The position numbers and the translations under genes were made by a program. A stretch of DNA of 64,000 bases from Serratia oryzae (GTDB lineage Bacteria; Pseudomonadota; Gammaproteobacteria; Enterobacterales; Enterobacteriaceae). Position 1 is the first letter of the stretch; the number at the start of each line of letters is the position of its first letter. Below the pieces are notes generated by a model. That model saw only the letters and a program-made list of their open reading frames with translations. It was not told the origin of the DNA and ran no database searches. Location of the stretch: contig NZ_MOXD01000014.1 in NCBI RefSeq assembly GCF_001976145.1, positions 1 to 64,000 on the forward strand, in the 5' to 3' direction. Positions 1 through 64,000 of the stretch are shown here, in pieces.

Positions 1-73
1 TCAGAAGTGAAACGCCGTAGCGCCGATGGTAGTGTGGGGTCTCCCCATGCGAGAGTAGGACACTGCCAGGCAT
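1..73 (+). rRNA. rrf: 5S ribosomal RNA, 3' part
   Basis: The first 73 bases match the 3' two thirds of enterobacterial 5S rRNA, including the conserved GAAACGCCGTAGCGCC segment and the closing CTGCCAGGCAT that pairs with the missing 5' end. The gene is cut by the window edge, so an rRNA operon lies to the left. No tRNA follows before the terminator. Confidence 0.96.
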
Positions 74-80
74 CAAACAA

Positions 81-113
81 GCAAAAGGCCATCCGCAAGG
101 ATGGCCTTTTTGC
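81..113 (+). terminator. rRNA operon terminator
   Basis: A 14-bp stem (GCAAAAGGCCATCC pairing with GGATGGCCTTTTTGC) with a GCAA loop ends in a T-run 8 bases after the 5S gene. It ends the rRNA operon. The A-run on its left arm gives a T-run on the other strand, so it may also stop mobB transcription. Confidence 0.9.
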
Positions 114-141
114 GTTTAAGATGCCCTCAAGTTTAACAGCT

Positions 142-669
142 TTACTTATTCCCTCGTTTGTTTAGCCACTGAGTAATAAATATGGCGATCTCTTCAGGTT
201 GATTGATATCCAATTGATGCATCATACCCTCTATTTTTTTATCACTAGCCACGGCAATAACATATTTATCCAGCATACTTTCAAGCTTTTTCCCTACCTC
301 TTCGCGGTAAAGAATGATTTTACTGATAGGTTCATGTTTGAATCCTTCCACCAGAATTAAATCGACTTTGCTACTGTCAAACCTGCTGGCCAAGTAAGCT
401 AAATCCAGCGGCTGCTGCTCAGGGGTTTCGGTCATTAATGCCCAGCGCCGATCGTTGGCCACCAGTGTCTGACTTGCACCAGATTTGCGTAATTCGTAAC
501 TGTCCTTGCCTGGCGTATCGACATCCATATCATGATGAGTATGTTTAATCAGCCCAACCCGTATCTGCTGCTGTTTCAATAAAGGAATTAATTGCTTGAG
601 CAGCGTCGTTTTTCCTGTACCACTGTAAGCGGCGATCGCGAGTAAAGGCGGTAATGAACTAACCATCAA
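142..669 (-). CDS. mobB: MobB, molybdopterin-guanine dinucleotide biosynthesis adaptor
   Basis: The 175-residue protein carries a P-loop near its N-terminus (A14-Y-S-G-T-G-K-T-T22), the GTP-binding site of the MobB family. MobB binds GTP and assists MobA in attaching GMP to molybdopterin to make the bis-MGD cofactor of DMSO-reductase-type enzymes in the cytoplasm. The gene overlaps the end of mobA by 11 bases, so the two are translationally coupled with mobA first. Two Met codons stand in tandem at the start and either could be used. The gene faces the 5S rRNA terminator at its 3' end. Confidence 0.93.
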   Translation of the reverse strand: MMVSSLPPLLAIAAYSGTGKTTLLKQLIPLLKQQQIRVGLIKHTHHDMDVDTPGKDSYELRKSGASQTLVANDRRWALMTETPEQQPLDLAYLASRFDSSKVDLILVEGFKHEPISKIILYREEVGKKLESMLDKYVIAVASDKKIEGMMHQLDINQPEEIAIFITQWLNKRGNK

Positions 670-1252
670 TGGCCCCTTTTTCTCGCAACCATTGTTGGCA
701 ATCTTCGGGCGTATTTAAATTACGAAATGCCTGTTGCTGGTTATTGAATATAACCTGCTGCGCGCCTATGGCTGCCATAAACAGCATAAGTTTACGTTCA
801 CCACGGGCCAGATAGTCCGTCAAGTTATTCAACAGACTGGCATGCAGTAATGCGAATGTGGGGTGTGCCCGCTCGCCGTCACTGGCATAAGCCGCTAGGG
901 CTGTGCCTCTATGCTGCCATAGCTGTTCAACCAAATTATGGGGGAGTTCTGGTACATCACAGGGGGCGCAAACTATCCACTCGGTATTGGCATAGTGAAG
1001 CCCTGCCAGTATGCCCGCTAACGGGCCGGGGAAGCCTACCGTCAGGTCGCTTACTACAGGTAAGCCACTTTCTCTGTAACGTTGCTGATTGCGGTTTGCG
1101 CTGATGATAAGGTTACCCACTTGCGGAGCTAACCGCACCAACACGTGCTGGTACAATGCCTTATCACCCAGTTGAATCAGCCCCTTATCTTCCCCCGCCA
1201 TGCGGGTAGAACGTCCACCAGCCAGAATAACGCCGGTTATTTCTTTATGCAT
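659..1252 (-). CDS. mobA: MobA, molybdenum cofactor guanylyltransferase
   Basis: This 197-residue protein has the nucleotidyltransferase signature LAGGRSTRMAGEDKG at residues 10-24, which binds GTP. The family transfers GMP from GTP to Mo-molybdopterin to give Mo-MGD. Length and start fit the family (E. coli MobA is about 194 residues). It is the first gene of a mobA-mobB pair and is divergent from yihD, with about 150 bases between the two starts. That gap holds a TTGACA hexamer at 1326-1331 but no good -10 at the right distance. Confidence 0.95.
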   Translation of the reverse strand: MHKEITGVILAGGRSTRMAGEDKGLIQLGDKALYQHVLVRLAPQVGNLIISANRNQQRYRESGLPVVSDLTVGFPGPLAGILAGLHYANTEWIVCAPCDVPELPHNLVEQLWQHRGTALAAYASDGERAHPTFALLHASLLNNLTDYLARGERKLMLFMAAIGAQQVIFNNQQQAFRNLNTPEDCQQWLREKGAIDG

Positions 1253-1402
1253 AGTTCATCACTCTGCTCCACCTAATGCACTGATTGTAGCGCTAAACCT
1301 GCTTGAAGAGGGGGATTTACTTTTATTGACAAGCTGGTTCTTTCACTGTGTGAGTAAGCCTGCTACTTTGTGAGTTTATTCACTTCACTGGATGATATTG
1401 AT

Positions 1403-1672
1403 ATGAAAACGCATCGCGTAAACGAGTTGATTGAGCTGCTCCACCCAGCCTGGCAACAGGATCCGGACCTCAACCTAATTCAGTTTCTGCAAAAGCTGGC
1501 GCAGGAGGCGGGTTTTCAAGGTGACTTGGCAGATTTAAGCGATGATATTTTGATTTATCATCTTAAAATGCGCGGTAGCGCTGGCACCGAGCAGATCCCA
1601 GGCCTAAAGAAAGATTACGAAGAAGATTTCAAAACCGCATTGCTGCGTGCCCGTGGCGTTATTAAAGACTAG
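1403..1672 (+). CDS. yihD: YihD, DUF1040 family protein of unknown function
   Basis: The 89-residue product is close to E. coli YihD along its full length, with the conserved stretch [11 protein letters not shown] and the C-terminal [19 protein letters not shown]. It looks like a small soluble helical protein. I chose the ATG at 1403, after a GGAT, because it gives the family length. An upstream in-frame GTG at 1370 would add 11 residues that the family lacks. The function is not established. The gene lies alone between mobA and srkA. Confidence 0.9.
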
Positions 1673-1766
1673 CATTCATCAGGTGCAGTCATCCAGTGGT
1701 GATGATTGATGCTACTATTGCTCATACTTGGCACGGTGTTGTTATCTGGCGAACTGAATGGCTGTT

Positions 1767-2753
1767 ATGAATAATTCTGCTTTTAATTTTGCAACCCTTT
1801 CTCCCGATCTGATTATGGATGCGTTGGAAGGGATTGGTTTGCGTGTGGATTCCGGGCTGACGGCGCTGAACAGTTATGAAAACCGCGTTTATCAGTTTAT
1901 GGATGAAGATCGCCAGCGTTACGTGGTTAAATTTTATCGGCCAGAGCGTTGGAGTGCGGAACAAATTGGTGAAGAGCATCAGTTTGCCCTTGAGCTATCC
2001 CAAGCGGAAATCCCGGCTGTTGCACCACTGGTGTTGCAGGGTAATACCCTACATACCCAGGATGGCTTCTTTTTTACCGTCTTTCCCAGTGTGGGCGGTC
2101 GGCAATATGAGATAGACAGTCTTGAACAACTGGAGTGGGTTGGGCGTTTCCTTGGCCGTATTCATCAGGTGGGTAGCGAAAGGCTATTTGCAGAGCGCCC
2201 GACTATCGGCGTTGAAGAGTATCTCACTGCTCCACGGCAGGTTTTGGAGAACTGTACTTTAGTGCCCAAGGCCCAGCGCGATACTTTTTTAAATGCCGTG
2301 GATCATCTGATTGCTATCATCAAGCAGCATTGGCAATTGGATTGGCAGCCATTGCGTTTGCACGGGGATTGTCATCCAGGCAATATTCTGTGGCGCGATG
2401 GGCCATTGTTCGTCGATCTGGATGATGCGCGTAATGGGCCGGCAGTGCAGGATCTGTGGATGCTGTTACACGGTGAACGCCGCGATCGGTTGATGCAATT
2501 GGATATCTTGCTGGAAGCCTACGGTGAATTTGCCGAGTTTGATCAGCGTGAATTAGCGTTAATTGAGCCGTTGCGGGCGATGCGTATGGTGTACTACCTG
2601 GCATGGGTCGCTCGTCGTTGGCAGGATCCCGCGTTTCCTAAAAGTTTTCCGTGGATGGCGGAGTCTGATTTCTGGTTATCTCAGACTGCGGCATTTACTG
2701 AACAGGTTAAGCTGTTGCAGGAACCTCCTCTGCAGCTGATGCCAATGTATTGA
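1767..2753 (+). CDS. srkA: SrkA, stress response serine/threonine kinase (YihE/RdoA)
   Basis: This 328-residue protein has an aminoglycoside-phosphotransferase/choline-kinase-like fold. The catalytic loop HGDCHPGN lies near residue 200, followed by the metal-binding DLDD. In E. coli SrkA is a Cpx-regulated kinase that protects against stress-induced death. The ATG at 1767 matches the E. coli start (MNNSAF...). An ATG three codons upstream (1758) is also possible, and neither has a strong Shine-Dalgarno sequence. dsbA follows 29 bases later, as in other enterics, where dsbA is partly transcribed from the srkA promoter. Confidence 0.93.
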   Translation: MNNSAFNFATLSPDLIMDALEGIGLRVDSGLTALNSYENRVYQFMDEDRQRYVVKFYRPERWSAEQIGEEHQFALELSQAEIPAVAPLVLQGNTLHTQDGFFFTVFPSVGGRQYEIDSLEQLEWVGRFLGRIHQVGSERLFAERPTIGVEEYLTAPRQVLENCTLVPKAQRDTFLNAVDHLIAIIKQHWQLDWQPLRLHGDCHPGNILWRDGPLFVDLDDARNGPAVQDLWMLLHGERRDRLMQLDILLEAYGEFAEFDQRELALIEPLRAMRMVYYLAWVARRWQDPAFPKSFPWMAESDFWLSQTAAFTEQVKLLQEPPLQLMPMY

Positions 2754-2782
2754 AGCTTTAACATAATGGAGAGTTTAGTTTT

Positions 2783-3487
2783 ATGAAGAAAATATGGTTA
2801 TCACTCATTGGCATGATGATGGCGTTCAGTGTTTCCGCGGCACAGGTTAGTGACAGTTCCCCATCTGTCTCTTTGGATAAAGTTGTGAAAAACGAGCCAC
2901 AAGTACTCAGTGCCTCTGCTGCACAATTCAGTGATGGTGCTCAGTATGTCACCTTAGACAAACCAGTGACCGGTGAGCCGCAGGTATTGGAGTTTTTCTC
3001 CTTCTACTGCCCACACTGCTACCAGTTTGAAGAGGTTTATCACGTTTCTGATAGCGTGAAGAAAGTCTTGCCAGCCGGCACTAAAATGACCAAGTACCAT
3101 GTCGAATTCCTGGGGCCATTGGGCAAACAGATGACTCAAGCATGGGCTGTGGCGATGGCCTTAGGTGTGGAAGACAAAATCACTCCACTGATGTTTGAAG
3201 CCGTACAGAAAACCCAAACGGTACAAACGCCAGATGATATCCGTAATGTTTTCGTGAAAGCGGGTGTTAGTGCTGAGGATTATGATGCGGCTCTGAACAG
3301 CTTTGTTGTGAAATCCTTGGTGGTTCAGCAACAAAAAGCGGCTGAAGATCTGCAATTGCGTGGCGTACCGGCAATGTTTGTTAACGGCAAATATATGGTT
3401 AAGCCCGATGGTTTGGATACCAGCTCAATGGAGGCTTACGTGAAGCAATTTGCTGAAGTCGTGAAATTCCTGAGCGAAAAGAAATAA
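2783..3487 (+). CDS. dsbA: DsbA, thiol:disulfide interchange protein with a duplicated N-terminus
   Basis: DsbA is the periplasmic oxidase that puts disulfides into secreted proteins and is re-oxidised by DsbB. The signal peptide (residues 1-19, ending SVSA) is clear, the active site CPHC is at 76-79, and the cis-proline loop RGVPAMF is near residue 195. The protein has 234 residues, against 208 in E. coli. The extra length is a degenerate tandem repeat: residues 19-42 and 46-69 align with 15 of 24 identities, and the second copy is the canonical mature N-terminus. The repeat also copies the cleavage motif, giving SVSAAQ and then SASAAQ. A GGAG stands 12 bases before the ATG and a terminator follows the stop. 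Confidence 0.95.
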
Positions 3488-3505
3488 CCTGTAAATGCAC
3501 TGAAG

Positions 3506-3529
3506 AACGCCGGTAAATCCGGCGTTTTT
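3506..3529. terminator. bidirectional terminator between dsbA and yihG
   Basis: AACGCCGG and CCGGCGTT form an 8-bp stem around TAAAT, followed by TTTT. It sits 18 bases after the dsbA stop and touches the yihG stop, so it serves dsbA and perhaps both convergent genes. Confidence 0.8.
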
Positions 3530-4424
3530 AGCGGTATTGGCGCCTGAGTTTATCAAGCTGGCGATCTTTCTCCAGCCATAATGTATTCAGCCAAAGCTGG
3601 AATTTGCGCTTGAACCCTTTATCGTTGAAGTAATCCCCGCGCAGTGTTTCATCCACCGGCAGGCATTCAATTCTTACCACCACGCGTTTCATACGGCCGC
3701 CTAGCATATCGATAAACGGATGCGCCTGGTTATCTGGATAGAACAGGGTCACATTTAATACTTTATCAAATTGGTTACCAAGCGTGCTGAGCGTGAAGGC
3801 AATACCCGCGGCTTTGGGGGCCAGCAAATGGCGGTAAGGAGATTGCGTTTTGATTCTTTTCGCTTCGGTAAAACGTGAGCCTTCAACGAAGTTAACAATC
3901 GTTGTCGGGCGTTGACGAAATTTCTCACAGGAGCGACGTGTGGTTTCGATATCCTGCCCGCGTTTTTCTGGATGCTTTAACAAATAGGCGCGCGAATAGC
4001 GTTTCATGAATGGCATATCCAATGCCCAGCATGCCAGACCAACGAAGGGGATCCAGGCTAGCTGTTGTTTGAGGAAATACTTATTCATCGGTATGTGATT
4101 ACGGAAGATCACGCACAGCACAACAATGTCAGACCAACTTTGGTGATTACCGATAAGCAGATACCAATTCTTTTTTTCCAACCCCTTCAGGCCGTTAATA
4201 TCCCATTGTATATCTGGGTTAACTCTGAGTAGCAGCGCTAGGCTTTGGCACCAACACCACATCATGCTATCGGCAAACGTGGAGATTCGCCGCCAGAGAG
4301 CGGGAACAGGAACCAACAGTTTAATAACACTGGCTAGAACGATAGGAAGGGAACATAACACCGTCACCAAGATAGCAAGCAGTGAAGAAATGATAAAAAT
4401 TACAATGGATAACAATTTTGGCAT
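3528..4424 (-). CDS. yihG: YihG, 1-acylglycerol-3-phosphate acyltransferase family protein
   Basis: The 298-residue membrane protein has two hydrophobic N-terminal segments (about 5-40) and then a PlsC-type acyltransferase domain. The catalytic HX4D is N93-H94-Q-S-W-S-D99 and the second motif is E181-G-S-R184. It closely resembles E. coli YihG, which is regarded as a lysophosphatidic-acid acyltransferase of the inner membrane. The start is at MPKLLS, slightly shorter at the N-terminus than E. coli. E. coli has yihF between dsbA and yihG. That gene is absent here. Confidence 0.9.
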
Positions 4425-4754
4425 GAGTTAGTGCTGACGGTTAATGAGAACATCGTTACATATGCTGGTACGAATGAAAAAAAGTATTTTAACAGAAACT
4501 GAAGGAAGATAACGCTGCTGAAAGTCAGCGTTTTGGCCACGAAGAAATAGCGGTGTGCGTCTCGCCCGTGCAGATTTTTAATCTTGTACTATGGTTATTG
4601 AGGCATTTAAATTGATTATTTGTGCTGTTAAAAATTGGTTTAAGTTATATCCACAAATTGCTTGAAAGATGATTAATATCAAAGCATAAAAAAATTTATT
4701 TTAACGCAATGATTTAATTGTGATTTTTATTTTTAATTATAACAACAAATCTGT

Positions 4755-4763
4755 TGTTATAAT
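4755..4763 (+). promoter_or_regulatory. polA promoter, extended -10
   Basis: TGTTATAAT is a perfect extended -10 element (TGn plus TATAAT), about 150 bases before the polA start. No good -35 lies 17 bases upstream, which extended -10 promoters do not need. The 7-bp inverted repeat AACAACA/TGTTGTT (4741-4758) runs into it. Confidence 0.5.
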
Positions 4764-4787
4764 TCGCTATCTTTTCTATGCACAAAG

Positions 4788-4796
4788 TTATCCACA
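4788..4796 (+). promoter_or_regulatory. DnaA box upstream of polA
   Basis: TTATCCACA is the exact consensus DnaA-binding 9-mer, about 25 bases downstream of the polA -10 candidate. DnaA boxes and DnaA control have been described for the E. coli polA promoter region, which supports a regulatory role here. Confidence 0.6.
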
Positions 4797-4912
4797 GGCA
4801 GGATCTTGCGGATCGCTTCGCATAATCTCATCAAAAATGCACGCTAAGGTTCGTCAGCAGCGGCTAGCTATGGCATGCTTACCGCAGTCTTTTCACGAAT
4901 AAAGAAACGCTC

Positions 4913-7708
4913 ATGGCCCAGATTGCAGAAAACCCACTCATCCTGGTAGATGGTTCCTCCTACCTCTACCGTGCTTATCATGCTTTCCCACCGCTGACTA
5001 ACTCCGTTGGCGAACCGACCGGGGCGATGTACGGGGTGCTGAATATGCTGCGCAGCCTGCTTTTGCAGTACACTCCGAGCCACGTAGCGGTAGTATTCGA
5101 TGCCAAAGGTAAAACCTTCCGTGATGATCTGTTTGCCGCTTATAAATCACATCGGCCACCGATGCCGGATGATTTGCGGGCGCAAATCGAGCCCCTGCAC
5201 CAAATGGTGAAAGCCATGGGGTTGCCGCTGATTGTAACGCCTGGCGTAGAAGCAGATGACGTGATTGGAACCTTGGCACAAGAGGCGGAAAAGGCCGGTC
5301 ATGCGGTTTTGATCAGCACGGGTGACAAAGATATGGCGCAGTTGGTAACGCCGAATATCACCTTAATCAACACCATGAACAATACGATCCTTGGCCCGCA
5401 GGAAGTGTGTGAAAAATACGGCATTCCTCCGGAGCTGATTATCGATTTCCTGGCGCTGATGGGGGACTCGTCAGATAACATACCTGGTGTGCCCGGTGTG
5501 GGTGAGAAAACCGCTCAGGCGTTGCTGCAAGGGCTAGGAGGGCTGGATGCGCTCTATGCTAACCTCGACAGCATTGCCACCTTGAGTTTCCGTGGTGCCA
5601 AAACCATGGCTGCGAAACTGGAGCAGAATAAAGAGGTGGCGTACCTCTCTTATCAGTTGGCAACGATTAAAACCGACGTTGAACTGGAGCTCAGCTGTGG
5701 TGAACTGCAGGTGAGCCAGCCGGACGTTGATCAATTGCAGGCACTGTTTAAGCGATACGAATTCAAGCGCTGGATGGCTGATGTTGAAGCGGGTACCTGG
5801 CTGGAAAACAAAGGTAGCGCACGTAAAGCCGTTAGCGGAGCCAAACCGGCTGCAGTCGCTGATACACCTAAGGTGGCAAGTGAAGCCACGCTATCGCAAG
5901 AGGGCTATGTCACGATCCTTGATGAGGAAACCTTTGCTGATTGGATCGAGCGCCTGAAAAAAGCGGACGTATTTGCTTTTGATACCGAGACTGATGGCCT
6001 GGATACCTTAACTGCCAATCTGATTGGTTTATCCTTTGCCATTGAGCCGGGCGTAGCGGCCTATTTGCCGGTCGCACATGATTACCTTGATGCTCCCCCT
6101 CAATTGGATCGTGCCCAGGTGTTGGCGGCCCTGAAGCCGCTGCTGGAAGATGACAAGGCGCTGAAGGTCGGGCAGAACCTGAAGTTTGATAAGAGCCTTC
6201 TGGCGCGCTATGGAATCGATCTGCGTGGTATTGCTTATGACACTATGCTTGAGTCCTACGTACTGGACAGCGTCAGTGGCCGTCATGATATGGACAGCCT
6301 GGCCGATCGCTACCTTGGTCATAAAACCATTACCTTCGAAGAGATTGCTGGTAAAGGCAAAAATCAGCTGACTTTCAATCAGATCGCCCTTGAGCAGGCA
6401 GGGCTTTACGCCGCTGAAGATGCTGACGTTACGCTACAGCTACATTTGGCAATGTGGCCAAAACTGAAGGAAAGTGAAGGCCTGCTGAGGGTATTCAATG
6501 AAATTGAAATGCCACTGCTGCCGGTGCTTTCCCATATCGAACGAACCGGTGTACTGATCGATCAAAACATTCTGGCGGCGCATTCCAAAGAGCTGACCAA
6601 ACGCCTGGCCGAGCTTGAAGTGCAAGCGCATGAATTGGCTGAAGAGCCATTTAATCTGGCTTCAACCAAGCAGCTACAGGCCATTTTGTATGAAAAACAA
6701 AAATTACCCATTTTGAAGAAAACCCCCGGTGGTGCACCTTCGACTAATGAAGAGGTTTTGGCCGAGCTGGCGCTTGATTATCCGTTACCAAAAGTGCTGC
6801 TGGAATATCGTGGCTTGGCGAAACTGAAAACCACCTATACCGACAAACTACCGCTGATGATTAATCCGGTTAGCGGGCGGGTGCATACTTCTTATCATCA
6901 GGCTGTGACGGCAACGGGGCGTCTTTCTTCCAGCGATCCGAACCTGCAGAACATCCCGGTGCGTAACGACGAAGGCCGGCGTATCCGCCAAGCGTTTATT
7001 GCGCCAGAAGGTTATCGCATTGTTGCTGCCGACTACTCGCAGATTGAGTTGCGCATCATGGCTCACTTGTCGCAGGACGAGGGTTTGCTGAAGGCTTTTG
7101 CTGAGGGCAAAGATATTCACCGTGCAACAGCCGCAGAGGTGTTTGGTTTGCCGCTTGATAAAGTGACCAGCGAACAGCGCCGCAGTGCCAAGGCAATTAA
7201 CTTTGGTCTGATTTACGGGATGAGTGCGTTTGGTTTGGCGCGTCAGTTGGGGATCCCGCGTGGCGAAGCACAGCGCTATATGGATCTCTACTTTGAACGC
7301 TACCCGGGTGTGTTGGAATATATGGAACGCACACGCCACCAGGCTTCCGAGCAGGGTTATGTCAGCACGCTGGATGGCCGTCGGCTGTATCTGCCGGACG
7401 TACGTTCCAGTAATGCGATGCGCCGCAAGGCTGCCGAAAGGGCGGCGATTAATGCCCCAATGCAGGGTACTGCCGCGGATATCATCAAGCGGGCAATGAT
7501 TGAAGTGGATGCCTGGTTGCAGGCGCAGGAAAAACCGTTAGTGCGCATGATCATGCAGGTACATGATGAATTGGTGTTTGAAGTGCACGAGTCAGCCATT
7601 GAAGAGGCGAGCCTGCGCATTCACGAGCTGATGGAGGGCAGCATGAAGCTGGCTGTGCCACTGAAGGTGGATATCGGCGTCGGGAAAAACTGGGATGAAG
7701 CCCACTGA
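4913..7708 (+). CDS. polA: DNA polymerase I
   Basis: The 931-residue enzyme has the full three-domain layout. A 5'-3' exonuclease covers about residues 1-290. A 3'-5' proofreading exonuclease at about 325-520 keeps the acidic motif AFDTETDGL. The family A polymerase domain to the end has motif [11 protein letters not shown], the O-helix [14 protein letters not shown] and motif [11 protein letters not shown]. It removes RNA primers, fills gaps and serves in excision repair. Length matches E. coli (928). The ATG at 4913 gives the family N-terminus [15 protein letters not shown] but has only a weak Shine-Dalgarno sequence. The Spot 42 RNA gene follows. Confidence 0.98.
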
Positions 7709-7853
7709 TTGCGTTATCGCGTTTGTCAGAGGTGTACGCCTAACTGGCGATAACCTAAGCAGTTTTCGTAATTAAGCTACAATATACGGCGATTGTTTCT
7801 CTAATATCGCCGTTCTTAGTCCTTTTTTCGTGTAACTAAACTACAAAAAATTC

Positions 7854-7882
7854 TTTTGCACCGTGAAAAAATGATGTAGAGT
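7854..7882 (+). promoter_or_regulatory. spf promoter
   Basis: TTTTGC (7854-7859) and TAGAGT (7877-7882) are separated by 17 bases, and the predicted start G at 7890 lies 8 bases later, matching the 5' end of Spot 42. E. coli spf is repressed by cAMP-CRP. I do not see a strong CRP box here; TGTAA-N6-TACAA near 7831 is weak. Confidence 0.5.
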
Positions 7883-7889
7883 TACAGGC

Positions 7890-7998
7890 GTAGGGTACAG
7901 AGGTAAGATGTTCTATCTTTCAGACCTTTTACTTCACGTAATCGGATTTGGCTGAATATTAGCCGCCCCAGTCGTTTTTGACTGGGGCGTTTTTTATT
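7890..7998 (+). ncRNA. spf: Spot 42 small RNA
   Basis: The sequence GTAGGGTACAGAGGTAAGAT at the 5' end and the following 60 bases are almost identical to E. coli Spot 42. The 3' end is the GC-rich terminator GCCCCAGTC/GACTGGGGC with a long T-run. Spot 42 is an Hfq-dependent RNA that represses secondary carbon metabolism genes such as galK when glucose is present. Its position just after polA is conserved. Confidence 0.96.
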
Positions 7999-8180
7999 GT
8001 ATAAACAAAGGCCCGCATAGATTCTTCCCTTAGCTTTCTCCGCTTATTCCTTCTTTGCCAACTCTCTCTCACCATTTGCTTCTGTCTGTATTCGTTACTC
8101 AATGAGCCATAAGTGTTTCTGATGGCTTTTAGTCAGAAATGTAACTGGATAACAAGTAGTGAATGGCGCACATAAAAAAA

Positions 8181-8204
8181 CCGATGTCTCAGCATCGGCT
8201 TTTT
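8181..8204. terminator. terminator downstream of engB
   Basis: CCGATG/CATCGG forms a hairpin with A-run on the left and GCTTTTT on the right. On the minus strand the stem is followed by TTTTTTT, so it can end engB. Confidence 0.7.
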
Positions 8205-8219
8205 ACCCACAATCAGCGG

Positions 8220-8870
8220 TTACTCCCCACTAGTGTCGTCTTCTTCAGGCAGAACCTCGGGTGGGATCTCATTAAACCAGGTGTTCAGCTTTTGGCTCAG
8301 TTTGTCGACACCGATTTTTTTCGGTGATGAGAACGCTTCAACCTGAATATCCCCCATAAATGGCTGTACTGCCTCGCGCACCATATTGAGCTGTGCCTTA
8401 CGTGCCCCGGACGCCAGTTTGTCGGCTTTGGTCAGCAGCACCAACACCGGGGTGCCGACATCAACGGCCCATTGAATCATCTGCTGGTCGAGATCTTTCA
8501 GCGGGTGGCGGATATCCATCAGTACCACCAAGCCTTTCAGACAGTTGCGCATCTGCAGGTATTCGCCCAGTGCCCGCTGCCATTTGCGTTTCATCTCTTC
8601 AGGGACTTCTGCATAGCCATAGCCAGGCAAATCCACCAGACGAATGCCTTCTTCCACCTCAAACAGGTTTATCAATTGGGTACGACCAGGGGTTTTACTG
8701 GTACGAGCCAGGCTTTTCTGATTGGTCAGGGTATTCAACGCACTTGACTTACCGGCATTGGAACGGCCAGCAAATGCGACTTCAATACCTTCATCCCCCG
8801 GAAGGTGGCGAATATCGGGCGCACTGATGACGAAGTGGGTCATATGATAATTGTAATTCTTGCTGGTCAA
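8220..8870 (-). CDS. engB: EngB/YihA, ribosome biogenesis GTPase (YsxC family)
   Basis: The 216-residue GTPase has a P-loop GRSNAGKS at 35-42, switch-II DLPG at 80-83 and the guanine-specificity TKAD at 146-149. The family is essential and acts in late assembly of the 50S subunit. It is nearly collinear with E. coli YihA (210 residues) and has a short acidic C-terminal tail. The start at [13 protein letters not shown] fits the family, though the Met at residue 10 could also serve. The gene points away from csrC. Confidence 0.95.
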
Positions 8871-9126
8871 CGTTTTCGTCTCCGTGAGGATGGCTATCTG
8901 GTGGGCGATTATAACTGCATCGGTATCAAAATGGTGTTTTTCTCGGTTTTAATGCGTTTAGCGAGTAGTCCATTCCAGCAAATTGGCTCCTGTCGTGTAA
9001 GACATTTGCCATTCCAATAGAGGGTAATGTCTCTTTATTTAAATGTTCATTTATTTTTTTTGTTTAAAAAACAAATTGTTAGTTATTTTATGGCGAAAAT
9101 ATCACTGTAAGTCTGTTGTAGGTACC
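8871..9126. other. engB-csrC intergenic region
   Basis: This stretch separates divergent engB and csrC. It contains a strongly AT-rich segment (9040-9090) with an A/T inverted repeat, and a TGTAAG half-site at 9106-9111. TGTAAG is half of the UvrY/GacA recognition sequence, but the matching CTTACA half is missing. No ORF is convincing. Confidence 0.45.
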
Positions 9127-9154
9127 TTGAGTACAATTCCTAAAGGCGTAAAGT
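9127..9154 (+). promoter_or_regulatory. csrC promoter
   Basis: TTGAGT (9127-9132) and TAAAGT (9149-9154) are 16 bases apart and predict a start near 9161, where the similarity to E. coli CsrC begins. A TGTAAG half-site lies about 50 bases upstream. Confidence 0.5.
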
Positions 9155-9160
9155 AGCTCT

Positions 9161-9532
9161 CAACGCAGGACGCAAAGGAAACAGGAACATCCAGGAAGGG
9201 TGATAAATCTCATGGAATACACAGGGCGTGTAATGAGTATCAGGATGATTTCAGATGGAATTGAACTATTTGTACCGGAGTGTACGAATAGCATATGGAT
9301 GGTGAAGTAACTGCAATTTGGATGCATGCGGGAAGCGCGCTCAGGAAGGGCGAAGGCTAACGGATTGCACTAGGGACGAATTTCCTTTTCAGGATGAAGG
9401 CATAGTTGCAGGGAATGCGGTTATAGCAGATGGAAAAACCGGGACGTTGAGTGTACGCACGGAGCGCGTAGCAGGAATATCCTTCAATTGAAGGTGCGAA
9501 ATAGGCGGCAGGTTTAACCTGCCGCCTTTTTT
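9161..9532 (+). ncRNA. csrC: CsrC-type CsrA-sequestering RNA
   Basis: CsrC binds and titrates the translational regulator CsrA through GGA motifs in loops. I count 20 GGA triplets in about 330 bases (9168 to 9476), many as AGGA or GGAA. The 3' end is the terminator GGCGGCAGGTTTAACCTGCCGCC plus T-run, and the sequence just after it matches that after E. coli csrC. The position between engB and yihI is also conserved. At about 372 bases it is clearly longer than the roughly 245-base E. coli RNA. The 5' end is inferred from the promoter. Confidence 0.88.
9506..9532 (+). terminator. csrC terminator
   Basis: Inverted repeat GGCGGCAGGTT/AACCTGCCGCC with a minimal loop, followed by TTTTTT. Confidence 0.9.
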
Positions 9533-9578
9533 CTTTGTCTACTTTCTGCTAGATTCCGCCGCAATCGTATAGCAATTC

Positions 9579-9705
9579 TATACCCAAAATAATTCGAGTT
9601 GCAGGAAGGCGGCGACGCAGTGAATCCCCAGGAGCTTACTCAAGTAAGTGACTGGGGTGAGCGAGGAAAGCCAACGCACATGCAACTTGAAGTATGAAGG
9701 GTATA
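9579..9705 (+). repeat. ERIC element 1
   Basis: The 127-bp element starts TATACCC and ends GGGTATA. It contains the ERIC core sequences GTGAATCCCCAGGAGCTTAC and AGTAAGTGACTGGGGTGAG on the plus strand. 127 bp is the standard full ERIC length. The terminal arms TTCGAGTTGCA and TGCAACTTGAA pair. It lies 31 bases upstream of the yihI start. Confidence 0.93.
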
Positions 9706-9736
9706 TACTGAATCTACCCACCTAAGAGCACACGCC

Positions 9737-10282
9737 ATGAACCAACCATCAAAAGCACCTCGCGCCCCACGCAGCAGCGCGGCGACGCCAAAAAGTAAAA
9801 AGAAAAGCCGTGTGGAGCTCGATCAGGAAGCTCGTGAGCGCAAGCGTCTGAAAAAACGCCGTGGTCATGCTTCTGGTTCACGCACCCAGGTTGAATCTGC
9901 CAACCAGAAAAACAAAGCAGCGGAGCAGCCCAAAGATCCACGTATTGGCAGCAAAGTGCCAGTCGCACTGGTGGTTGATGCTAAAGCGAAGGCTAAACCG
10001 CAGCCAAAACCCAAGGCTGCAGCCAAGCCTCGTTTGACGCCAGAAGAAGAATTGGCGAAGCTGGAAAATGACGAACGTCTGGATGCATTGCTGGATCGCC
10101 TGGATGATGGTGACACCCTGAATGCAGAAGATCAGGCATATGTTGAACAAACGCTGGATCGTATCGATGCTCTGATGGAGCAATTAGGCATCGAATTGGG
10201 CGATGAAGATGATGAAGTGGAAGAGAAGCAGGAAGACATCCTGAAGCTGCTGAAAAGCGGTAACCCAAAAGACGTATTTTAA
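9737..10282 (+). CDS. yihI: YihI, Der GTPase-activating protein
   Basis: The 181-residue protein has a very basic, low-complexity N-terminal half ([15 protein letters not shown] near residue 36, then a Lys/Pro/Ala-rich linker) and an acidic helical C-terminus ending in [21 protein letters not shown]. coli YihI (169 residues) has the same layout. It stimulates the GTPase Der and so affects 50S maturation. The core motif [20 protein letters not shown] is conserved. An ERIC lies just upstream. A small membrane ORF follows 6 bases after the stop. Confidence 0.93.
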
Positions 10283-10288
10283 CGTGAC

Positions 10289-10465
10289 ATGTGGTTGATC
10301 CTGGTAATAGCCCTACTATTGACATGTTATCTACTGTGGTTATTCGGTAAACTATGGCGGTTGTCGAAACGCAAAGCGCGTTTTCGCAGCGCTTCCGTGG
10401 CCAGACAGCGTAGATCACTGCCCATTTCCCGGCCCGGTAGGAAAAAGAGACCCAATAGATTTTAA
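10289..10465 (+). CDS. small single-pass membrane protein, 58 residues
   Basis: An ATG at 10289 opens a 58-codon frame ending TAA at 10463-10465. Residues 2-22 (WLILVIALLLTCYLLWLFGK) form one strong transmembrane helix. The remaining 36 residues are extremely basic (LSKRKARFRS, ARQRR, GRKKRPNRF), so the tail should be cytoplasmic. It starts 6 bases after yihI and ends 67 bases before hemN, so it is probably cotranscribed with yihI. I do not recognise it. It could be a shortened relative of the DUF2489 membrane proteins found beside hemN in some gammaproteobacteria, but that is a guess. Confidence 0.6.
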   Translation: MWLILVIALLLTCYLLWLFGKLWRLSKRKARFRSASVARQRRSLPISRPGRKKRPNRF

Positions 10466-10532
10466 GTTACAGGTGGGCGGTAAATCTCTGCAGCTTAAAA
10501 GATGAAGGGGTGATCGGAAGGAGTGAGCGAGC

Positions 10533-11906
10533 ATGTCAGAACAGGCGATAGTCTGGGATTTGGCCCTGATCCAAAAGTATAATTACTCGGGGCCGCGTTA
10601 TACCTCATACCCTACAGCGCTGGAGTTTAACCAGAGCTACGACGAAGTGGCGTTTAAACGCGCCGCCGCGCGTTATCCTGAGCGCCCGCTGTCGCTGTAT
10701 GTGCATATTCCTTTCTGTCACAAGCTCTGCTATTTCTGCGGCTGCAATAAATTGGTGACACGCCAAACTCACAAGGCGGATGAATATCTGGCGGTGTTGG
10801 CGCGCGAGATTGCTGCCCGTGCGCCGCTGTTTGCAGGCCGTAAGGTTAATCAGATGCACTGGGGCGGCGGAACGCCAACTTACCTCAGCAAACAGCAAAT
10901 CAGCCGGTTGATGGCCACGTTGCGCCAGCATTTTGATTTCCTGCCGGATGCGGAGATGTCGATCGAGGTTGATCCGCGCGAAATTGAGCTGGATGTGCTG
11001 GATCATTTACGTGCTGAGGGGTTCAATCGCCTGAGCATGGGGGTGCAGGACTTCAATAAAGAAGTGCAGCGCCTGGTGAACCGTGAACAGAACGAAGACT
11101 TTATCTTCGCGCTGATCGCTCGTGCTAAAGCGCTGGGGTTCAACTCCACCAATATCGATCTGATTTATGGCCTGCCAAAGCAGACGCCGGAAAGCTTTGC
11201 CTTCACGCTGCAGCGCGTGGCGGAACTGAACCCGGATCGCCTGAGCGTATTCAACTACGCACATTTGCCGAACCTGTTTGCCGCGCAGCGTAAAATCAAA
11301 GATGCTGACTTGCCGAGTGCGCAGCAGAAACTCGACATTTTGCAGCAAACCATCGCTTCGCTGACCGAATCGGGTTACCAGTTTATCGGTATGGATCACT
11401 TTGCTCGGCCGAATGACGAACTGGCGGTCGCTCAACGTGAAGGCAAGTTGCACCGCAACTTCCAGGGTTACACCACTCAAGGGGACAGCGATCTGCTGGG
11501 CCTGGGGGTTTCTGCCATCAGTATGCTTGGCGACAGCTACGCGCAGAACCAGAAAGAGCTCAAGGTGTATTACGCCGATGTGCAAGAGCGTGGCAATGCG
11601 CTCTGGCGTGGCTTGGCAATGACGGAAGACGACTGTCTGCGTCGTGATGTGATCAAAACTTTGATTTGTAATTTCCAGCTTAGCTATCAGCCGATTGAGC
11701 AGCAGTATGGGATCACATTTGCGGATTATTTCGTGCCAGATCTAGAGCTGTTGGCTCCGTTTGAACGCGATGGGCTGGTGGTGCGTGATGAACAGGGTAT
11801 CCGTGTCACGCCGCGCGGGCGTTTGCTGATCCGCAATATCTGCATGTGTTTTGATATTTACTTGCGTAAGCAGGCGCGTACTCAGCAGTTTTCTCGGGTG
11901 ATTTGA
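10533..11906 (+). CDS. hemN: HemN, oxygen-independent coproporphyrinogen III dehydrogenase
   Basis: This radical-SAM enzyme converts coproporphyrinogen III to protoporphyrinogen IX in heme synthesis without oxygen. The 4Fe-4S cysteines are C62, C66 and C69 in CHKLCYFCGC, with C71 also conserved. The SAM-binding GGGTP motif follows. The 457-residue length matches E. coli. A strong AAGGAG precedes the ATG at 10533. An intrinsic terminator follows the stop. Confidence 0.97.
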   Translation: MSEQAIVWDLALIQKYNYSGPRYTSYPTALEFNQSYDEVAFKRAAARYPERPLSLYVHIPFCHKLCYFCGCNKLVTRQTHKADEYLAVLAREIAARAPLFAGRKVNQMHWGGGTPTYLSKQQISRLMATLRQHFDFLPDAEMSIEVDPREIELDVLDHLRAEGFNRLSMGVQDFNKEVQRLVNREQNEDFIFALIARAKALGFNSTNIDLIYGLPKQTPESFAFTLQRVAELNPDRLSVFNYAHLPNLFAAQRKIKDADLPSAQQKLDILQQTIASLTESGYQFIGMDHFARPNDELAVAQREGKLHRNFQGYTTQGDSDLLGLGVSAISMLGDSYAQNQKELKVYYADVQERGNALWRGLAMTEDDCLRRDVIKTLICNFQLSYQPIEQQYGITFADYFVPDLELLAPFERDGLVVRDEQGIRVTPRGRLLIRNICMCFDIYLRKQARTQQFSRVI

Positions 11907-11911
11907 TGTTT

Positions 11912-11943
11912 AAAATAACAGCCGCATTTGCGGCTGTTATTTT
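11912..11943. terminator. bidirectional terminator between hemN and yshB
   Basis: A perfect 14-bp inverted repeat (AAAATAACAGCCGC/GCGGCTGTTATTTT, loop ATTT) lies just after hemN and touches the stop codon of yshB on the other strand. A/T-rich ends give U-runs in both directions. Confidence 0.9.
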
Positions 11944-12064
11944 AATTGAAGAAATTGATCAGTGCGGCGCACAGTACCGCGGCAAAGGCTGCCTGCGGCG
12001 TGTGGCTGACGGCAGAACTGACGTCTGCGCCATGGGTAATAAAGACGATAAGAGAATCCAACAT
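11942..12064 (-). CDS. yshB: YshB, small membrane-associated protein
   Basis: The reverse strand encodes a 40-residue peptide beginning MLDSLIVFITHGADVSS and ending AALINFFN, with a perfect AGGAGG 7 bases before the ATG. It matches E. coli YshB (36 residues) in the MLxSxI start, the block SHTPQAAxAAVLCAA and its hydrophobic C-terminus. It also lies in the same place, between hemN and glnG. It is easily missed because of its length. The biochemical role is unknown; a role in Salmonella infection has been reported for its homologue. Confidence 0.85.
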   Translation of the reverse strand: MLDSLIVFITHGADVSSAVSHTPQAAFAAVLCAALINFFN

Positions 12065-12177
12065 CAAACAGCCTCCTGAGTTTGCGACTCGATCATACTG
12101 CTGTCGCATGCTCTGTAAAGTCTCAATTTGGCTGTTTTTTGTGCGCTCGATTATGTTTTTACTATCAAGCGCACGGA

Positions 12178-13590
12178 TTACTCCATCCCCAATTCTTTCA
12201 ATTTCCGCGTTAGCGTATTCCTACCCCATCCCAGCAGGCGGGCGGCCTCCTGTTTGTGCCCCTGCGTATGGCGCAAGGCGGTGGTAAGCAGGGTTCGTTC
12301 CATTTCGGGCTGAGCTTCTGACAGCAGATTTTGATGCCCGGAACGCAGCGCGCGATCGGCCCACTGTGCCAGCAGAGTCGCCCAACTGTCCGGCAGGCTG
12401 TGGCCAGCGGATTCTGGCGCGCTGGTTTCAAACAGCTCGCTTGGCAGATCCTGAATCAGCACCTCTTGCCCGGCGGCCATCACCGTTAACCAGCGGCAGG
12501 TATTCTCCAACTGGCGCACGTTGCCTGGCCATGGCAGGCGGGTGAGGGCGGTTTCGGTTTCCGGGTGCAGATTTTTTGCTTCCACGCCCAGTTCTTTGGC
12601 GGCGACCTGCAGGAAATGGCGGGCCAGGCGGGGAATATCTTCCCGGCGCTCGCGCAGCGGCGGCAGGTGCACCCTGATCACGTTCAGACGATGGAACAGA
12701 TCTTCGCGGAACTTACCTTCTTGCACCCGTAGCTCCAGGTTCTGGTGGGTGGCGGCAATAATGCGCACATCCACCTTGACCGGAGCATAGCCCCCAACGC
12801 GATAAAATTGGCCGTCTGCCAGCACGCGCAGCAAGCGGGTTTGTACATCCAGCGGCATATCACCGATTTCATCCAGGAACAGCGTACCGCCGTCAGCCTG
12901 CTCAAAGCGCCCCTGGCGGATCTGGTTGGCACCGGTAAACGCCCCTTTTTCATGGCCGAACAGCTCGGACTCGATCAGGTCTTTAGGAATCGCCGCCATA
13001 TTCAGGGCGATAAACGGGGATTTAGCGCGCGGGCTGTGGCGGTGCAGCGCATGGGCGACCAGCTCTTTACCGGTTCCCGATTCACCGTTGATCAACACGC
13101 TGATGGATGAACGCGACAGGCGGCCGATAATGCGGAACACGTCCTGCATCGCTGGCGCTTCACCAATGATATCGGCTGCCGGATCGCTGATCGGCTGGCT
13201 GCGTGCCGGTTGCTGCTGTTCCTGATAATGGCTGATGGCGCGCTCTACCAGCGCAACGGCCTCGTCGATATCAAAGGGTTTCGGCAGATAATCAAACGCG
13301 CCTTGCTGGTAGGCGCTGACGGCAGCATCCAGGTCCGAATGCGCGGTCATTATGATGACCGGAAGCATTGGGTGGCGCTGTTTTATCTGCTTGAGCAGCG
13401 CCAAGCCATCCATACCAGGCATACGGATGTCAGACAACAGTACGTCGGGAGTTTGCGTGGCAAGCTGTTCCAGCACTTGATGGCCACTTTCGAAGGTGAC
13501 GCAGCTAACGCTGGCTCCAGTGAGCGCGCGTTCAAGCACCCAGCGGATGGAGCTATCGTCATCGACGATCCAGACTATCCCTCGTTGCAT
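12178..13590 (-). CDS. glnG: NtrC (GlnG), nitrogen regulator, sigma-54 activator
   Basis: NtrC activates sigma-54 promoters such as glnAp2 when phosphorylated by NtrB. The 470 residues comprise a receiver domain (phospho-acceptor D54 in LLSDIRMPG), a central AAA+ domain with Walker A GESGTGKE and the sigma-54 contact loop GAFTGA, and a Fis-type helix-turn-helix at the C-terminus (EAARLLGWGRNTLTRKLKEL). The ATG at 13590 gives the family start MQRGIVWIVDDD. The frame is open for another 19 codons upstream, but these have no counterpart and overlap the end of glnL. Start to glnL stop is 8 bases. Confidence 0.97.
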   Translation of the reverse strand: MQRGIVWIVDDDSSIRWVLERALTGASVSCVTFESGHQVLEQLATQTPDVLLSDIRMPGMDGLALLKQIKQRHPMLPVIIMTAHSDLDAAVSAYQQGAFDYLPKPFDIDEAVALVERAISHYQEQQQPARSQPISDPAADIIGEAPAMQDVFRIIGRLSRSSISVLINGESGTGKELVAHALHRHSPRAKSPFIALNMAAIPKDLIESELFGHEKGAFTGANQIRQGRFEQADGGTLFLDEIGDMPLDVQTRLLRVLADGQFYRVGGYAPVKVDVRIIAATHQNLELRVQEGKFREDLFHRLNVIRVHLPPLRERREDIPRLARHFLQVAAKELGVEAKNLHPETETALTRLPWPGNVRQLENTCRWLTVMAAGQEVLIQDLPSELFETSAPESAGHSLPDSWATLLAQWADRALRSGHQNLLSEAQPEMERTLLTTALRHTQGHKQEAARLLGWGRNTLTRKLKELGME

Positions 13591-13598
13591 AGCAAACC

Positions 13599-14648
13599 TC
13601 ACTGGCGAATAGGCAGGTAGACCGAGAATTCGGTATGTCCTGGCCAACTGTTAAATTCAATTTTTCCGCAATGCTGATCGATAAGATTACGGGCGATAGA
13701 CAATCCCAGGCCGGTCCCCCCCTCGCGGCCACTGACCATCGGGTAAAACAGGGTATCTTGCAGCAGCGCCGGGACGCCGGGGCCGTCATCTTCGATATCG
13801 ATGCGTGCTGCCAACCGATAACGCGTACCGTGCAAAGTGATCTGAAACGCGGTGCGCGTACGCAGCGTGATGGTGCCGCCTGCTTGACCCAGCGCCTGCA
13901 GAGCGTTGCGGGTGATGTTGAGCAAAACCTGTTCTATCTGATCCGGATCGTGCGCCAGCTCTGGCAGGCTGGGGTCGTAATCACGCACCAGCGTGACGTT
14001 ATCCGGTTTTTCCAACGACACCAACTGGCAAACGCGTTCTGCAACCTGATGAATACTTTGGGTAATATGTTGCCCAGGCCGCTGCGGCCCCAACAGGCGA
14101 TCCACCAGATTACGCAGCCGATCGGCCTGTTCAATGATCACCTTGGTGTATTCGGTCAGCACCGGGTCGGGCAGCGCTTTGGCCAGCAACTGTGCTGCGC
14201 CGCGCAGGCCGCCGAGTGGGTTCTTGATTTCATGTGCCAATCCGCGCACCAGATCGCGCGCTGCCACTTGCTGAGCGTGCTGTAGCTGCTCCTGGCTTAG
14301 GCGGCGCTGGTTATCCATTGGTGCCAGCTCGATCAGGATAAAGCCTTCCGGCAGTGCCTGGGCGGTCAGAGAGAGAATATGTGCGCGGCTGTCGATCACC
14401 AAGGTGACTTCATTATCGGTGAAGCCTTGGCCAGCATTGAGGCTCTCACGCATCAGCTCGATGTTGAGCGAAAAATAGCCCAGCAGTTCAGGCAGTGGCG
14501 TACCGAAAAGTTTACGGGAACTCTGGGCCAGCAGCTGCTGTGCCGCCGGGTTGGCATAATGAACAGCAAGCCGATCGTCCAACAGCAGGATGCTATTGAT
14601 AAGAGAATTGAGGATCTGCCCAGCGTCGGGTAGCTTGCCAGTTGCCAT
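13599..14648 (-). CDS. glnL: NtrB (GlnL), nitrogen sensor kinase/phosphatase
   Basis: This 349-residue cytoplasmic sensor has an N-terminal PAS domain (about 8-110), the phospho-histidine H139 in [12 protein letters not shown], and a HATPase domain with the N box ([10 protein letters not shown]) and G boxes ([17 protein letters not shown]). It phosphorylates NtrC under nitrogen limitation and dephosphorylates it when bound by PII. There is no transmembrane segment. It is followed by glnG, and its own promoter region carries an NtrC box at 14784. Confidence 0.97.
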
Positions 14649-14783
14649 ATATGCCCTTTATCTTTCAAGGCACAGCGTTGTTGGCCGGCCTTGTTCACCG
14701 CGGTTATTTTGCTGACCAAGCTTCAGGGGATGTGCTCGGTTGCTAGTCTGGCCCCATGAAACTCCTTGGGCACAGCAGACTTC

Positions 14784-14800
14784 TGCACCTTTTTAGTGCA
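14784..14800. promoter_or_regulatory. NtrC-binding site at the glnL promoter
   Basis: TGCACCTTTTTAGTGCA is a 17-bp dyad that fits the NtrC consensus TGCACY-N5-TRGTGCA except for one half-site position. NtrC represses glnLp at such a site in E. coli. It lies about 135 bases upstream of glnL. Confidence 0.75.
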
Positions 14801-14858
14801 TCCATCCTACTCCATCCTGCACTATCGCGGTATGAAATAGTTTAGAAAATACAGTGGA

Positions 14859-14883
14859 GAAAAAAGCCCATCAGAGATGGGCT
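14859..14883 (-). terminator. glnA terminator
   Basis: AGCCCATC/GATGGGCT (8-bp stem, 3-base loop) is followed on the minus strand by TTTTTT. It lies 73 bases after the glnA stop and probably ends most glnA transcripts before glnL. Confidence 0.85.
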
Positions 14884-14955
14884 AAAAAGTTTCCACGGCA
14901 ACAAAAAAACGGCAACTGAACCGGTGCGCCATCGACAGATGGCGCAAGGTCTCAT
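14860..14955 (-). ncRNA. possible glnA 3'UTR-derived small RNA (GlnZ-like)
   Basis: The roughly 95-base glnA 3'UTR has a perfect 9-bp hairpin (14925-14946, TGCGCCATC/GATGGCGCA), a U-rich single-stranded stretch and then the strong terminator. A processed, Hfq-binding RNA called GlnZ comes from the same place in E. coli. Structure and position fit, but I cannot show sequence homology or processing. Confidence 0.3.
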
Positions 14956-16365
14956 TTAAACGCTGTAGTACAATTCAAACTCTACTGGGTGCGGCGTCAT
15001 GCGAACGCGGTCCATCTCTTCTTTACGCAGTTCAATGTAAGCATCGATCGCATCGTCGGTGAACACGCCGCCACGGGTCAGGAACTCGCGGTCTTCGTTC
15101 AGTGCAGCCATGGCTTCATCCAGAGAACCAGCCACTTTTGGAATCTCGGCTTCTTCTTCCGGCGGCAGGTCATACAGGTTTTTATCCATGGCATCGCCAG
15201 GGTGGATCTTGTTGATGATGCCGTCCAGGCCAGCCATCAGCAGTGCGGCGAAGCACAGGTATGGGTTAGCCGCTGGATCCGGGAAGCGAGCTTCAATACG
15301 GCGCGCTTTCGGGCTGGCAACCACTGGGATACGGATAGACGCTGAACGGTTACGGGCAGAATAAGCCAGCATCACCGGTGCTTCATAACCTGGCACCAAA
15401 CGCTTGTAAGAGTTGGTGGTTGGGTTTGCCAGGGCGTTGATCGCTTTGGCGTGCTTGATGATACCGCCGATGTAGAACAGCGCGATGTCAGACAGGCCGC
15501 CGTATTTGTCGCCAGCGAACAGGTTGGTCCCGTTCTTGGACAGCGACATGTGGCAGTGCATACCGGAACCGTTATCACCGAACATCGGTTTTGGCATAAA
15601 GGTTGCGGTTTTACCAAATGCGTGAGCCACGTTGTGCACCACGTATTTGTAGATTTGGATTTCGTCGGCTTTCTTGGTCATGGTGTTGAAGCGGGTTGCC
15701 ACTTCGTTCTGACCGGCGGTAGCCACTTCGTGGTGGTGAGCTTCAACCACCAGGCCCATTTCTTCCATGGTCAAACACATGGTAGAGCGGATGTCCTGTG
15801 AAGAATCAACCGGTGGTACTGGGAAGTAACCGCCTTTCACCGCTGGACGGTGGCCTTTGTTACCGCCTTCGTATTTGGTGCTGGTGTTCCAGGCGCCTTC
15901 AATGTCATCAATGCTCACGTGGGAACCACGGATGCTGCTGCCGAAACGCACGTCGTCAAACAGGAAGAACTCTGGCTCTGGCCCGAACAGCACGGTATCG
16001 GCGATGCCGGAAGAACGCAGGAAATCTTCTGCACGCTTGGAGATCGAACGCGGGTCACGGTCATAGCCCTGCATGGTGCCAGGCTCAAGGATGTCACAGC
16101 GAATGATCAGCGTAGATTCTTCAAAGAACGGATCCAGAACCGCCGTGCTGGCATCTGGCATCAGTACCATGTCAGATTCGTTGATGCCTTTCCAACCACC
16201 GATTGAGGAGCCGTCAAACATTTTACCTTCTTCGAAGAAGTCGGCATTTACCTGATGAGCAGGGATGGTGACGTGTTGTTCTTTACCCTTGGTGTCAGTG
16301 AAGCGCAGGTCTACAAATTTCACTTCATGCTCATTCAGCATCGTTAAAACGTGTTCAGCGGACAT
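14956..16365 (-). CDS. glnA: glutamine synthetase, type I
   Basis: Glutamine synthetase makes glutamine from glutamate, ammonia and ATP, the main entry of nitrogen at low ammonia. The 469-residue protein has the beta-grasp domain and the catalytic domain with the signature FDGSSIGGW, the ATP-site region [16 protein letters not shown] and the glutamate flap NRSASIRIP. The adenylylation tyrosine is in NLYDLPPEE near residue 398. It belongs to the glnA-glnL-glnG operon. It has a sigma-54 promoter with three NtrC boxes upstream. Confidence 0.98.
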
Positions 16366-16448
16366 ACTTAACTCTCCCGGATTTATCGTTGTCGTCGTCG
16401 TGGAACGAATCTGTGGAAACTGGCTTGATTTCGCCTTGTGTAGACTAA

Positions 16449-16464
16449 AGCGAAAACTGTGCCA
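16449..16464 (-). promoter_or_regulatory. glnAp2 sigma-54 promoter
   Basis: Read on the minus strand, TGGCACAGTTTTCGCT matches the -24/-12 consensus (GG and GC ten bases apart) and is nearly identical to E. coli glnAp2. It predicts transcription start near 16438, about 73 bases before the ATG. Confidence 0.88.
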
Positions 16465-16519
16465 ACTTTTTAAAAGCGAAATAATCGCCTTTCTGCGCGG
16501 GTTTTACCCACCCGTAGTA

Positions 16520-16537
16520 TGCACCACGGGTGGTGCA
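16520..16537. promoter_or_regulatory. NtrC site 3 of glnA
   Basis: TGCACCACGGGTGGTGCA is an 18-bp perfect palindrome centred near -90 from the predicted start, where E. coli has site 3. It is one base longer than the usual 17-bp box, so the half-site spacing is unusual. Confidence 0.65.
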
Positions 16538-16538
16538 A

Positions 16539-16555
16539 TGCACTAGTATGGTGCA
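16539..16555. promoter_or_regulatory. NtrC site 2 of glnA
   Basis: TGCACTAGTATGGTGCA is a near-consensus 17-bp NtrC box centred near -109, equivalent to E. coli site 2 at -108. Confidence 0.85.
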
Positions 16556-16570
16556 AATAATGCCGCCTGG

Positions 16571-16587
16571 GGCACTTAAATGGTGCA
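16571..16587. promoter_or_regulatory. NtrC site 1 of glnA
   Basis: GGCACTTAAATGGTGCA differs from the consensus in its first base and is centred near -141. Its centre is exactly 32 bases from site 2, the three-turn spacing of the E. coli enhancer. Confidence 0.85.
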
Positions 16588-16615
16588 AAACGCGACTGAT
16601 TGCTGCTTTTTGCAC

Positions 16616-16631
16616 CGTGAATGAGATCACA
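16616..16631. promoter_or_regulatory. CRP-binding site in the glnA-typA region
   Basis: CGTGAATGAGATCACA matches the TGTGA-N6-TCACA consensus at 9 of 10 positions. E. coli glnAp1 depends on CRP bound upstream. The site could also act on typA, whose -10 lies about 75 bases away. Confidence 0.65.
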
Positions 16632-16699
16632 AACTGACCTGTACACAGTTGTTTATAAGAGAGTGTTGTGATCTTGTTTAGTCCCTCGCTTAATACGTG

Positions 16700-16705
16700 T
16701 ACAAT
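16700..16705 (+). promoter_or_regulatory. typA promoter -10
   Basis: TACAAT lies 33 bases before the typA start codon. The best -35 is TTTAGT (16677-16682) at 17 bases or TTGTTT at 20. The match is moderate. Confidence 0.45.
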
Positions 16706-16737
16706 AGCGCGCTATTTCTAATGCCTGAGGCAAAGCT

Positions 16738-18561
16738 GTGATCGAAAATTTGCGTAACATCGCCATTATTGCCCACGTTGACCATGGTAAAACCACCCTG
16801 GTTGACAAATTGCTGCAACAATCCGGTACTTTCGGAGAGCGTGCGGAAGCAACTGAACGTGTAATGGACTCCAACGATTTGGAGAAAGAGCGTGGGATTA
16901 CCATCCTCGCAAAAAACACCGCCATTAATTGGAAAGACTACCGCATCAACATCGTAGATACCCCAGGACACGCCGACTTCGGCGGTGAGGTAGAGCGAGT
17001 GATGTCAATGGTCGACTCGGTGCTGCTGGTCGTGGATGCGATGGATGGCCCAATGCCGCAAACCCGTTTCGTGACCAAGAAAGCCTTTGCTAACGGTCTG
17101 AAACCGATCGTGGTTATCAATAAGGTTGACCGCCCTGGTGCGCGTCCTGACTGGGTTGTTGATCAGGTCTTCGATCTGTTCGTTAACCTGGACGCCACCG
17201 ACGAACAGCTCGACTTCCCAATCATCTATGCTTCCGCTCTGCTGGGGATCGCGGGTTCCGACCATAACGATATGGCCGAAGACATGACCCCGCTGTACCA
17301 GGCGATCGTTGACCACGTGTCAGCGCCGAAGGTTGAGCTGGATGCCCCGTTCCAGATGCAGATTTCCCAACTCGATTACAACAACTACGTTGGCGTTATC
17401 GGCATTGGCCGCATCAAGCGCGGTAAAGTGAAGCCTAACCAGCAGATCACGGTTATCGACAGCGAAGGCAAAACCCGCAACGGTAAAATCGGTAAGGTAC
17501 TGACCCACATGGGTCTGGAGCGCATCGAAGCCAGCGTGGCTGAAGCAGGCGACATCATCGCCATCACCGGTCTGGGCGAACTGAATATCTCCGATACCAT
17601 CTGTGATGTGAATGCGGTAGAAGCACTGCCTGCTCTGTCGGTTGATGAGCCGACCGTCAGCATGTTCTTTAACGTCAACACCTCACCGTTCTGCGGTAAA
17701 GAAGGCAAGTATGTGACTTCACGTCAGATCCTTGAGCGCCTGAACAAAGAGCTGGTACACAACGTGGCATTGCGCGTGGAAGAAACGGCCGATGCTGATG
17801 CATTCCGCGTTTCAGGCCGTGGTGAGCTTCACCTGTCGGTACTGATCGAAAACATGCGCCGTGAAGGTTTCGAACTGGCGGTTTCCCGTCCGAAAGTCAT
17901 CTTCCGCGAAATCGATGGCCGCAAGCAGGAGCCATTCGAAAACGTGACTCTGGACATCGAAGAGCAGCATCAGGGTTCTGTGATGCAGGCGATGGGCGAG
18001 CGTAAAGCCGATCTGAAAAACATGGACCCAGATGGCAAGGGCCGTGTCCGCCTTGACTATGTGATCCCAAGCCGTGGCCTGATCGGTTTCCGTAACGAAT
18101 TCATGACCATGACTTCCGGTACTGGCCTGCTGTACTCCACCTTCAGCCACTACGACGACGTGCGTCCAGGCGAAGTGGGCCAGCGTCAGAACGGCGTGCT
18201 GATCTCCAACGGCCAGGGTAAAGCGGTAGCATTCGCCCTGTTCGGCCTGCAAGATCGCGGTAAGCTGTTCCTGGGCCACGGTGCAGAAGTGTATGAAGGC
18301 CAGATCATCGGGATTCACTCACGCTCTAACGACCTGACCGTGAACTGCCTGACCGGTAAAAAGCTGACCAACATGCGTGCTTCTGGTACTGACGAAGCGA
18401 CTACCCTGGTTCCCGCCATCAAGATGTCTCTGGAGCAAGCTCTGGAATTTATCGATGATGACGAACTGGTAGAAGTGACGCCAATCTCGATCCGTATCCG
18501 TAAGCGTCACCTGACGGAAAACGATCGTAAGCGTGCGAACCGCGGTCCTAAAGAAGGTTAA
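16738..18561 (+). CDS. typA: TypA/BipA, ribosome-associated translational GTPase
   Basis: This 607-residue GTPase is related to EF-G and binds ribosomes, aiding 50S assembly and growth at low temperature or stress. The G1 motif is AHVDHGKTT (12-20), G3 is [12 protein letters not shown], and G4 is NKVD. The C-terminal domain with [12 protein letters not shown] is specific to BipA. The start is GTG at 16738, which gives the conserved N-terminus [17 protein letters not shown]; a GAGG precedes it. The gene is divergent from glnA. Confidence 0.97.
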
Positions 18562-18586
18562 TCAACCGATTTAATCCGCAATGCTT

Positions 18587-18615
18587 AGGGCGCGTTAAGG
18601 CGCCCTGAGTTTTTC
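18587..18615 (+). terminator. typA terminator
   Basis: AGGGCGC/GCGCCCT with a 6-base loop is followed by GAGTTTTT, 25 bases after the typA stop. Confidence 0.8.
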
Positions 18616-18728
18616 TCCCCCTTTGCCCCCGTTTCTACGCCTTGTCGTGCGCTTTTCACCTTTGTTCCCTGTTCAGCCTTAACTTTTCCCGTTACAGTAA
18701 AATCTCACTGGCCCATCAGGAGAGGACT

Positions 18729-19319
18729 ATGCTGTATATCTTTGATTTAGGTAATGTGATCGTCGATATCGATTTCAAACGTGTACTGGGGGTGTGGAGT
18801 AATTTGAGCGGTACACCGCTGGCAATGTTGACCGATCGTTTCAGCATGGGCGAAGTCTTCCAGCAGCACGAACGCGGTGAAATCAGCGACGAAGATTTTG
18901 CTGCCAAACTCTGTGAGGAGATGGGGATTGCGCTCAGTTTCGAACAATTCGCCACCGGCTGGCAGGCGGTGTTTGTCGCCCTGCGCCCGGAGGTGATCGA
19001 CATCATGCATCGCTTGCGCGCCGAGGGGCATCGCGTGGTGGTGTTGTCAAATACCAACCGCCTGCACTGCAACTACTGGCCGCAGCACTACCCGCAGGTG
19101 GCTGAAGCGGCCGATCATATGTACCTGTCGCAAGATATCGGTATGCGCAAACCCGATGCCAGTATTTATCAGCATGTGCTGGCTGCGGAAAATACCCCGC
19201 CAGAGCATGCGGTGTTTTTCGACGATGTTGCCGCCAATGTGGCAGCGGCCGAAGCGCTGGGTATCAAAGCGGTGCAGGTGACCGATCGGCAGGTGATTCC
19301 GGCTTATTTTGCTCAATAA
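18729..19319 (+). CDS. yihX: YihX, HAD-type alpha-D-glucose-1-phosphate phosphatase
   Basis: The 196-residue protein has HAD motif I FDLGNVIVDID at 5-15 (nucleophile D6), motif II SNTNR, and the late motif FFDDVAANV. E. coli YihX (199 residues) dephosphorylates alpha-glucose-1-phosphate and related sugar phosphates. AGGAGAGGA precedes the ATG at 18729. The reading frame is open upstream, but that part includes the typA trailer and has no family match. An ERIC follows 11 bases after the stop. Confidence 0.93.
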   Translation: MLYIFDLGNVIVDIDFKRVLGVWSNLSGTPLAMLTDRFSMGEVFQQHERGEISDEDFAAKLCEEMGIALSFEQFATGWQAVFVALRPEVIDIMHRLRAEGHRVVVLSNTNRLHCNYWPQHYPQVAEAADHMYLSQDIGMRKPDASIYQHVLAAENTPPEHAVFFDDVAANVAAAEALGIKAVQVTDRQVIPAYFAQ

Positions 19320-19330
19320 ACACCGCGCGT

Positions 19331-19457
19331 TATACCCGTTATACTTCAAGCTGCTTGGGTGTTGGCTGCGCGCTGTCGCCCCAGTCACATAGTTATCTAT
19401 GCTCCTGGGCTCCCCAGCGCTTGCCGCCTACAAGCAACTCGAATTATTTTGGGTATA
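19331..19457 (-). repeat. ERIC element 2
   Basis: Another 127-bp element bounded by TATACCC and GGGTATA, with CCCCAGTCAC and GCTCCTGGG cores and terminal arms CTTCAAGCTGCTTG/CAAGCAACTCGAA. Its orientation is opposite to element 1. It sits between yihX and yihY and ends 36 bases before the yihY start. Confidence 0.92.
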
Positions 19458-19493
19458 AGCTTAAGGCGTAGGGCTCGATCTCAAGGAGTGGAT

Positions 19494-20372
19494 ATGTCGT
19501 TTTTCCGCCGAAAAAAGCTGTCTGCGCCGTTTAAACCCGGAGTGACCTTCGGGCGGTTGCTGATGAAACGTATCGATCACGATGGCTTGACCATGTTGGC
19601 AGGCCATCTGGCCTATGTTTCTTTGCTTTCTCTGGTGCCGCTGATTACCGTAGTGTTTGCGCTGTTTGCTGCTTTCCCGATGTTTTCTGACATCAGCGTC
19701 CAGTTGAAAAGCTTTATTTTCTCTAATTTTATGCCTGCTGCTGGTAACGTGATCCAACGTTACCTCGAGCAGTTTGTTGCCAACTCCAACAAGATGACGG
19801 CGGTAGGGACCTGCGGCCTGATAATTACCGCGCTGTTGCTGATATCCTCGGTGGATACCGTGCTGAACACCATTTGGCGCAGCAAGAATAAACGCCCGAT
19901 CGTGTTTTCTTTTGCGGTTTATTGGATGGTGCTGACCTTGGGGCCGCTGTTGGTGGGGGCCAGCATGGCGATCAGCTCTTATCTGTTGTCGCTGAATTGG
20001 CTGGCACAAACCGGCGTTAATGGCCTGATTGATGAAGTACTGCGGGTTTTTCCATTGCTCCTGTCGTGGGTATCTTTCTGGCTGCTGTACAGTATCGTCC
20101 CTACAGTGCGGGTGCCGCCAAAGGATGCGCTGGTCGGTGCTCTGGTGGCCGGGGTACTGTTTGAACTGGGTAAAAAGGCTTTTGCGTTTTACGTCACCAT
20201 GTTTCCGTCTTATCAGCTGATCTATGGCGTGTTGGCGGTGATTCCCATTTTATTCCTGTGGGTGTATTGGAGCTGGTGTATCGTGTTACTCGGTGCCGAA
20301 ATCACCGTTACGTTGAGTGAATATCGTGTCTATCAGCAACAGCAGAAATGGGGGCAGGAAGAGCATTTATGA
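19494..20372 (+). CDS. yihY: YihY/virulence factor BrkB family inner membrane protein
   Basis: The 292-residue protein has about six transmembrane helices. The first contains [27 protein letters not shown], the family hallmark. It was once called RNase BN but is not that nuclease. Its transport or other function is unknown. The ATG at 19494 follows AAGGAG. A longer frame starting inside the ERIC is not credible. The stop overlaps the start of dtd (ATGA), so the two genes are coupled. Confidence 0.93.
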
Positions 20373-20806
20373 TTGCGTTAATTCAGCGGGTGTTAAATGC
20401 TAGCGTAGTGGTTGAAGGCCAGACGGTAGGCAAGATTGGCCCCGGCTTGTTAGTGCTGTTGGGGGTTGAGGCGGACGATAACGAACAAAAAGCCGAGCGC
20501 CTGTGTGAGCGAGTGCTGGGATACCGCATCTTTGGCGATGAGAACGACAAGATGAACCTCAACGTACAGCAAGCCGGTGGCAGCGTGCTGGTGGTGTCGC
20601 AGTTTACTCTGGTTGCCGACACGCAAAAAGGTATGCGCCCGAGCTTCTCGCGGGGCGCTGCGCCGAGCGATGCCGATCGGCTGTATCAGTATTTTGTTGG
20701 TCAGTGCCGTGAGCGCGGGATGGAAACCCAGACCGGTGAGTTTGCCGCCGATATGAAAGTGGCACTGGTGAACGATGGACCGGTAACATTCTGGCTGCAA
20801 GTATAA
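20369..20806 (+). CDS. dtd: D-aminoacyl-tRNA deacylase
   Basis: Dtd removes D-amino acids (and Gly from tRNA-Ala) wrongly attached to tRNA. The 145-residue length equals that of E. coli, and the signature motifs SQFTLVAD and GPVTFWLQV are present. The ATG at 20369 overlaps the yihY stop and is preceded by GGAAGAG. An upstream Met seven codons earlier is not needed. Confidence 0.96.
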
Positions 20807-20813
20807 GTATTAA

Positions 20814-20937
20814 TACTCGTCATACTTCAAGTTGTATCGTTGTTGGCTACGTGCACTCATCCCAGTCACTTACCGCGTATAAGCTCCTGGGGACGCGTGC
20901 ACTTGCCGCCTAGCCGCAACTCGAATTATGTAGAGTA
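20814..20937 (-). repeat. ERIC element 3
   Basis: About 124 bp with the ERIC cores CCCAGTCACTTACC and TAAGCTCCTGGGGA and pairing ends (TACTCGTCATACTTCAAGTTG with CAACTCGAATTATGTAGAGTA). The termini have drifted from TATACCC. It starts 7 bases after dtd and ends 19 bases before the fabY start, next to its ribosome binding site. Confidence 0.88.
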
Positions 20938-20956
20938 CACGAGAGAGAAGGCGTCT

Positions 20957-21895
20957 ATGTATCACCTACGAGTTCCCGTAACAGAACAAGAACTGAAAGC
21001 GTACTACCAGTTTCGCTGGGAAATGCTGCGCAAGCCATTGCATCAGCCAGTGGGTTCGGAAAAGGATGCCTACGACGCCATGGCGCACCATCAGATGGTG
21101 GTGGACGAGAATGGCAAGATTGTGGCCATTGGGCGGTTGTATATCAATGCGGATAACGAAGCCGCCATCCGCTTTCTGGCGGTCGACCCTACGGTGCAAG
21201 ACAAAGGCCTGGGCACGCTGGTGGCGATGACGCTGGAGTCGGTCGCGCGCCAGGAAGGGGTGAAGCGGGTGGTGTGTAGCGCGCGTGAAGATGCCGTCGA
21301 TTTCTTTGCCAAACTGGGCTTTATTAATCAGGGGGAGATCACTGCCCCGCAAACCACGCCAATCCGTCACTATCTGATGATTAAGCCGGTAGCCACGCTG
21401 GATGATATCCTGCATCGCCCTGACTGGTGCGGGCAACTGCAGCAGGCCTGGTACGAGCATATTCCGCTGAGCGAAAAGATGGGCGTGCGTATCAGCCAGT
21501 ATACCGGGCAGCGTTTTGTCACCACCATGCCGGAGGTGGGCAACCAGAACCCGCATCATACGCTGTTTGCCGGCAGCCTGTTTTCGCTGGCGACGCTGAC
21601 CGCCTGGGGGTTGATCTGGCTGCTGCTGCGTGAGCGCCATCTGGGCGGCACCATTATTCTGGCGGATGCCCATATTCGTTACAGCAAACCTATCACCGGC
21701 CGCCCGCGTGCGGTGGCGGATCTCAGCTCACTCAGTGGCGATCTCGCTCGTTTGGCCCGCGGCCGCCGGGCACGGGTGCAGGCGGAGGTCCATTTGTTTG
21801 GTGATGAGGATGAAGGGGCTATATTTGAGGGCACCTATATGGTGCTGCCTGCCGAACCGGATGAACCGTTGGACAAGGGCGGTTCAGAAGCGTAG
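20957..21895 (+). CDS. fabY: FabY (YiiD), bifunctional GNAT/thioesterase-fold protein
   Basis: The 312-residue protein fuses an N-terminal GNAT acetyltransferase domain (about 1-150; [20 protein letters not shown] and the acetyl-CoA loop QDKGLGT) to a C-terminal hotdog-fold YiiD_C domain (about 160-300; [21 protein letters not shown]). E. coli FabY supports initiation of fatty acid synthesis when FabH is missing. I chose ATG 20957 after AGAGAAGG, giving MYHLRVP. E. coli has about 16 more residues, but here the equivalent DNA is ERIC repeat, so the N-terminus is shorter. Confidence 0.92.
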
Positions 21896-21982
21896 TCAGC
21901 TATACTCGTCTAAGCGAAAAACAGCATAAAGATGCAGCAAAGGCTGAAGGTACGGCCTCCTTCTCCCTGTGGAAGGGGGCGG

Positions 21983-22018
21983 GGTGAGGGGGCTTGTTGT
22001 GCAGAGGAGCCCCTCACC
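21983..22018. repeat. GC-rich palindromic element between fabY and yicH
   Basis: GGTGAGGGGGCT and AGCCCCTCACC pair with one bulged G around a 13-base loop. They follow a CCTTCTCCCTGTGGAAGGGGGCG tract of the kind seen in dispersed GC-rich palindromes of enterics. It lies between convergent genes, and no T-run is present. Confidence 0.4.
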
Positions 22019-22050
22019 TAACAGGTTAGCCTTAACGAACGGTATTGCGT

Positions 22051-23715
22051 TTATGGCAGCTGTTGCTCCAGCGTTTGCCCTTCTTTACTGGTCGCCTGCA
22101 GGTGGCCCTGTAGTGAAGACTTGAACGACCCATCTCCGTTCAACATCCCTTTCAACTGCAATTGCAGGTTACCTTCACCTTCCAACGGCACCGGCTGCCA
22201 TCCCCAATGCTGTAAGGTATTTAATGGCACTGAGCGCCCATCAAAAGACAGCGTGAATGGTTTGCCGGGTTGCTGGCTGACGTTAGCTTTGGCGTCCAGC
22301 AGGCCATCAGGCATAAAGGCGCTCAGCTCGGTAACGTTGATCTGCTGCGCATCAGCATCCAGCGCCAGAGAAGGGCGACGTACGTCAACCTTGTTGAAGG
22401 TGGCATCGCTGCCGTTGAGCTTCAATGAACCGGACCAGATGCCCCATTGATGGTCGTTTGCCAGTAGCAGATTGCTGCCATAACCATCCAATGCGGTGAT
22501 CTGGAAAGGGAAATCCGGATTGATATCGATAATCAGGTTACGGTTGGTCGTCAGCTTGCCGATATACACTTGCGCTAACCAGCTCGGCAGCGGTTGCAGC
22601 CAGAGCGCGCGCCAATTGATGGGCAACGTATACTCCAGTGCGGCCATGGCCACTTCATCAAGCTGCAACCGCTTGTTGGCGCGCAGCCAATTGCCGGAGG
22701 TGCGTAGCAGCCCGCCTTCCCAACGGGTGGTGAACTGTTGAATGGTGATACCGGCCGGTGAAAGCTGCATACTGATGATCGGATCGATCAGATGGAAATT
22801 GCCGTGAATAATGTGGCCCGCATTAAAACTGAGCGTTCCATCCTGGCTGCTCCAGTCACCTTGTTGGAACGTGACGCTTTGCAGTGATAAATCGAGATCG
22901 TTAATTGCCCAATCTTTCCCTTCCAGGCGTGCATCAATCAGATCAAAGCGTTTCACCGTAATCGATGGCAGAGCGGTGAAGTGCCCCCAGAACTGTTCCA
23001 GCGTCAGCGGGGTTTGCAGGCGTACCTTGCTCAGGCGCAGGCGTTCTACCAGCCAGCTGCCGTCGGCAGCGCGGCTGGCAACACCGGTCAGATCCCCTTG
23101 AGCCAGATCGGCACCAAAATCGCTCAGTATCAATTGGTCTTGCTTGATTTCACCCTGTACCAGCACTTGCGAGGCGGGAATACCATTCAATACCATCAAA
23201 CCGGCACTGAACTGGAACTGGTTGTTTTCACCCAGTAGATGACCAGCGCTTGGCTGCCAGGGAGTCACTCCCGCATTCACCTTCTGCGCGTCCAACTGCC
23301 AGCCTGCATCGTTAGATTGCAATGCCATATTGCTCAGTTGCAGCGTATCTGCCTGTAGCGGCAAGCTCATGCCCTGCTGTGGTTTTACGTTGAGCGTCCC
23401 ATCGCGCAACGTCACGCTGCCGAAGTAACGCGGCTCAGTGATCTGCCGTAAGCTGAAAGCCAAGTCAACCTGCTTGGCGGCCAGCGCCTGTGGCTGATTA
23501 GCCTGGGCCAGGGTGACCCCTTCCAGCATGATCTGCCCTGGTTTACTCCAGGAATGGGTGATTTTCTCCACCGATAGGCGGTATTCACTGTTGTTACTGA
23601 TCCAGCGGCTCATCCAGCCCGCAGCCCAGCGCGTTTGCCCCAAGACGTAAACCAGCACCACGGCAAGCACCGCCAGCAGTAACAACGTCAGCAACAGCTT
23701 TCCGATAAATTTCAT
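22051..23715 (-). CDS. yicH: YicH, AsmA-family inner-membrane-anchored protein
   Basis: The 554-residue protein has one N-terminal transmembrane helix (about 5-27, KLLLTLLLLAVLAVVLVYVLG) followed by a long beta-rich periplasmic region. Conserved blocks include TRWEGGLLRTSGNWLR and LIIDINPDFPFQITALDGYG, shared with E. coli YicH. AsmA-like proteins are thought to bridge the periplasm and move phospholipids towards the outer membrane; this is inferred for YicH. It has its own transcription unit downstream of xanP. Confidence 0.88.
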   Translation of the reverse strand: MKFIGKLLLTLLLLAVLAVVLVYVLGQTRWAAGWMSRWISNNSEYRLSVEKITHSWSKPGQIMLEGVTLAQANQPQALAAKQVDLAFSLRQITEPRYFGSVTLRDGTLNVKPQQGMSLPLQADTLQLSNMALQSNDAGWQLDAQKVNAGVTPWQPSAGHLLGENNQFQFSAGLMVLNGIPASQVLVQGEIKQDQLILSDFGADLAQGDLTGVASRAADGSWLVERLRLSKVRLQTPLTLEQFWGHFTALPSITVKRFDLIDARLEGKDWAINDLDLSLQSVTFQQGDWSSQDGTLSFNAGHIIHGNFHLIDPIISMQLSPAGITIQQFTTRWEGGLLRTSGNWLRANKRLQLDEVAMAALEYTLPINWRALWLQPLPSWLAQVYIGKLTTNRNLIIDINPDFPFQITALDGYGSNLLLANDHQWGIWSGSLKLNGSDATFNKVDVRRPSLALDADAQQINVTELSAFMPDGLLDAKANVSQQPGKPFTLSFDGRSVPLNTLQHWGWQPVPLEGEGNLQLQLKGMLNGDGSFKSSLQGHLQATSKEGQTLEQQLP

Positions 23716-23799
23716 CGTCCAAATCCGTAGCGGTCAGAAAAGATACCCTGTTTATGCCGTAATTATCCCGCCAGCTCAAGTGCAATAGCCTGAAAGACA

Positions 23800-23838
23800 A
23801 TAAAAAAACGGCCGCTAGCGCTCTGCTATCGGCCGTTT
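23800..23838 (-). terminator. xanP terminator
   Basis: AAACGGCCG/CGGCCGTTT with further pairing inside is followed on the minus strand by a run of seven T. It lies 21 bases after the xanP stop. Confidence 0.85.
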
Positions 23839-23859
23839 CACCATTTTGCGTGAAATCGG

Positions 23860-25254
23860 TTATTTTTCCTGCGGGAACAATAGGTTCAGCACAATGGCGG
23901 TGATCCCCCCGGCGGCGATACCGGAAGAGAACAGGGTTTTCAGCCAGTCTGGGGCAAACTGCAGGATCAGTGGCTGCTGGGAAACGCCCATCCCGACGGC
24001 CAACGACAGCGCCATAATCATGATTGCACGACGGTTCAGCGTCTCGCGGGAAACGATACGCACACCAGAGGCGGCAATGGTACCAAACATCACAATGGTG
24101 GCCCCCCCCAGAACCGGCTCTGGAATGTGCAGCACGATACCGGCAACCGCAGGGAACAGCCCCAGCACGATCAGCATCAGGGCGACGACGAAGCCAACGT
24201 AGCGGCTGGCGACGCCGGTTAATTGGATCACCCCGTTGTTCTGGCCGAAACAGGAGTTCGGGAAGGTGTTGAATACCGCTGACAGCATGGAGTTCAGGCC
24301 GTTGGCCAGCACGCCGCCTTTGAGGCGCTTCATATAGAGCGGGCCGCTGACCGGCTGTTCGGAAACGTCGGAGGTTGCCGTGATATCGCCAATGGTTTCC
24401 AACGAGGTCACCATAAAGATCAGCATCAGCGGCAGCAGCAGGTTCCAGTCAAAGCCCAGGCCGTAATACAGCGGCGTTGGGATATTGATCGTGGCAGTAT
24501 TGGTGACCGGCTGGGTTTCCGGCAGCATGCCCATCGCCCAGGCCAACAGATAGCCGACGGCCATGGCGATCACCAGTGAGGCCACGCGCAGGTAAGGGTT
24601 GCGTTGGCGATTGAGCAGGATAATCACCACCAGCACCACGCCAGCCAGCAACAGATTTTTCGGGGCACCAAAGGTATGGTCATTCATGGCCGCGTAGCCA
24701 CCGCCGATGGAGGTCAGGCCAACCTGAATCAGCGACAGGCCGATAATCATCACCACAATACCGGATACCAGCGGGGTAATAATGCGGCGCGCCAGGTGCA
24801 GCACCCTGGAGAGCAAAATTTCAGTACAGGAAGCCACCATCAGCGTGCCGAACAGCGCCGCCATCATGGTTGGCACGTCGGCACCGCCGTTTTTCAACGC
24901 CAGCCCGCCCATAATCAGCGGCGAGACAAAGTTAAAGCTGGTGCCCTGAATGGACAGCAGGCCAGAACCCACCGGCCCCCAGGTTTTGATTTGCAGAATG
25001 GAGGCCAGGCCTGAAGCAAACAGCGACATGCTGATAATGCGCTGTGTATCTTGCGCGGGCAAACCCAGTGCCTGGCAGATCAGCAGGGCCGGGGTGATCA
25101 CGGCGACAAACATTGCCAGCAAATGTTGACCGGCGGCAAACAGGGTCTGCGGCAGCGGCGGGCGATCTTCCAAGTGATAAATCAGTTCACTGGTGCGTGG
25201 CGCGGTTGCTGATGTTTTTTGTATGGCATCGAGCTCAGCGGATTGAATGGACAT
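23860..25254 (-). CDS. xanP: XanP, xanthine:H+ symporter
   Basis: The 464-residue NCS2/NAT-family permease has about 14 membrane segments. The family signature appears as [17 protein letters not shown], with the His near the N-terminus in [12 protein letters not shown]. It is nearly collinear with E. coli XanP (463). It imports xanthine. It is divergent from gltS, and a PurR-like operator lies about 55 bases upstream of the start. Confidence 0.94.
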
Positions 25255-25308
25255 GGTGTGGCGTTCCCTGAAGCGGCAAAGGAGGCATTTTAATGATCCG
25301 CCTCACAA

Positions 25309-25324
25309 AAGCAAACGGTTGCGC
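25309..25324. promoter_or_regulatory. PurR-like operator upstream of xanP
   Basis: AAGCAAACGGTTGCGC matches the PurR consensus ACGCAAACGTTTGCGT at 13 of 16 positions, including the central CAAACG core. Control of a purine transporter by PurR would make sense, but this is a prediction. Confidence 0.45.
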
Positions 25325-25450
25325 GCGAATATTTTTGTAAGCTCTAACCTTATGGAGGTCACATTTTTATTCATTTTTTCTTTTTTTATTAGTTGTTTCC
25401 ACTAATAATTCACTGCTCATCGAGTTAAAAACCTGACGAAATTTATGGTT

Positions 25451-25456
25451 TATAAT
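25451..25456 (+). promoter_or_regulatory. gltS promoter -10
   Basis: A perfect TATAAT lies 35 bases before the gltS ATG. The -35 region is poor (GTTAAA at 21 bases or CTGACG at 12), so the assignment is tentative. Confidence 0.4.
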
Positions 25457-25491
25457 TTATTGTATATCGATTCTTACATGGAGTACTTGAG

Positions 25492-26694
25492 ATGTTCCAT
25501 CTCGATACCTATGGCACTTTAGTTGCTGCCACGCTGGTTTTGCTCCTCGGGGGCAAATGTGTCCGTTCCATCCCTTGGCTGAGAAAATATACTATTCCGG
25601 CCCCGGTTGCGGGCGGTTTGTTGGTGGCATTGCTTCTGTTGCTGGCGAAAAAAACCGTTGATTGGGAGGTCAGCTTTGATATGTCGCTGAGAGATCCCCT
25701 GATGCTAGCTTTTTTCGCCACCATTGGCCTGAACGCTAACCTGGCGCGTTTGCGTGCAGGGGGTAAGGCGCTGTTTGTCTTTGTGTTTGTGGTGCTGGGT
25801 TTACTGCTGGTGCAAAACGCCATTGGTATCGGCATGGCGAAAATACTGGGCCTGAATCCGCTGATGGGCTTGATTGCCGGTTCGATTACGCTTTCTGGTG
25901 GCCATGGCACCGGTGCCGCCTGGAGCAAAGTGTTTATTGAACGCTATGGCTTTGAGAATGCTACTGAAGTTGCAATAGCTTGCGCGACTTTTGGCCTGGT
26001 ACTCGGGGGGCTGATCGGTGGCCCGGTGGCGCGGTATCTGGTGAAGCACTCTTCAACGCCGGAAGGAACGCCGGAAGATAGCGTGCAGCCGAGCGGGTTT
26101 GAAAAACCGGAAAGTGGCCGTTTGATCACTTCACTGGTGATGATCGAAACCATCGCCATGATCGCTATCTGCCTGAGCCTCGGGAAATTTATTTTTGGAT
26201 TACTGAGCGGCAGTACCTTCGAACTGCCCATGTTTGTCTGCGTGCTGTTTGTCGGGGTGATCCTCAGTAACACGCTGTCGGCCACCGGTTTCTATACGGT
26301 GTTCGAACGTGCCGTTTCGGTGTTGGGTAACGTCAGCCTGTCGCTGTTTCTGGCGATGGCGCTGATGAGCCTGCGTTTGTGGGAACTGGCCTCCTTGGCA
26401 TTGCCGATGCTGGCGATCCTGGTGGTGCAGGCCTTGGTGATGGCGCTGTATGCGATCTTTGTGACCTACCGCGTGATGGGCAAAAACTATGATGCTGCGG
26501 TGCTGGCGGCGGGGCACTGTGGTTTTGGTATGGGGGCAACGCCGACCGCCATTGCCAATATGCAGGCGATTACCGATCGCTTTGGCCCTTCGCACCTGTC
26601 GTTTCTGGTGGTGCCGATGGTGGGGGCGTTCTTTATCGATATCGCCAATGCCATCGTGATTAAGCTGTACTTGATGTTGCCGATGTTTGGTTAA
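25492..26694 (+). CDS. gltS: GltS, sodium/glutamate symporter
   Basis: The 400-residue inner-membrane carrier of the ESS family imports glutamate with Na+. The two inverted repeats each end in a characteristic re-entrant loop: SGGHGTGAAWSK in the first half and GHCGFGMGATPTAIANM in the second. Length equals E. coli GltS. A GGAG 12 bases upstream supports ATG 25492. The stop lies 22 bases before the convergent recG stop, with no clear terminator between. Confidence 0.96.
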   Translation: MFHLDTYGTLVAATLVLLLGGKCVRSIPWLRKYTIPAPVAGGLLVALLLLLAKKTVDWEVSFDMSLRDPLMLAFFATIGLNANLARLRAGGKALFVFVFVVLGLLLVQNAIGIGMAKILGLNPLMGLIAGSITLSGGHGTGAAWSKVFIERYGFENATEVAIACATFGLVLGGLIGGPVARYLVKHSSTPEGTPEDSVQPSGFEKPESGRLITSLVMIETIAMIAICLSLGKFIFGLLSGSTFELPMFVCVLFVGVILSNTLSATGFYTVFERAVSVLGNVSLSLFLAMALMSLRLWELASLALPMLAILVVQALVMALYAIFVTYRVMGKNYDAAVLAAGHCGFGMGATPTAIANMQAITDRFGPSHLSFLVVPMVGAFFIDIANAIVIKLYLMLPMFG

Positions 26695-26716
26695 GGGATG
26701 TAGGAAAGCGACAGAA

Positions 26717-28798
26717 TCAGGCGTTGGAGTAACGGGCGGTTTCAGGTAGCCAGCGCTCAATCAGGGCGTGGGCATGTTGCGGATAATGCTGGTGGATGTG
26801 GCGTGCCACGCGCTGAACTTCTGGGATCATCGCCTGATCGCGCAACAGGTCGGCCACTCTGAACTCTGCGCTGCCGGTTTGGCGCGTGCCCAACAGCTCA
26901 CCCGGCCCACGGATTTCCAGGTCACGCTGGGCGATCACAAAGCCGTCGTTACTGTCGCGCAGCACCTGCAGGCGCTTTTGCGCCGTTTTGCTGAGCGGCG
27001 TTTTATACAGCAGCACGCAGTGAGAGGCGACGGCACCACGGCCAACGCGGCCGCGTAGCTGGTGCAACTGCGCTAACCCGAGCCGCTCCGGGTTCTCGAT
27101 GATCATCAGGCTGGCATTCGGTACATCCACGCCCACTTCGATCACCGTGGTGGCCACCAGTAGCTGTAATTCACCCTGCTTAAAGGCCTGCATCACCGCC
27201 TGCTTCTCCTGTGCCTTCATGCGGCCATGCACCAGCGCCACCTTCAGCTCCGGCAAGGCCGTTTTCAGCTCCTCCCAGGTGGCTTCTGCTGCCTGAGCTT
27301 CCAACAGATCGGACTCTTCAATCAGGGTACAAACCCAATACGCCTGGCGGTTTTCCTCTACGCAGGCGCTTTTTACGCGCTGAATGATATCGGTGCGGCG
27401 CGTATCGGGGATCGCCACGGTGGTTACCGGGGTGCGGCCCGGAGGCAGTTCATCAATAACGGAAGTGTCGAGATCGGCATAGGCGGTCATAGCCAGCGTA
27501 CGGGGGATCGGCGTGGCGGTCATGATCAACTGATGGGCATGGAACCCTTGTTCTTCGCCCTTTTCCCACAGGGCTAGCCGTTGGTGCACGCCAAAGCGGT
27601 GCTGCTCATCGATAATGACCAGCGCCAAGCCGTTGAACTGCACCTGTTCTTGGAAGATAGCGTGTGTTCCTACCACCATTGAGACTTGCCCGCTGGCGAT
27701 CGCGTCCTGCTGTGCGATGCGTGCTTTGCCTTTTTGCTTTCCAGCCAGCCAGCCCACTTCAATTCCCAGTGGTTCAAACCACTGGCGGAAGTTATTGGCG
27801 TGCTGCTCGGCCAGCAGTTCGGTCGGGGCCATCAGTGCCACCTGTTTACCGTGCGCGATGGCACGTAGGGCGGCCAGTGCGGCGACCAGGGTTTTACCTG
27901 AACCCACATCCCCCTGCACCAGGCGCATCATCGGGAAACCTTTCTGCATATCGGCTTCGATATCGGCCACCACGCGCTTTTGTGCACCGGTTGGAGCAAA
28001 GGGCAATTGGGCAAGAAAGCGGTTTTTCAGCCGATCGTCTGGCGTCAGTGACAATGCTTTGTAGCTTTGCGCGCCTGCCCGGACTGCCAGCATGCTGAGA
28101 TTATGCGCCAACAGCTCTTCCAGAATCAGGCGTCTTTGTGCCGGGTGTTTACCCTGCTCCAGATCGGCCAGTTGGATATCCGGCGGTGGGCGGTGCAGGG
28201 TATGCAGCGCCTGCGGCAGGCTGATCAAGCCACCGCTCAGTTCTGCAGGCAGTAACTCGGCGATGGCGCAGGTATTCAGCAACTCCAGTGCCTGATCGGT
28301 CAACTTGCGCAGCGTGGCCTGGCGGACCCCTTCGGTGGTGGGATAGACCGGCGTCAGGGCCTCCTGCAGTTCCACTTCGCTGCTTTCACCCTGTATACGA
28401 TATTCAGGGTGAATGATTTCGGCACCGTGATTGCCGCGTTTGATTTCGCCGTATGCCGTTACGCGGCGGCCAGTTGCCAGGCTGTTTTTCATCGCTGCGT
28501 TGAAGTTGAAGAAGCGCATGGTTAAAAGGCCGGTACCGTCGCTGATCTGGCAGGTCAGCATGCGGCGGCGGCCAAAACTGATATCGCTACGCAGCACTTC
28601 CCCTTCCACCGTGGCAAAAATACCGGGCAGCAGATCGTTGATGGGATAAAGGCGGGTGCGATCTTCGTAACGCAGGGGGAGGTGCAGCAGTAAATCTTGA
28701 ATCGTATTCAGGCCAATTTTGGCTAATTTCGCTGCCTGGCTGGCTCCAACCCCGGAAAGTGTTGTAAGAGGCACGGCATCCAGCAGGCGGCCTTTCAT
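26717..28798 (-). CDS. recG: RecG, ATP-dependent DNA helicase
   Basis: RecG reverses stalled forks and branch-migrates Holliday junctions. The 693-residue protein has an N-terminal wedge/OB domain (ATVEGEVLRSD...) and SF2 helicase motifs: Walker A GDVGSGKT, Walker B DEQH, motif III TATPIPRT and motif VI QLRGRVGRG. Start ATG 28798 overlaps the trmH stop by 4 bases (ATGA) and gives the same N-terminus as E. coli, MKGRLLDAVPL. It is the last gene of the gmk-rpoZ-spoT-trmH-recG unit. Confidence 0.97.
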   Translation of the reverse strand: MKGRLLDAVPLTTLSGVGASQAAKLAKIGLNTIQDLLLHLPLRYEDRTRLYPINDLLPGIFATVEGEVLRSDISFGRRRMLTCQISDGTGLLTMRFFNFNAAMKNSLATGRRVTAYGEIKRGNHGAEIIHPEYRIQGESSEVELQEALTPVYPTTEGVRQATLRKLTDQALELLNTCAIAELLPAELSGGLISLPQALHTLHRPPPDIQLADLEQGKHPAQRRLILEELLAHNLSMLAVRAGAQSYKALSLTPDDRLKNRFLAQLPFAPTGAQKRVVADIEADMQKGFPMMRLVQGDVGSGKTLVAALAALRAIAHGKQVALMAPTELLAEQHANNFRQWFEPLGIEVGWLAGKQKGKARIAQQDAIASGQVSMVVGTHAIFQEQVQFNGLALVIIDEQHRFGVHQRLALWEKGEEQGFHAHQLIMTATPIPRTLAMTAYADLDTSVIDELPPGRTPVTTVAIPDTRRTDIIQRVKSACVEENRQAYWVCTLIEESDLLEAQAAEATWEELKTALPELKVALVHGRMKAQEKQAVMQAFKQGELQLLVATTVIEVGVDVPNASLMIIENPERLGLAQLHQLRGRVGRGAVASHCVLLYKTPLSKTAQKRLQVLRDSNDGFVIAQRDLEIRGPGELLGTRQTGSAEFRVADLLRDQAMIPEVQRVARHIHQHYPQHAHALIERWLPETARYSNA

Positions 28799-29493
28799 CG
28801 GCGTACCGTAGTTGCCTGCATGGTTGCCCACCATTCGGCATCGGCAATCACTTGGCCCTGTTCGTCGATATGCGGGCGCGGCAGCCCTTTGCGCTTGGCC
28901 ACGTTGGCCAACACCGGATAACCGCCTTCAAACAACAGGCGTTGCTGCTCCTCTTCACTCAGTGCACTGCGCTCGCGGCGGTACATGCCGGCATTTTGCC
29001 GCTGACGTTGGGCTTCATACAGGATTAATGCCGAAGCCACGGAAACATTGAGCGATTGCACCATACCGATCATTGGGATAATGATGTCTTGATCGGCCAG
29101 CGCCAGCGCTTGTTCGGTAATACCGGTTTTTTCCTGCCCCAGCAGCACACAGGTCGGGCGGGTATAGTCCACTGCGCGAAAATCAACGGCCCGGGTGGAA
29201 AGGTGGGTAGCCAAGACTTGCATCCCTTGGCTTTTCATCTGTGCGACAGCATCGGCAATGGTCGGGTGGGTTTTAACATTCACCCAACTGTTGCTGCCGG
29301 CGGCGGAAGAAACCAGCGTGCGCATCCGCGCGCTTGGCCATACGGCATGCACCTGATGCACGCCAACGGCGTCGGCGGTGCGAATAATTGCGGAGACGTT
29401 ATGCGGTTTGTGCACCTGCTCCAGGCAGACCGTCAGATCGGGCTGCCGGGTGGCCAGCATTTCACAAATCCGCGCATAGCGTTCGGGGCTCAT
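28795..29493 (-). CDS. trmH: TrmH (SpoU), tRNA Gm18 2'-O-methyltransferase
   Basis: The 232-residue SPOUT methyltransferase carries the knot motifs: N-terminal HKPHNVSAIIRTADAVGV with the catalytic Arg, LGQEKTGI, and MIGMVQSLNVSVASALILYEA. It methylates G18 in the D-loop of tRNA using SAM. The gene starts 5 bases after spoT and overlaps recG by 4 bases. Confidence 0.96.
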   Translation of the reverse strand: MSPERYARICEMLATRQPDLTVCLEQVHKPHNVSAIIRTADAVGVHQVHAVWPSARMRTLVSSAAGSNSWVNVKTHPTIADAVAQMKSQGMQVLATHLSTRAVDFRAVDYTRPTCVLLGQEKTGITEQALALADQDIIIPMIGMVQSLNVSVASALILYEAQRQRQNAGMYRRERSALSEEEQQRLLFEGGYPVLANVAKRKGLPRPHIDEQGQVIADAEWWATMQATTVRR

Positions 29494-29498
29494 AAGCG

Positions 29499-31613
29499 CT
29501 AGTTTCGGTTGCGGTTAACTTTGATCACATCAGGCATGATACGGATCTTGCGCATAATGTTTGCCAAATGGATGCGATCGCGCGTGGTTAAGCGGATAAA
29601 GGCGCTGTAGACCCGGCCATCTTTCTCTTCGGTATTCAGGCTTTGAATATTAGACTCGGCTGCATTGATAGCCGCCGTCAGGTTGGCCAGCGCACCCTGA
29701 TGATTGAACATATCCACTTTGATTTCAGCGATAAATTCCTGCTCGGTTTCCATATCCCACTCTACCGCCATGAATTTCTCGGGCTCTTTCTGGTAGCCGC
29801 GGATATTACGGCAGGATTCATGGTGGATCACCAACCCTTTGCCAGGGCTGACGTGGGCGATAATGGGATCGCCCGGAATAGGTCGGCAACACTTGGCGAA
29901 GGTAATCAGAACGCCATCGGCTCCTTTGATGGCCAGATTACGTACGCCGGAAGAGACCCCAAGGCTGGAGTGATCGCCCTGTAAATTCTTCGCAATGACC
30001 ACGCTCATGGCGTTGCCAAGGCCGATTTCTGCCAGCAAATCATCCAGCGTGGCCAGCTTCATGCGTTCCAGCTCGTGCTGGATATTTTCCTGCGGTACCT
30101 CAGAAAGCTTACGGCTGCCACCCAGTGCGTGGTTAAGCAAACGGCGGCCCAGGCTGACAGAGTCGTCACGCTTGAGGTTTTTCAGCATCTGGCGGATTTT
30201 GGCGCGCGCTTTTGAACTGACAACAAAGTTCAGCCAGGCTGCGTTAGGCCGTGCCCCTGGCGCGGTGATGATTTCCACCGTCTGACCACTGGACAGCGAT
30301 TGCGACAGTGGATACGGCTGGCGATCGACGCGTGCGCCAACGCAGGCATGGCCGATGTCGGTATGCACCGCATAGGCAAAGTCGACCGGCGTGGCGCCCG
30401 CAGGCAGTTCAACAATGCGCCCTTCAGGGGTGAAAACGTAAATCTCGTCTGGGAACAAATCGGATTTTACGCTTTCGATAAACTCAAACGAGCTGCCAGC
30501 ACTCTGTTGCAGCTCCAGAAGGCTCTGCATCCAGCGCTGAGCGCGAATTTGTGCGGTGGTGCCGGTGGTTTCGCCCGGTTCCCTTTCTTTATAGGCCCAG
30601 TGCGCAGCTACCCCCATCTCGGCCATCTGATCCATATCTTCGGTGCGGATCTGGACCTCAACCGGCACGCCGTGCGGGCCGATCAACGAAGTATGCAGCG
30701 ACTGATAGCCATTGGCTTTGGGGATGGCGATATAGTCTTTCACCCGGCCTGGGCGTGGCTTATACAGGCTATGCGCCTGCCCAAGAACCCGGTAACAGGT
30801 GTCGACTTCTTTCACGATCACCCGGAACGCGTAAATATCCATAATGGAATGGAAACGCTGTTCTTTCAGGTGCATCTTGCAGTAGATGGAATAGAGGTGC
30901 TTTTCCCGCCCGCTGACGCGGCAGGGAATCCCCGCTTCGGTCAAACGCCCTTCAATCTCGGAAAGAATCTTCTGGATCATCTCCTTACGGTTACCGCGCG
31001 CGGCTTTCACAACGGCTTTGATTACCCGGTAACGGTTCGGATAGAGCGCCTCAAAACCCAACTCTTCCAGTTCGGTTTTCAGATGATGAATACCCAGGCG
31101 GTGGGCTAGCGGGCTGTAGATTTCCAGCGTTTCACGTGCGATACGCCGCCGTTTATCGGGGCGCAGCGAGCCGAGAGTACGCATGTTGTGGGTGCGGTCA
31201 GCCAGCTTGATCAGCACGACGCGGATATCCTGCACCATCGCCATGATCATCTTGCGGAAGTTTTCCGCCTGCGCTTCTTTCTTATTCTGGAATTTCAGCT
31301 TGTCGAGCTTGGATACGCCTTCAACCAGTTCGGCAACGCTCTTGCCAAACAGTTGTTCCATATCCTGATAGGTGGCCGAGGTATCTTCAATGACGTCATG
31401 CAGCAGGGCCGCCATCAGCGTCTCATAGTCGAGACGCATTTCCGCCAGAATACAGGCTACGGCAACCGGGTGAGTAATGTAGGGCTCACCGCTGGAGCGT
31501 GTCTGTCCCTCGTGAGCATCACGTGCAACAAGGTATGCCTGTTTGAGGCGTTTAATCTGCTCCTCAGGCAAGTAACGTTGAATCAGCAGATTCAGGCTTT
31601 CAAACAGGTACAA
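29499..31613 (-). CDS. spoT: SpoT, (p)ppGpp synthetase/hydrolase
   Basis: SpoT controls the alarmone level. The hydrolase domain has H72-D73 in LLHDVIED, plus YITHPVAVA and the ADRTHNMRT motif. The synthetase domain, TGS domain (EIYVFTPEGRIVELPAGATPVDFAYAVHT), helical domain and C-terminal ACT domain follow. The 704-residue length matches E. coli (702). The gene lies 18 bases after rpoZ. A 269-codon frame on the opposite strand is an antisense shadow. Confidence 0.97.
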   Translation of the reverse strand: MYLFESLNLLIQRYLPEEQIKRLKQAYLVARDAHEGQTRSSGEPYITHPVAVACILAEMRLDYETLMAALLHDVIEDTSATYQDMEQLFGKSVAELVEGVSKLDKLKFQNKKEAQAENFRKMIMAMVQDIRVVLIKLADRTHNMRTLGSLRPDKRRRIARETLEIYSPLAHRLGIHHLKTELEELGFEALYPNRYRVIKAVVKAARGNRKEMIQKILSEIEGRLTEAGIPCRVSGREKHLYSIYCKMHLKEQRFHSIMDIYAFRVIVKEVDTCYRVLGQAHSLYKPRPGRVKDYIAIPKANGYQSLHTSLIGPHGVPVEVQIRTEDMDQMAEMGVAAHWAYKEREPGETTGTTAQIRAQRWMQSLLELQQSAGSSFEFIESVKSDLFPDEIYVFTPEGRIVELPAGATPVDFAYAVHTDIGHACVGARVDRQPYPLSQSLSSGQTVEIITAPGARPNAAWLNFVVSSKARAKIRQMLKNLKRDDSVSLGRRLLNHALGGSRKLSEVPQENIQHELERMKLATLDDLLAEIGLGNAMSVVIAKNLQGDHSSLGVSSGVRNLAIKGADGVLITFAKCCRPIPGDPIIAHVSPGKGLVIHHESCRNIRGYQKEPEKFMAVEWDMETEQEFIAEIKVDMFNHQGALANLTAAINAAESNIQSLNTEEKDGRVYSAFIRLTTRDRIHLANIMRKIRIMPDVIKVNRNRN

Positions 31614-31631
31614 GGCAGACTCGCAGTCTAA

Positions 31632-31907
31632 TTAACGACGACCTTCAGCAATCGCGGTAACCGCCTGAATCTCTGCGGCTTCCTGCTCTTGCTGCTCCTG
31701 GCGCTCACGCACATCGAGGATCTGGCTGTTGATCAGCCCTTCTTCGATTTCGCGCAGAGCGATAACGGTGTACTTATCATTCTCTTCAGGTACCAGAGCA
31801 TCTTTACCACCGGTCTGGATTTGACGCGCCCGACGAGCAGCGACCAACACCAGGTCAAAACGGTTACCAATTTTCTCTACAGCGTCTTGAACAGTTACGC
31901 GTGCCAT
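31632..31907 (-). CDS. rpoZ: RNA polymerase omega subunit
   Basis: The 91-residue protein begins [29 protein letters not shown], essentially the same as E. coli omega. Omega binds the beta' subunit, helps assemble RNA polymerase and forms part of a ppGpp site. It lies between gmk and spoT, a conserved stringent-response neighbourhood. Confidence 0.98.
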
Positions 31908-31961
31908 ATTTGTGCTACTCCACAGGTGAAGAAAAGACTGGGCATAATACTGAAACTGTCT

Positions 31962-32657
<696 letters not shown>

Positions 32658-32710
32658 CTAAAGCTCGGTATGCAGCGTTGGGTCGCATTTTGGCCGCCGC
32701 TTTCTGTTAA

Positions 32711-34600
<1,890 letters not shown>

Positions 34601-34611
34601 CCTGATGTGCA

Positions 34612-35229
34612 TTAATGGTCTGGATGCTGATAGTTAAATACCGGCAGGCCAAGGCGAAAACGCAAAGCCAGCAGACGGGCGCTAAGGCCAGCAGCCAGCG
34701 TGATGATTACCACCAGGTTATGTGGCAGGTTGAGGTGTTGCAGGCCGATATACAGCCAGGCGGCGGCGAAAGCAATACCAGCATAGATTTCTTTCTGGAA
34801 AACCAGCGGAATGCGGTTACAGAACATATCACGCAGTATGCCGCCGAAGACGCCGGTAATCACTGCGGCAATAGCGGCAATGATTGGACTATGTCCCATA
34901 TCCAGTGCCACTTGTGCACCGATGATGGAAAATACAATCAGCCCGATGGCGTCCAGCACCAGAAACAGGTGGCGCAAATGGCGCATTAAGGGGGCCAGCC
35001 AGGTAGTTACAATCGCGGCGATAGCCACAATGACAATATATTCGGGATGTTTGACCCAGCTCAGAGGGAAGTGCCCCAGCAGCATATCGCGCACTGAACC
35101 GCCACCAATGGCGGTGGCTGAAGCGATAAAGATCACGCCAAACATATCCATTTGACGACGACCAGCGGCCAGTGCTCCGGTCATCGCTTCTGCAGTGATG
35201 CCAATGATATAAAGAACGAGCAGTAACAT
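34612..35229 (-). CDS. yicG: YicG, TRIC-like family inner membrane protein
   Basis: The 205-residue protein has six to seven hydrophobic helices in two inverted repeats, with glycine-rich turns ([13 protein letters not shown] and [16 protein letters not shown]) typical of the UPF0126/TRIC-type channel family. Length equals E. coli YicG. Its function is uncertain; an ion channel role is inferred from the fold. It converges on ligB. Confidence 0.92.
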
Positions 35230-35468
35230 GGGATCTTCACAAGGTGGGAAATCAAGAATGCAATCGCCAGAGGGTAATGTTCGAGCGGCGAATGCGCTAC
35301 TGAATTTTTCTAAAGGAGCTTGCTTCGAATTAGTTCATCTAATGATTAACATGTCTATATGACTTGTTTATTGGTTTTTAATTTTTACAGCATGCGAAGA
35401 GTGGATTAGATAATCATTGATAATTTCGCATGATGATTAATCACTATATGAAGGAAAGTGAAAATACG

Positions 35469-35906
35469 ATGAAAAACATCTCAATGCTGGCAGCGGTTGC
35501 TTTAGTCGCTTTGATGTTGAACGGCTGTGTTGCGCCAGCCCAGCAGGCGGCACCACCAAAGTTGGCATCACCATGCAGCATTGGTGATCCGATGGTGCAA
35601 ACCACGCTCTATTTCGGGTTGAATCGCCCTGTCGGGCCGACGATTAGCGCAGTGGAATGGCAATCTTTTGTCGATCAGCAGGTCACACCACGCTTTAAGG
35701 ATGGGCTATCGGTATTTGATGCCAAAGGGCAATGGTTGGGGAATGACGGCAAATTAGCGCGAGAAAACAGCAAAGCACTGATGTTGATTCACACTCCGGG
35801 CATGGAAGTTGAACAGAAGATTGAAGCGTTGCGTACCCACTACAAACAGCAGTTTGTACAGGATTCCGTGATGCGTGTTGATACGCCGGTGTGTGTGGCT
35901 TTTTGA
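35469..35906 (+). CDS. DUF3574-type lipoprotein
   Basis: The 145-residue protein has a lipoprotein signal peptide with lipobox L17-N-G-C20, then a short Pro/Ala-rich linker and a compact domain with FGLNRPVGPTISAVEWQSFVDQQVTPRFKDGLSVFDA. This resembles the DUF3574 family of small secreted or lipid-anchored proteins. The function is unknown. Residue 21 is Val, so outer membrane sorting is expected. I chose the ATG at 35469, preceded by AAGGAAAG, over an upstream Met at 35430 because the signal peptide then starts properly. It appears to be a single-gene unit. Confidence 0.8.
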   Translation: MKNISMLAAVALVALMLNGCVAPAQQAAPPKLASPCSIGDPMVQTTLYFGLNRPVGPTISAVEWQSFVDQQVTPRFKDGLSVFDAKGQWLGNDGKLARENSKALMLIHTPGMEVEQKIEALRTHYKQQFVQDSVMRVDTPVCVAF

Positions 35907-35910
35907 TGAG

Positions 35911-35944
35911 TTTCCGGCTTGTCGCGGGTGCAACAAGCCGGAAA
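35911..35944. terminator. bidirectional terminator after the DUF3574 gene
   Basis: A perfect 12-bp stem TTTCCGGCTTGT/ACAAGCCGGAAA with a 10-base loop is followed by CTCGTTTT. It separates convergent genes. Confidence 0.75.
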
Positions 35945-35950
35945 CTCGTT

Positions 35951-37135
35951 TTAGAGCACCAGCCCGGTAACTGCCGCCGACAGCAGGCTGACCAGCGTTG
36001 AGCCGTAAACCAACTTCAGGCCGAAGCGTGAAACAACGTTGCCTTGTTGCTCGTTCAGGCCTTTGATGGCACCGGCAACGATGCCGATGGAAGCAAAGTT
36101 GGCGAAGGACACCAGGAAGACTGAGAGAATACCCAATCCGCGTGGTGACATTTCCGCTGCGATTTTTTTCAGTTCGATCATCGCGACAAATTCATTGGCA
36201 ACTAGTTTGGTGGCCATAATGCTACCGGCCTGCAGCGCATCGCTTGCCGGGATCCCGATCAACCAGGCCAGCGGATAGAACACATAGCCCAGGATCTGCT
36301 GGAAGCTGATGCCGAAAATGGCTGCAAAGATGGCGTTTACCGCAGCGATGAGTGCAATAAACCCGATCAGCATGGCGGCAATAATCATGGCGATTTTGAA
36401 ACCCGCCAGGATGTATTCCCCCAGCATCTCAAAGAAACTCTGGTCTTCATGCAGCTTGTTCAGCTTCAGTTCCGGTTCATCCTCTACCTGGTAGGGGTTG
36501 ATAATGGAAAGAATGATAAACGTGCTGAACATGTTGAGGATTAACGCAGCGACTACGTATTGGGCGTCGATCATCACCATATAAGCGCCGACGATCGACA
36601 TTGATACTGTCGACATGGCCGTGGCGGCCATGGTGTACATCCGGCGCGGAGAGATATCCGCAATGATGCCTTTGTAAGCAATAAAGTTTTCAGATTGACC
36701 AAGCACCAGGGTACTGACAGCGTTGAAAGATTCCAACTTGCCCATACCGTTGACTTTGGAGAGCAGCGTTCCTACCGCGCGGATAATCAGCGGTAAAATA
36801 CGGAAATGCTGCAAAATACCGATCAAGGCAGAGATAAAGATAATCGGGCACAAAACGCCGAGGAAGATAAAGGATAAGCCTGCTTTGCTCATGCCACCGA
36901 ACACAAAGTCAGAGCCTTGTGCGGCAAAGGTCAACAGGGTTTCAAAGAAACCGGCTACGTGCTTAATCACACCCAGACCGCTTTCCGAATGCAGAAAGAA
37001 ATAGGCAAGAACCGCTTGAATCATCAAAAGCTGAATAATATAACGCGGGCGGATTTTCTTGCGATCGTTGCTGATCAATAACGCGAGGGCGATGATAACG
37101 ACCAACGCCAAAAAAAAGTGCAGAATTTGCGACAT
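35951..37135 (-). CDS. NupC-family nucleoside:H+ symporter
   Basis: The roughly 394-residue carrier has about 10 membrane helices and the concentrative nucleoside transporter motifs [33 protein letters not shown] and [12 protein letters not shown]. It is much closer to E. coli NupC than to NupX. I chose the start [11 protein letters not shown] by analogy with NupC (MDRVLHFVLAL). A Met six codons upstream is possible. It lies downstream of murQ-murP on the same strand, with a hairpin in between, so it may or may not share their transcript. A nucleoside rather than a muropeptide substrate is expected, though not shown. Confidence 0.85.
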
Positions 37136-37211
37136 AAACAGTCCGAGGAGCATGCAGGCTAGAAAAGAGCTACTTATACCTAATTTGCTGCCGCTCGTCA
37201 GCATGAGGGTG

Positions 37212-37240
37212 ACCGGGGGAGTGTGGATCCGTCCCCCGGT
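37212..37240 (-). terminator. hairpin after murP
   Basis: ACCGGGGGA/TCCCCCGGT is a perfect 9-bp stem located 10 bases after the murP stop. There is no clear T-run on the minus strand, so it may attenuate or stabilise the transcript rather than end it. Confidence 0.5.
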
Positions 37241-37249
37241 TACTGGTTG

Positions 37250-38695
37250 TTAACTCAAATCAACATTTTTGCTGCCGAAGAACCAGGTGAAAATAAAACC
37301 AGCGGTGTAAGACACTAACAGCCCGGCAACGTAGACCATGATGCCTGCATAAATGCCCTGCGCAGAGGTCATCAGTGGAATAGATACGATGCCAGAAGGA
37401 CCAAAGACGGTGTTGAGACCAACCGGCAATCCCAGATACGCAATCATCCCGATGAAGAACCCACCAACGGCACCCCCGAGACAGGCGGTGATAAAAGGTT
37501 TCACTCTAGGCAACGTCACGCCATAAATCAGTGGTTCACCAATGCCAAGAATACCTGGAATGATGGCACCCTTGATCTGGGTACGCAGCACCGAGCCTGC
37601 TTTTGCTCTGGCGAACAGCGCCATTGAAGCACCCACTTGCCCGCCGCCAGCCATGGCCAGGATCGGAAAGAGCGAGTTGAAACCCTGCGCATCCATCAAA
37701 GCGAAATAGACTGGAACAAACCCCTGGTGAATACCGAACATAACCGCCAGCAGGAACAGACCTGCCAGAACGGCGCTGCCAAACGGGTTGCCATTCAGGT
37801 GTAAGAACAGCCACGACATTCCTTTAAACAGTTCCCCTCCAACTGGCATGATGACCACGAAAGTCACCGCGCCCATAATCAGCAGAGTAATGACTGAGGT
37901 CAGTATCATATCCAGATTATCGGGGATAAATTTACGTACCGTCCGTTCGACCCAGGCTCCCATAATCGTGGCAATCAGCACGCCGATAATGCTGCCTCTA
38001 GGATCGATAGGTAAGCCAAAGAAGTTATCGATGCCGGAGTAGTAACCCACTTTGGCATCAGGTACGTAACCCAGAACAAACAGCGAAGCGATGATGGCTC
38101 CATTCACTCCGGTACCGCCAAAGGCTTTTTGTGCATTATGGCCGATCAGAATACTCAAGAAGGCAAACAGGCCTTTACTGAATACTTTCATATAGCCAAT
38201 GGCGCTGATTAGCCAAGGATTAGGGGATTCAATGCCAATCACCATGCTTTGTTCGAGCAGGGTCGCAATCCCCAGCAGCAGCCCTGCGGCAATAAAACCG
38301 GGGATCAGCGGGGTAAAGATGGTAGCAAACTTGCTGAAAAATTGATGAACAGCGCTGCTTTGCTTGGATTTGAGCTGCTTTTTATTCTCCGAAGCGATTG
38401 CATTAAGATCTTTAGGCGCGTCAGCGGTGTTCTGCTCAGTACGGCTCAGCAAGGTATTCATCATTTCAGCGGCGGTTTGTGCCTTGCCGGGGCCCAGGAC
38501 GATTTGCAACTGATCGTCCCCTTCAATCACACCCATCACGCCAGCCATTTTTTTCAACGCATCGCGGTCTACCTGCTCTCTGTCCCTCAGGGTCAGGCGC
38601 AGCCGTGTCATGCAGTTACCGCAAATAGCAATATTATTGCTACCGCCAACATGACCCAAAATTTGTTCGATCATTGCTTCATTGATTTTCGCCAT
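37250..38695 (-). CDS. murP: MurP, PTS N-acetylmuramic acid transporter, EIIBC
   Basis: MurP imports MurNAc and phosphorylates it to MurNAc-6-P. The 481-residue protein has an N-terminal EIIB domain with phospho-cysteine C28 in [10 protein letters not shown], a linker (about 80-110) and an EIIC membrane domain with [20 protein letters not shown] and [14 protein letters not shown]. It has no EIIA domain, so it depends on EIIA-Glc as in E. coli. Close similarity to E. coli MurP extends through the whole protein. It overlaps the end of murQ by 17 bases, so the two are tightly coupled. Confidence 0.93.
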
Positions 38696-39608
38696 CGGAT
38701 TGACGTCCTGTTCCTGATAAGACTGCGCGGATAAAACCGTTATTGTGTTTTAAAATTGTGCTGGCTTCGGTGGCCGAAAGGTTGGCCAGTATCATGACGA
38801 TCGCCGTTTTACAGTGGCGACCGCATGCGTCTAAGGCTTCGGAGGCACGCTGATAGTTGCACGCCGTTGCCTGCATGACGATATTAATCTGGCGTTGAAC
38901 CAATTTGGCGTTGGTGGCTTCAACATCCACCATCAGATTGCCATAAACTTTACCGATGCGGATCATTGCCCCGGTGCTCAACATATTGAGCACCAGTTTT
39001 TGTGCCGTTGCCGCCTTCATGCGTGATGAACCGGTAACCACTTCGCTCCCTACCACCGGCTCAATAGCAATATCGGCCAACCGACTCATTTCACTGTTCT
39101 GGTTACAGGTCAGAGATACTACGGTAGCACCTTGAACGCGGGCATAACGCATGGCCCCGATAACATAAGGTGTGCGCCCACTGGCGGCGATGCCAACCAG
39201 GACATCGTTGGCGTTAAAGTGCAGGTCGCGCAGATCCTGTTCCCCTAGCGCTCCGTTGTCTTCGGCGTTTTCTACGGCCTGTAAAATGGCGGTATTTCCC
39301 CCCGCGATCAAACCGATCACTTGCCCACGAGGGGTACCATAAGTTGGCGGGCATTCGCTGGCATCCAAAATGCCCAAGCGCCCAGAAGTCCCCGCACCAC
39401 AGTAAATCAGGCGGCCACCTTGGGCGAAGGCCGCGCTTATGGCGTCTACTGCTTGCGCCACCTGTGGCAAAACGCGCTCAACCGCGAAAGCAACTTTTTG
39501 GTCTTCAAGATTAATCACCTTGAGCATCTCTAGCGTCGACAAGGTATCAATATTCTTACTGGCTGGGTTTCGGCTCTCGGTAACCAGAGTAGATAAATCA
39601 ATTTTCAT
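38679..39608 (-). CDS. murQ: MurQ, N-acetylmuramic acid 6-phosphate etherase
   Basis: MurQ cleaves the lactyl ether of MurNAc-6-P to GlcNAc-6-P and D-lactate, which lets the cell recycle or eat its wall sugar. The 309-residue SIS-domain protein has [39 protein letters not shown] and the catalytic region [23 protein letters not shown]. It is the first gene of murQ-murP and is divergent from the murR-type regulator. The C-terminal extension overlaps murP. Confidence 0.95.
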
Positions 39609-39622
39609 TGTTGTCTCGGCGT

Positions 39623-39634
39623 ATATTCGAATAT
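39623..39634. promoter_or_regulatory. palindrome in the murQ-murR operator region
   Basis: ATATTCGAATAT is a perfect 12-bp palindrome 15 bases upstream of murQ. It directly adjoins the larger inverted repeat and is a candidate regulator site. Confidence 0.45.
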
Positions 39635-39656
39635 GTTGGAATAATTAATTCCAACA
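39634..39656. promoter_or_regulatory. candidate MurR operator
   Basis: Perfect 9-bp arms TGTTGGAAT and ATTCCAACA flank AATTA, 25 bases upstream of murQ. RpiR-type MurR in E. coli represses from an inverted repeat near the murQ start, so this is the best operator candidate. Confidence 0.6.
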
Positions 39657-39695
39657 ATAACTAATTCAACAAATATTTTATTTTTATGATGATTA

Positions 39696-39711
39696 TGTGA
39701 CCGTTATCAAC
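39696..39711. promoter_or_regulatory. CRP-like site upstream of murQ
   Basis: TGTGACCGTTATCAAC matches 8 of 10 conserved CRP positions. It is about 88 bases from the murQ start, and murQP is CRP-dependent in E. coli. Confidence 0.5.
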
Positions 39712-39815
39712 TTACCATGCCCCCCTGTTTATACCCAGGTTGTTTTTAGGCACTGGCAGCGTAAGATAACCTAAGTAGATGCTGATTTTTGCTGATAATG
39801 TGAGTCACCACCGCG

Positions 39816-40679
39816 ATGAGACATACGCAGAAAATAATTCATAACAAAGAGTTATTCACCCCTGGCGAGCGTAAAATCGCCGATTATTTGTTAGAGAACC
39901 CCGATAAGCTGAAGCAGCTTTCCTCACAGAGTTTGGCAATGATTCTGGGGGTAAGCCAATCAAGCATCATTAAGTTTGCTCAGAAGCTGGGAATGAAGGG
40001 TTTTACTCACTTAAAAATGGTTCTCATTGAGGAATGGGGGCAACAGGCATCAGAGCAGAAACTACAAAGCTCGCACATTCATAATGGTATCAACAGTAAT
40101 GACAGCTTGCCCGATATCGCCGAAAAGTTATTTCTGGAAAAACAGCAAGCGTTGCGCGACACCACCGACAGCCTTGATTTTGCCCAGTTGCAGCAGGTGG
40201 TATCACATATTCAGGCCGCTAAACGCGTTCAGATTATCGGGGTAGGTGGCTCCTCGCTGATCGCTAAAGATCTCGCTTATAAGCTGATGAAGATTGGCTA
40301 CTCGGTTATGAATGAATTAGACAGCCACGTGCAAATTACGGTGGCCCAATCCTTGAGCCCGGTGGATGTGCAGATCATCATTTCATTTTCCGGTAAGCGC
40401 CGGGAGATACTCATTGCCGCAGAGGTCGCCAAGCAAAGGGGGGCAACGCTGATTGCTATCACTTCCTTGCAGCACAATCCCCTAAGGGAACTGGCGGATT
40501 ATACGCTGGATACTATTGCTGATGAGACGCGCTGGCGCAGCTCGTCGATCGCCGCCAGGACGGCGCAGAATACCATCATCGACCTGCTGTTTGTCAGCCT
40601 TATGCAGCAGAACAGTGAAGAGAGCCGTCATTTCATTCAGCAGAGTCAGACGCTGGTTGAGCAATTGAGTAATAAATAG
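39816..40679 (+). CDS. murR: MurR, RpiR-family transcriptional regulator
   Basis: The 287-residue protein has an N-terminal RpiR helix-turn-helix domain (about 1-77, with LSSQSLAMILGVSQSSIIKFAQKLGMKGFTHLK) and a C-terminal SIS sugar-phosphate domain (about 125-265; VQIIGVGGSSLIAKDLAYKLMKIG and ISFSGKRREILIAAEVAK). It is divergent from murQ, exactly the E. coli arrangement, where MurR represses murQP and responds to MurNAc-6-P. The assignment rests on context as well as family. Confidence 0.88.
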   Translation: MRHTQKIIHNKELFTPGERKIADYLLENPDKLKQLSSQSLAMILGVSQSSIIKFAQKLGMKGFTHLKMVLIEEWGQQASEQKLQSSHIHNGINSNDSLPDIAEKLFLEKQQALRDTTDSLDFAQLQQVVSHIQAAKRVQIIGVGGSSLIAKDLAYKLMKIGYSVMNELDSHVQITVAQSLSPVDVQIIISFSGKRREILIAAEVAKQRGATLIAITSLQHNPLRELADYTLDTIADETRWRSSSIAARTAQNTIIDLLFVSLMQQNSEESRHFIQQSQTLVEQLSNK

Positions 40680-41032
40680 AGGCTCTAGGTCTCTCAATGT
40701 TTGCCTGAGATATACGCCATTGGTTATCTATTGTTGGCTCTGGTGTTCTATAATGATATGAATCTAATGATAAAAATCATATCACATGAAGTTGCTTTAT
40801 TAGCTTAATAGATAAATAAGGAATATAACGGTTACGATAAGTTAATAGAAAAGCCTTAACTATCGTTATGCAATGTGACCTACATCAATGCGTGATTCTT
40901 AGAAAAATTTATCTTGTCATCTGAGGTCAGCTTGGTTTACAAGTTGTTCTTCTGTTATGGAAAGTTAACGCATGTTAATTATCGTTTATTAGCCACATGT
41001 TGGTATAGAGATAAATTCAGAGGAATGTAGTT
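40680..41032. other. AT-rich intergenic region after murR
   Basis: This 353-base stretch contains a hairpin with perfect 8-bp arms (TGATATGA 40754-40761, TCATATCA 40777-40784) and a CRP/FNR-like sequence TGTGACCTACATCAAT (40874-40889). I see no convincing gene. It probably holds the control region of the small ORF that follows. Confidence 0.45.
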
Positions 41033-41335
41033 ATGCCATGGAGTCATGAGATTCAGCAGGCAATTACTTTGCTACAGGCATGCCAGCGTCGTAATGCGGA
41101 TAATCTTCCTTGCCCAGCCAGAGGCGATGAGCCAGGAGCAGTTGGTACCTGCGCTGACAAAATTATGCCATCAATTATCTTACTCAATGCTTTTGCCGAT
41201 GTGTTTCCACAGCACCAAGAATTACACCGTATTGGTACGGTTCTGGAAGCTCAGGGCCTCATCCCAAAACTGTCCCAAGACGAGAGTTACAGCGAGAGTG
41301 CATTGGCGTATCTGCGCACGCTGATTGCCCCATAA
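41033..41335 (+). CDS. hypothetical protein, possibly altered by two frameshifts
   Basis: The frame encodes 100 residues starting MPWSHEIQQAITLLQAC and ending ALAYLRTLIAP. I do not recognise it. AGAGGAATGTAG before the ATG contains a good Shine-Dalgarno sequence. Both ends look like amphipathic helices, but the middle (about residues 28-46) is odd, with AGA and GGA codons. The +1 frame over that same stretch reads PEAMSQEQLVPALTKLCHQL with better codons. An insertion near 41113-41115 and a loss near 41185 would explain this. The ORF may still be intact and translated as it stands. Confidence 0.5.
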   Translation: MPWSHEIQQAITLLQACQRRNADNLPCPARGDEPGAVGTCADKIMPSIILLNAFADVFPQHQELHRIGTVLEAQGLIPKLSQDESYSESALAYLRTLIAP

Positions 41336-41599
41336 AATAGGCGTGTCGGCTAAAGGGGGATACCTTTTTGTATATTAGCCTATGCTAAAAATTTTAACTG
41401 TGGTTACTCGATGGTGAATGATTACCTGTAACATGTAAAACATGTACCATTATGTTTACGGCAGTGATACTGATATGATGAAAATATGTCAGTACATGAG
41501 GCGGATTACTGAATACAATGTTTTTTAGCGATAAGCGTTAATAGATGGATATTTATATTATTAAAATTAGTCAAAAAATTCTTTATGCTAACTTACAGC
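41336..41599. other. intergenic region between the small ORF and yicC
   Basis: Together with the yicC terminator this makes about 320 bases without a gene. A weak hairpin (GGCTAAAGG...CCTTT...TTAGCC, 41348-41380) may end the small ORF. Two ACATGT palindromes sit close together at 41431-41445. Nothing else is apparent. Confidence 0.4.
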
Positions 41600-41629
41600 A
41601 AAAACAGCCCGCTGAGTGCAATGCGGGCT
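41600..41629 (-). terminator. yicC terminator
   Basis: AGCCCGC/GCGGGCT with a 10-base loop is followed on the minus strand by GTTTTTGCT. It lies 26 bases past the yicC stop. Confidence 0.8.
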
Positions 41630-41655
41630 TTAGGTTTTTTGCTACCTAGCAATAT

Positions 41656-42519
41656 TTATTCAATATTCTGGATCTGTTCGCGCATTTGCTCAATCAGCAC
41701 TTTCAGCTCAATGGCAGAGGTGGTGATATCGGCATTAATGGATTTCGAAGCCAGCGTGTTCGATTCACGATTGAACTCCTGCATCATAAAGTCGAGGCGG
41801 CGGCCAACGGCTTCTTTCTTCTTCAGGATGTTATGTGTTTCTTTTACATGTGCTTCCAGGCGATCCAGCTCTTCAGCAACGTCGATACGCTGTGCCATCA
41901 GCACCAGCTCTTGCTCCAGACGGGTGTTTTCTAACTGCACCTGTGCTTCTTCCAGCTTGCTGACCAAGCGTTCACGCTGCCATTGCAAGACGTTTGGCAT
42001 TTGTGCCCGCACTTTGGCTACTTCGGCACTCACGCCCGCAAGACGTTGTTCGATAAGGGCTTTCAGCGCCGTACCCTCGCTTTCGCGTGCGGCAATGAAA
42101 TCATCCAATGCCCCTTCCAGTGCCTCCATCAATTGCGCACTGATGGTGTCCAGATCCTGCTCCTGAGCGGACATCACGCCCGGCCAGCGCAGTACGTCGA
42201 TCGGGTTAATTTCCCCTTCGTCGCTTTGCATCTTGACCCAATTGGCGGCTTCAACCAGCTGTTTCGCCAGTTTTTCATTCAGGATCAGCGAGCTTTGCGC
42301 GCTGGGATCGAGTTCGAAACGCAGGTTGCATTCCACTTTGCCGCGTGTCAGGCGGCCACGGATACGCTCGCGGATCACCGGCTCAAGGCTGCGGAATTGC
42401 TCTGGCAAGCGGATGTAGGTTTCTAAGTAGCGTTGGTTAACGGAACGCAGCTCCCAAGCTGCGCTGCCCCATTCACCCTTGATTTCACGCCGGGCGTAGG
42501 CGGTCATGCTGCGGATCAT
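41656..42519 (-). CDS. yicC: YicC, YicC/YloC-family endoribonuclease
   Basis: The 287-residue protein starts MIRSMTAYARREIKGEWG, as in E. coli, and ends with the conserved region VGRRLDFMMQEFNRESNTLASKS...LKVLIEQMREQIQNIE. YicC proteins are RNases or RNase adaptors; E. coli YicC has been linked to turnover of the sRNA RyhB. The middle is a long helical segment. The frame is open for another 65 codons upstream, but those overlap the rph promoter and lack family similarity, so I used ATG 42519. It is divergent from rph. Confidence 0.93.
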   Translation of the reverse strand: MIRSMTAYARREIKGEWGSAAWELRSVNQRYLETYIRLPEQFRSLEPVIRERIRGRLTRGKVECNLRFELDPSAQSSLILNEKLAKQLVEAANWVKMQSDEGEINPIDVLRWPGVMSAQEQDLDTISAQLMEALEGALDDFIAARESEGTALKALIEQRLAGVSAEVAKVRAQMPNVLQWQRERLVSKLEEAQVQLENTRLEQELVLMAQRIDVAEELDRLEAHVKETHNILKKKEAVGRRLDFMMQEFNRESNTLASKSINADITTSAIELKVLIEQMREQIQNIE

Positions 42520-42602
42520 TGATGCGTACCCGTAATAGGAAAAGATGCAATGATTATAGCGTTGCGCCTGCGGCCAAGATAGGCATAACGTCACTAAGCC
42601 CG

Positions 42603-42608
42603 TATAAT
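42603..42608 (+). promoter_or_regulatory. rph-pyrE promoter -10
   Basis: A perfect TATAAT lies 37 bases before the rph ATG. The -35 at 17 bases (TAGGCA) is weak. Confidence 0.45.
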
Positions 42609-42645
42609 GCGCAGCCAATCGTTGATAAGAAGCCGGAGAGAGCCC

Positions 42646-43362
42646 ATGCGTCCTGCAGGCAGAGCACCACAACAAGTTCGCCCCCTGACATTGACCCGTC
42701 ACTATACGAAACACGCTGAAGGTTCAGTGCTGGTTGAGTTTGGCGATACCAAAGTTTTGTGCACCGCCACGGTTGAAGAGGGCGTTCCGCGCTTCCTGAA
42801 AGGCCAGGGGCAGGGTTGGATCACGGCAGAATACGGTATGCTGCCGCGTTCTACCCACAGCCGTAATGCCCGCGAAGCCGCCAAGGGCAAGCAGGGGGGC
42901 CGCACGCTGGAGATCCAGCGCCTGATCGCTCGTTCGCTGCGCGCGGCGGTGGATTTGAAAAAGCTCGGCGAGTTCACCATTACTCTAGACTGCGACGTGT
43001 TGCAGGCTGATGGTGGCACCCGTACTGCCTCTATTTCTGGGGCCTGTGTGGCCTTGGCCGATGCGCTTAACGCATTGGTGGCCGCTGGCAAGCTGAAAGC
43101 CAATCCGATGAAAGGGTTGGTGGCGGCGGTTTCGGTGGGGATCGTTAACGGCGAAGCGCTGTGCGATCTGGAATACGTTGAAGATTCCGCCGCAGAAACC
43201 GATATGAATGTGGTAATGATGGAAGATGGCCGCATGATCGAGGTGCAAGGCACCGCCGAGGGCGAGCCGTTCAGCCATGATGAGTTGCTGGCGCTGCTGG
43301 CACTGGCCCGAGGGGGCATCGAAACCATTTTCCAAGCGCAGAAAGCGGCGCTGGCAGATTGA
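42646..43362 (+). CDS. rph: RNase PH
   Basis: RNase PH is a phosphorolytic 3'-5' exoribonuclease that trims tRNA precursors. The 238-residue protein is full length, with [15 protein letters not shown] at the N-terminus, the phosphate-binding [17 protein letters not shown] and the core [12 protein letters not shown]. coli K-12 has a frameshifted rph that lowers pyrE expression; this copy is intact through its normal C-terminus. CGGAGAG precedes ATG 42646. The stop is 8 bases before the pyrE attenuator. Confidence 0.97.
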
Positions 43363-43370
43363 TTTTCTAA

Positions 43371-43394
43371 GGCGACGGAGAAGTCGCCTTTTTT
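43371..43394 (+). terminator. pyrE attenuator
   Basis: GGCGAC/GTCGCC with a 6-base loop is followed by TTTTTT, between rph and pyrE. In E. coli, translation of rph up to this point at low UTP prevents termination and raises pyrE expression. The 8-base distance from the rph stop here fits that mechanism. Confidence 0.85.
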
Positions 43395-43449
43395 ACGCCC
43401 GGCGATCGGGCGGCAGTAAGAAGAACAGACCAGACGAGGAGAAGTAGTA

Positions 43450-44091
43450 ATGAAAGCCTATCAGCGCCAGTTTATCGAGTTTGCGCTTAACAAACAGGTA
43501 TTGAAATTCGGCCAGTTTACCCTGAAATCCGGCCGCGTCAGCCCGTATTTCTTTAATGCCGGCCTGTTTAACACCGGGCGTGACCTGGCGCTGTTAGGGC
43601 GTTTCTATGCCGAAGCCTTGGTCGATTCTGGCATTGATTTCGATCTGCTCTTCGGCCCGGCCTATAAAGGGATCCCGATTGCCACTACCACCGCGGTAGC
43701 GCTGGCAGAACATCACGATCGCGATGTGCCGTATTGTTTCAACCGCAAAGAGGCCAAAGATCATGGTGAAGGCGGCTTGCTGGTGGGCAGCCCTTTACAG
43801 GGGCGCGTGATGCTGGTGGATGATGTGATCACGGCGGGCACGGCAATCCGTGAATCGATGGAAGTGATCAGCGCCAATAATGCCAGCCTGGCGGGGGTGT
43901 TGATTTCCCTCGATCGCCAGGAACGTGGCCGTGCTGATGTGTCGGCAATTCAGGAGGTGGAACGTGATTATCACTGCAAGGTGATTTCCATTATTACCTT
44001 GAAGGACTTGATTGCGTATCTGGAAGAGAAGCCGCAAATGGCGGATCATCTGGCTGCGGTGCAGGCGTATCGCGAGCAATACGGTGTTTAA
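43450..44091 (+). CDS. pyrE: orotate phosphoribosyltransferase
   Basis: PyrE joins orotate and PRPP to give OMP in pyrimidine synthesis. The 213-residue enzyme has the PRPP-binding motif [16 protein letters not shown], the loop [12 protein letters not shown] and [25 protein letters not shown] precedes ATG 43450. It is expressed from the rph promoter through the attenuator. Confidence 0.97.
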
Positions 44092-44097
44092 TATGAC

Positions 44098-44123
44098 GAC
44101 GCCGGGCATCATAACCCGGCGTC
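44098..44123. terminator. hairpin between pyrE and slmA
   Basis: GACGCCGGG/CCCGGCGTC forms a 9-bp stem 6 bases after the pyrE stop, followed by ATTCTTGTCTT. It lies between convergent genes. The T-tract is interrupted. Confidence 0.65.
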
Positions 44124-44154
44124 ATTCTTGTCTTGCATGTTGCTGTGGTAGCAA

Positions 44155-44751
44155 TTATTGCAGTTGTGCCGCCAACAATGGCCAACGCGCATCGAAATCT
44201 TGTGTTGGCCGATAGCGGAATTCAGAACGGATATAGCGCGACAGCATACCTTCACAAAAGGCTAATAACTGGCTGGCCAGCAGTGTCTCATCCACGCTAA
44301 AACCTTTGCCTTCGCGCAATTTCCGCTCTTTCAGTACCTGGCGCAGTTGTGCTTCGATGCGTTCAAACAACTGGTTGATTCTGCCCTGCAGACGGTCCTG
44401 TTCAAACATCAGCGCGTGCCCGGTCATGATGCGTGTCAGGCCCGGGTTGCGCTCGGCAAACCCGAGAATCAGCAACAGAATCAGGCGCAGGCGGTTGAAC
44501 GTCTCTTTCTCATCCTGCAGGATCAGATTGATGCGCGATATCAGGCTGTCTTCGATAAACTCGATCAGGCTGTCAAACATCCGCGTTTTGCTAGGAAAAT
44601 GCCGGTAGAGGGCAGCCTCAGAGACACCAACGTTTGCGGCGAGTTTTGCGGTGGTAATGCGCTGGCTGCCGTCGCTGGATTCCAGCATCTGGGCTAACGC
44701 CTGTAGTATTTCCTCGCGCCGATTCCTTTTCGTATTTTCTTTCTCTGCCAT
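44155..44751 (-). CDS. slmA: SlmA, nucleoid occlusion factor
   Basis: The 198-residue TetR-type protein has a helix-turn-helix at about 30-55 ([28 protein letters not shown]) and the C-terminal FtsZ-contacting helices. Bound to its chromosomal sites, it blocks FtsZ ring formation over DNA. The sequence and length are nearly those of E. coli SlmA. It lies downstream of dut on the same strand after a 287-base gap. Confidence 0.96.
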
Positions 44752-45038
44752 GTTTGATTAGACCTTTGCTAAAACGGTATATACCCCTGTGTTGCAATCC
44801 ATTGGGTATAGATTCTTAAGAACCCAAACACTGGCCGCTGTAAAGCAAACGTTAAGCGGCTTATGTCATCGTTTGTTATGGTGTTTGGGCCAATGGTCTT
44901 TTCAACCATTATTCTCTATGCGATCGGATGTACGGTATTCTCGTTACCGGGCAAACCATGCCATAGAGACGTCCTTCTCTCTGGCACGGCAAGAGTTCAG
45001 GTAGTATTTCCTGCTGGCCATAATATTACGGGTTGAAC
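44752..45038. other. dut-slmA intergenic region
   Basis: The gap holds a TATACCC...GGGTATA pair 31 bases long overall (44780-44810) and a nested structure: outer arms CCCAAACAC/GTGTTTGGG (44823-44831, 44881-44889) and inner arms GCCGCT/AGCGGC. It probably contains the slmA promoter. No coding frame is convincing. Confidence 0.4.
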
Positions 45039-45497
45039 TTAGTGGCGGCCTGAATGGCCAAAACCACCGGCACCACGTTCGCTGCTGCCGAATTCGGTGA
45101 CCAGATTGAATTCAGCCTGCACTACCGGCACAAATACCATCTGTGCAATGCGCTCACCCGGTTCAATAGTGAAAGATTTTTGACCGCGGTTCCAGACGGA
45201 CACCATCAACTGGCCCTGATAATCTGAATCGATCAGCCCCACCAGGTTACCCAGCACCACGCCATGCTTATGGCCTAACCCTGAGCGGGGCAGGATGACT
45301 GCGGCAAGATCGGTATCGGCGATATGAATGGCCAGGCCGGTAGGCAACAAGGTGGTTTCACCCGGCGCCAACTCAACCGCGTTATCCAGGCAGGCGCGTA
45401 GGTCAAGCCCGGCAGAGCCAGGAGTGGCATAGGTCGGTAAAGGGAAATCCTGACCGATACGTGGGTCGAGGATCTTAACGTCGATTTTTTTCATCAT
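45039..45497 (-). CDS. dut: dUTP pyrophosphatase
   Basis: Dut hydrolyses dUTP to dUMP, which keeps uracil out of DNA and feeds dTMP synthesis. The 152-residue trimeric enzyme has all five motifs, including [40 protein letters not shown] and the C-terminal [12 protein letters not shown] that closes the site. Two Met codons begin the frame; E. coli aligns with the second. It overlaps coaBC by about 20 bases. Confidence 0.97.
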
Positions 45498-46689
45498 AAC
45501 GGCTGACTATCTCGTCTAGTAAACGTTGGCCAAGGAGTGCCTTGTCGCTGTGCGGAAGGCGTTTTTCTCCATCCTGCCAAAAAAGATGCAGGGCATTGGT
45601 ATCACTGTTGAAACCGTGCTCCGCAAGCGATACATCGTTAGCGCAGATTAAATCCAGCTTCTTCCGCGCCAGTTTTTGTCGCGCGTATTCTTCCACATTC
45701 TGGGTTTCGGCAGCAAACCCGACAACAAATGGACGATTTTTGCTCATTGCAGCAACGCTGGCGACGATGTCGGGGTTTTTTATCATCTTGAGGGTAATTT
45801 CATCACCCTGTTTTTTGATTTTTTCATCGGCAACCTGTGCTGCACGGTAATCCGCCACGGCGGCACAGCCGATAAAAATGTTCTGCTGCGCGGCATGTTG
45901 TTGCACGGCGTGTGCCATTTCCAGCGCGCTGATCACGTCTACACGCGTTACCCAAGGCGGCGTTGGCAGGCTGACCGGCCCGGCCACTAGCGTAACCTGT
46001 GCGCCGCGAGCTGCCGCCGCGCGGGCGATGGCGAAACCCATCTTGCCGGAGCTGTGATTGCTGATAAAACGCACGGGATCCAGCGCTTCGCGCGTGGGGC
46101 CTGCGGTGATCATAATCTTTAAATGTTTCAGATCCTGTGGCGCAGAGAAATAGCCGTTGGCCAGCTCAACGATGTCCAGCGGATCCAGCATACGGCCAGG
46201 CCCGACGTCGCCGCAGGCCTGGCTGCCACTGTCTGGCCCCCACAGCAACATACCACGCGCCTGCAGGGTGTGCAGATTGGCCTGCGTGGCTGCGGCACGG
46301 TACATCTGCTGGTTCATGGCCGGTGCTGTGGCGATCGGAGCCGGGGTTGCCAGGCAGACCGTGGTCAGCAGATCGTTAGCCATACCGGCGGCAATGCGCG
46401 CCAGCAGATCGGCAGTCGCGGGTGCCAGGATCACCAGATCGGCCCATTTACCCAGTTCAATATGGCCCATGGCGGCTTCTGCGGCGGGATCCAGCAGATC
46501 ATCAGCAACCGGATAGCCAGAAACGGCCTGCAACGTGAGCGGTGTGATAAAGGCTTTTGCCGCAGCTGTCATGACGACACGCACCTCAGCGCCTCTGTCG
46601 CGCAGGCGACGTACCAGTTCAGGGCATTTATAGGCAGCAATGCCGCCGCTGATGCCAAGCACAATATGTTTGCCCGAAAGTCCCGTCAT
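45475..46689 (-). CDS. coaBC: CoaBC, phosphopantothenoylcysteine synthetase/decarboxylase
   Basis: This bifunctional coenzyme A enzyme has an N-terminal FMN-dependent CoaC domain (about 1-190, with the active-site region [28 protein letters not shown] and PAMNQQMY) and a C-terminal CoaB domain ([26 protein letters not shown]). It adds cysteine to 4'-phosphopantothenate and decarboxylates the product. ATG 46689 gives [16 protein letters not shown], matching E. coli; another Met is one codon upstream. A further open stretch upstream overlaps radC and is not coding. Confidence 0.96.
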
Positions 46690-46873
46690 CATGATGGTCC
46701 GTTTGAAAACCGAAAGATGCGGCATTTTAGCATAACCGTTGGCGAGGTGAGCGATTCTGCTGTGTATGCAGCCAGTTACATTCCACTCTGCGCAATACTT
46801 CGCAATGTTATCAATCACCTGTCGCGATCCATAATGCCGCATGGCATGCTTGGTTGATTGCTGGGAGGTGGTG

Positions 46874-47557
46874 ATGAGCAGCCAGGATATGTCGTTATGG
46901 CCGGGAGAATTGGCTCCAAGAGAGAAATTGATGCGTGACGGCGCGGCGGCGCTGTCAGACGTGGAACTGTTGGCGATCTTCCTGCGCACCGGTTTACCCG
47001 GTATTCACGTTTTGCAACGGGCTGAACAGCTACTGGCTCATTTTGGTTCGCTGTACCACCTGATTTCGGCAGACTACGCACAATTTACCAGCCAGAAAGG
47101 GTTGGGCAATGCCACCTATGCGCAGTTGCAGGCGATTTCGGAGTTGGCTCTCCGGCTGTTTTCTGGCCCGCATTTGTTGGAAAACGCGTTGCTGAATCCG
47201 AAAGTCACCCAGCACTATCTGCACAGTTTGCTGGTTCATCATGAACGTGAGGTGTTTTTAGTGTTGTTTTTGGACAATCAACACCGGGTTATTCGCCATC
47301 AGGAGATGTTTGCTGGTACCATCAGCAGCGTCGTCGTACACCCGAGAGAAATTGTGCGTGAAGCGTTGAAGGCTAATGCAGCCGCCATCATTCTGGCGCA
47401 TAATCACCCTTCGGGTAAGGCTGAACCCAGCCACGCCGACCGTTTGATAACCGAGCAAGTGGTGAATGCCTGCCGGTTATTGGAGATCCGAGTGCTCGAT
47501 CATTTGGTGATAGGCCGGGGTGAATGTGTCTCTTTTGCCGAGCGCGGATGGCTTTAA
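46874..47557 (+). CDS. radC: RadC-family JAB/MPN domain protein
   Basis: The 227-residue protein has an N-terminal helix-hairpin-helix-like region ([25 protein letters not shown]) and a C-terminal JAMM-type metal site H176-N-H178-P-S...D189, in [20 protein letters not shown]. Its old link to DNA repair in E. coli has been withdrawn, and the true function is unknown. GGGAGG precedes ATG 46874. It is divergent from coaBC. Confidence 0.94.
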
Positions 47558-47601
47558 GCTATTTTTTCGCGATCCTTGAGGGATCTTTAGCTGTTCGGGA
47601 C

Positions 47602-47630
47602 TTGAGCACTTACGCTTCAGAGCGTATACT
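47602..47630 (+). promoter_or_regulatory. rpmBG promoter
   Basis: TTGAGC (47602-47607) and TATACT (47625-47630) are separated by the ideal 17 bases. The predicted start near 47637 leaves a leader of about 185 bases before rpmB. Confidence 0.75.
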
Positions 47631-47663
47631 ACGCCACCTTTGAGAATCTTGGGTTTGGCGTTA

Positions 47664-47755
47664 AGAGCCTATCTCAGCAGGTTTCTAACCTGATGTGTAG
47701 TTTCTGACCTGATGACGAGAGTCTCCTCAGTATGAAGTTTGCTGAGATGGGCTCT
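47664..47755. repeat. 92-bp inverted-repeat element in the rpmBG leader
   Basis: The ends AGAGCCTATCTCAGCA and TGCTGAGATGGGCTCT pair over 16 positions with one G-T. Between them are two copies of a 15-base direct repeat with one mismatch (GTTTCTAACCTGATG at 47681, GTTTCTGACCTGATG at 47700). The first sits in its own 6-bp hairpin (CAGGTT/AACCTG). It may be a miniature mobile element or a regulatory leader structure. Confidence 0.55.
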
Positions 47756-47800
47756 AAAAGCCTGACGAGGCGGCCATACCCTATACGAAGCTCGAGCTGA

Positions 47801-48058
<258 letters not shown>

Positions 48059-48071
48059 GGAAAGGAACTGA

Positions 48072-48242
<171 letters not shown>

Positions 48243-48257
48243 TTTTAGTGGATTAAT

Positions 48258-48284
48258 AAAAACCCGGCCAAGGCCGGGTTTTTT
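48258..48284 (+). terminator. rpmBG terminator
   Basis: AACCCGGCC/GGCCGGGTT with a 2-base loop is followed by TTTT, 18 bases after rpmG. Confidence 0.92.
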
Positions 48285-48321
48285 GTTATCTAAGATTGAG
48301 GTATCTGAAAGGGAGCGCGAT

Positions 48322-49131
48322 ATGCCTGAATTACCAGAAGTCGAAACCAGCCGCCGCGGCATCGAACCTTACCTTGTCGGGCATCATATCCAGTATGCGG
48401 TGGTGCGTAATGCCCGCCTGCGTTGGCCTGTCTCTGAACAAATCCTGGCGTTGAGCGATCGGCCGGTGCGCAGCGTGCAGCGCCGCGCCAAGTATCTGTT
48501 GATCGAGCTGGATTACGGTTGGATTATCGTGCATCTGGGGATGTCTGGCAGCTTGCGTATGTTGGTGGAAGAAACTGAAGCCGGCAAACACGATCATGTC
48601 GATCTGGTGATGAGTAACGGCATGATCCTGCGCTATACCGATCCGCGTCGTTTCGGTGCCTGGTTGTGGTGTGAAGATCTGGCAACGAGCAGCGTGTTGG
48701 CCCATCTTGGCCCTGAACCGTTGAGCGAAGCGTTCGATGGCAACTATCTGTATGAAAAATCACGTAATAAACGCACACCGATCAAACCCTGGCTGATGGA
48801 TAACAAGCTGGTGGTGGGGGTGGGGAATATCTACGCCAGTGAATCGCTGTTTACCGCCGGGATCCTGCCCGATCGCCAGGCCAGTTCACTGAGTCAGGCG
48901 GAGGCAGACCTGCTGGTGGCGACCATCAAGGCAGTATTGCTGCGTTCGATTGAGCAGGGGGGTACTACGTTGCGCGATTTTCTGCAATCAGACGGCAAAC
49001 CAGGCTATTTTGCGCAGGAATTGCAGGTGTATGGCCGAGCAGGTGAACCCTGCCGCGTATGTGGAACCTTGATTGAAAGCGCCAAGCACGGGCAGCGCAG
49101 CACCTTTTTCTGCCGCAGCTGCCAGCACTGA
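48322..49131 (+). CDS. mutM: MutM (Fpg), formamidopyrimidine-DNA glycosylase
   Basis: MutM removes 8-oxoguanine and ring-opened purines from DNA. The 269-residue enzyme starts MPELPEVET, with Pro2 as the catalytic nucleophile after Met removal and Glu3 next to it. K57 is in RRAKYLL, and the C-terminal zinc finger is C-x2-C-x16-C-x2-C (CRVCG...CRSCQH). GGGAG precedes ATG 48322. Its stop codon abuts the stop of the convergent coaD with no spacer. Confidence 0.97.
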
Positions 49132-49620
<489 letters not shown>

Positions 49621-50394
49621 TCACTTCTCAGTGTAATTACGGTCCAACGCCCACAAGGCGGCATATTTATTAAAGGTATATTGCGCGTTGACCACCGCTA
49701 ACAGCAAGCCCTGTTTACCGTCGAGGAAACCGGCGCGTAGCAGCCAGGTTTTGCAAAACGCCCCTAGCGTGTGCGTGAGAATAGACAGAAAACCACAGTT
49801 TTTACCGGCCTGATGGCGCTGGGCAGCCCATTGTTCGGCGTAATGTAACTGTTTGCGCTGGAAAGCAAAAAAATCACGGCAGGTCAGGTGCAGCAGATCG
49901 CCTTTCAGCGGCACCACTTTGGCCCCGTTGATATTAAGAGATTCATGCACCAGGTCGTCGTTGTAACGATAGCGTTGGTTGGCATAAAGGCGATTAACCC
50001 GATCAGGGTACCAGCCGCTGTGGCGCATAAAGCGGCCGAGGAACAGGTTGCGGCGGCCAAGGCTGTATACCACGTTGTCGTCCGCTATGGTCAGCGCATG
50101 CTCTATAGATTGGCGCAGCTCCGGCGTAATGCGTTCATCGGCATCGATCATCAAAACGTAATCTTGGGTGGCATAGCTTTGCGCTTTCTGGCGCTGTTTG
50201 CCGAAACCCTGCCAGTCTGTATGGGTAAAAACTTTAGCTCCCAGGCTTTCCGCCAAAGCGACAGAACCATCCTGGCTACCGGAATCAAGCACGATGATTT
50301 CATCCGCCCAAGCCACCGATTGCAGGCAATCAGGCAGCAGTTCGGCTTCGTTTTTGGCAATCATCACCACCGACAGGCTTTTGCGGTTACTCAT
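49621..50394 (-). CDS. waaE: WaaE (KdtX), LPS core beta-1,4-glucosyltransferase
   Basis: The 257-residue GT2 enzyme has [16 protein letters not shown] at the N-terminus and the metal-binding D84-A-D86 in MIDADERIT. In Serratia and Klebsiella, WaaE adds glucose to heptose I of the inner core. It is absent from E. coli K-12. It follows waaA directly, with no gap, and precedes coaD, the arrangement known from Serratia marcescens. Confidence 0.92.
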
Positions 50395-51672
50395 CTAGTG
50401 GCTCCGCGGCGGCAGGTAGGGTTCCAACAGTTGCAGCAGGCGCTGCAGCGCTCCCTGATTCTGATATAGCACTTCAACCGCGTGGCGGCCATGGTAGCGG
50501 CGATAGTCTTCATCAGTGAGTAGCGTTGTGACCTCCTTCACCAGAGAATCCACATCGGTAACGGCAATCAATCCACCGGCCTGCGAGAGCTTGGCGCAGA
50601 TATCCTTGAAGTTGAAGATGTGTGGGCCCATCAGCACCGGGATCGCGTGCGCTGCCGCTTCTAACGGATTATGTCCACCGCGCTCCACCAGGCTGCCGCC
50701 GACAAAGGCCAGATCGGCAATGCCATATAGCAACATCAGTTCACCCATGGTATCGCCAACTACTACCTGCGTGCTGCTGGAAGGAATTTCGCCGCTGCTG
50801 CGCATGGTGTAGCTGAAGCCCGATTTCTGTGTCAGCTCTTTGGCGATGGCGAAGCGTTCAGGATGGCGTGGCACCAGAATCAGCAACAGGTCGGGGTGTT
50901 TTTCCAGCAGTTTGCGATGCGCTTCCAGCAGAATGGTTTCTTCCCCTTCGTGGGTGCTGGTGGCGATCCACACCGGGCGGCGCGGTGCCCACTGGCGGCG
51001 CAGCGTTACTGCACGTACTGCCAATTCTGGCGTAACTGAAATATCGAATTTCAGGCTGCCTGTCACCGTGAGTTGCGAACGTTTCAGGCCCAGTTCGATA
51101 AAACGATCACCATCTTCCTCATTTTGAGCTGCGATTAGGGTAATGCGCTGCAGGATATGGCGAATAAAACCGCTGATTTTTTTGTAACCGGCGGCTGAGC
51201 GGGCAGAAAGGCGGGCATTGGCAATCACCAGCGGGATTTGGCGCTGGTGTAGCGCATTGATCAGATTCGGCCAGAGTTCTGTTTCCATGATAATAACCAG
51301 CTTCGGATTCACCTGATCGAGAAAACGGCGCATAGAACCAGGCAGATCATAAGGCAGGTAGACATGATGCACGTCGTTACCGAAAGCAGACTGCACGCGT
51401 TCGGAACCCGTTGGCGTCATTGTGGTCACAGTAATCGGTAAGTAAGGGTAGCGGTGGCGCAATGCTCGCACGAGCGGAATGGCGGCCAGCGTTTCGCCGA
51501 CAGAAACGGAATGCAGCATAATACCACCCGGCACCACTTTCCCAGCGCAGAAGCCATAGCGTTCCGCCCAGCGTTTACGGTAGGCTGGGGCTTTGCGGCT
51601 ACGCAGCAGTAAGCGGAGCCAGATCAGGGGTTGGATGAGGTAGAGTAGTACCTGATATAAACGGAGCAACAT
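50395..51672 (-). CDS. waaA: WaaA (KdtA), Kdo transferase
   Basis: WaaA adds two Kdo residues to lipid IVA at the inner face of the inner membrane. The 425-residue GT30 enzyme has an N-terminal membrane anchor (LYQVLLYLIQPLIWLRLLL), the catalytic region PGGIMLHSVSVGETLAAIPLV, and conserved LVPRHPERF and GGSLVERGGHNPLEAAA. I chose ATG 51672 (MLLRLYQ) by family length; an ATG 14 codons upstream gives a non-homologous extension. It is divergent from the orphan GT9 gene. Confidence 0.97.
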   Translation of the reverse strand: MLLRLYQVLLYLIQPLIWLRLLLRSRKAPAYRKRWAERYGFCAGKVVPGGIMLHSVSVGETLAAIPLVRALRHRYPYLPITVTTMTPTGSERVQSAFGNDVHHVYLPYDLPGSMRRFLDQVNPKLVIIMETELWPNLINALHQRQIPLVIANARLSARSAAGYKKISGFIRHILQRITLIAAQNEEDGDRFIELGLKRSQLTVTGSLKFDISVTPELAVRAVTLRRQWAPRRPVWIATSTHEGEETILLEAHRKLLEKHPDLLLILVPRHPERFAIAKELTQKSGFSYTMRSSGEIPSSSTQVVVGDTMGELMLLYGIADLAFVGGSLVERGGHNPLEAAAHAIPVLMGPHIFNFKDICAKLSQAGGLIAVTDVDSLVKEVTTLLTDEDYRRYHGRHAVEVLYQNQGALQRLLQLLEPYLPPRSH

Positions 51673-51795
51673 TCTATCAATTTCATTTATATGGGTTACA
51701 CAGAATAGTATCATAACCGCAAGGGAAAGGCGCTAATTTGGTAACCTGGGTGTCAGGTTGGGACAACAGGCGAGAGTTTCGCCGCAAGGTTTGGA

Positions 51796-52809
51796 ATGAA
51801 GAATATTTTAATTATTCGCCGCGACAACATTGGCGACCTCGTTTGTACCACTCCATTGATTGAAGGGGTGAAAATTGCCTATCCTGAGGCAAAAGTTTAT
51901 TTGTTAATCAATAAAGTCAGTCAGGATGTGGTGAAAAATAATCCAAACATTGAAAAGGTGTTTGTTTATAAAAAGGCAAAACATAAAGCGAAGAATGAAA
52001 CGACGCTGGGCGTTTATTTTGAGCGCTTAATGATATTTTTGCAGCTACGAAAAATAAAGTTTGATGCGGCGATCCTGGCCAACCCTGTCCCTTGTAAATA
52101 TAGCCTGCGGCTGGCAAAGATGGCTGGTGCGAAACATATTATTGGTGCTGATTTAGGTAAGCCTGAAATCACTCATGCTTTTCGTAAGGAGGATTTTCAT
52201 GGCAAACATCAGGTTGAATATGCCTTCAGTTATCTTTCTGCGATTACTGATAAAACCATCCCGATTCCGCCCGTGCGCGTTTATCTCAGTGAGGATGAAC
52301 GCCAGGCCGCTGCCCAGCGTCTAAACGTTCTGTTGCCAGAGAGTTCGCATATTTATGCGGTGCATTTCAGTAATCGAAGAGAAAAGAGCACGTGGCCTTT
52401 GGAGCGTTATGCCGAGATCATCCGCCGTCTGACTGCTGATCCGCAAACCTCTGTGCTGATTTTTTGGTCACCGCAGGGGGCTTTGGCACCAGATGATATC
52501 GGCGATCAGAAAAGGGCTGAGTTGCTACTGAAGCAATGCCAGAATGGGCGTGTCGCGCTCTATCCCACGACTTCGGTGCGTGAGTTGTTAGCCGCGTTTG
52601 ATCTCTGCGATCTGGTATTGTGCAGTGATGGTGGCCAGATGCATTTGGCTGCCGCGCTGAATAAAAACCAAGTGGTATTTTTCGGTGAGACGAGTCAGGA
52701 AGAGTGGCATCCATGGTCAGGGAAGTACCAAATATTACAGGCGGAATCGGGAGATTGTAGTGATATTCCCATTGAAGAAGTGTGGCACAGCATTGAAGGG
52801 ATGAAATAA
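51796..52809 (+). CDS. GT9-family (heptosyltransferase-like) glycosyltransferase
   Basis: The 337-residue protein has the GT9 start MKNILIIRRDNIGDLVCTTPLIEG and the C-terminal nucleotide-sugar region CSDGGQMHLAAALNKNQVVFFGE. It is similar in plan to WaaF, WaaC and WaaQ but is not the obvious counterpart of any of them. The first third is rich in Lys and in A-ending codons, unlike the flanking genes. It probably adds a heptose or related sugar to the core, but the acceptor is unknown. It stands alone on its strand between waaA and wabH. Confidence 0.8.
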   Translation: MKNILIIRRDNIGDLVCTTPLIEGVKIAYPEAKVYLLINKVSQDVVKNNPNIEKVFVYKKAKHKAKNETTLGVYFERLMIFLQLRKIKFDAAILANPVPCKYSLRLAKMAGAKHIIGADLGKPEITHAFRKEDFHGKHQVEYAFSYLSAITDKTIPIPPVRVYLSEDERQAAAQRLNVLLPESSHIYAVHFSNRREKSTWPLERYAEIIRRLTADPQTSVLIFWSPQGALAPDDIGDQKRAELLLKQCQNGRVALYPTTSVRELLAAFDLCDLVLCSDGGQMHLAAALNKNQVVFFGETSQEEWHPWSGKYQILQAESGDCSDIPIEEVWHSIEGMK

Positions 52810-52816
52810 CCCCTGA

Positions 52817-52840
52817 TGGCAGGGAGTGTCCTGCCATTTT
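52817..52840. terminator. terminator between the orphan GT9 gene and wabH
   Basis: TGGCAGG/CCTGCCA with a 6-base loop is followed by TTTT, just after the GT9 stop and 3 bases before the convergent wabH stop. Confidence 0.8.
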
Positions 52841-52842
52841 AG

Positions 52843-53940
52843 TTATATCTTTAACGCCAAATACTGTTGACAAATAGGTTGCAGGCCATAGCTTAACAAC
52901 TGCTGGTGATTAATCTCCGGTGGTTGGGCGTAGATCTCCACCATTTTATCTGCCAGTGATTGTTCATTTAGCTCTGCCAGTGCATGACCCATGCCATTAT
53001 TTTCTAAAATTTCTTCTGGCCCGCCAGGGCAGCGGGTGCTGACTACTGGAGTATTACACAGCAATGCCTCAATCAGTACGTTGCCGAACCCCTCGCTGTC
53101 TGAACTGAGCACCAGCATCGCTGCATGTTTGATCAAGGGATAAGGGTTAGCTTGAAAACCGAGAAATAGCACGCGATCGGCAATATTGAGCTCAGATGCC
53201 AATTTCTTGATGGCATTGGTGTGCTGTTCATCGCCTGTTCCCACCAAAGCTAGCGGAGCCTGGATGCCGGAGAGCGCATAGGCTTTCAGCAGGCGATCGT
53301 GACGTTTATGCGGATGAAAACGGCCCACGTGGATCAGATATTCTTGGCCTGCCAACTGGCAGGGTTCCGCCGCCTGTTGTGCGATCGCATCAATATCGAA
53401 CGGGTTGTTGATGACGGCAAGTTGCTTAGGTTGAATCAACAGGTTTTGCCGCAGGTCATTCCCCACGGCCTGCGAGACGGCAACGATATTCTGCCCCTGA
53501 TAAACACGGGCAACCTTGCGCTTTTTCAGCCAGCGATCAAGACCGGTGCGGTGGCCTAAGTAGGACGTCGAGAGAATGCCGTGGATACAGAACCACAACC
53601 GCTCAGAAGAAAGTACTTTGCTCTGGCTGACGATGCGGTCAGTTTTATGCAGGTTTGAGAACACCAGATCGTAACTGCCATGCTGTTGCTCGTTGGTGGC
53701 GATCGCTTGGTCGAGCATTTTGGCACGGCGCCTAAGTTCGGTCAGCTTACGCCAGGGTTTGCGGCTGGTATCCGCCATTACCTGATAATGGATGCCTGCG
53801 GGAATCGGGTAGTTACACACGTCACGCAGTGAAATCAGGCTAACGTCATGCCCCATTTGCTGCATGCCCTGGCTCAGTGTCAGCACCACTTTTTCTGCGC
53901 CGCCGCCGGGCAAACCGTCGATAATCATCAGGATACGCAT
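52843..53940 (-). CDS. wabH: WabH-like GT4 glycosyltransferase (LPS core)
   Basis: The 365-residue GT-B enzyme has the acceptor-side motif MRILMIIDGLPGGGAEKVVLTL and the donor-side EX7E motif E-G-F-G-N-V-L-I-E. In Klebsiella and Serratia core clusters, WabH adds GlcNAc to the GalA placed by WabG, and WabN then deacetylates it. The order wabH-wabG-waaQ here and a wabN nearby support this name. It starts 2 bases after wabG. Confidence 0.78.
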   Translation of the reverse strand: MRILMIIDGLPGGGAEKVVLTLSQGMQQMGHDVSLISLRDVCNYPIPAGIHYQVMADTSRKPWRKLTELRRRAKMLDQAIATNEQQHGSYDLVFSNLHKTDRIVSQSKVLSSERLWFCIHGILSTSYLGHRTGLDRWLKKRKVARVYQGQNIVAVSQAVGNDLRQNLLIQPKQLAVINNPFDIDAIAQQAAEPCQLAGQEYLIHVGRFHPHKRHDRLLKAYALSGIQAPLALVGTGDEQHTNAIKKLASELNIADRVLFLGFQANPYPLIKHAAMLVLSSDSEGFGNVLIEALLCNTPVVSTRCPGGPEEILENNGMGHALAELNEQSLADKMVEIYAQPPEINHQQLLSYGLQPICQQYLALKI

Positions 53941-53942
53941 AA

Positions 53943-55070
53943 TCAGTCCAGGAGTCGGTTGTAAAGATTAATCAATTGCTGTGAGAGATGGGCTGGCGTG
54001 GCGGGCATGATGCGCAACCTAGCCGCTTCTGCCATGCTTGAGCCCAGCACCTGTTGTGGTAAAGCATGAATGGCGTCGGTGATGGCGTTGACATCCAGCG
54101 CATCGGTGACAAAACCGTTTTTCCCCGGCGTGATAAATTCAGCACCGCCGCAGGTGGTGCTGGTGATCACCGGTAATCCGCATGACATCGCTTCCAGAAT
54201 TACGTTAGGGAAAGGATCATAGAGCGTTGGCAGCAGCAGGGCATCCGCGGCCTGATAGAACGGCAACGTGTGTTTCTGCACCCCCATAAAGCGTACCCGA
54301 TCGCTACAGCCCAGCGATTGCGCCAGCGCGCGGTAACGCTTCTCCGCTTTATCTTTGCCAACGACGAGTAAGTAACTTTCGGTCGGGGCGATCGCGCGGA
54401 TGGCTGCCGCCAGGCCTTTACGTTCAAAGCCTGAACCGACAAAGATCAGGCAATGCGCCTGCTGGGGAAGGTGGTATTGCGTGCGCAGCTGTTGCCGTTG
54501 TTGTTCGCTGGCCGGTAAAAATGTCTGATTATCGATAGCGTTGTAGATCACCGTGACTTTGTCGGCAGGGACGCCAAAATCGTCAACGATCTCCTGCTTG
54601 ATCATCTCTGCGTTACAAATCACGGCCTTCAGTTCAGGTGCGGCGTACATGGCGCGCTCAGCACACATCACATAGCGATGATAGCGATTGGAAAACAGCC
54701 ACTTGCGCCGCCACTCTGGCAGCAGGCGTGCGCGTTGCAGCAGCCAGCGGCGATGCACCCCATCACCGGCGCGGTAGATATCACAGCCGGGAATGCGTTC
54801 GTGGCTTTGTACCAGATCGAAATTTTCTTTCTGCCACAATGCCCTGGCCGCTTCGGCAAAGCCGCGTTCACGGCTGATGCGCCCGAACTTCATCGGGTTA
54901 CACAGGTGGATATGCCAATTCGGGTTGGTATCACCCTGCCATTCGCGGGTGATGACGTTCAGCTCTAGATCTTGTTGCTCCAGCGCCTCCAGGGCACGGG
55001 AAACGAAACGCTCTGCCCCGCCATCCGGGCGGTATTTTTGGCGAACAATCGCCAAGCGAAATGCTTTCAT
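53943..55070 (-). CDS. wabG: WabG-like GT4 glycosyltransferase, GalA transferase
   Basis: The 375-residue protein starts MKAFRLAIVRQKYRPDGGAERFV, a WaaG/WabG-type N-terminus, and has the donor-site block GSGFERKGLAAAIRAI and the terminal DPFPNVILEAMSCGLPVI. WabG transfers galacturonic acid to heptose II in Klebsiella and Serratia. The start overlaps the waaQ stop by 4 bases, so waaQ-wabG-wabH form one coupled operon. Confidence 0.85.
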   Translation of the reverse strand: MKAFRLAIVRQKYRPDGGAERFVSRALEALEQQDLELNVITREWQGDTNPNWHIHLCNPMKFGRISRERGFAEAARALWQKENFDLVQSHERIPGCDIYRAGDGVHRRWLLQRARLLPEWRRKWLFSNRYHRYVMCAERAMYAAPELKAVICNAEMIKQEIVDDFGVPADKVTVIYNAIDNQTFLPASEQQRQQLRTQYHLPQQAHCLIFVGSGFERKGLAAAIRAIAPTESYLLVVGKDKAEKRYRALAQSLGCSDRVRFMGVQKHTLPFYQAADALLLPTLYDPFPNVILEAMSCGLPVITSTTCGGAEFITPGKNGFVTDALDVNAITDAIHALPQQVLGSSMAEAARLRIMPATPAHLSQQLINLYNRLLD

Positions 55071-56149
55071 GCAAGCGTGCTCCGCGCGGCTGCAAGCACC
55101 GCGTCTGTAGGAATAAGGTCGAGATAACGCTCATCGGTACCGGTATTGATGGCATCAGGGTCGGGCAATGTACCGTAGTCTCCAGCCCAGATAACCTGGC
55201 CGATCGCCTGCCAGGGGCGCCAGAATACCAGTTTGGACGGCCCGAACAGCGCAACGCAAGGGGTTTGCAGCGCAGCGGCCATATGCATCGGGACGGAATC
55301 TACGCCGATAAATAATGTTGCGTGATCGATCAGCGCAGCAAGCTGGCGCAAGGTCAACTGCCCGGCCAAAGAAGCCACCCCTTGCGCTGGGCACTGTTCC
55401 AGTATCCGAGCGACCATCTGCTGTTCTTTGGCGTCTGGCCCTGAGGTGATCACCAATTGGTGCCCATCGGCCTGCAGTGCGCTGATGGTTGCCGCCATCT
55501 TTTCTTCACTCCAGCACTTGAAGAACCAGCGTGAAGTGGGTTGTACCACGATATAGGCACCGGTGATGCCTTTTTGTTGTAAAAGCTGCCGGCTGATTTG
55601 CTCGTCCTGCGGGCTATAGCTCATGGTTACCTGCTGGCTGACGGTAGGCAGACCGAGCGGTTGCAACAGCGAAAGGTTCTGTTCAACGGTATGCAGATGG
55701 GCATGGTCGGCTACTGGCACCAGATGGGTATGACAATGGCGCCATAAAAAGCCGCGGCGTTTCGGGAAGTCAAAACCCAGGCGGATACGTGCACCGGTCA
55801 GCTTAGCGAGGAGTGCGCTACGCCATTGATCGGCAAGGTTAACCACCAGGTCGTAATGTTGCGCTTTCAACTGGCGGATCAGCTTCAGTTCGTGAGCGAG
55901 ATGTGCCTTGGTTCCCTGTTTTTTCCATTGGCGATCGATGACCAATATTTGTGACAGTGCCGGATTGCTGGCCAGCATATCCTGTGTTTCTTGGTATAGC
56001 AGGATATCGATCTGCGCATTGGGGTAGTTTTGCCGCAGGGTATTGATGACTGGTGTCGTTAGCAGCATATCGCCGTGATGGCGAAGTTTAATAAGCAAAA
56101 TCCGTTGCACTGGCATGGCAGGCGTTAGGGCAGGCGCATCGTTCATCAT
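55067..56149 (-). CDS. waaQ: WaaQ, heptosyltransferase III
   Basis: The 360-residue GT9 enzyme has RILLIKLRHHGDMLLTTPVINTL, the WaaQ-typical VVQPTSRWFFKCWSEEKMA and the C-terminal GVDSVPMHMAAALQTPCVALFGPS. WaaQ adds the branching heptose III to heptose II of the inner core. It is the first gene of waaQ-wabG-wabH and is divergent from wabN. The first 15 residues vary in the family, so an internal start cannot be excluded. Confidence 0.9.
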   Translation of the reverse strand: MMNDAPALTPAMPVQRILLIKLRHHGDMLLTTPVINTLRQNYPNAQIDILLYQETQDMLASNPALSQILVIDRQWKKQGTKAHLAHELKLIRQLKAQHYDLVVNLADQWRSALLAKLTGARIRLGFDFPKRRGFLWRHCHTHLVPVADHAHLHTVEQNLSLLQPLGLPTVSQQVTMSYSPQDEQISRQLLQQKGITGAYIVVQPTSRWFFKCWSEEKMAATISALQADGHQLVITSGPDAKEQQMVARILEQCPAQGVASLAGQLTLRQLAALIDHATLFIGVDSVPMHMAAALQTPCVALFGPSKLVFWRPWQAIGQVIWAGDYGTLPDPDAINTGTDERYLDLIPTDAVLAAARSTLA

Positions 56150-56359
56150 CAGTCGCTTTTAGGGAAACCAATCGCTGATTCTAAATGACCCGATCGCATG
56201 TGGCTACTGTTGCTCGATTTTCTTGCCAGCCACATAAAAATAATCGGTTCTGGAGAGAAATGCGGCACGGTGTTGTCCAAACGAGGCAGTAAAGTTGTTT
56301 GCCCTTGCTAAACAGGCTGCGTAACATAATGTATTCCGTTGATATCAGGCTCGATATTT

Positions 56360-57325
56360 ATGACCAAACCGGCGTTCCTTATCACGATTGATACCGAAGG
56401 CGATAATCTGTGGCAAAACCACGATCGTATTTCGACCGAGAACACGCGTTTTCTGCCGCGCTTTCAGGCGCTGTGCGAAAAATATGCCTTTAAGCCGGTT
56501 TATCTCACCAACTATGAAATGGCGGTGGATGCGGAATACGTTGAATTTGCTCGGGATGTGATTGCGCGCGGAACCGGTGAAGTGGGGATGCATCTGCATG
56601 CCTGGAACAGCCCGCCGCTGACGCCGCTCACTGATGATGACTGGCGCCATAAGCCCTATTTGATTGAATATCCTGCTGAGCAGATCCGTGCCAAAGTTGA
56701 TCATATGACCAAGCTGCTGGAAGATGCTTTCCAGACCAAAATGCTCAGCCACCGAGCGGGGCGCTGGGCGTTTAACGAATTTTATGCCTCATTATTGCTG
56801 GAGTATGGCTATCAGGTCGATTGTTCCGTTACGCCACGTGTTAACTGGCAATACTCACCGGGTAATCCGCAGGGTAAGGGGGGCACCGATTATCGCCATT
56901 TCCCGTCGCAGGCTTATTTTATCGATCCGCAAGATATTGCCAAACCTGGTCATTCGACGTTGCTAGAAGTACCGATGAGTATTCAATATAAACATTCGGC
57001 GCTGATGAATACGCTAAAACAGGGCTATGATAGCCTGCGTGGGAAAAAACGCTCCCCGTCGGTGCACTGGCTGCGCCCTGCTGGGGGCAATGTGGAGCAA
57101 ATGAAACAGGTTGTGCAGCGTTCGCTGGCCGAAGGCAATGACTACGTTGAATTTATGCTGCACTCCTCCGAGTTTATGCCCGGCGGCAGCCCGACGTTTA
57201 AAACTGAGCAGGATATTGAAGCCTTGTATCGCGATTTGGAGCAGCTTTTTAGTTGGTTGCAGCAACGCACGGTGGGAATGACGTTGGCTGAATATTATCA
57301 AAAGCAGATGAAAACTGGTTATTAA
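56360..57325 (+). CDS. wabN: WabN-like LPS core deacetylase
   Basis: The 321-residue protein is a polysaccharide-deacetylase-fold enzyme. The N-terminal catalytic motif is FLITIDTEGDNLW, and the metal-binding region is GEVGMHLHAWNSPPLTPL; HRAGRWAFN and MLHSSEFMPGG follow. In Klebsiella, WabN removes the acetyl group from core GlcNAc to leave GlcN, which lets the next sugar be added. I used ATG 56360; a TTG at 56339 would add 7 residues. The stop is 1 base before the next gene. Confidence 0.82.
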   Translation: MTKPAFLITIDTEGDNLWQNHDRISTENTRFLPRFQALCEKYAFKPVYLTNYEMAVDAEYVEFARDVIARGTGEVGMHLHAWNSPPLTPLTDDDWRHKPYLIEYPAEQIRAKVDHMTKLLEDAFQTKMLSHRAGRWAFNEFYASLLLEYGYQVDCSVTPRVNWQYSPGNPQGKGGTDYRHFPSQAYFIDPQDIAKPGHSTLLEVPMSIQYKHSALMNTLKQGYDSLRGKKRSPSVHWLRPAGGNVEQMKQVVQRSLAEGNDYVEFMLHSSEFMPGGSPTFKTEQDIEALYRDLEQLFSWLQQRTVGMTLAEYYQKQMKTGY

Positions 57326-57326
57326 C

Positions 57327-58451
57327 ATGAAAATCAGAAAGATGAAGTATGCTCATTGGTTTTTATCTGTTTATAATTTGCTGTTTGGCAATATAAAACC
57401 GAAAAAATCGTTGAGTCCTGACTATCCATTCAAACGCATTGTAGTATATTCTACGACAGCCTTGGGGGATTTTATGTTTAATACCCCAACGATGCGGGCT
57501 TTACGCCAGCGTTACCCTGATGCCCATATTACGTTGGTTGCGGGTACCGTTAATTATGCGATGGTAAAGGATTACTCGTGTTTTGATGAGGTTATTTTCT
57601 GGAATAATAAATTCAGGGATATGATGCAGGCCGTGTGTAAAATCCGCAAGCACAAACCTGAACTGGCGGTTATTTTGCATGGCCATCTGCCTTACGATAT
57701 TCTCAGTGCGGTTTTAGCGGGTTGCCAATATATCCTGAGGGATAATTATCTGACCTTGCCCAAGGAATTAGATTCCTGGGTGATCAGTTGTTCATTGAAC
57801 TTTAGTGGGCATCTGATTCAGCGTAAACTGGATTTGATGCAGTTTCTTGGGGGGGATACTTCCAAGATAGAAATGGAAATCCCCTGCTCATTTGAGAGGT
57901 TGGCCAAACCCGTCGGGCGGATACGGATCGGATTTAATATGGGCGCTTCAACCCGAGAGCGTTGTTGGCCTGTGAGTTACTTCACCGAGTTGGCTAAGAG
58001 GCTTATTGATTCTCATGATGATAAGTGCGAGATCGTGATCATTGGTTCTCGTGCTGATCGCGAGCTGGCTGATACTTTACTGGCCGGTCTGAACAGTGAT
58101 CAACAGCAGCGCGTGAGCAATTATGTGGGTAAAACTTCGTTGCCACAATTGATTGGCGTAATTGATTCTTTAGATGTGCTGTTGACAGGTGATACAGGTC
58201 CACTACATTTAGCCGTTGCGTTGAAAATACCGACCATCAGTCTGTTTGTTACCGCCAGCCCTAAATTTACCGGCCCTTATCAAAATAAAGAATTACATCA
58301 TGTGATCGATCTCTCCTGTAGTCACCACCATGCGTTGAGCATGCATCCTGAACAGCCATTGTCGATTATTCCCGTGGATCAGGTATATGGGATATTAGAA
58401 AAAATGTGTGTTACTTCGGCAAAGAATAGTTTTGACACAGTGAAGGATTGA
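57327..58451 (+). CDS. GT9-family glycosyltransferase (outer core)
   Basis: The 374-residue protein has the GT9 pattern VVYSTTALGDFMFNTPTMRALRQRYP and the C-terminal LTGDTGPLHLAVALKIPTISLF. An N-terminal extension of about 35 residues precedes the GT9 fold. It is AT-rich compared with the inner core genes. It probably adds a heptose to the outer core in this strain's chemotype. It is packed between wabN (1-base gap) and the GT4 gene (1-base gap), so the three form an operon. Confidence 0.82.
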   Translation: MKIRKMKYAHWFLSVYNLLFGNIKPKKSLSPDYPFKRIVVYSTTALGDFMFNTPTMRALRQRYPDAHITLVAGTVNYAMVKDYSCFDEVIFWNNKFRDMMQAVCKIRKHKPELAVILHGHLPYDILSAVLAGCQYILRDNYLTLPKELDSWVISCSLNFSGHLIQRKLDLMQFLGGDTSKIEMEIPCSFERLAKPVGRIRIGFNMGASTRERCWPVSYFTELAKRLIDSHDDKCEIVIIGSRADRELADTLLAGLNSDQQQRVSNYVGKTSLPQLIGVIDSLDVLLTGDTGPLHLAVALKIPTISLFVTASPKFTGPYQNKELHHVIDLSCSHHHALSMHPEQPLSIIPVDQVYGILEKMCVTSAKNSFDTVKD

Positions 58452-58452
58452 A

Positions 58453-59535
58453 ATGAACATTGTGATTACAGGGTACGCTTTGAGTGGTTACGGTGGGATG
58501 GAAACCGTATGTAAAAGATTGGTTGAACTGATTGCGGTAAATAATCCTGATACTAAGGTTGATTTTGTCTTCTTCAATGAAAAAGGAGAGGTAGATGAGC
58601 AGTGGTATGCGGGATTAAACGTCCAGATGGTTGCCTCAACGGTGCGTAACACTAAGCTAAGGCGACTGCATTTTGCATTTGTCTTATCCAGTTTCCTGCG
58701 TAGAAGTAAACCGGACTTGGTTATCGCCCTAGACACCCTTTCTTGTTATATCGCCAACGTCTCTAGAAAACTGTGTCTGAGCCGATATCCTATTGCTTCT
58801 TGGTTACATTTCTCATTATATGATCTCTACAAATATACTTACATCCTCAAAGCCGACGCTCACTTGGTGATTAGCAACGGTATTAATCAGCAAGTTCGGG
58901 AGCTTGGGGTAAAAGAGAGGGATATCTATACCGTTTTTAATCCGGTGAAAAAAACTGAGGACACTATTCCAGTTAGCGTTTCACCTGCTAATTTTATTTA
59001 TATTGGCCGTGTCATTTTTGAAGGGCAAAAACGGTTGAAAGACCTGCTGGATTCGCTGGTAGCCTTGCAAGGAGACTGGCGGCTGCACATAGTAGGGAGC
59101 GGTGCTGATTTGCTCCAGTGCCAGCAATATGCTGAAAAAAAAGGCCTTTCTGGTCGAGTTCTGTGGCATGGCTGGCAAGCACGGCCTTGGCTCTACGCTA
59201 AAACGAATATTGGCGATCTCAAGGCATTAGTATTGACCTCAGCGTTTGAAGGGTTACCGATGACCTTACTGGAGGCTATGGCTCACGGTGTGTATTGCGT
59301 GAGTTCAGATTGCCCAACGGGCCCTGCAGACGTTATTGATGGCATTAACGGCCATTTGTATCCGGTCAAGCAACGGGCTGAGTTGACGAAGATCTTGCAG
59401 GGCTTAGTTAATGGGGAAATCATGATTAACCAAGCACAGATCAAACAATCCATTGCTAAGTTTTACGACGATAGTTACTACTTGAATTTCAGACAGGCTC
59501 TTGACAGTATCCTGAAAAGTTACCATGGGAAATAG
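58453..59535 (+). CDS. WaaB (RfaB)-like GT4 glycosyltransferase
   Basis: The 360-residue protein resembles E. coli WaaB, the LPS alpha-1,6-galactosyltransferase. Shared blocks include ALSGYGGMETV, WLHFSLYDLYK, FIYIGRVIFEGQKRLKDLLD, HIVGSGADLLQCQQYAE and the EX7E motif EGLPMTLLE. The donor and acceptor here may differ, because the Serratia-type outer core is unlike that of E. coli. It is the last gene of the wabN operon and is ended by a strong hairpin. Confidence 0.82.
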   Translation: MNIVITGYALSGYGGMETVCKRLVELIAVNNPDTKVDFVFFNEKGEVDEQWYAGLNVQMVASTVRNTKLRRLHFAFVLSSFLRRSKPDLVIALDTLSCYIANVSRKLCLSRYPIASWLHFSLYDLYKYTYILKADAHLVISNGINQQVRELGVKERDIYTVFNPVKKTEDTIPVSVSPANFIYIGRVIFEGQKRLKDLLDSLVALQGDWRLHIVGSGADLLQCQQYAEKKGLSGRVLWHGWQARPWLYAKTNIGDLKALVLTSAFEGLPMTLLEAMAHGVYCVSSDCPTGPADVIDGINGHLYPVKQRAELTKILQGLVNGEIMINQAQIKQSIAKFYDDSYYLNFRQALDSILKSYHGK

Positions 59536-59536
59536 T

Positions 59537-59574
59537 ATTTAGCCCGGTTCGCGGAACCCCGAACCGGGCTAAAT
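59537..59574. terminator. bidirectional terminator, wabN operon and waaL
   Basis: A perfect 15-bp stem ATTTAGCCCGGTTCG/CGAACCGGGCTAAAT with an 8-base loop separates convergent genes. It has A/T-rich feet in both directions. Confidence 0.88.
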
Positions 59575-59576
59575 TA

Positions 59577-60791
59577 TCATGACTCTGGCGTTATTGGATT
59601 ATTTCTTGCAAATAGTGCGATACATATCATATAGAACAGTAATGATTCTGCACTAATTAGCAAGACATCTGTTAAACCATAAACTACCATGCAGCAGCCA
59701 ATCATCAGCAACGGGGTATTTCTCTGAACCAACGACTTTGTGAGGATATACCCGTAGAAAAATAGCACTGTCAGTAGGCCAACAATACCTTGTAGTGAGG
59801 CGGCCTCAAGCAGTTCGTCATGCAGGTGTGAGGTGATATAGGCCAGAGCCGTTTGATTTTTGGGATCATGAGCGACAATTTCGGCCGCTTGCTTCTGGCG
59901 AGCTTCAACGGTATTACCGAAAGGATGTTGTGAGAATATTTCTAGCCCGACACGCCATAATGAGAAACGGGAACCTAGCGATGAATCATCGTTGCCTTTC
60001 TGATACAACATGATTTCGGTGCTGGTTTGTTCGATCTTGGGCTTAATATATTTACCGTAGGAAGCGATACCCACAACCCCCACCAAGGCTATGACAATCA
60101 GTAGCGGTTTAAGATGGATTTTGCGGAAGTGGAACAACATCATCAGTAGAATAAGTAACAGATGCGAGAGTATCGCGGCGCGTGTTCCCGTCATGACTAT
60201 AATCAGGAATGAGCTAATAATTATCGCCGCTACTGCAATACGATAGCCTGCATTCTGTTTTAGCTTGATTAATAGATAGATAAGCAGTATTGAAAGTGTA
60301 GAATAGATATAAGCTGCGATGGTTGCTCGGTTGGTACTGAGATCGATACGCTCAATACCATGATAAATCTGAAAGAGACCGTAGCTTGTCGCTAGTACAA
60401 AAGCCATAGTAAATGCAGCCAGTAAATATTGGCGATAGTTGAACGTAGTTAAATAATGCGAGAACTGGGTTATATAAAAAATCAACACCCCACCTACCAC
60501 CAGTTTTTTACCTGCATCTAACTGTGTATCGCCATAGCCATATCCCTGCGTATGGCGATAAAGCACCAGTGTCCAGATGATTTTAACGAGCCCTATCATG
60601 ATGAGAGCATAAGAAATATCCATCTTTGGTAAGCGGATATTTTTTCTTTCGATGAAAAGACCAAACATGGCAACGTAGAACGAGAAATAGAAAAGCTCAC
60701 GTTGACGGGCCGTAATAATCAAAGTAAAAACAATAGATAAAATGGCCAGTATGAAACTGATGAAGTACAATCTTTGCCCTATTTTTTCCAT
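59577..60791 (-). CDS. waaL: WaaL, O-antigen ligase family protein
   Basis: The 404-residue protein has about 11 to 12 membrane helices and one large periplasmic loop. The loop carries the Wzy_C/WaaL pattern with SLGSRFSLWRVGLEIFSQHPFG and the conserved His in SHLHDELLEAASLQG. WaaL moves O-antigen from undecaprenyl-PP onto lipid A-core at the outer face of the inner membrane. The sequence is AT-rich and poorly conserved, normal for WaaL. The start overlaps the upstream GT2 gene by 13 bases. Confidence 0.88.
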   Translation of the reverse strand: MEKIGQRLYFISFILAILSIVFTLIITARQRELFYFSFYVAMFGLFIERKNIRLPKMDISYALIMIGLVKIIWTLVLYRHTQGYGYGDTQLDAGKKLVVGGVLIFYITQFSHYLTTFNYRQYLLAAFTMAFVLATSYGLFQIYHGIERIDLSTNRATIAAYIYSTLSILLIYLLIKLKQNAGYRIAVAAIIISSFLIIVMTGTRAAILSHLLLILLMMLFHFRKIHLKPLLIVIALVGVVGIASYGKYIKPKIEQTSTEIMLYQKGNDDSSLGSRFSLWRVGLEIFSQHPFGNTVEARQKQAAEIVAHDPKNQTALAYITSHLHDELLEAASLQGIVGLLTVLFFYGYILTKSLVQRNTPLLMIGCCMVVYGLTDVLLISAESLLFYMICIALFARNNPITPES

Positions 60792-61702
60792 AATAACTTT
60801 GCCGCTTTTCTCTTATAGCTGAATCTTATCGCTGGATTGATGAAAAACCCAAGACAACGAGTTTCACGTACTTTTTTACTCAAAGTATCCAACATCACGC
60901 TTTGTTTGATCCAAATTTTCTGTTTTAGTTCAATGTCTAGCCAATGGCATAATACCAAATCATGAAACTTGGGACCAAACAGTGTGTCCATTTTTTCAGT
61001 ACACAAAAACAAATTATGTATTTTTTCTGCTGAGGGTGAATTCGATAGGCTTGAATTTCGCTTTATATAGAGATAATGACTCTCGCGCGAGAATACAATA
61101 TGTTGGGATTGTGTGAGAATTTGTGGGAATACATAAAAATCCTCGTAGCAGGTAAACTCAGGGATCGGATTAGCTTGCAGGAGAGTGCGCTTGATAAATT
61201 GCCCAATCAAATGTGCTTGAAAATCTTTATGGACCAGGAAACGTGTAATCGCCTCATCCCGGGTCAGATATTCTGTTTGCAAACCGTGCCAGTTTTTATC
61301 TGCCTTGGTAAGATCGCGTACCTCATGCAGCTTTGTTAACAATAGGTCGGGCTTATTGTTGCCTAGAAAAGCGTTTATTTCATTCAGAGAACCGTTTTTT
61401 AGCTGGTCGTCACTGTCGAGCATAGTGATGTATTCACCATGACTGTGTGCCACGGCGAAATGACGTACTTTACCAATATTTTTGAATTCTACGCTGAAAT
61501 AACGAGCTTGAGGAAGTGCTTGGGCGAAATCGGCGAGCAGTTCCCCGCTATTATCCGTTGAAGCATCATTCACCAAGAGGATCTCGCACTTCGCGATGCT
61601 TTCACCTAGCGCGTCGAGCAGGCTTTGCAGTGTGTCGCGCAGGTAGTTACCGCTATTGTGTGCAGCAATAATGATGCTGAGCAGAATATTCTGTGTGGGC
61701 AT
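60779..61702 (-). CDS. GT2-family glycosyltransferase (outer core)
   Basis: The 307-residue protein has a GT2 nucleotide-sugar fold in its first 200 residues: SIIIAAHNSGNYLRDTLQSL, LVNDASTDNSGELL and the metal-binding MLDSDDQL. The C-terminal third is helical and basic and may bind the membrane or core acceptor. It starts 1 base before the waaC stop and overlaps waaL. Its donor sugar and linkage cannot be told from sequence. Confidence 0.82.
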   Translation of the reverse strand: MPTQNILLSIIIAAHNSGNYLRDTLQSLLDALGESIAKCEILLVNDASTDNSGELLADFAQALPQARYFSVEFKNIGKVRHFAVAHSHGEYITMLDSDDQLKNGSLNEINAFLGNNKPDLLLTKLHEVRDLTKADKNWHGLQTEYLTRDEAITRFLVHKDFQAHLIGQFIKRTLLQANPIPEFTCYEDFYVFPQILTQSQHIVFSRESHYLYIKRNSSLSNSPSAEKIHNLFLCTEKMDTLFGPKFHDLVLCHWLDIELKQKIWIKQSVMLDTLSKKVRETRCLGFFINPAIRFSYKRKAAKLLWKK

Positions 61703-61703
61703 A

Positions 61704-62687
61704 TTAGCGTATGTCCTCTAGGGTCAGGATAGGGGTTAACTCCCCCATAACCTGTTGTGCGCCGATATCAGCCATGTCGCTTCCTACTTCAGGGCGGCAG
61801 ACATGCTGATTCCGCCCATACCCCCCAATCAACCCCGGGTCGGTTGGGCCGAACAGCGTAATATTCGGGCGATCCAGCGCGGCGGTCAGATGACTGAGCC
61901 CAGTATCCACCGACACCACGCCTTTTGCACCGGCCAGCACTTCGGCCACCTGCTGTAAGCTGAGTTTTGGCAGTACTTCAACATGTTCAAACCCTTCCGC
62001 CAACCGTAAAGCGCGCTGATGCTCATGCGCAGCTCCCCATGGCAGTTTGATCTTCAGCCCGGTAGCGGCGACCAACTCAATCAGTTCGCGCCAGTTTGCT
62101 TCCGGCCAGTGTTTTTCATCACGCGTGGTGGCATGCAGGAAAACCAGATATTGCCCGGCATCCGCAGGCGGCTGGCTGAGAAAGCGGGCAGCAATGGCGT
62201 AGTCACCGGTGTTTTGTGGTTTTTCATAGCCCAGGCTTTTGGCGAACAGCTCACGGATACGTTCTACCGCATGCTGCTGCTTATCTATCTGGTGACGATG
62301 ATTATAGAACCAACTGGCAAATGGCTCACGGGCGCTTTTGCAGTCTGGGCCGTGCTTGCTGCCGCGGGCAATGCGGGTTACCAGCGCCGCGCTTTTCATC
62401 AAACCCTGAGCATCGATCACGATGTCATAGTTGCGTTCTTGCACCTGGCGTTTGAAATCGCAACGCTGCTGACGGGCTTCGGGGCCGAACCAGTTTTTGC
62501 GCCAGCGGCGAATGGCCACCGGAATTACGCGATCCACCGCCGGATGCCAGGTGGGGATCTGGCTGAACCCTTCTTCCACCACCCAGTCAAAACGGATGCC
62601 GGGGATGGCATGCATCGCATCGGTCAAGGCGGGCAGCGTATGAAGCACGTCCCCCATGGATGAGGTTTTGACGATCAGAACCTGCAT
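61704..62687 (-). CDS. waaC: WaaC, heptosyltransferase I
   Basis: WaaC adds the first L,D-heptose to Kdo2-lipid A. The 327-residue GT9 enzyme begins MQVLIVKTSSMGDVLHTLPALTDA and carries FLHATTRDEKHWPEANW and the donor-binding SVDTGLSHLTAALDRPNITLFGPT. It lies 2 bases after waaF in the hldD-waaF-waaC operon. Confidence 0.96.
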   Translation of the reverse strand: MQVLIVKTSSMGDVLHTLPALTDAMHAIPGIRFDWVVEEGFSQIPTWHPAVDRVIPVAIRRWRKNWFGPEARQQRCDFKRQVQERNYDIVIDAQGLMKSAALVTRIARGSKHGPDCKSAREPFASWFYNHRHQIDKQQHAVERIRELFAKSLGYEKPQNTGDYAIAARFLSQPPADAGQYLVFLHATTRDEKHWPEANWRELIELVAATGLKIKLPWGAAHEHQRALRLAEGFEHVEVLPKLSLQQVAEVLAGAKGVVSVDTGLSHLTAALDRPNITLFGPTDPGLIGGYGRNQHVCRPEVGSDMADIGAQQVMGELTPILTLEDIR

Positions 62688-62689
62688 AA

Positions 62690-63736
62690 TTATTCCTCGC
62701 TGGCGGCAAGTAACGGCGTCAGCGCGTCTAACACCTGCTGTGGTTGAATGTCGATCAGGCTCTGGTGATAGCCCTGATCGGCATCACCCTTACGGACTTT
62801 ATGATAGCCGCTGATCAGGCGGATGACTTTTGCCTTGTTGGACAGCGGCGGCGTGAAGTCTGGGCTGCTTGGGCCATACAAAGCTATCAATGGTTTGTTC
62901 AACGCTGCGGCAACGTGCATCAATCCCGAATCATTGCTGACTACTGCCTGGCAGGCAGCCAGCAGAATGACCGCCTGTTCTAACTGGGTTGCCCCGGCCA
63001 GATTGCGGCAGAAATCCCGCGCCTCTTCGGCCAGTGCGGCGCGGATCTGCTCACCGGCTTCATGATCTTTGGCCGAACCAAACAGGGCGATCTGATAGCC
63101 TTGGTCGATAAGCTGTTGTGCCAGCGCGGCGTAATGGTAGTGCGGCCAGCGTTTTGCCGGGCCAAATTCCGCCCCGGGGCAAAAACCGATAATCGGCCGG
63201 TGATCGCTGAGGTTAAAGGCGGAGGTGGTTTCGGCAATCTCTTCGTCACTCACCTGCAGTTGCGGCCACAGCAGCGGCTGTGGTAAGTCTGCGGCCCGCT
63301 GCACCTGCTGTTTGTCATAGGCCAGTGCAACATAGCGTTGCACCATCAGCGGGAAGGCGGCTTTATCCAACACACGGATGTCGTTGAGCAGGCAATAGCG
63401 CATTTCCCCGCGCCAGCCGGTGCGCTGCGGCACGTTGGCGAAGAATGGCACCAGGGCAGATTTAAATGAATTGGGCAACACGTAGGCGCGATCATACCCT
63501 TTGGCGCGCAGGCTGTGCCCCAAACGGCGGCGCTCGCCCAGCCCTAATTTACCGTGGCCCAGCGGCATCGCCAGCGCCTGGTTGACTTCCGGCATACGCG
63601 CCAGCAATGGGCGGCACCAGGCGGGTGCCATCACATCGATGTCCGCTGACGGATATTCGGCCTTCAGGGTGCGGTAGAGACTTTGCGACATCATCATATC
63701 GCCAACCCACGAAGGGCCGATCACCAGTATTTTCAT
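62690..63736 (-). CDS. waaF: WaaF, heptosyltransferase II
   Basis: WaaF adds heptose II to heptose I of the inner core. The 348-residue GT9 enzyme starts MKILVIGPSWVGDMMMSQSLYRTLK, and it has GFCPGAEFGPAKRWPHYHYA and SNDSGLMHVAAALNKPLIALYGPSSP. It is preceded by hldD (22-base gap) and followed by waaC. Confidence 0.97.
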   Translation of the reverse strand: MKILVIGPSWVGDMMMSQSLYRTLKAEYPSADIDVMAPAWCRPLLARMPEVNQALAMPLGHGKLGLGERRRLGHSLRAKGYDRAYVLPNSFKSALVPFFANVPQRTGWRGEMRYCLLNDIRVLDKAAFPLMVQRYVALAYDKQQVQRAADLPQPLLWPQLQVSDEEIAETTSAFNLSDHRPIIGFCPGAEFGPAKRWPHYHYAALAQQLIDQGYQIALFGSAKDHEAGEQIRAALAEEARDFCRNLAGATQLEQAVILLAACQAVVSNDSGLMHVAAALNKPLIALYGPSSPDFTPPLSNKAKVIRLISGYHKVRKGDADQGYHQSLIDIQPQQVLDALTPLLAASEE

Positions 63737-63758
63737 ACCCTTTACAGGTTCCTTCCGC

Positions 63759-64000
63759 TTAAGCGGTGCGATTCAACCAGGCCATATATTCTTTGACGCC
63801 TTCGGCGACCGTTTTAAACGGCGCACTGTAACCCGCCGCACGCAGTTTGGTCTGATCGGCCTGGGTATATGCCTGGTAGCGGCCTTTCAGTTTTTCAGGG
63901 AATTCAATGTATTCCACCGCACCGGTCTGGTGGTATTCCACCACCGCATCGGCCACCGCCTGGAAGGTTTCTGCCCGGCCGGTGCCACAGTTGAAGATGC
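63759..64000 (-). CDS. hldD: HldD, ADP-L-glycero-D-manno-heptose 6-epimerase, C-terminal part
   Basis: The minus-strand frame runs open off the window edge. It encodes the last 80 residues, from [19 protein letters not shown] to [14 protein letters not shown], closely matching the E. coli HldD C-terminus. HldD makes the heptose donor used by WaaC and WaaF. The N-terminal NAD-binding three quarters lie outside the window. Confidence 0.95.

Follow-up and report, generated by a model that had tools for sequence, protein, structure and literature searches.

An apparently lineage-specific tandem duplication of the signal peptidase junction and mature N-terminus of DsbA in Serratia oryzae

The window analyzed here is a stretch of 64,000 nucleotides from the genome of Serratia oryzae (assembly GCF_001976145.1, contig NZ_MOXD01000014.1, positions 1 to 64,000 of the forward strand). 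It contains the gene dsbA, whose reading frame includes two copies of a 27-codon unit. The features of the locus are the following:

2783 to 3487, plus strand: dsbA, encoding the thiol:disulfide interchange protein DsbA (stop codon included; 234 aa by translation).
2783 to 2827, plus strand: n- and h-region of the predicted signal peptide, residues 1 to 15 (from the translation, with a hydropathy of +1.48 in the 11-residue stretch before A19).
2828 to 2908, plus strand: copy 1 of the 27-codon unit, residues 16 to 42 (SVSAAQ...EPQVL), which is extra, has drifted, and has no counterpart in the relatives compared.
2909 to 2989, plus strand: copy 2 of the 27-codon unit, residues 43 to 69 (SASAAQ...EPQVL), which is the canonical DsbA mature start and matches the relatives.
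3008 to 3019, plus strand: CPHC active site of DsbA, identified from the sequence and invariant in a 40-row alignment.

The product of 2783 to 3487 scored 412.8 bits against the NCBIfam equivalog PRK10954.1, for which the cut-off is 279, and 106.7 bits against the Pfam family DSBA. In the 40-row alignment, both the CPHC motif (C57 to C60) and the GVP (Val-Pro) cis-proline loop (G175 to P177) were invariant, with the numbering referring to the DsbA chain from residue 20 on; both are named as DsbA motifs in the accessible part of PMC3828196. Judged by its sequence, the protein is an otherwise ordinary enterobacterial DsbA. It shares with this class (the E. coli DsbA class, PRK10954.1) the core from copy 2 onward, the CPHC and GVP motifs, and the presence of a DsbB partner, and what sets it apart from the class is a surplus of 27 residues separating the signal peptide from the canonical mature start.

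The two copies adjoin, with a period of exactly 27 codons, and are identical at 17 of 27 residues and at 51 of 81 bases. Among 2,000 shuffles of the DsbA sequence, the best 27-residue self-match had 13 identities and the mean was 7.8, compared with the 17 observed. Copy 2 had the same residue as Serratia sp. Ag1 at 26 of 27 positions and was identical to the S. marcescens locus L006 at all 27. When dsbA was aligned with 12 rows of relatives (two of which, G006 and Ag1, represent one genome), the repeat appeared, over the part of the alignment inspected, as a clean insertion of 81 bases in an otherwise collinear gene. The breakpoint is ambiguous by about one codon: the final codon of copy 1, CTC, differs by one change from the TTC ahead of copy 1 and by two from the TTG at the end of copy 2. 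DNA repeat finders run on the sequence did not report the 27-codon unit, the copies of which are just 63% alike at the base level.

The first-pass annotation of this DNA had aligned residues 19 to 42 with residues 46 to 69 (positions 2837 to 2989), without gaps, at an offset of 27 and with 15 of 24 residues identical, and had read the region as an in-frame tandem duplication with a canonical second copy and a drifted first copy. Recounting on the translation reproduced this alignment, the reading agreed with the sequences of the relatives, and the repeat unit was found to reach three residues further upstream (SVS/SAS). E. coli DsbA has 208 aa, which gives the surplus of 26 residues stated at the first pass; compared with the 207-aa form usual in relatives, the surplus is 27. 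On the evidence of the sequences compared, dsbA carries a genuine internal duplication that is lineage-specific and not recent.

Among named genome contigs, at least 564 DsbA relatives were confirmed and the best 80 loci were kept; all 80 of their N-termini had one copy, and most of the frames were 207 residues long. The genus was represented by seven genomes including this one, with a single genome for each species; the other six matched residues 43 to 234 alone and had one copy each. The nearest relative, Serratia sp. Ag1, also had one copy and was 97% identical to DsbA over residues 43 to 234. In a draw of genomes from the family, 306 of 392 matched DsbA at an E value of 1e-40 or better, and among the matches listed, all except that of this genome to itself started at query residue 41 to 44. 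The remaining 86 genomes were without a match, and those listed among them were all 1.4 Mb or smaller. Queries with the two-copy peptide matched this genome alone, both in a draw from the order (1 of 394 genomes; threshold, 1e-12) and in a draw from the class (1 of 369 genomes; threshold, 1e-10); these two draws overlap, and a strongly diverged independent duplication would escape queries of this kind.

Matches to dsbA were also present in 15 plasmid records, and in the 10 rows listed they started at query base 127, 134, or 151, with copy 2 starting at base 127. Searches of viral contigs recovered no match to a 24-base stretch of copy 1 and no DsbA relative that could be confirmed. When the rest of the genome was searched with a 213-base query, no further copy of the segment came to light; the 13 additional matches were 15 to 26 bases long and had E values above 0.2. 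Other long dsbA frames were considered as candidates for independent duplications and were rejected: all 14 that were read, which are part of the long-frame matches listed (G271, G194, and G102 were among those left out), had one copy, and their surplus consisted of open codons upstream of the start. A comparison across Serratia and its relatives had been proposed together with the original annotation, and it led us to reject a clade-wide extension; the relatives compared had a single copy, and a two-copy dsbA was found in this genome alone among those searched. Since one copy was present in the relatives, the congeners, and the listed family matches, and since the two-copy peptide was matched in this genome alone, the extension appears to belong to this lineage. 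In the literature searched, which excluded most subscription papers, no report was found of an N-terminal duplication in DsbA like this one.

For residues 43 to 234, the comparison of dsbA with Ag1 gave a pS of 0.48 (dS, 0.77) and a pN of 0.013, and that between copy 1 and copy 2 gave a pS of 0.86, which is saturated, and a pN of 0.218. At the residues that are the same in both copies, different codons were used in 9 of 17 cases, compared with 12 of 26 between copy 2 and Ag1 (Fisher p, 0.76). For residues 70 to 234, 45 of 160 residues shared with Ag1 had different codons, and the 9 of 17 for the copies lies on the high side of this proportion (Fisher p, 0.050). Because synonymous divergence between the copies is similar to that from Ag1, the duplication is not a recent one, which bears out the earlier description of it as old, retained, and diverged. 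Based on 27 codons, its age would be roughly that of the split from Ag1 or somewhat greater. This estimate also depends on the neighbors of dsbA, which we take to be yihD, srkA, polA, and yihG, and their dS values to Ag1 were spread widely, at 0.26, 0.55, 0.78, and 0.97, respectively. Separately, the frame downstream of dsbA at 3528 to 4424 on the minus strand, presumably the acyltransferase gene yihG, was the most diverged of the four neighbors, with 84.9% identity to Ag1 and a dN of 0.079, compared with identities of 94.3 to 99.0% for srkA, yihD, and polA.

Copy 2 and the S. marcescens segment agree at 27 of 27 residues, which assigns the replacement changes to copy 1, and the pN of 0.218 between the copies, set against 0.013 to Ag1, indicates far weaker constraint on copy 1. 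These values point to much faster residue change in copy 1 than in copy 2. When neutral drift from copy 2 was simulated at 0.38 substitutions per site, which is half of the dS of dsbA to Ag1, a mean of 13.1 of 27 identities was retained and 17 or more were retained in 8.6% of runs. Removing half of the replacement changes raised the mean to 18.6 of 27. Neutral drift of copy 1 would be compatible with these data, and weak constraint is possible.

Concerning the origin of copy 1, the closest external match among the segments compared was to Rahnella, with which it shared 19 of 27 residues and up to 54 of 81 bases, compared with 17 and 51 for its own copy 2 and up to 53 bases for other Serratia. 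Overall, copy 1 resembled many dsbA genes to a similar degree. The motifs SVSA and N-EPQVL are common to copy 1 and Rahnella, and a position of copy 1 on the window branch was not the best placement in the tree. These observations would fit a dsbA fragment that came from another species and was fused in register when diverged alleles recombined, a source that we nevertheless regard as unlikely. The advantage of Rahnella over copy 2 amounts to three bases, and 8 of the 27 residues of copy 1 differ even from Rahnella. Among 103 N-terminal segments, which in places include several loci per genome and among which L105 is copy 2 itself, none was nearly identical to copy 1, the best sharing 54 of 81 bases. 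The window branch lay just 0.5 lnL units below the best placement; in the maximum-likelihood placement of copy 1 on the 17-taxon tree, 29 of 31 positions were within 3 lnL units, and the AU test rejected 1 of 31, so that the placements discriminate little on a segment this short. Furthermore, a search of the rest of this genome gave no donor fragment. Tandem self-duplication would be the simplest origin of copy 1.

The duplicated unit includes the signal peptidase junction, and the first-pass annotation had treated cleavage at the first and at the copied junction as two options. Signal peptidase I requires a cleavage site close behind the hydrophobic region. The Kyte-Doolittle mean of the 11 residues before the junction was +1.48 for the first junction (SVSA-AQ) and -1.09 for the copied one (SASA-AQ). 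Since, of the two copied junctions, the first alone follows a hydrophobic stretch, the signal peptide is likely cut after A19 and the copied site is likely unused; the two options thus do not have equal standing, and the first is favored over the copied SASA site. By the same crude hydropathy rule, other loose sites, for example, after A20, S25, and S28, also lie behind the hydrophobic stretch, and the mature start of DsbA may possibly lie a few residues further in than A20. Unless a protease trims it, mature DsbA would probably carry a 27-residue tail.

Structure prediction of the extension had also been suggested at the first pass. In two AlphaFold2 models, made with 19 and 40 sequences, residues 1 to 27 of the chain beginning at A20 had a pLDDT below 50 and no secondary structure, so the tail was not confidently folded; the two models are of low overall quality (mean pLDDT, 58.2 and 66.6), and nothing in the other alignment rows lines up with the tail. 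In addition, the region of best match started at chain residue 23 to 34 in all 32 listed DsbA-like sequences with solved structures, and copy 2 starts at residue 24.

Taken together, these results make it very likely that an 81-bp in-frame tandem self-duplication took place in the lineage of this species and that, with cleavage after A19, it gave DsbA a mostly disordered 27-residue tail. The duplicated 81 bp would have comprised the signal peptidase junction and the mature N-terminus, and the event would have occurred roughly at the split from Serratia sp. Ag1. Signal peptidase I would cut at the first junction, after A19, leaving in the periplasm an enzyme in which the tail, consisting of the rest of copy 1 plus SASA, stands ahead of a normal DsbA. 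The fold would be made by copy 2, and copy 1 would be free to drift while the frame stays open. The copied SASA site would probably have no role or, at most, offer a point at which proteases could trim the tail, and DsbA function would most likely be unchanged.

N-terminal extensions ahead of a DsbA domain are likewise found in Wolbachia alpha-DsbA2, Legionella pneumophila DsbA2, and ScsC. According to the accessible part of PMC6450060, these extensions run to about 50 to 60 residues, have a helical structure that is either known or predicted, and turn the proteins into oligomeric isomerases. Unlike them, the tail described here has 27 residues, repeats the mature start of the same protein, was modeled without structure (pLDDT below 50 in two weak models), and was found in one genome. 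Because the tail is short, is not helical in the models, and was not found in the six congeners compared, the protein would, on present evidence, fall outside the oligomeric isomerase group. Chlamydia trachomatis DsbA also has a long N-terminal extension, which, in the accessible part of PMC5193440, is described as packing near helix H6 and helping to form a pocket; the likeness drawn here is one of description.

The example of these isomerases raises the prospect that the tail of DsbA has a selected function, such as oligomerization or altered partner choice, which we consider improbable. Its frame has remained open while the sequences diverged over a long time, and 17 of 27 residues survive in copy 1, compared with the average of 13.1 under neutral drift at the assumed age (17 being reached in 8.6% of runs). 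However, an open frame is needed in any case, since a stop would destroy DsbA; the tail, besides its shortness and its lack of helix or strand in the two weak models, is absent from the six other genomes of the genus, and the DsbA core and DsbB are ordinary. Slightly less probable still is that the tail is an early step toward a new N-terminal domain, in which a weakly constrained segment, for example by serving as a decoy or as a strand for swapping, or by yielding two mature forms from the two AXA sites, would alter the oligomeric state or the choice of partners.

That the extension affects the surface used for DsbB or substrates, as raised in the original annotation, is not favored by the comparisons made here. 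In the accessible part of PMC3828196, E. coli DsbA is described as contacting DsbB and substrate peptide via H1, L1, the cis-proline loop L2, and L3-H7, and the duplicated segment is not among these interface elements. The gene dsbB was present and full length in all seven genomes of the genus, this one included, and by-eye comparison across the seven revealed no compensating change in DsbB. Since the interface elements exclude the segment and DsbB is ordinary, such an effect appears unsupported. Finally, an assembly artefact or chance similarity is highly improbable: the sequence comes from a single draft assembly of 81 contigs, the one genome of the species compared, but with 30 of 81 bases differing between the copies a mis-assembled repeat is implausible, the frame and flanks are collinear with the relatives, and the similarity of the copies exceeded that in all 2,000 shuffles.

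A tandem self-duplication of this kind suggests that a well-conserved periplasmic folding enzyme can tolerate a duplicated mature N-terminus, and it would provide a roughly dated example of an exported protein gaining an N-terminal extension without a new domain. The route would be one in which the cleavage junction is duplicated, the upstream site is still cut, and the downstream copy keeps the fold. The duplication in itself does not change the picture of DsbA function.

Two further features were observed in the window and genome. The Spot 42 small RNA gene was located at 7880 to 7996 of the window (Rfam RF00021, 125.1 bits), just downstream of the polA frame, which is the usual enterobacterial arrangement. 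A search of the assembly for 16S rRNA gave no match. A second, distant DsbA-like frame was found in the same genome (G000:C3:11696-12151; locus L002), and it was 23% identical to DsbA over residues 56 to 209, with an E value of 9.5e-7.
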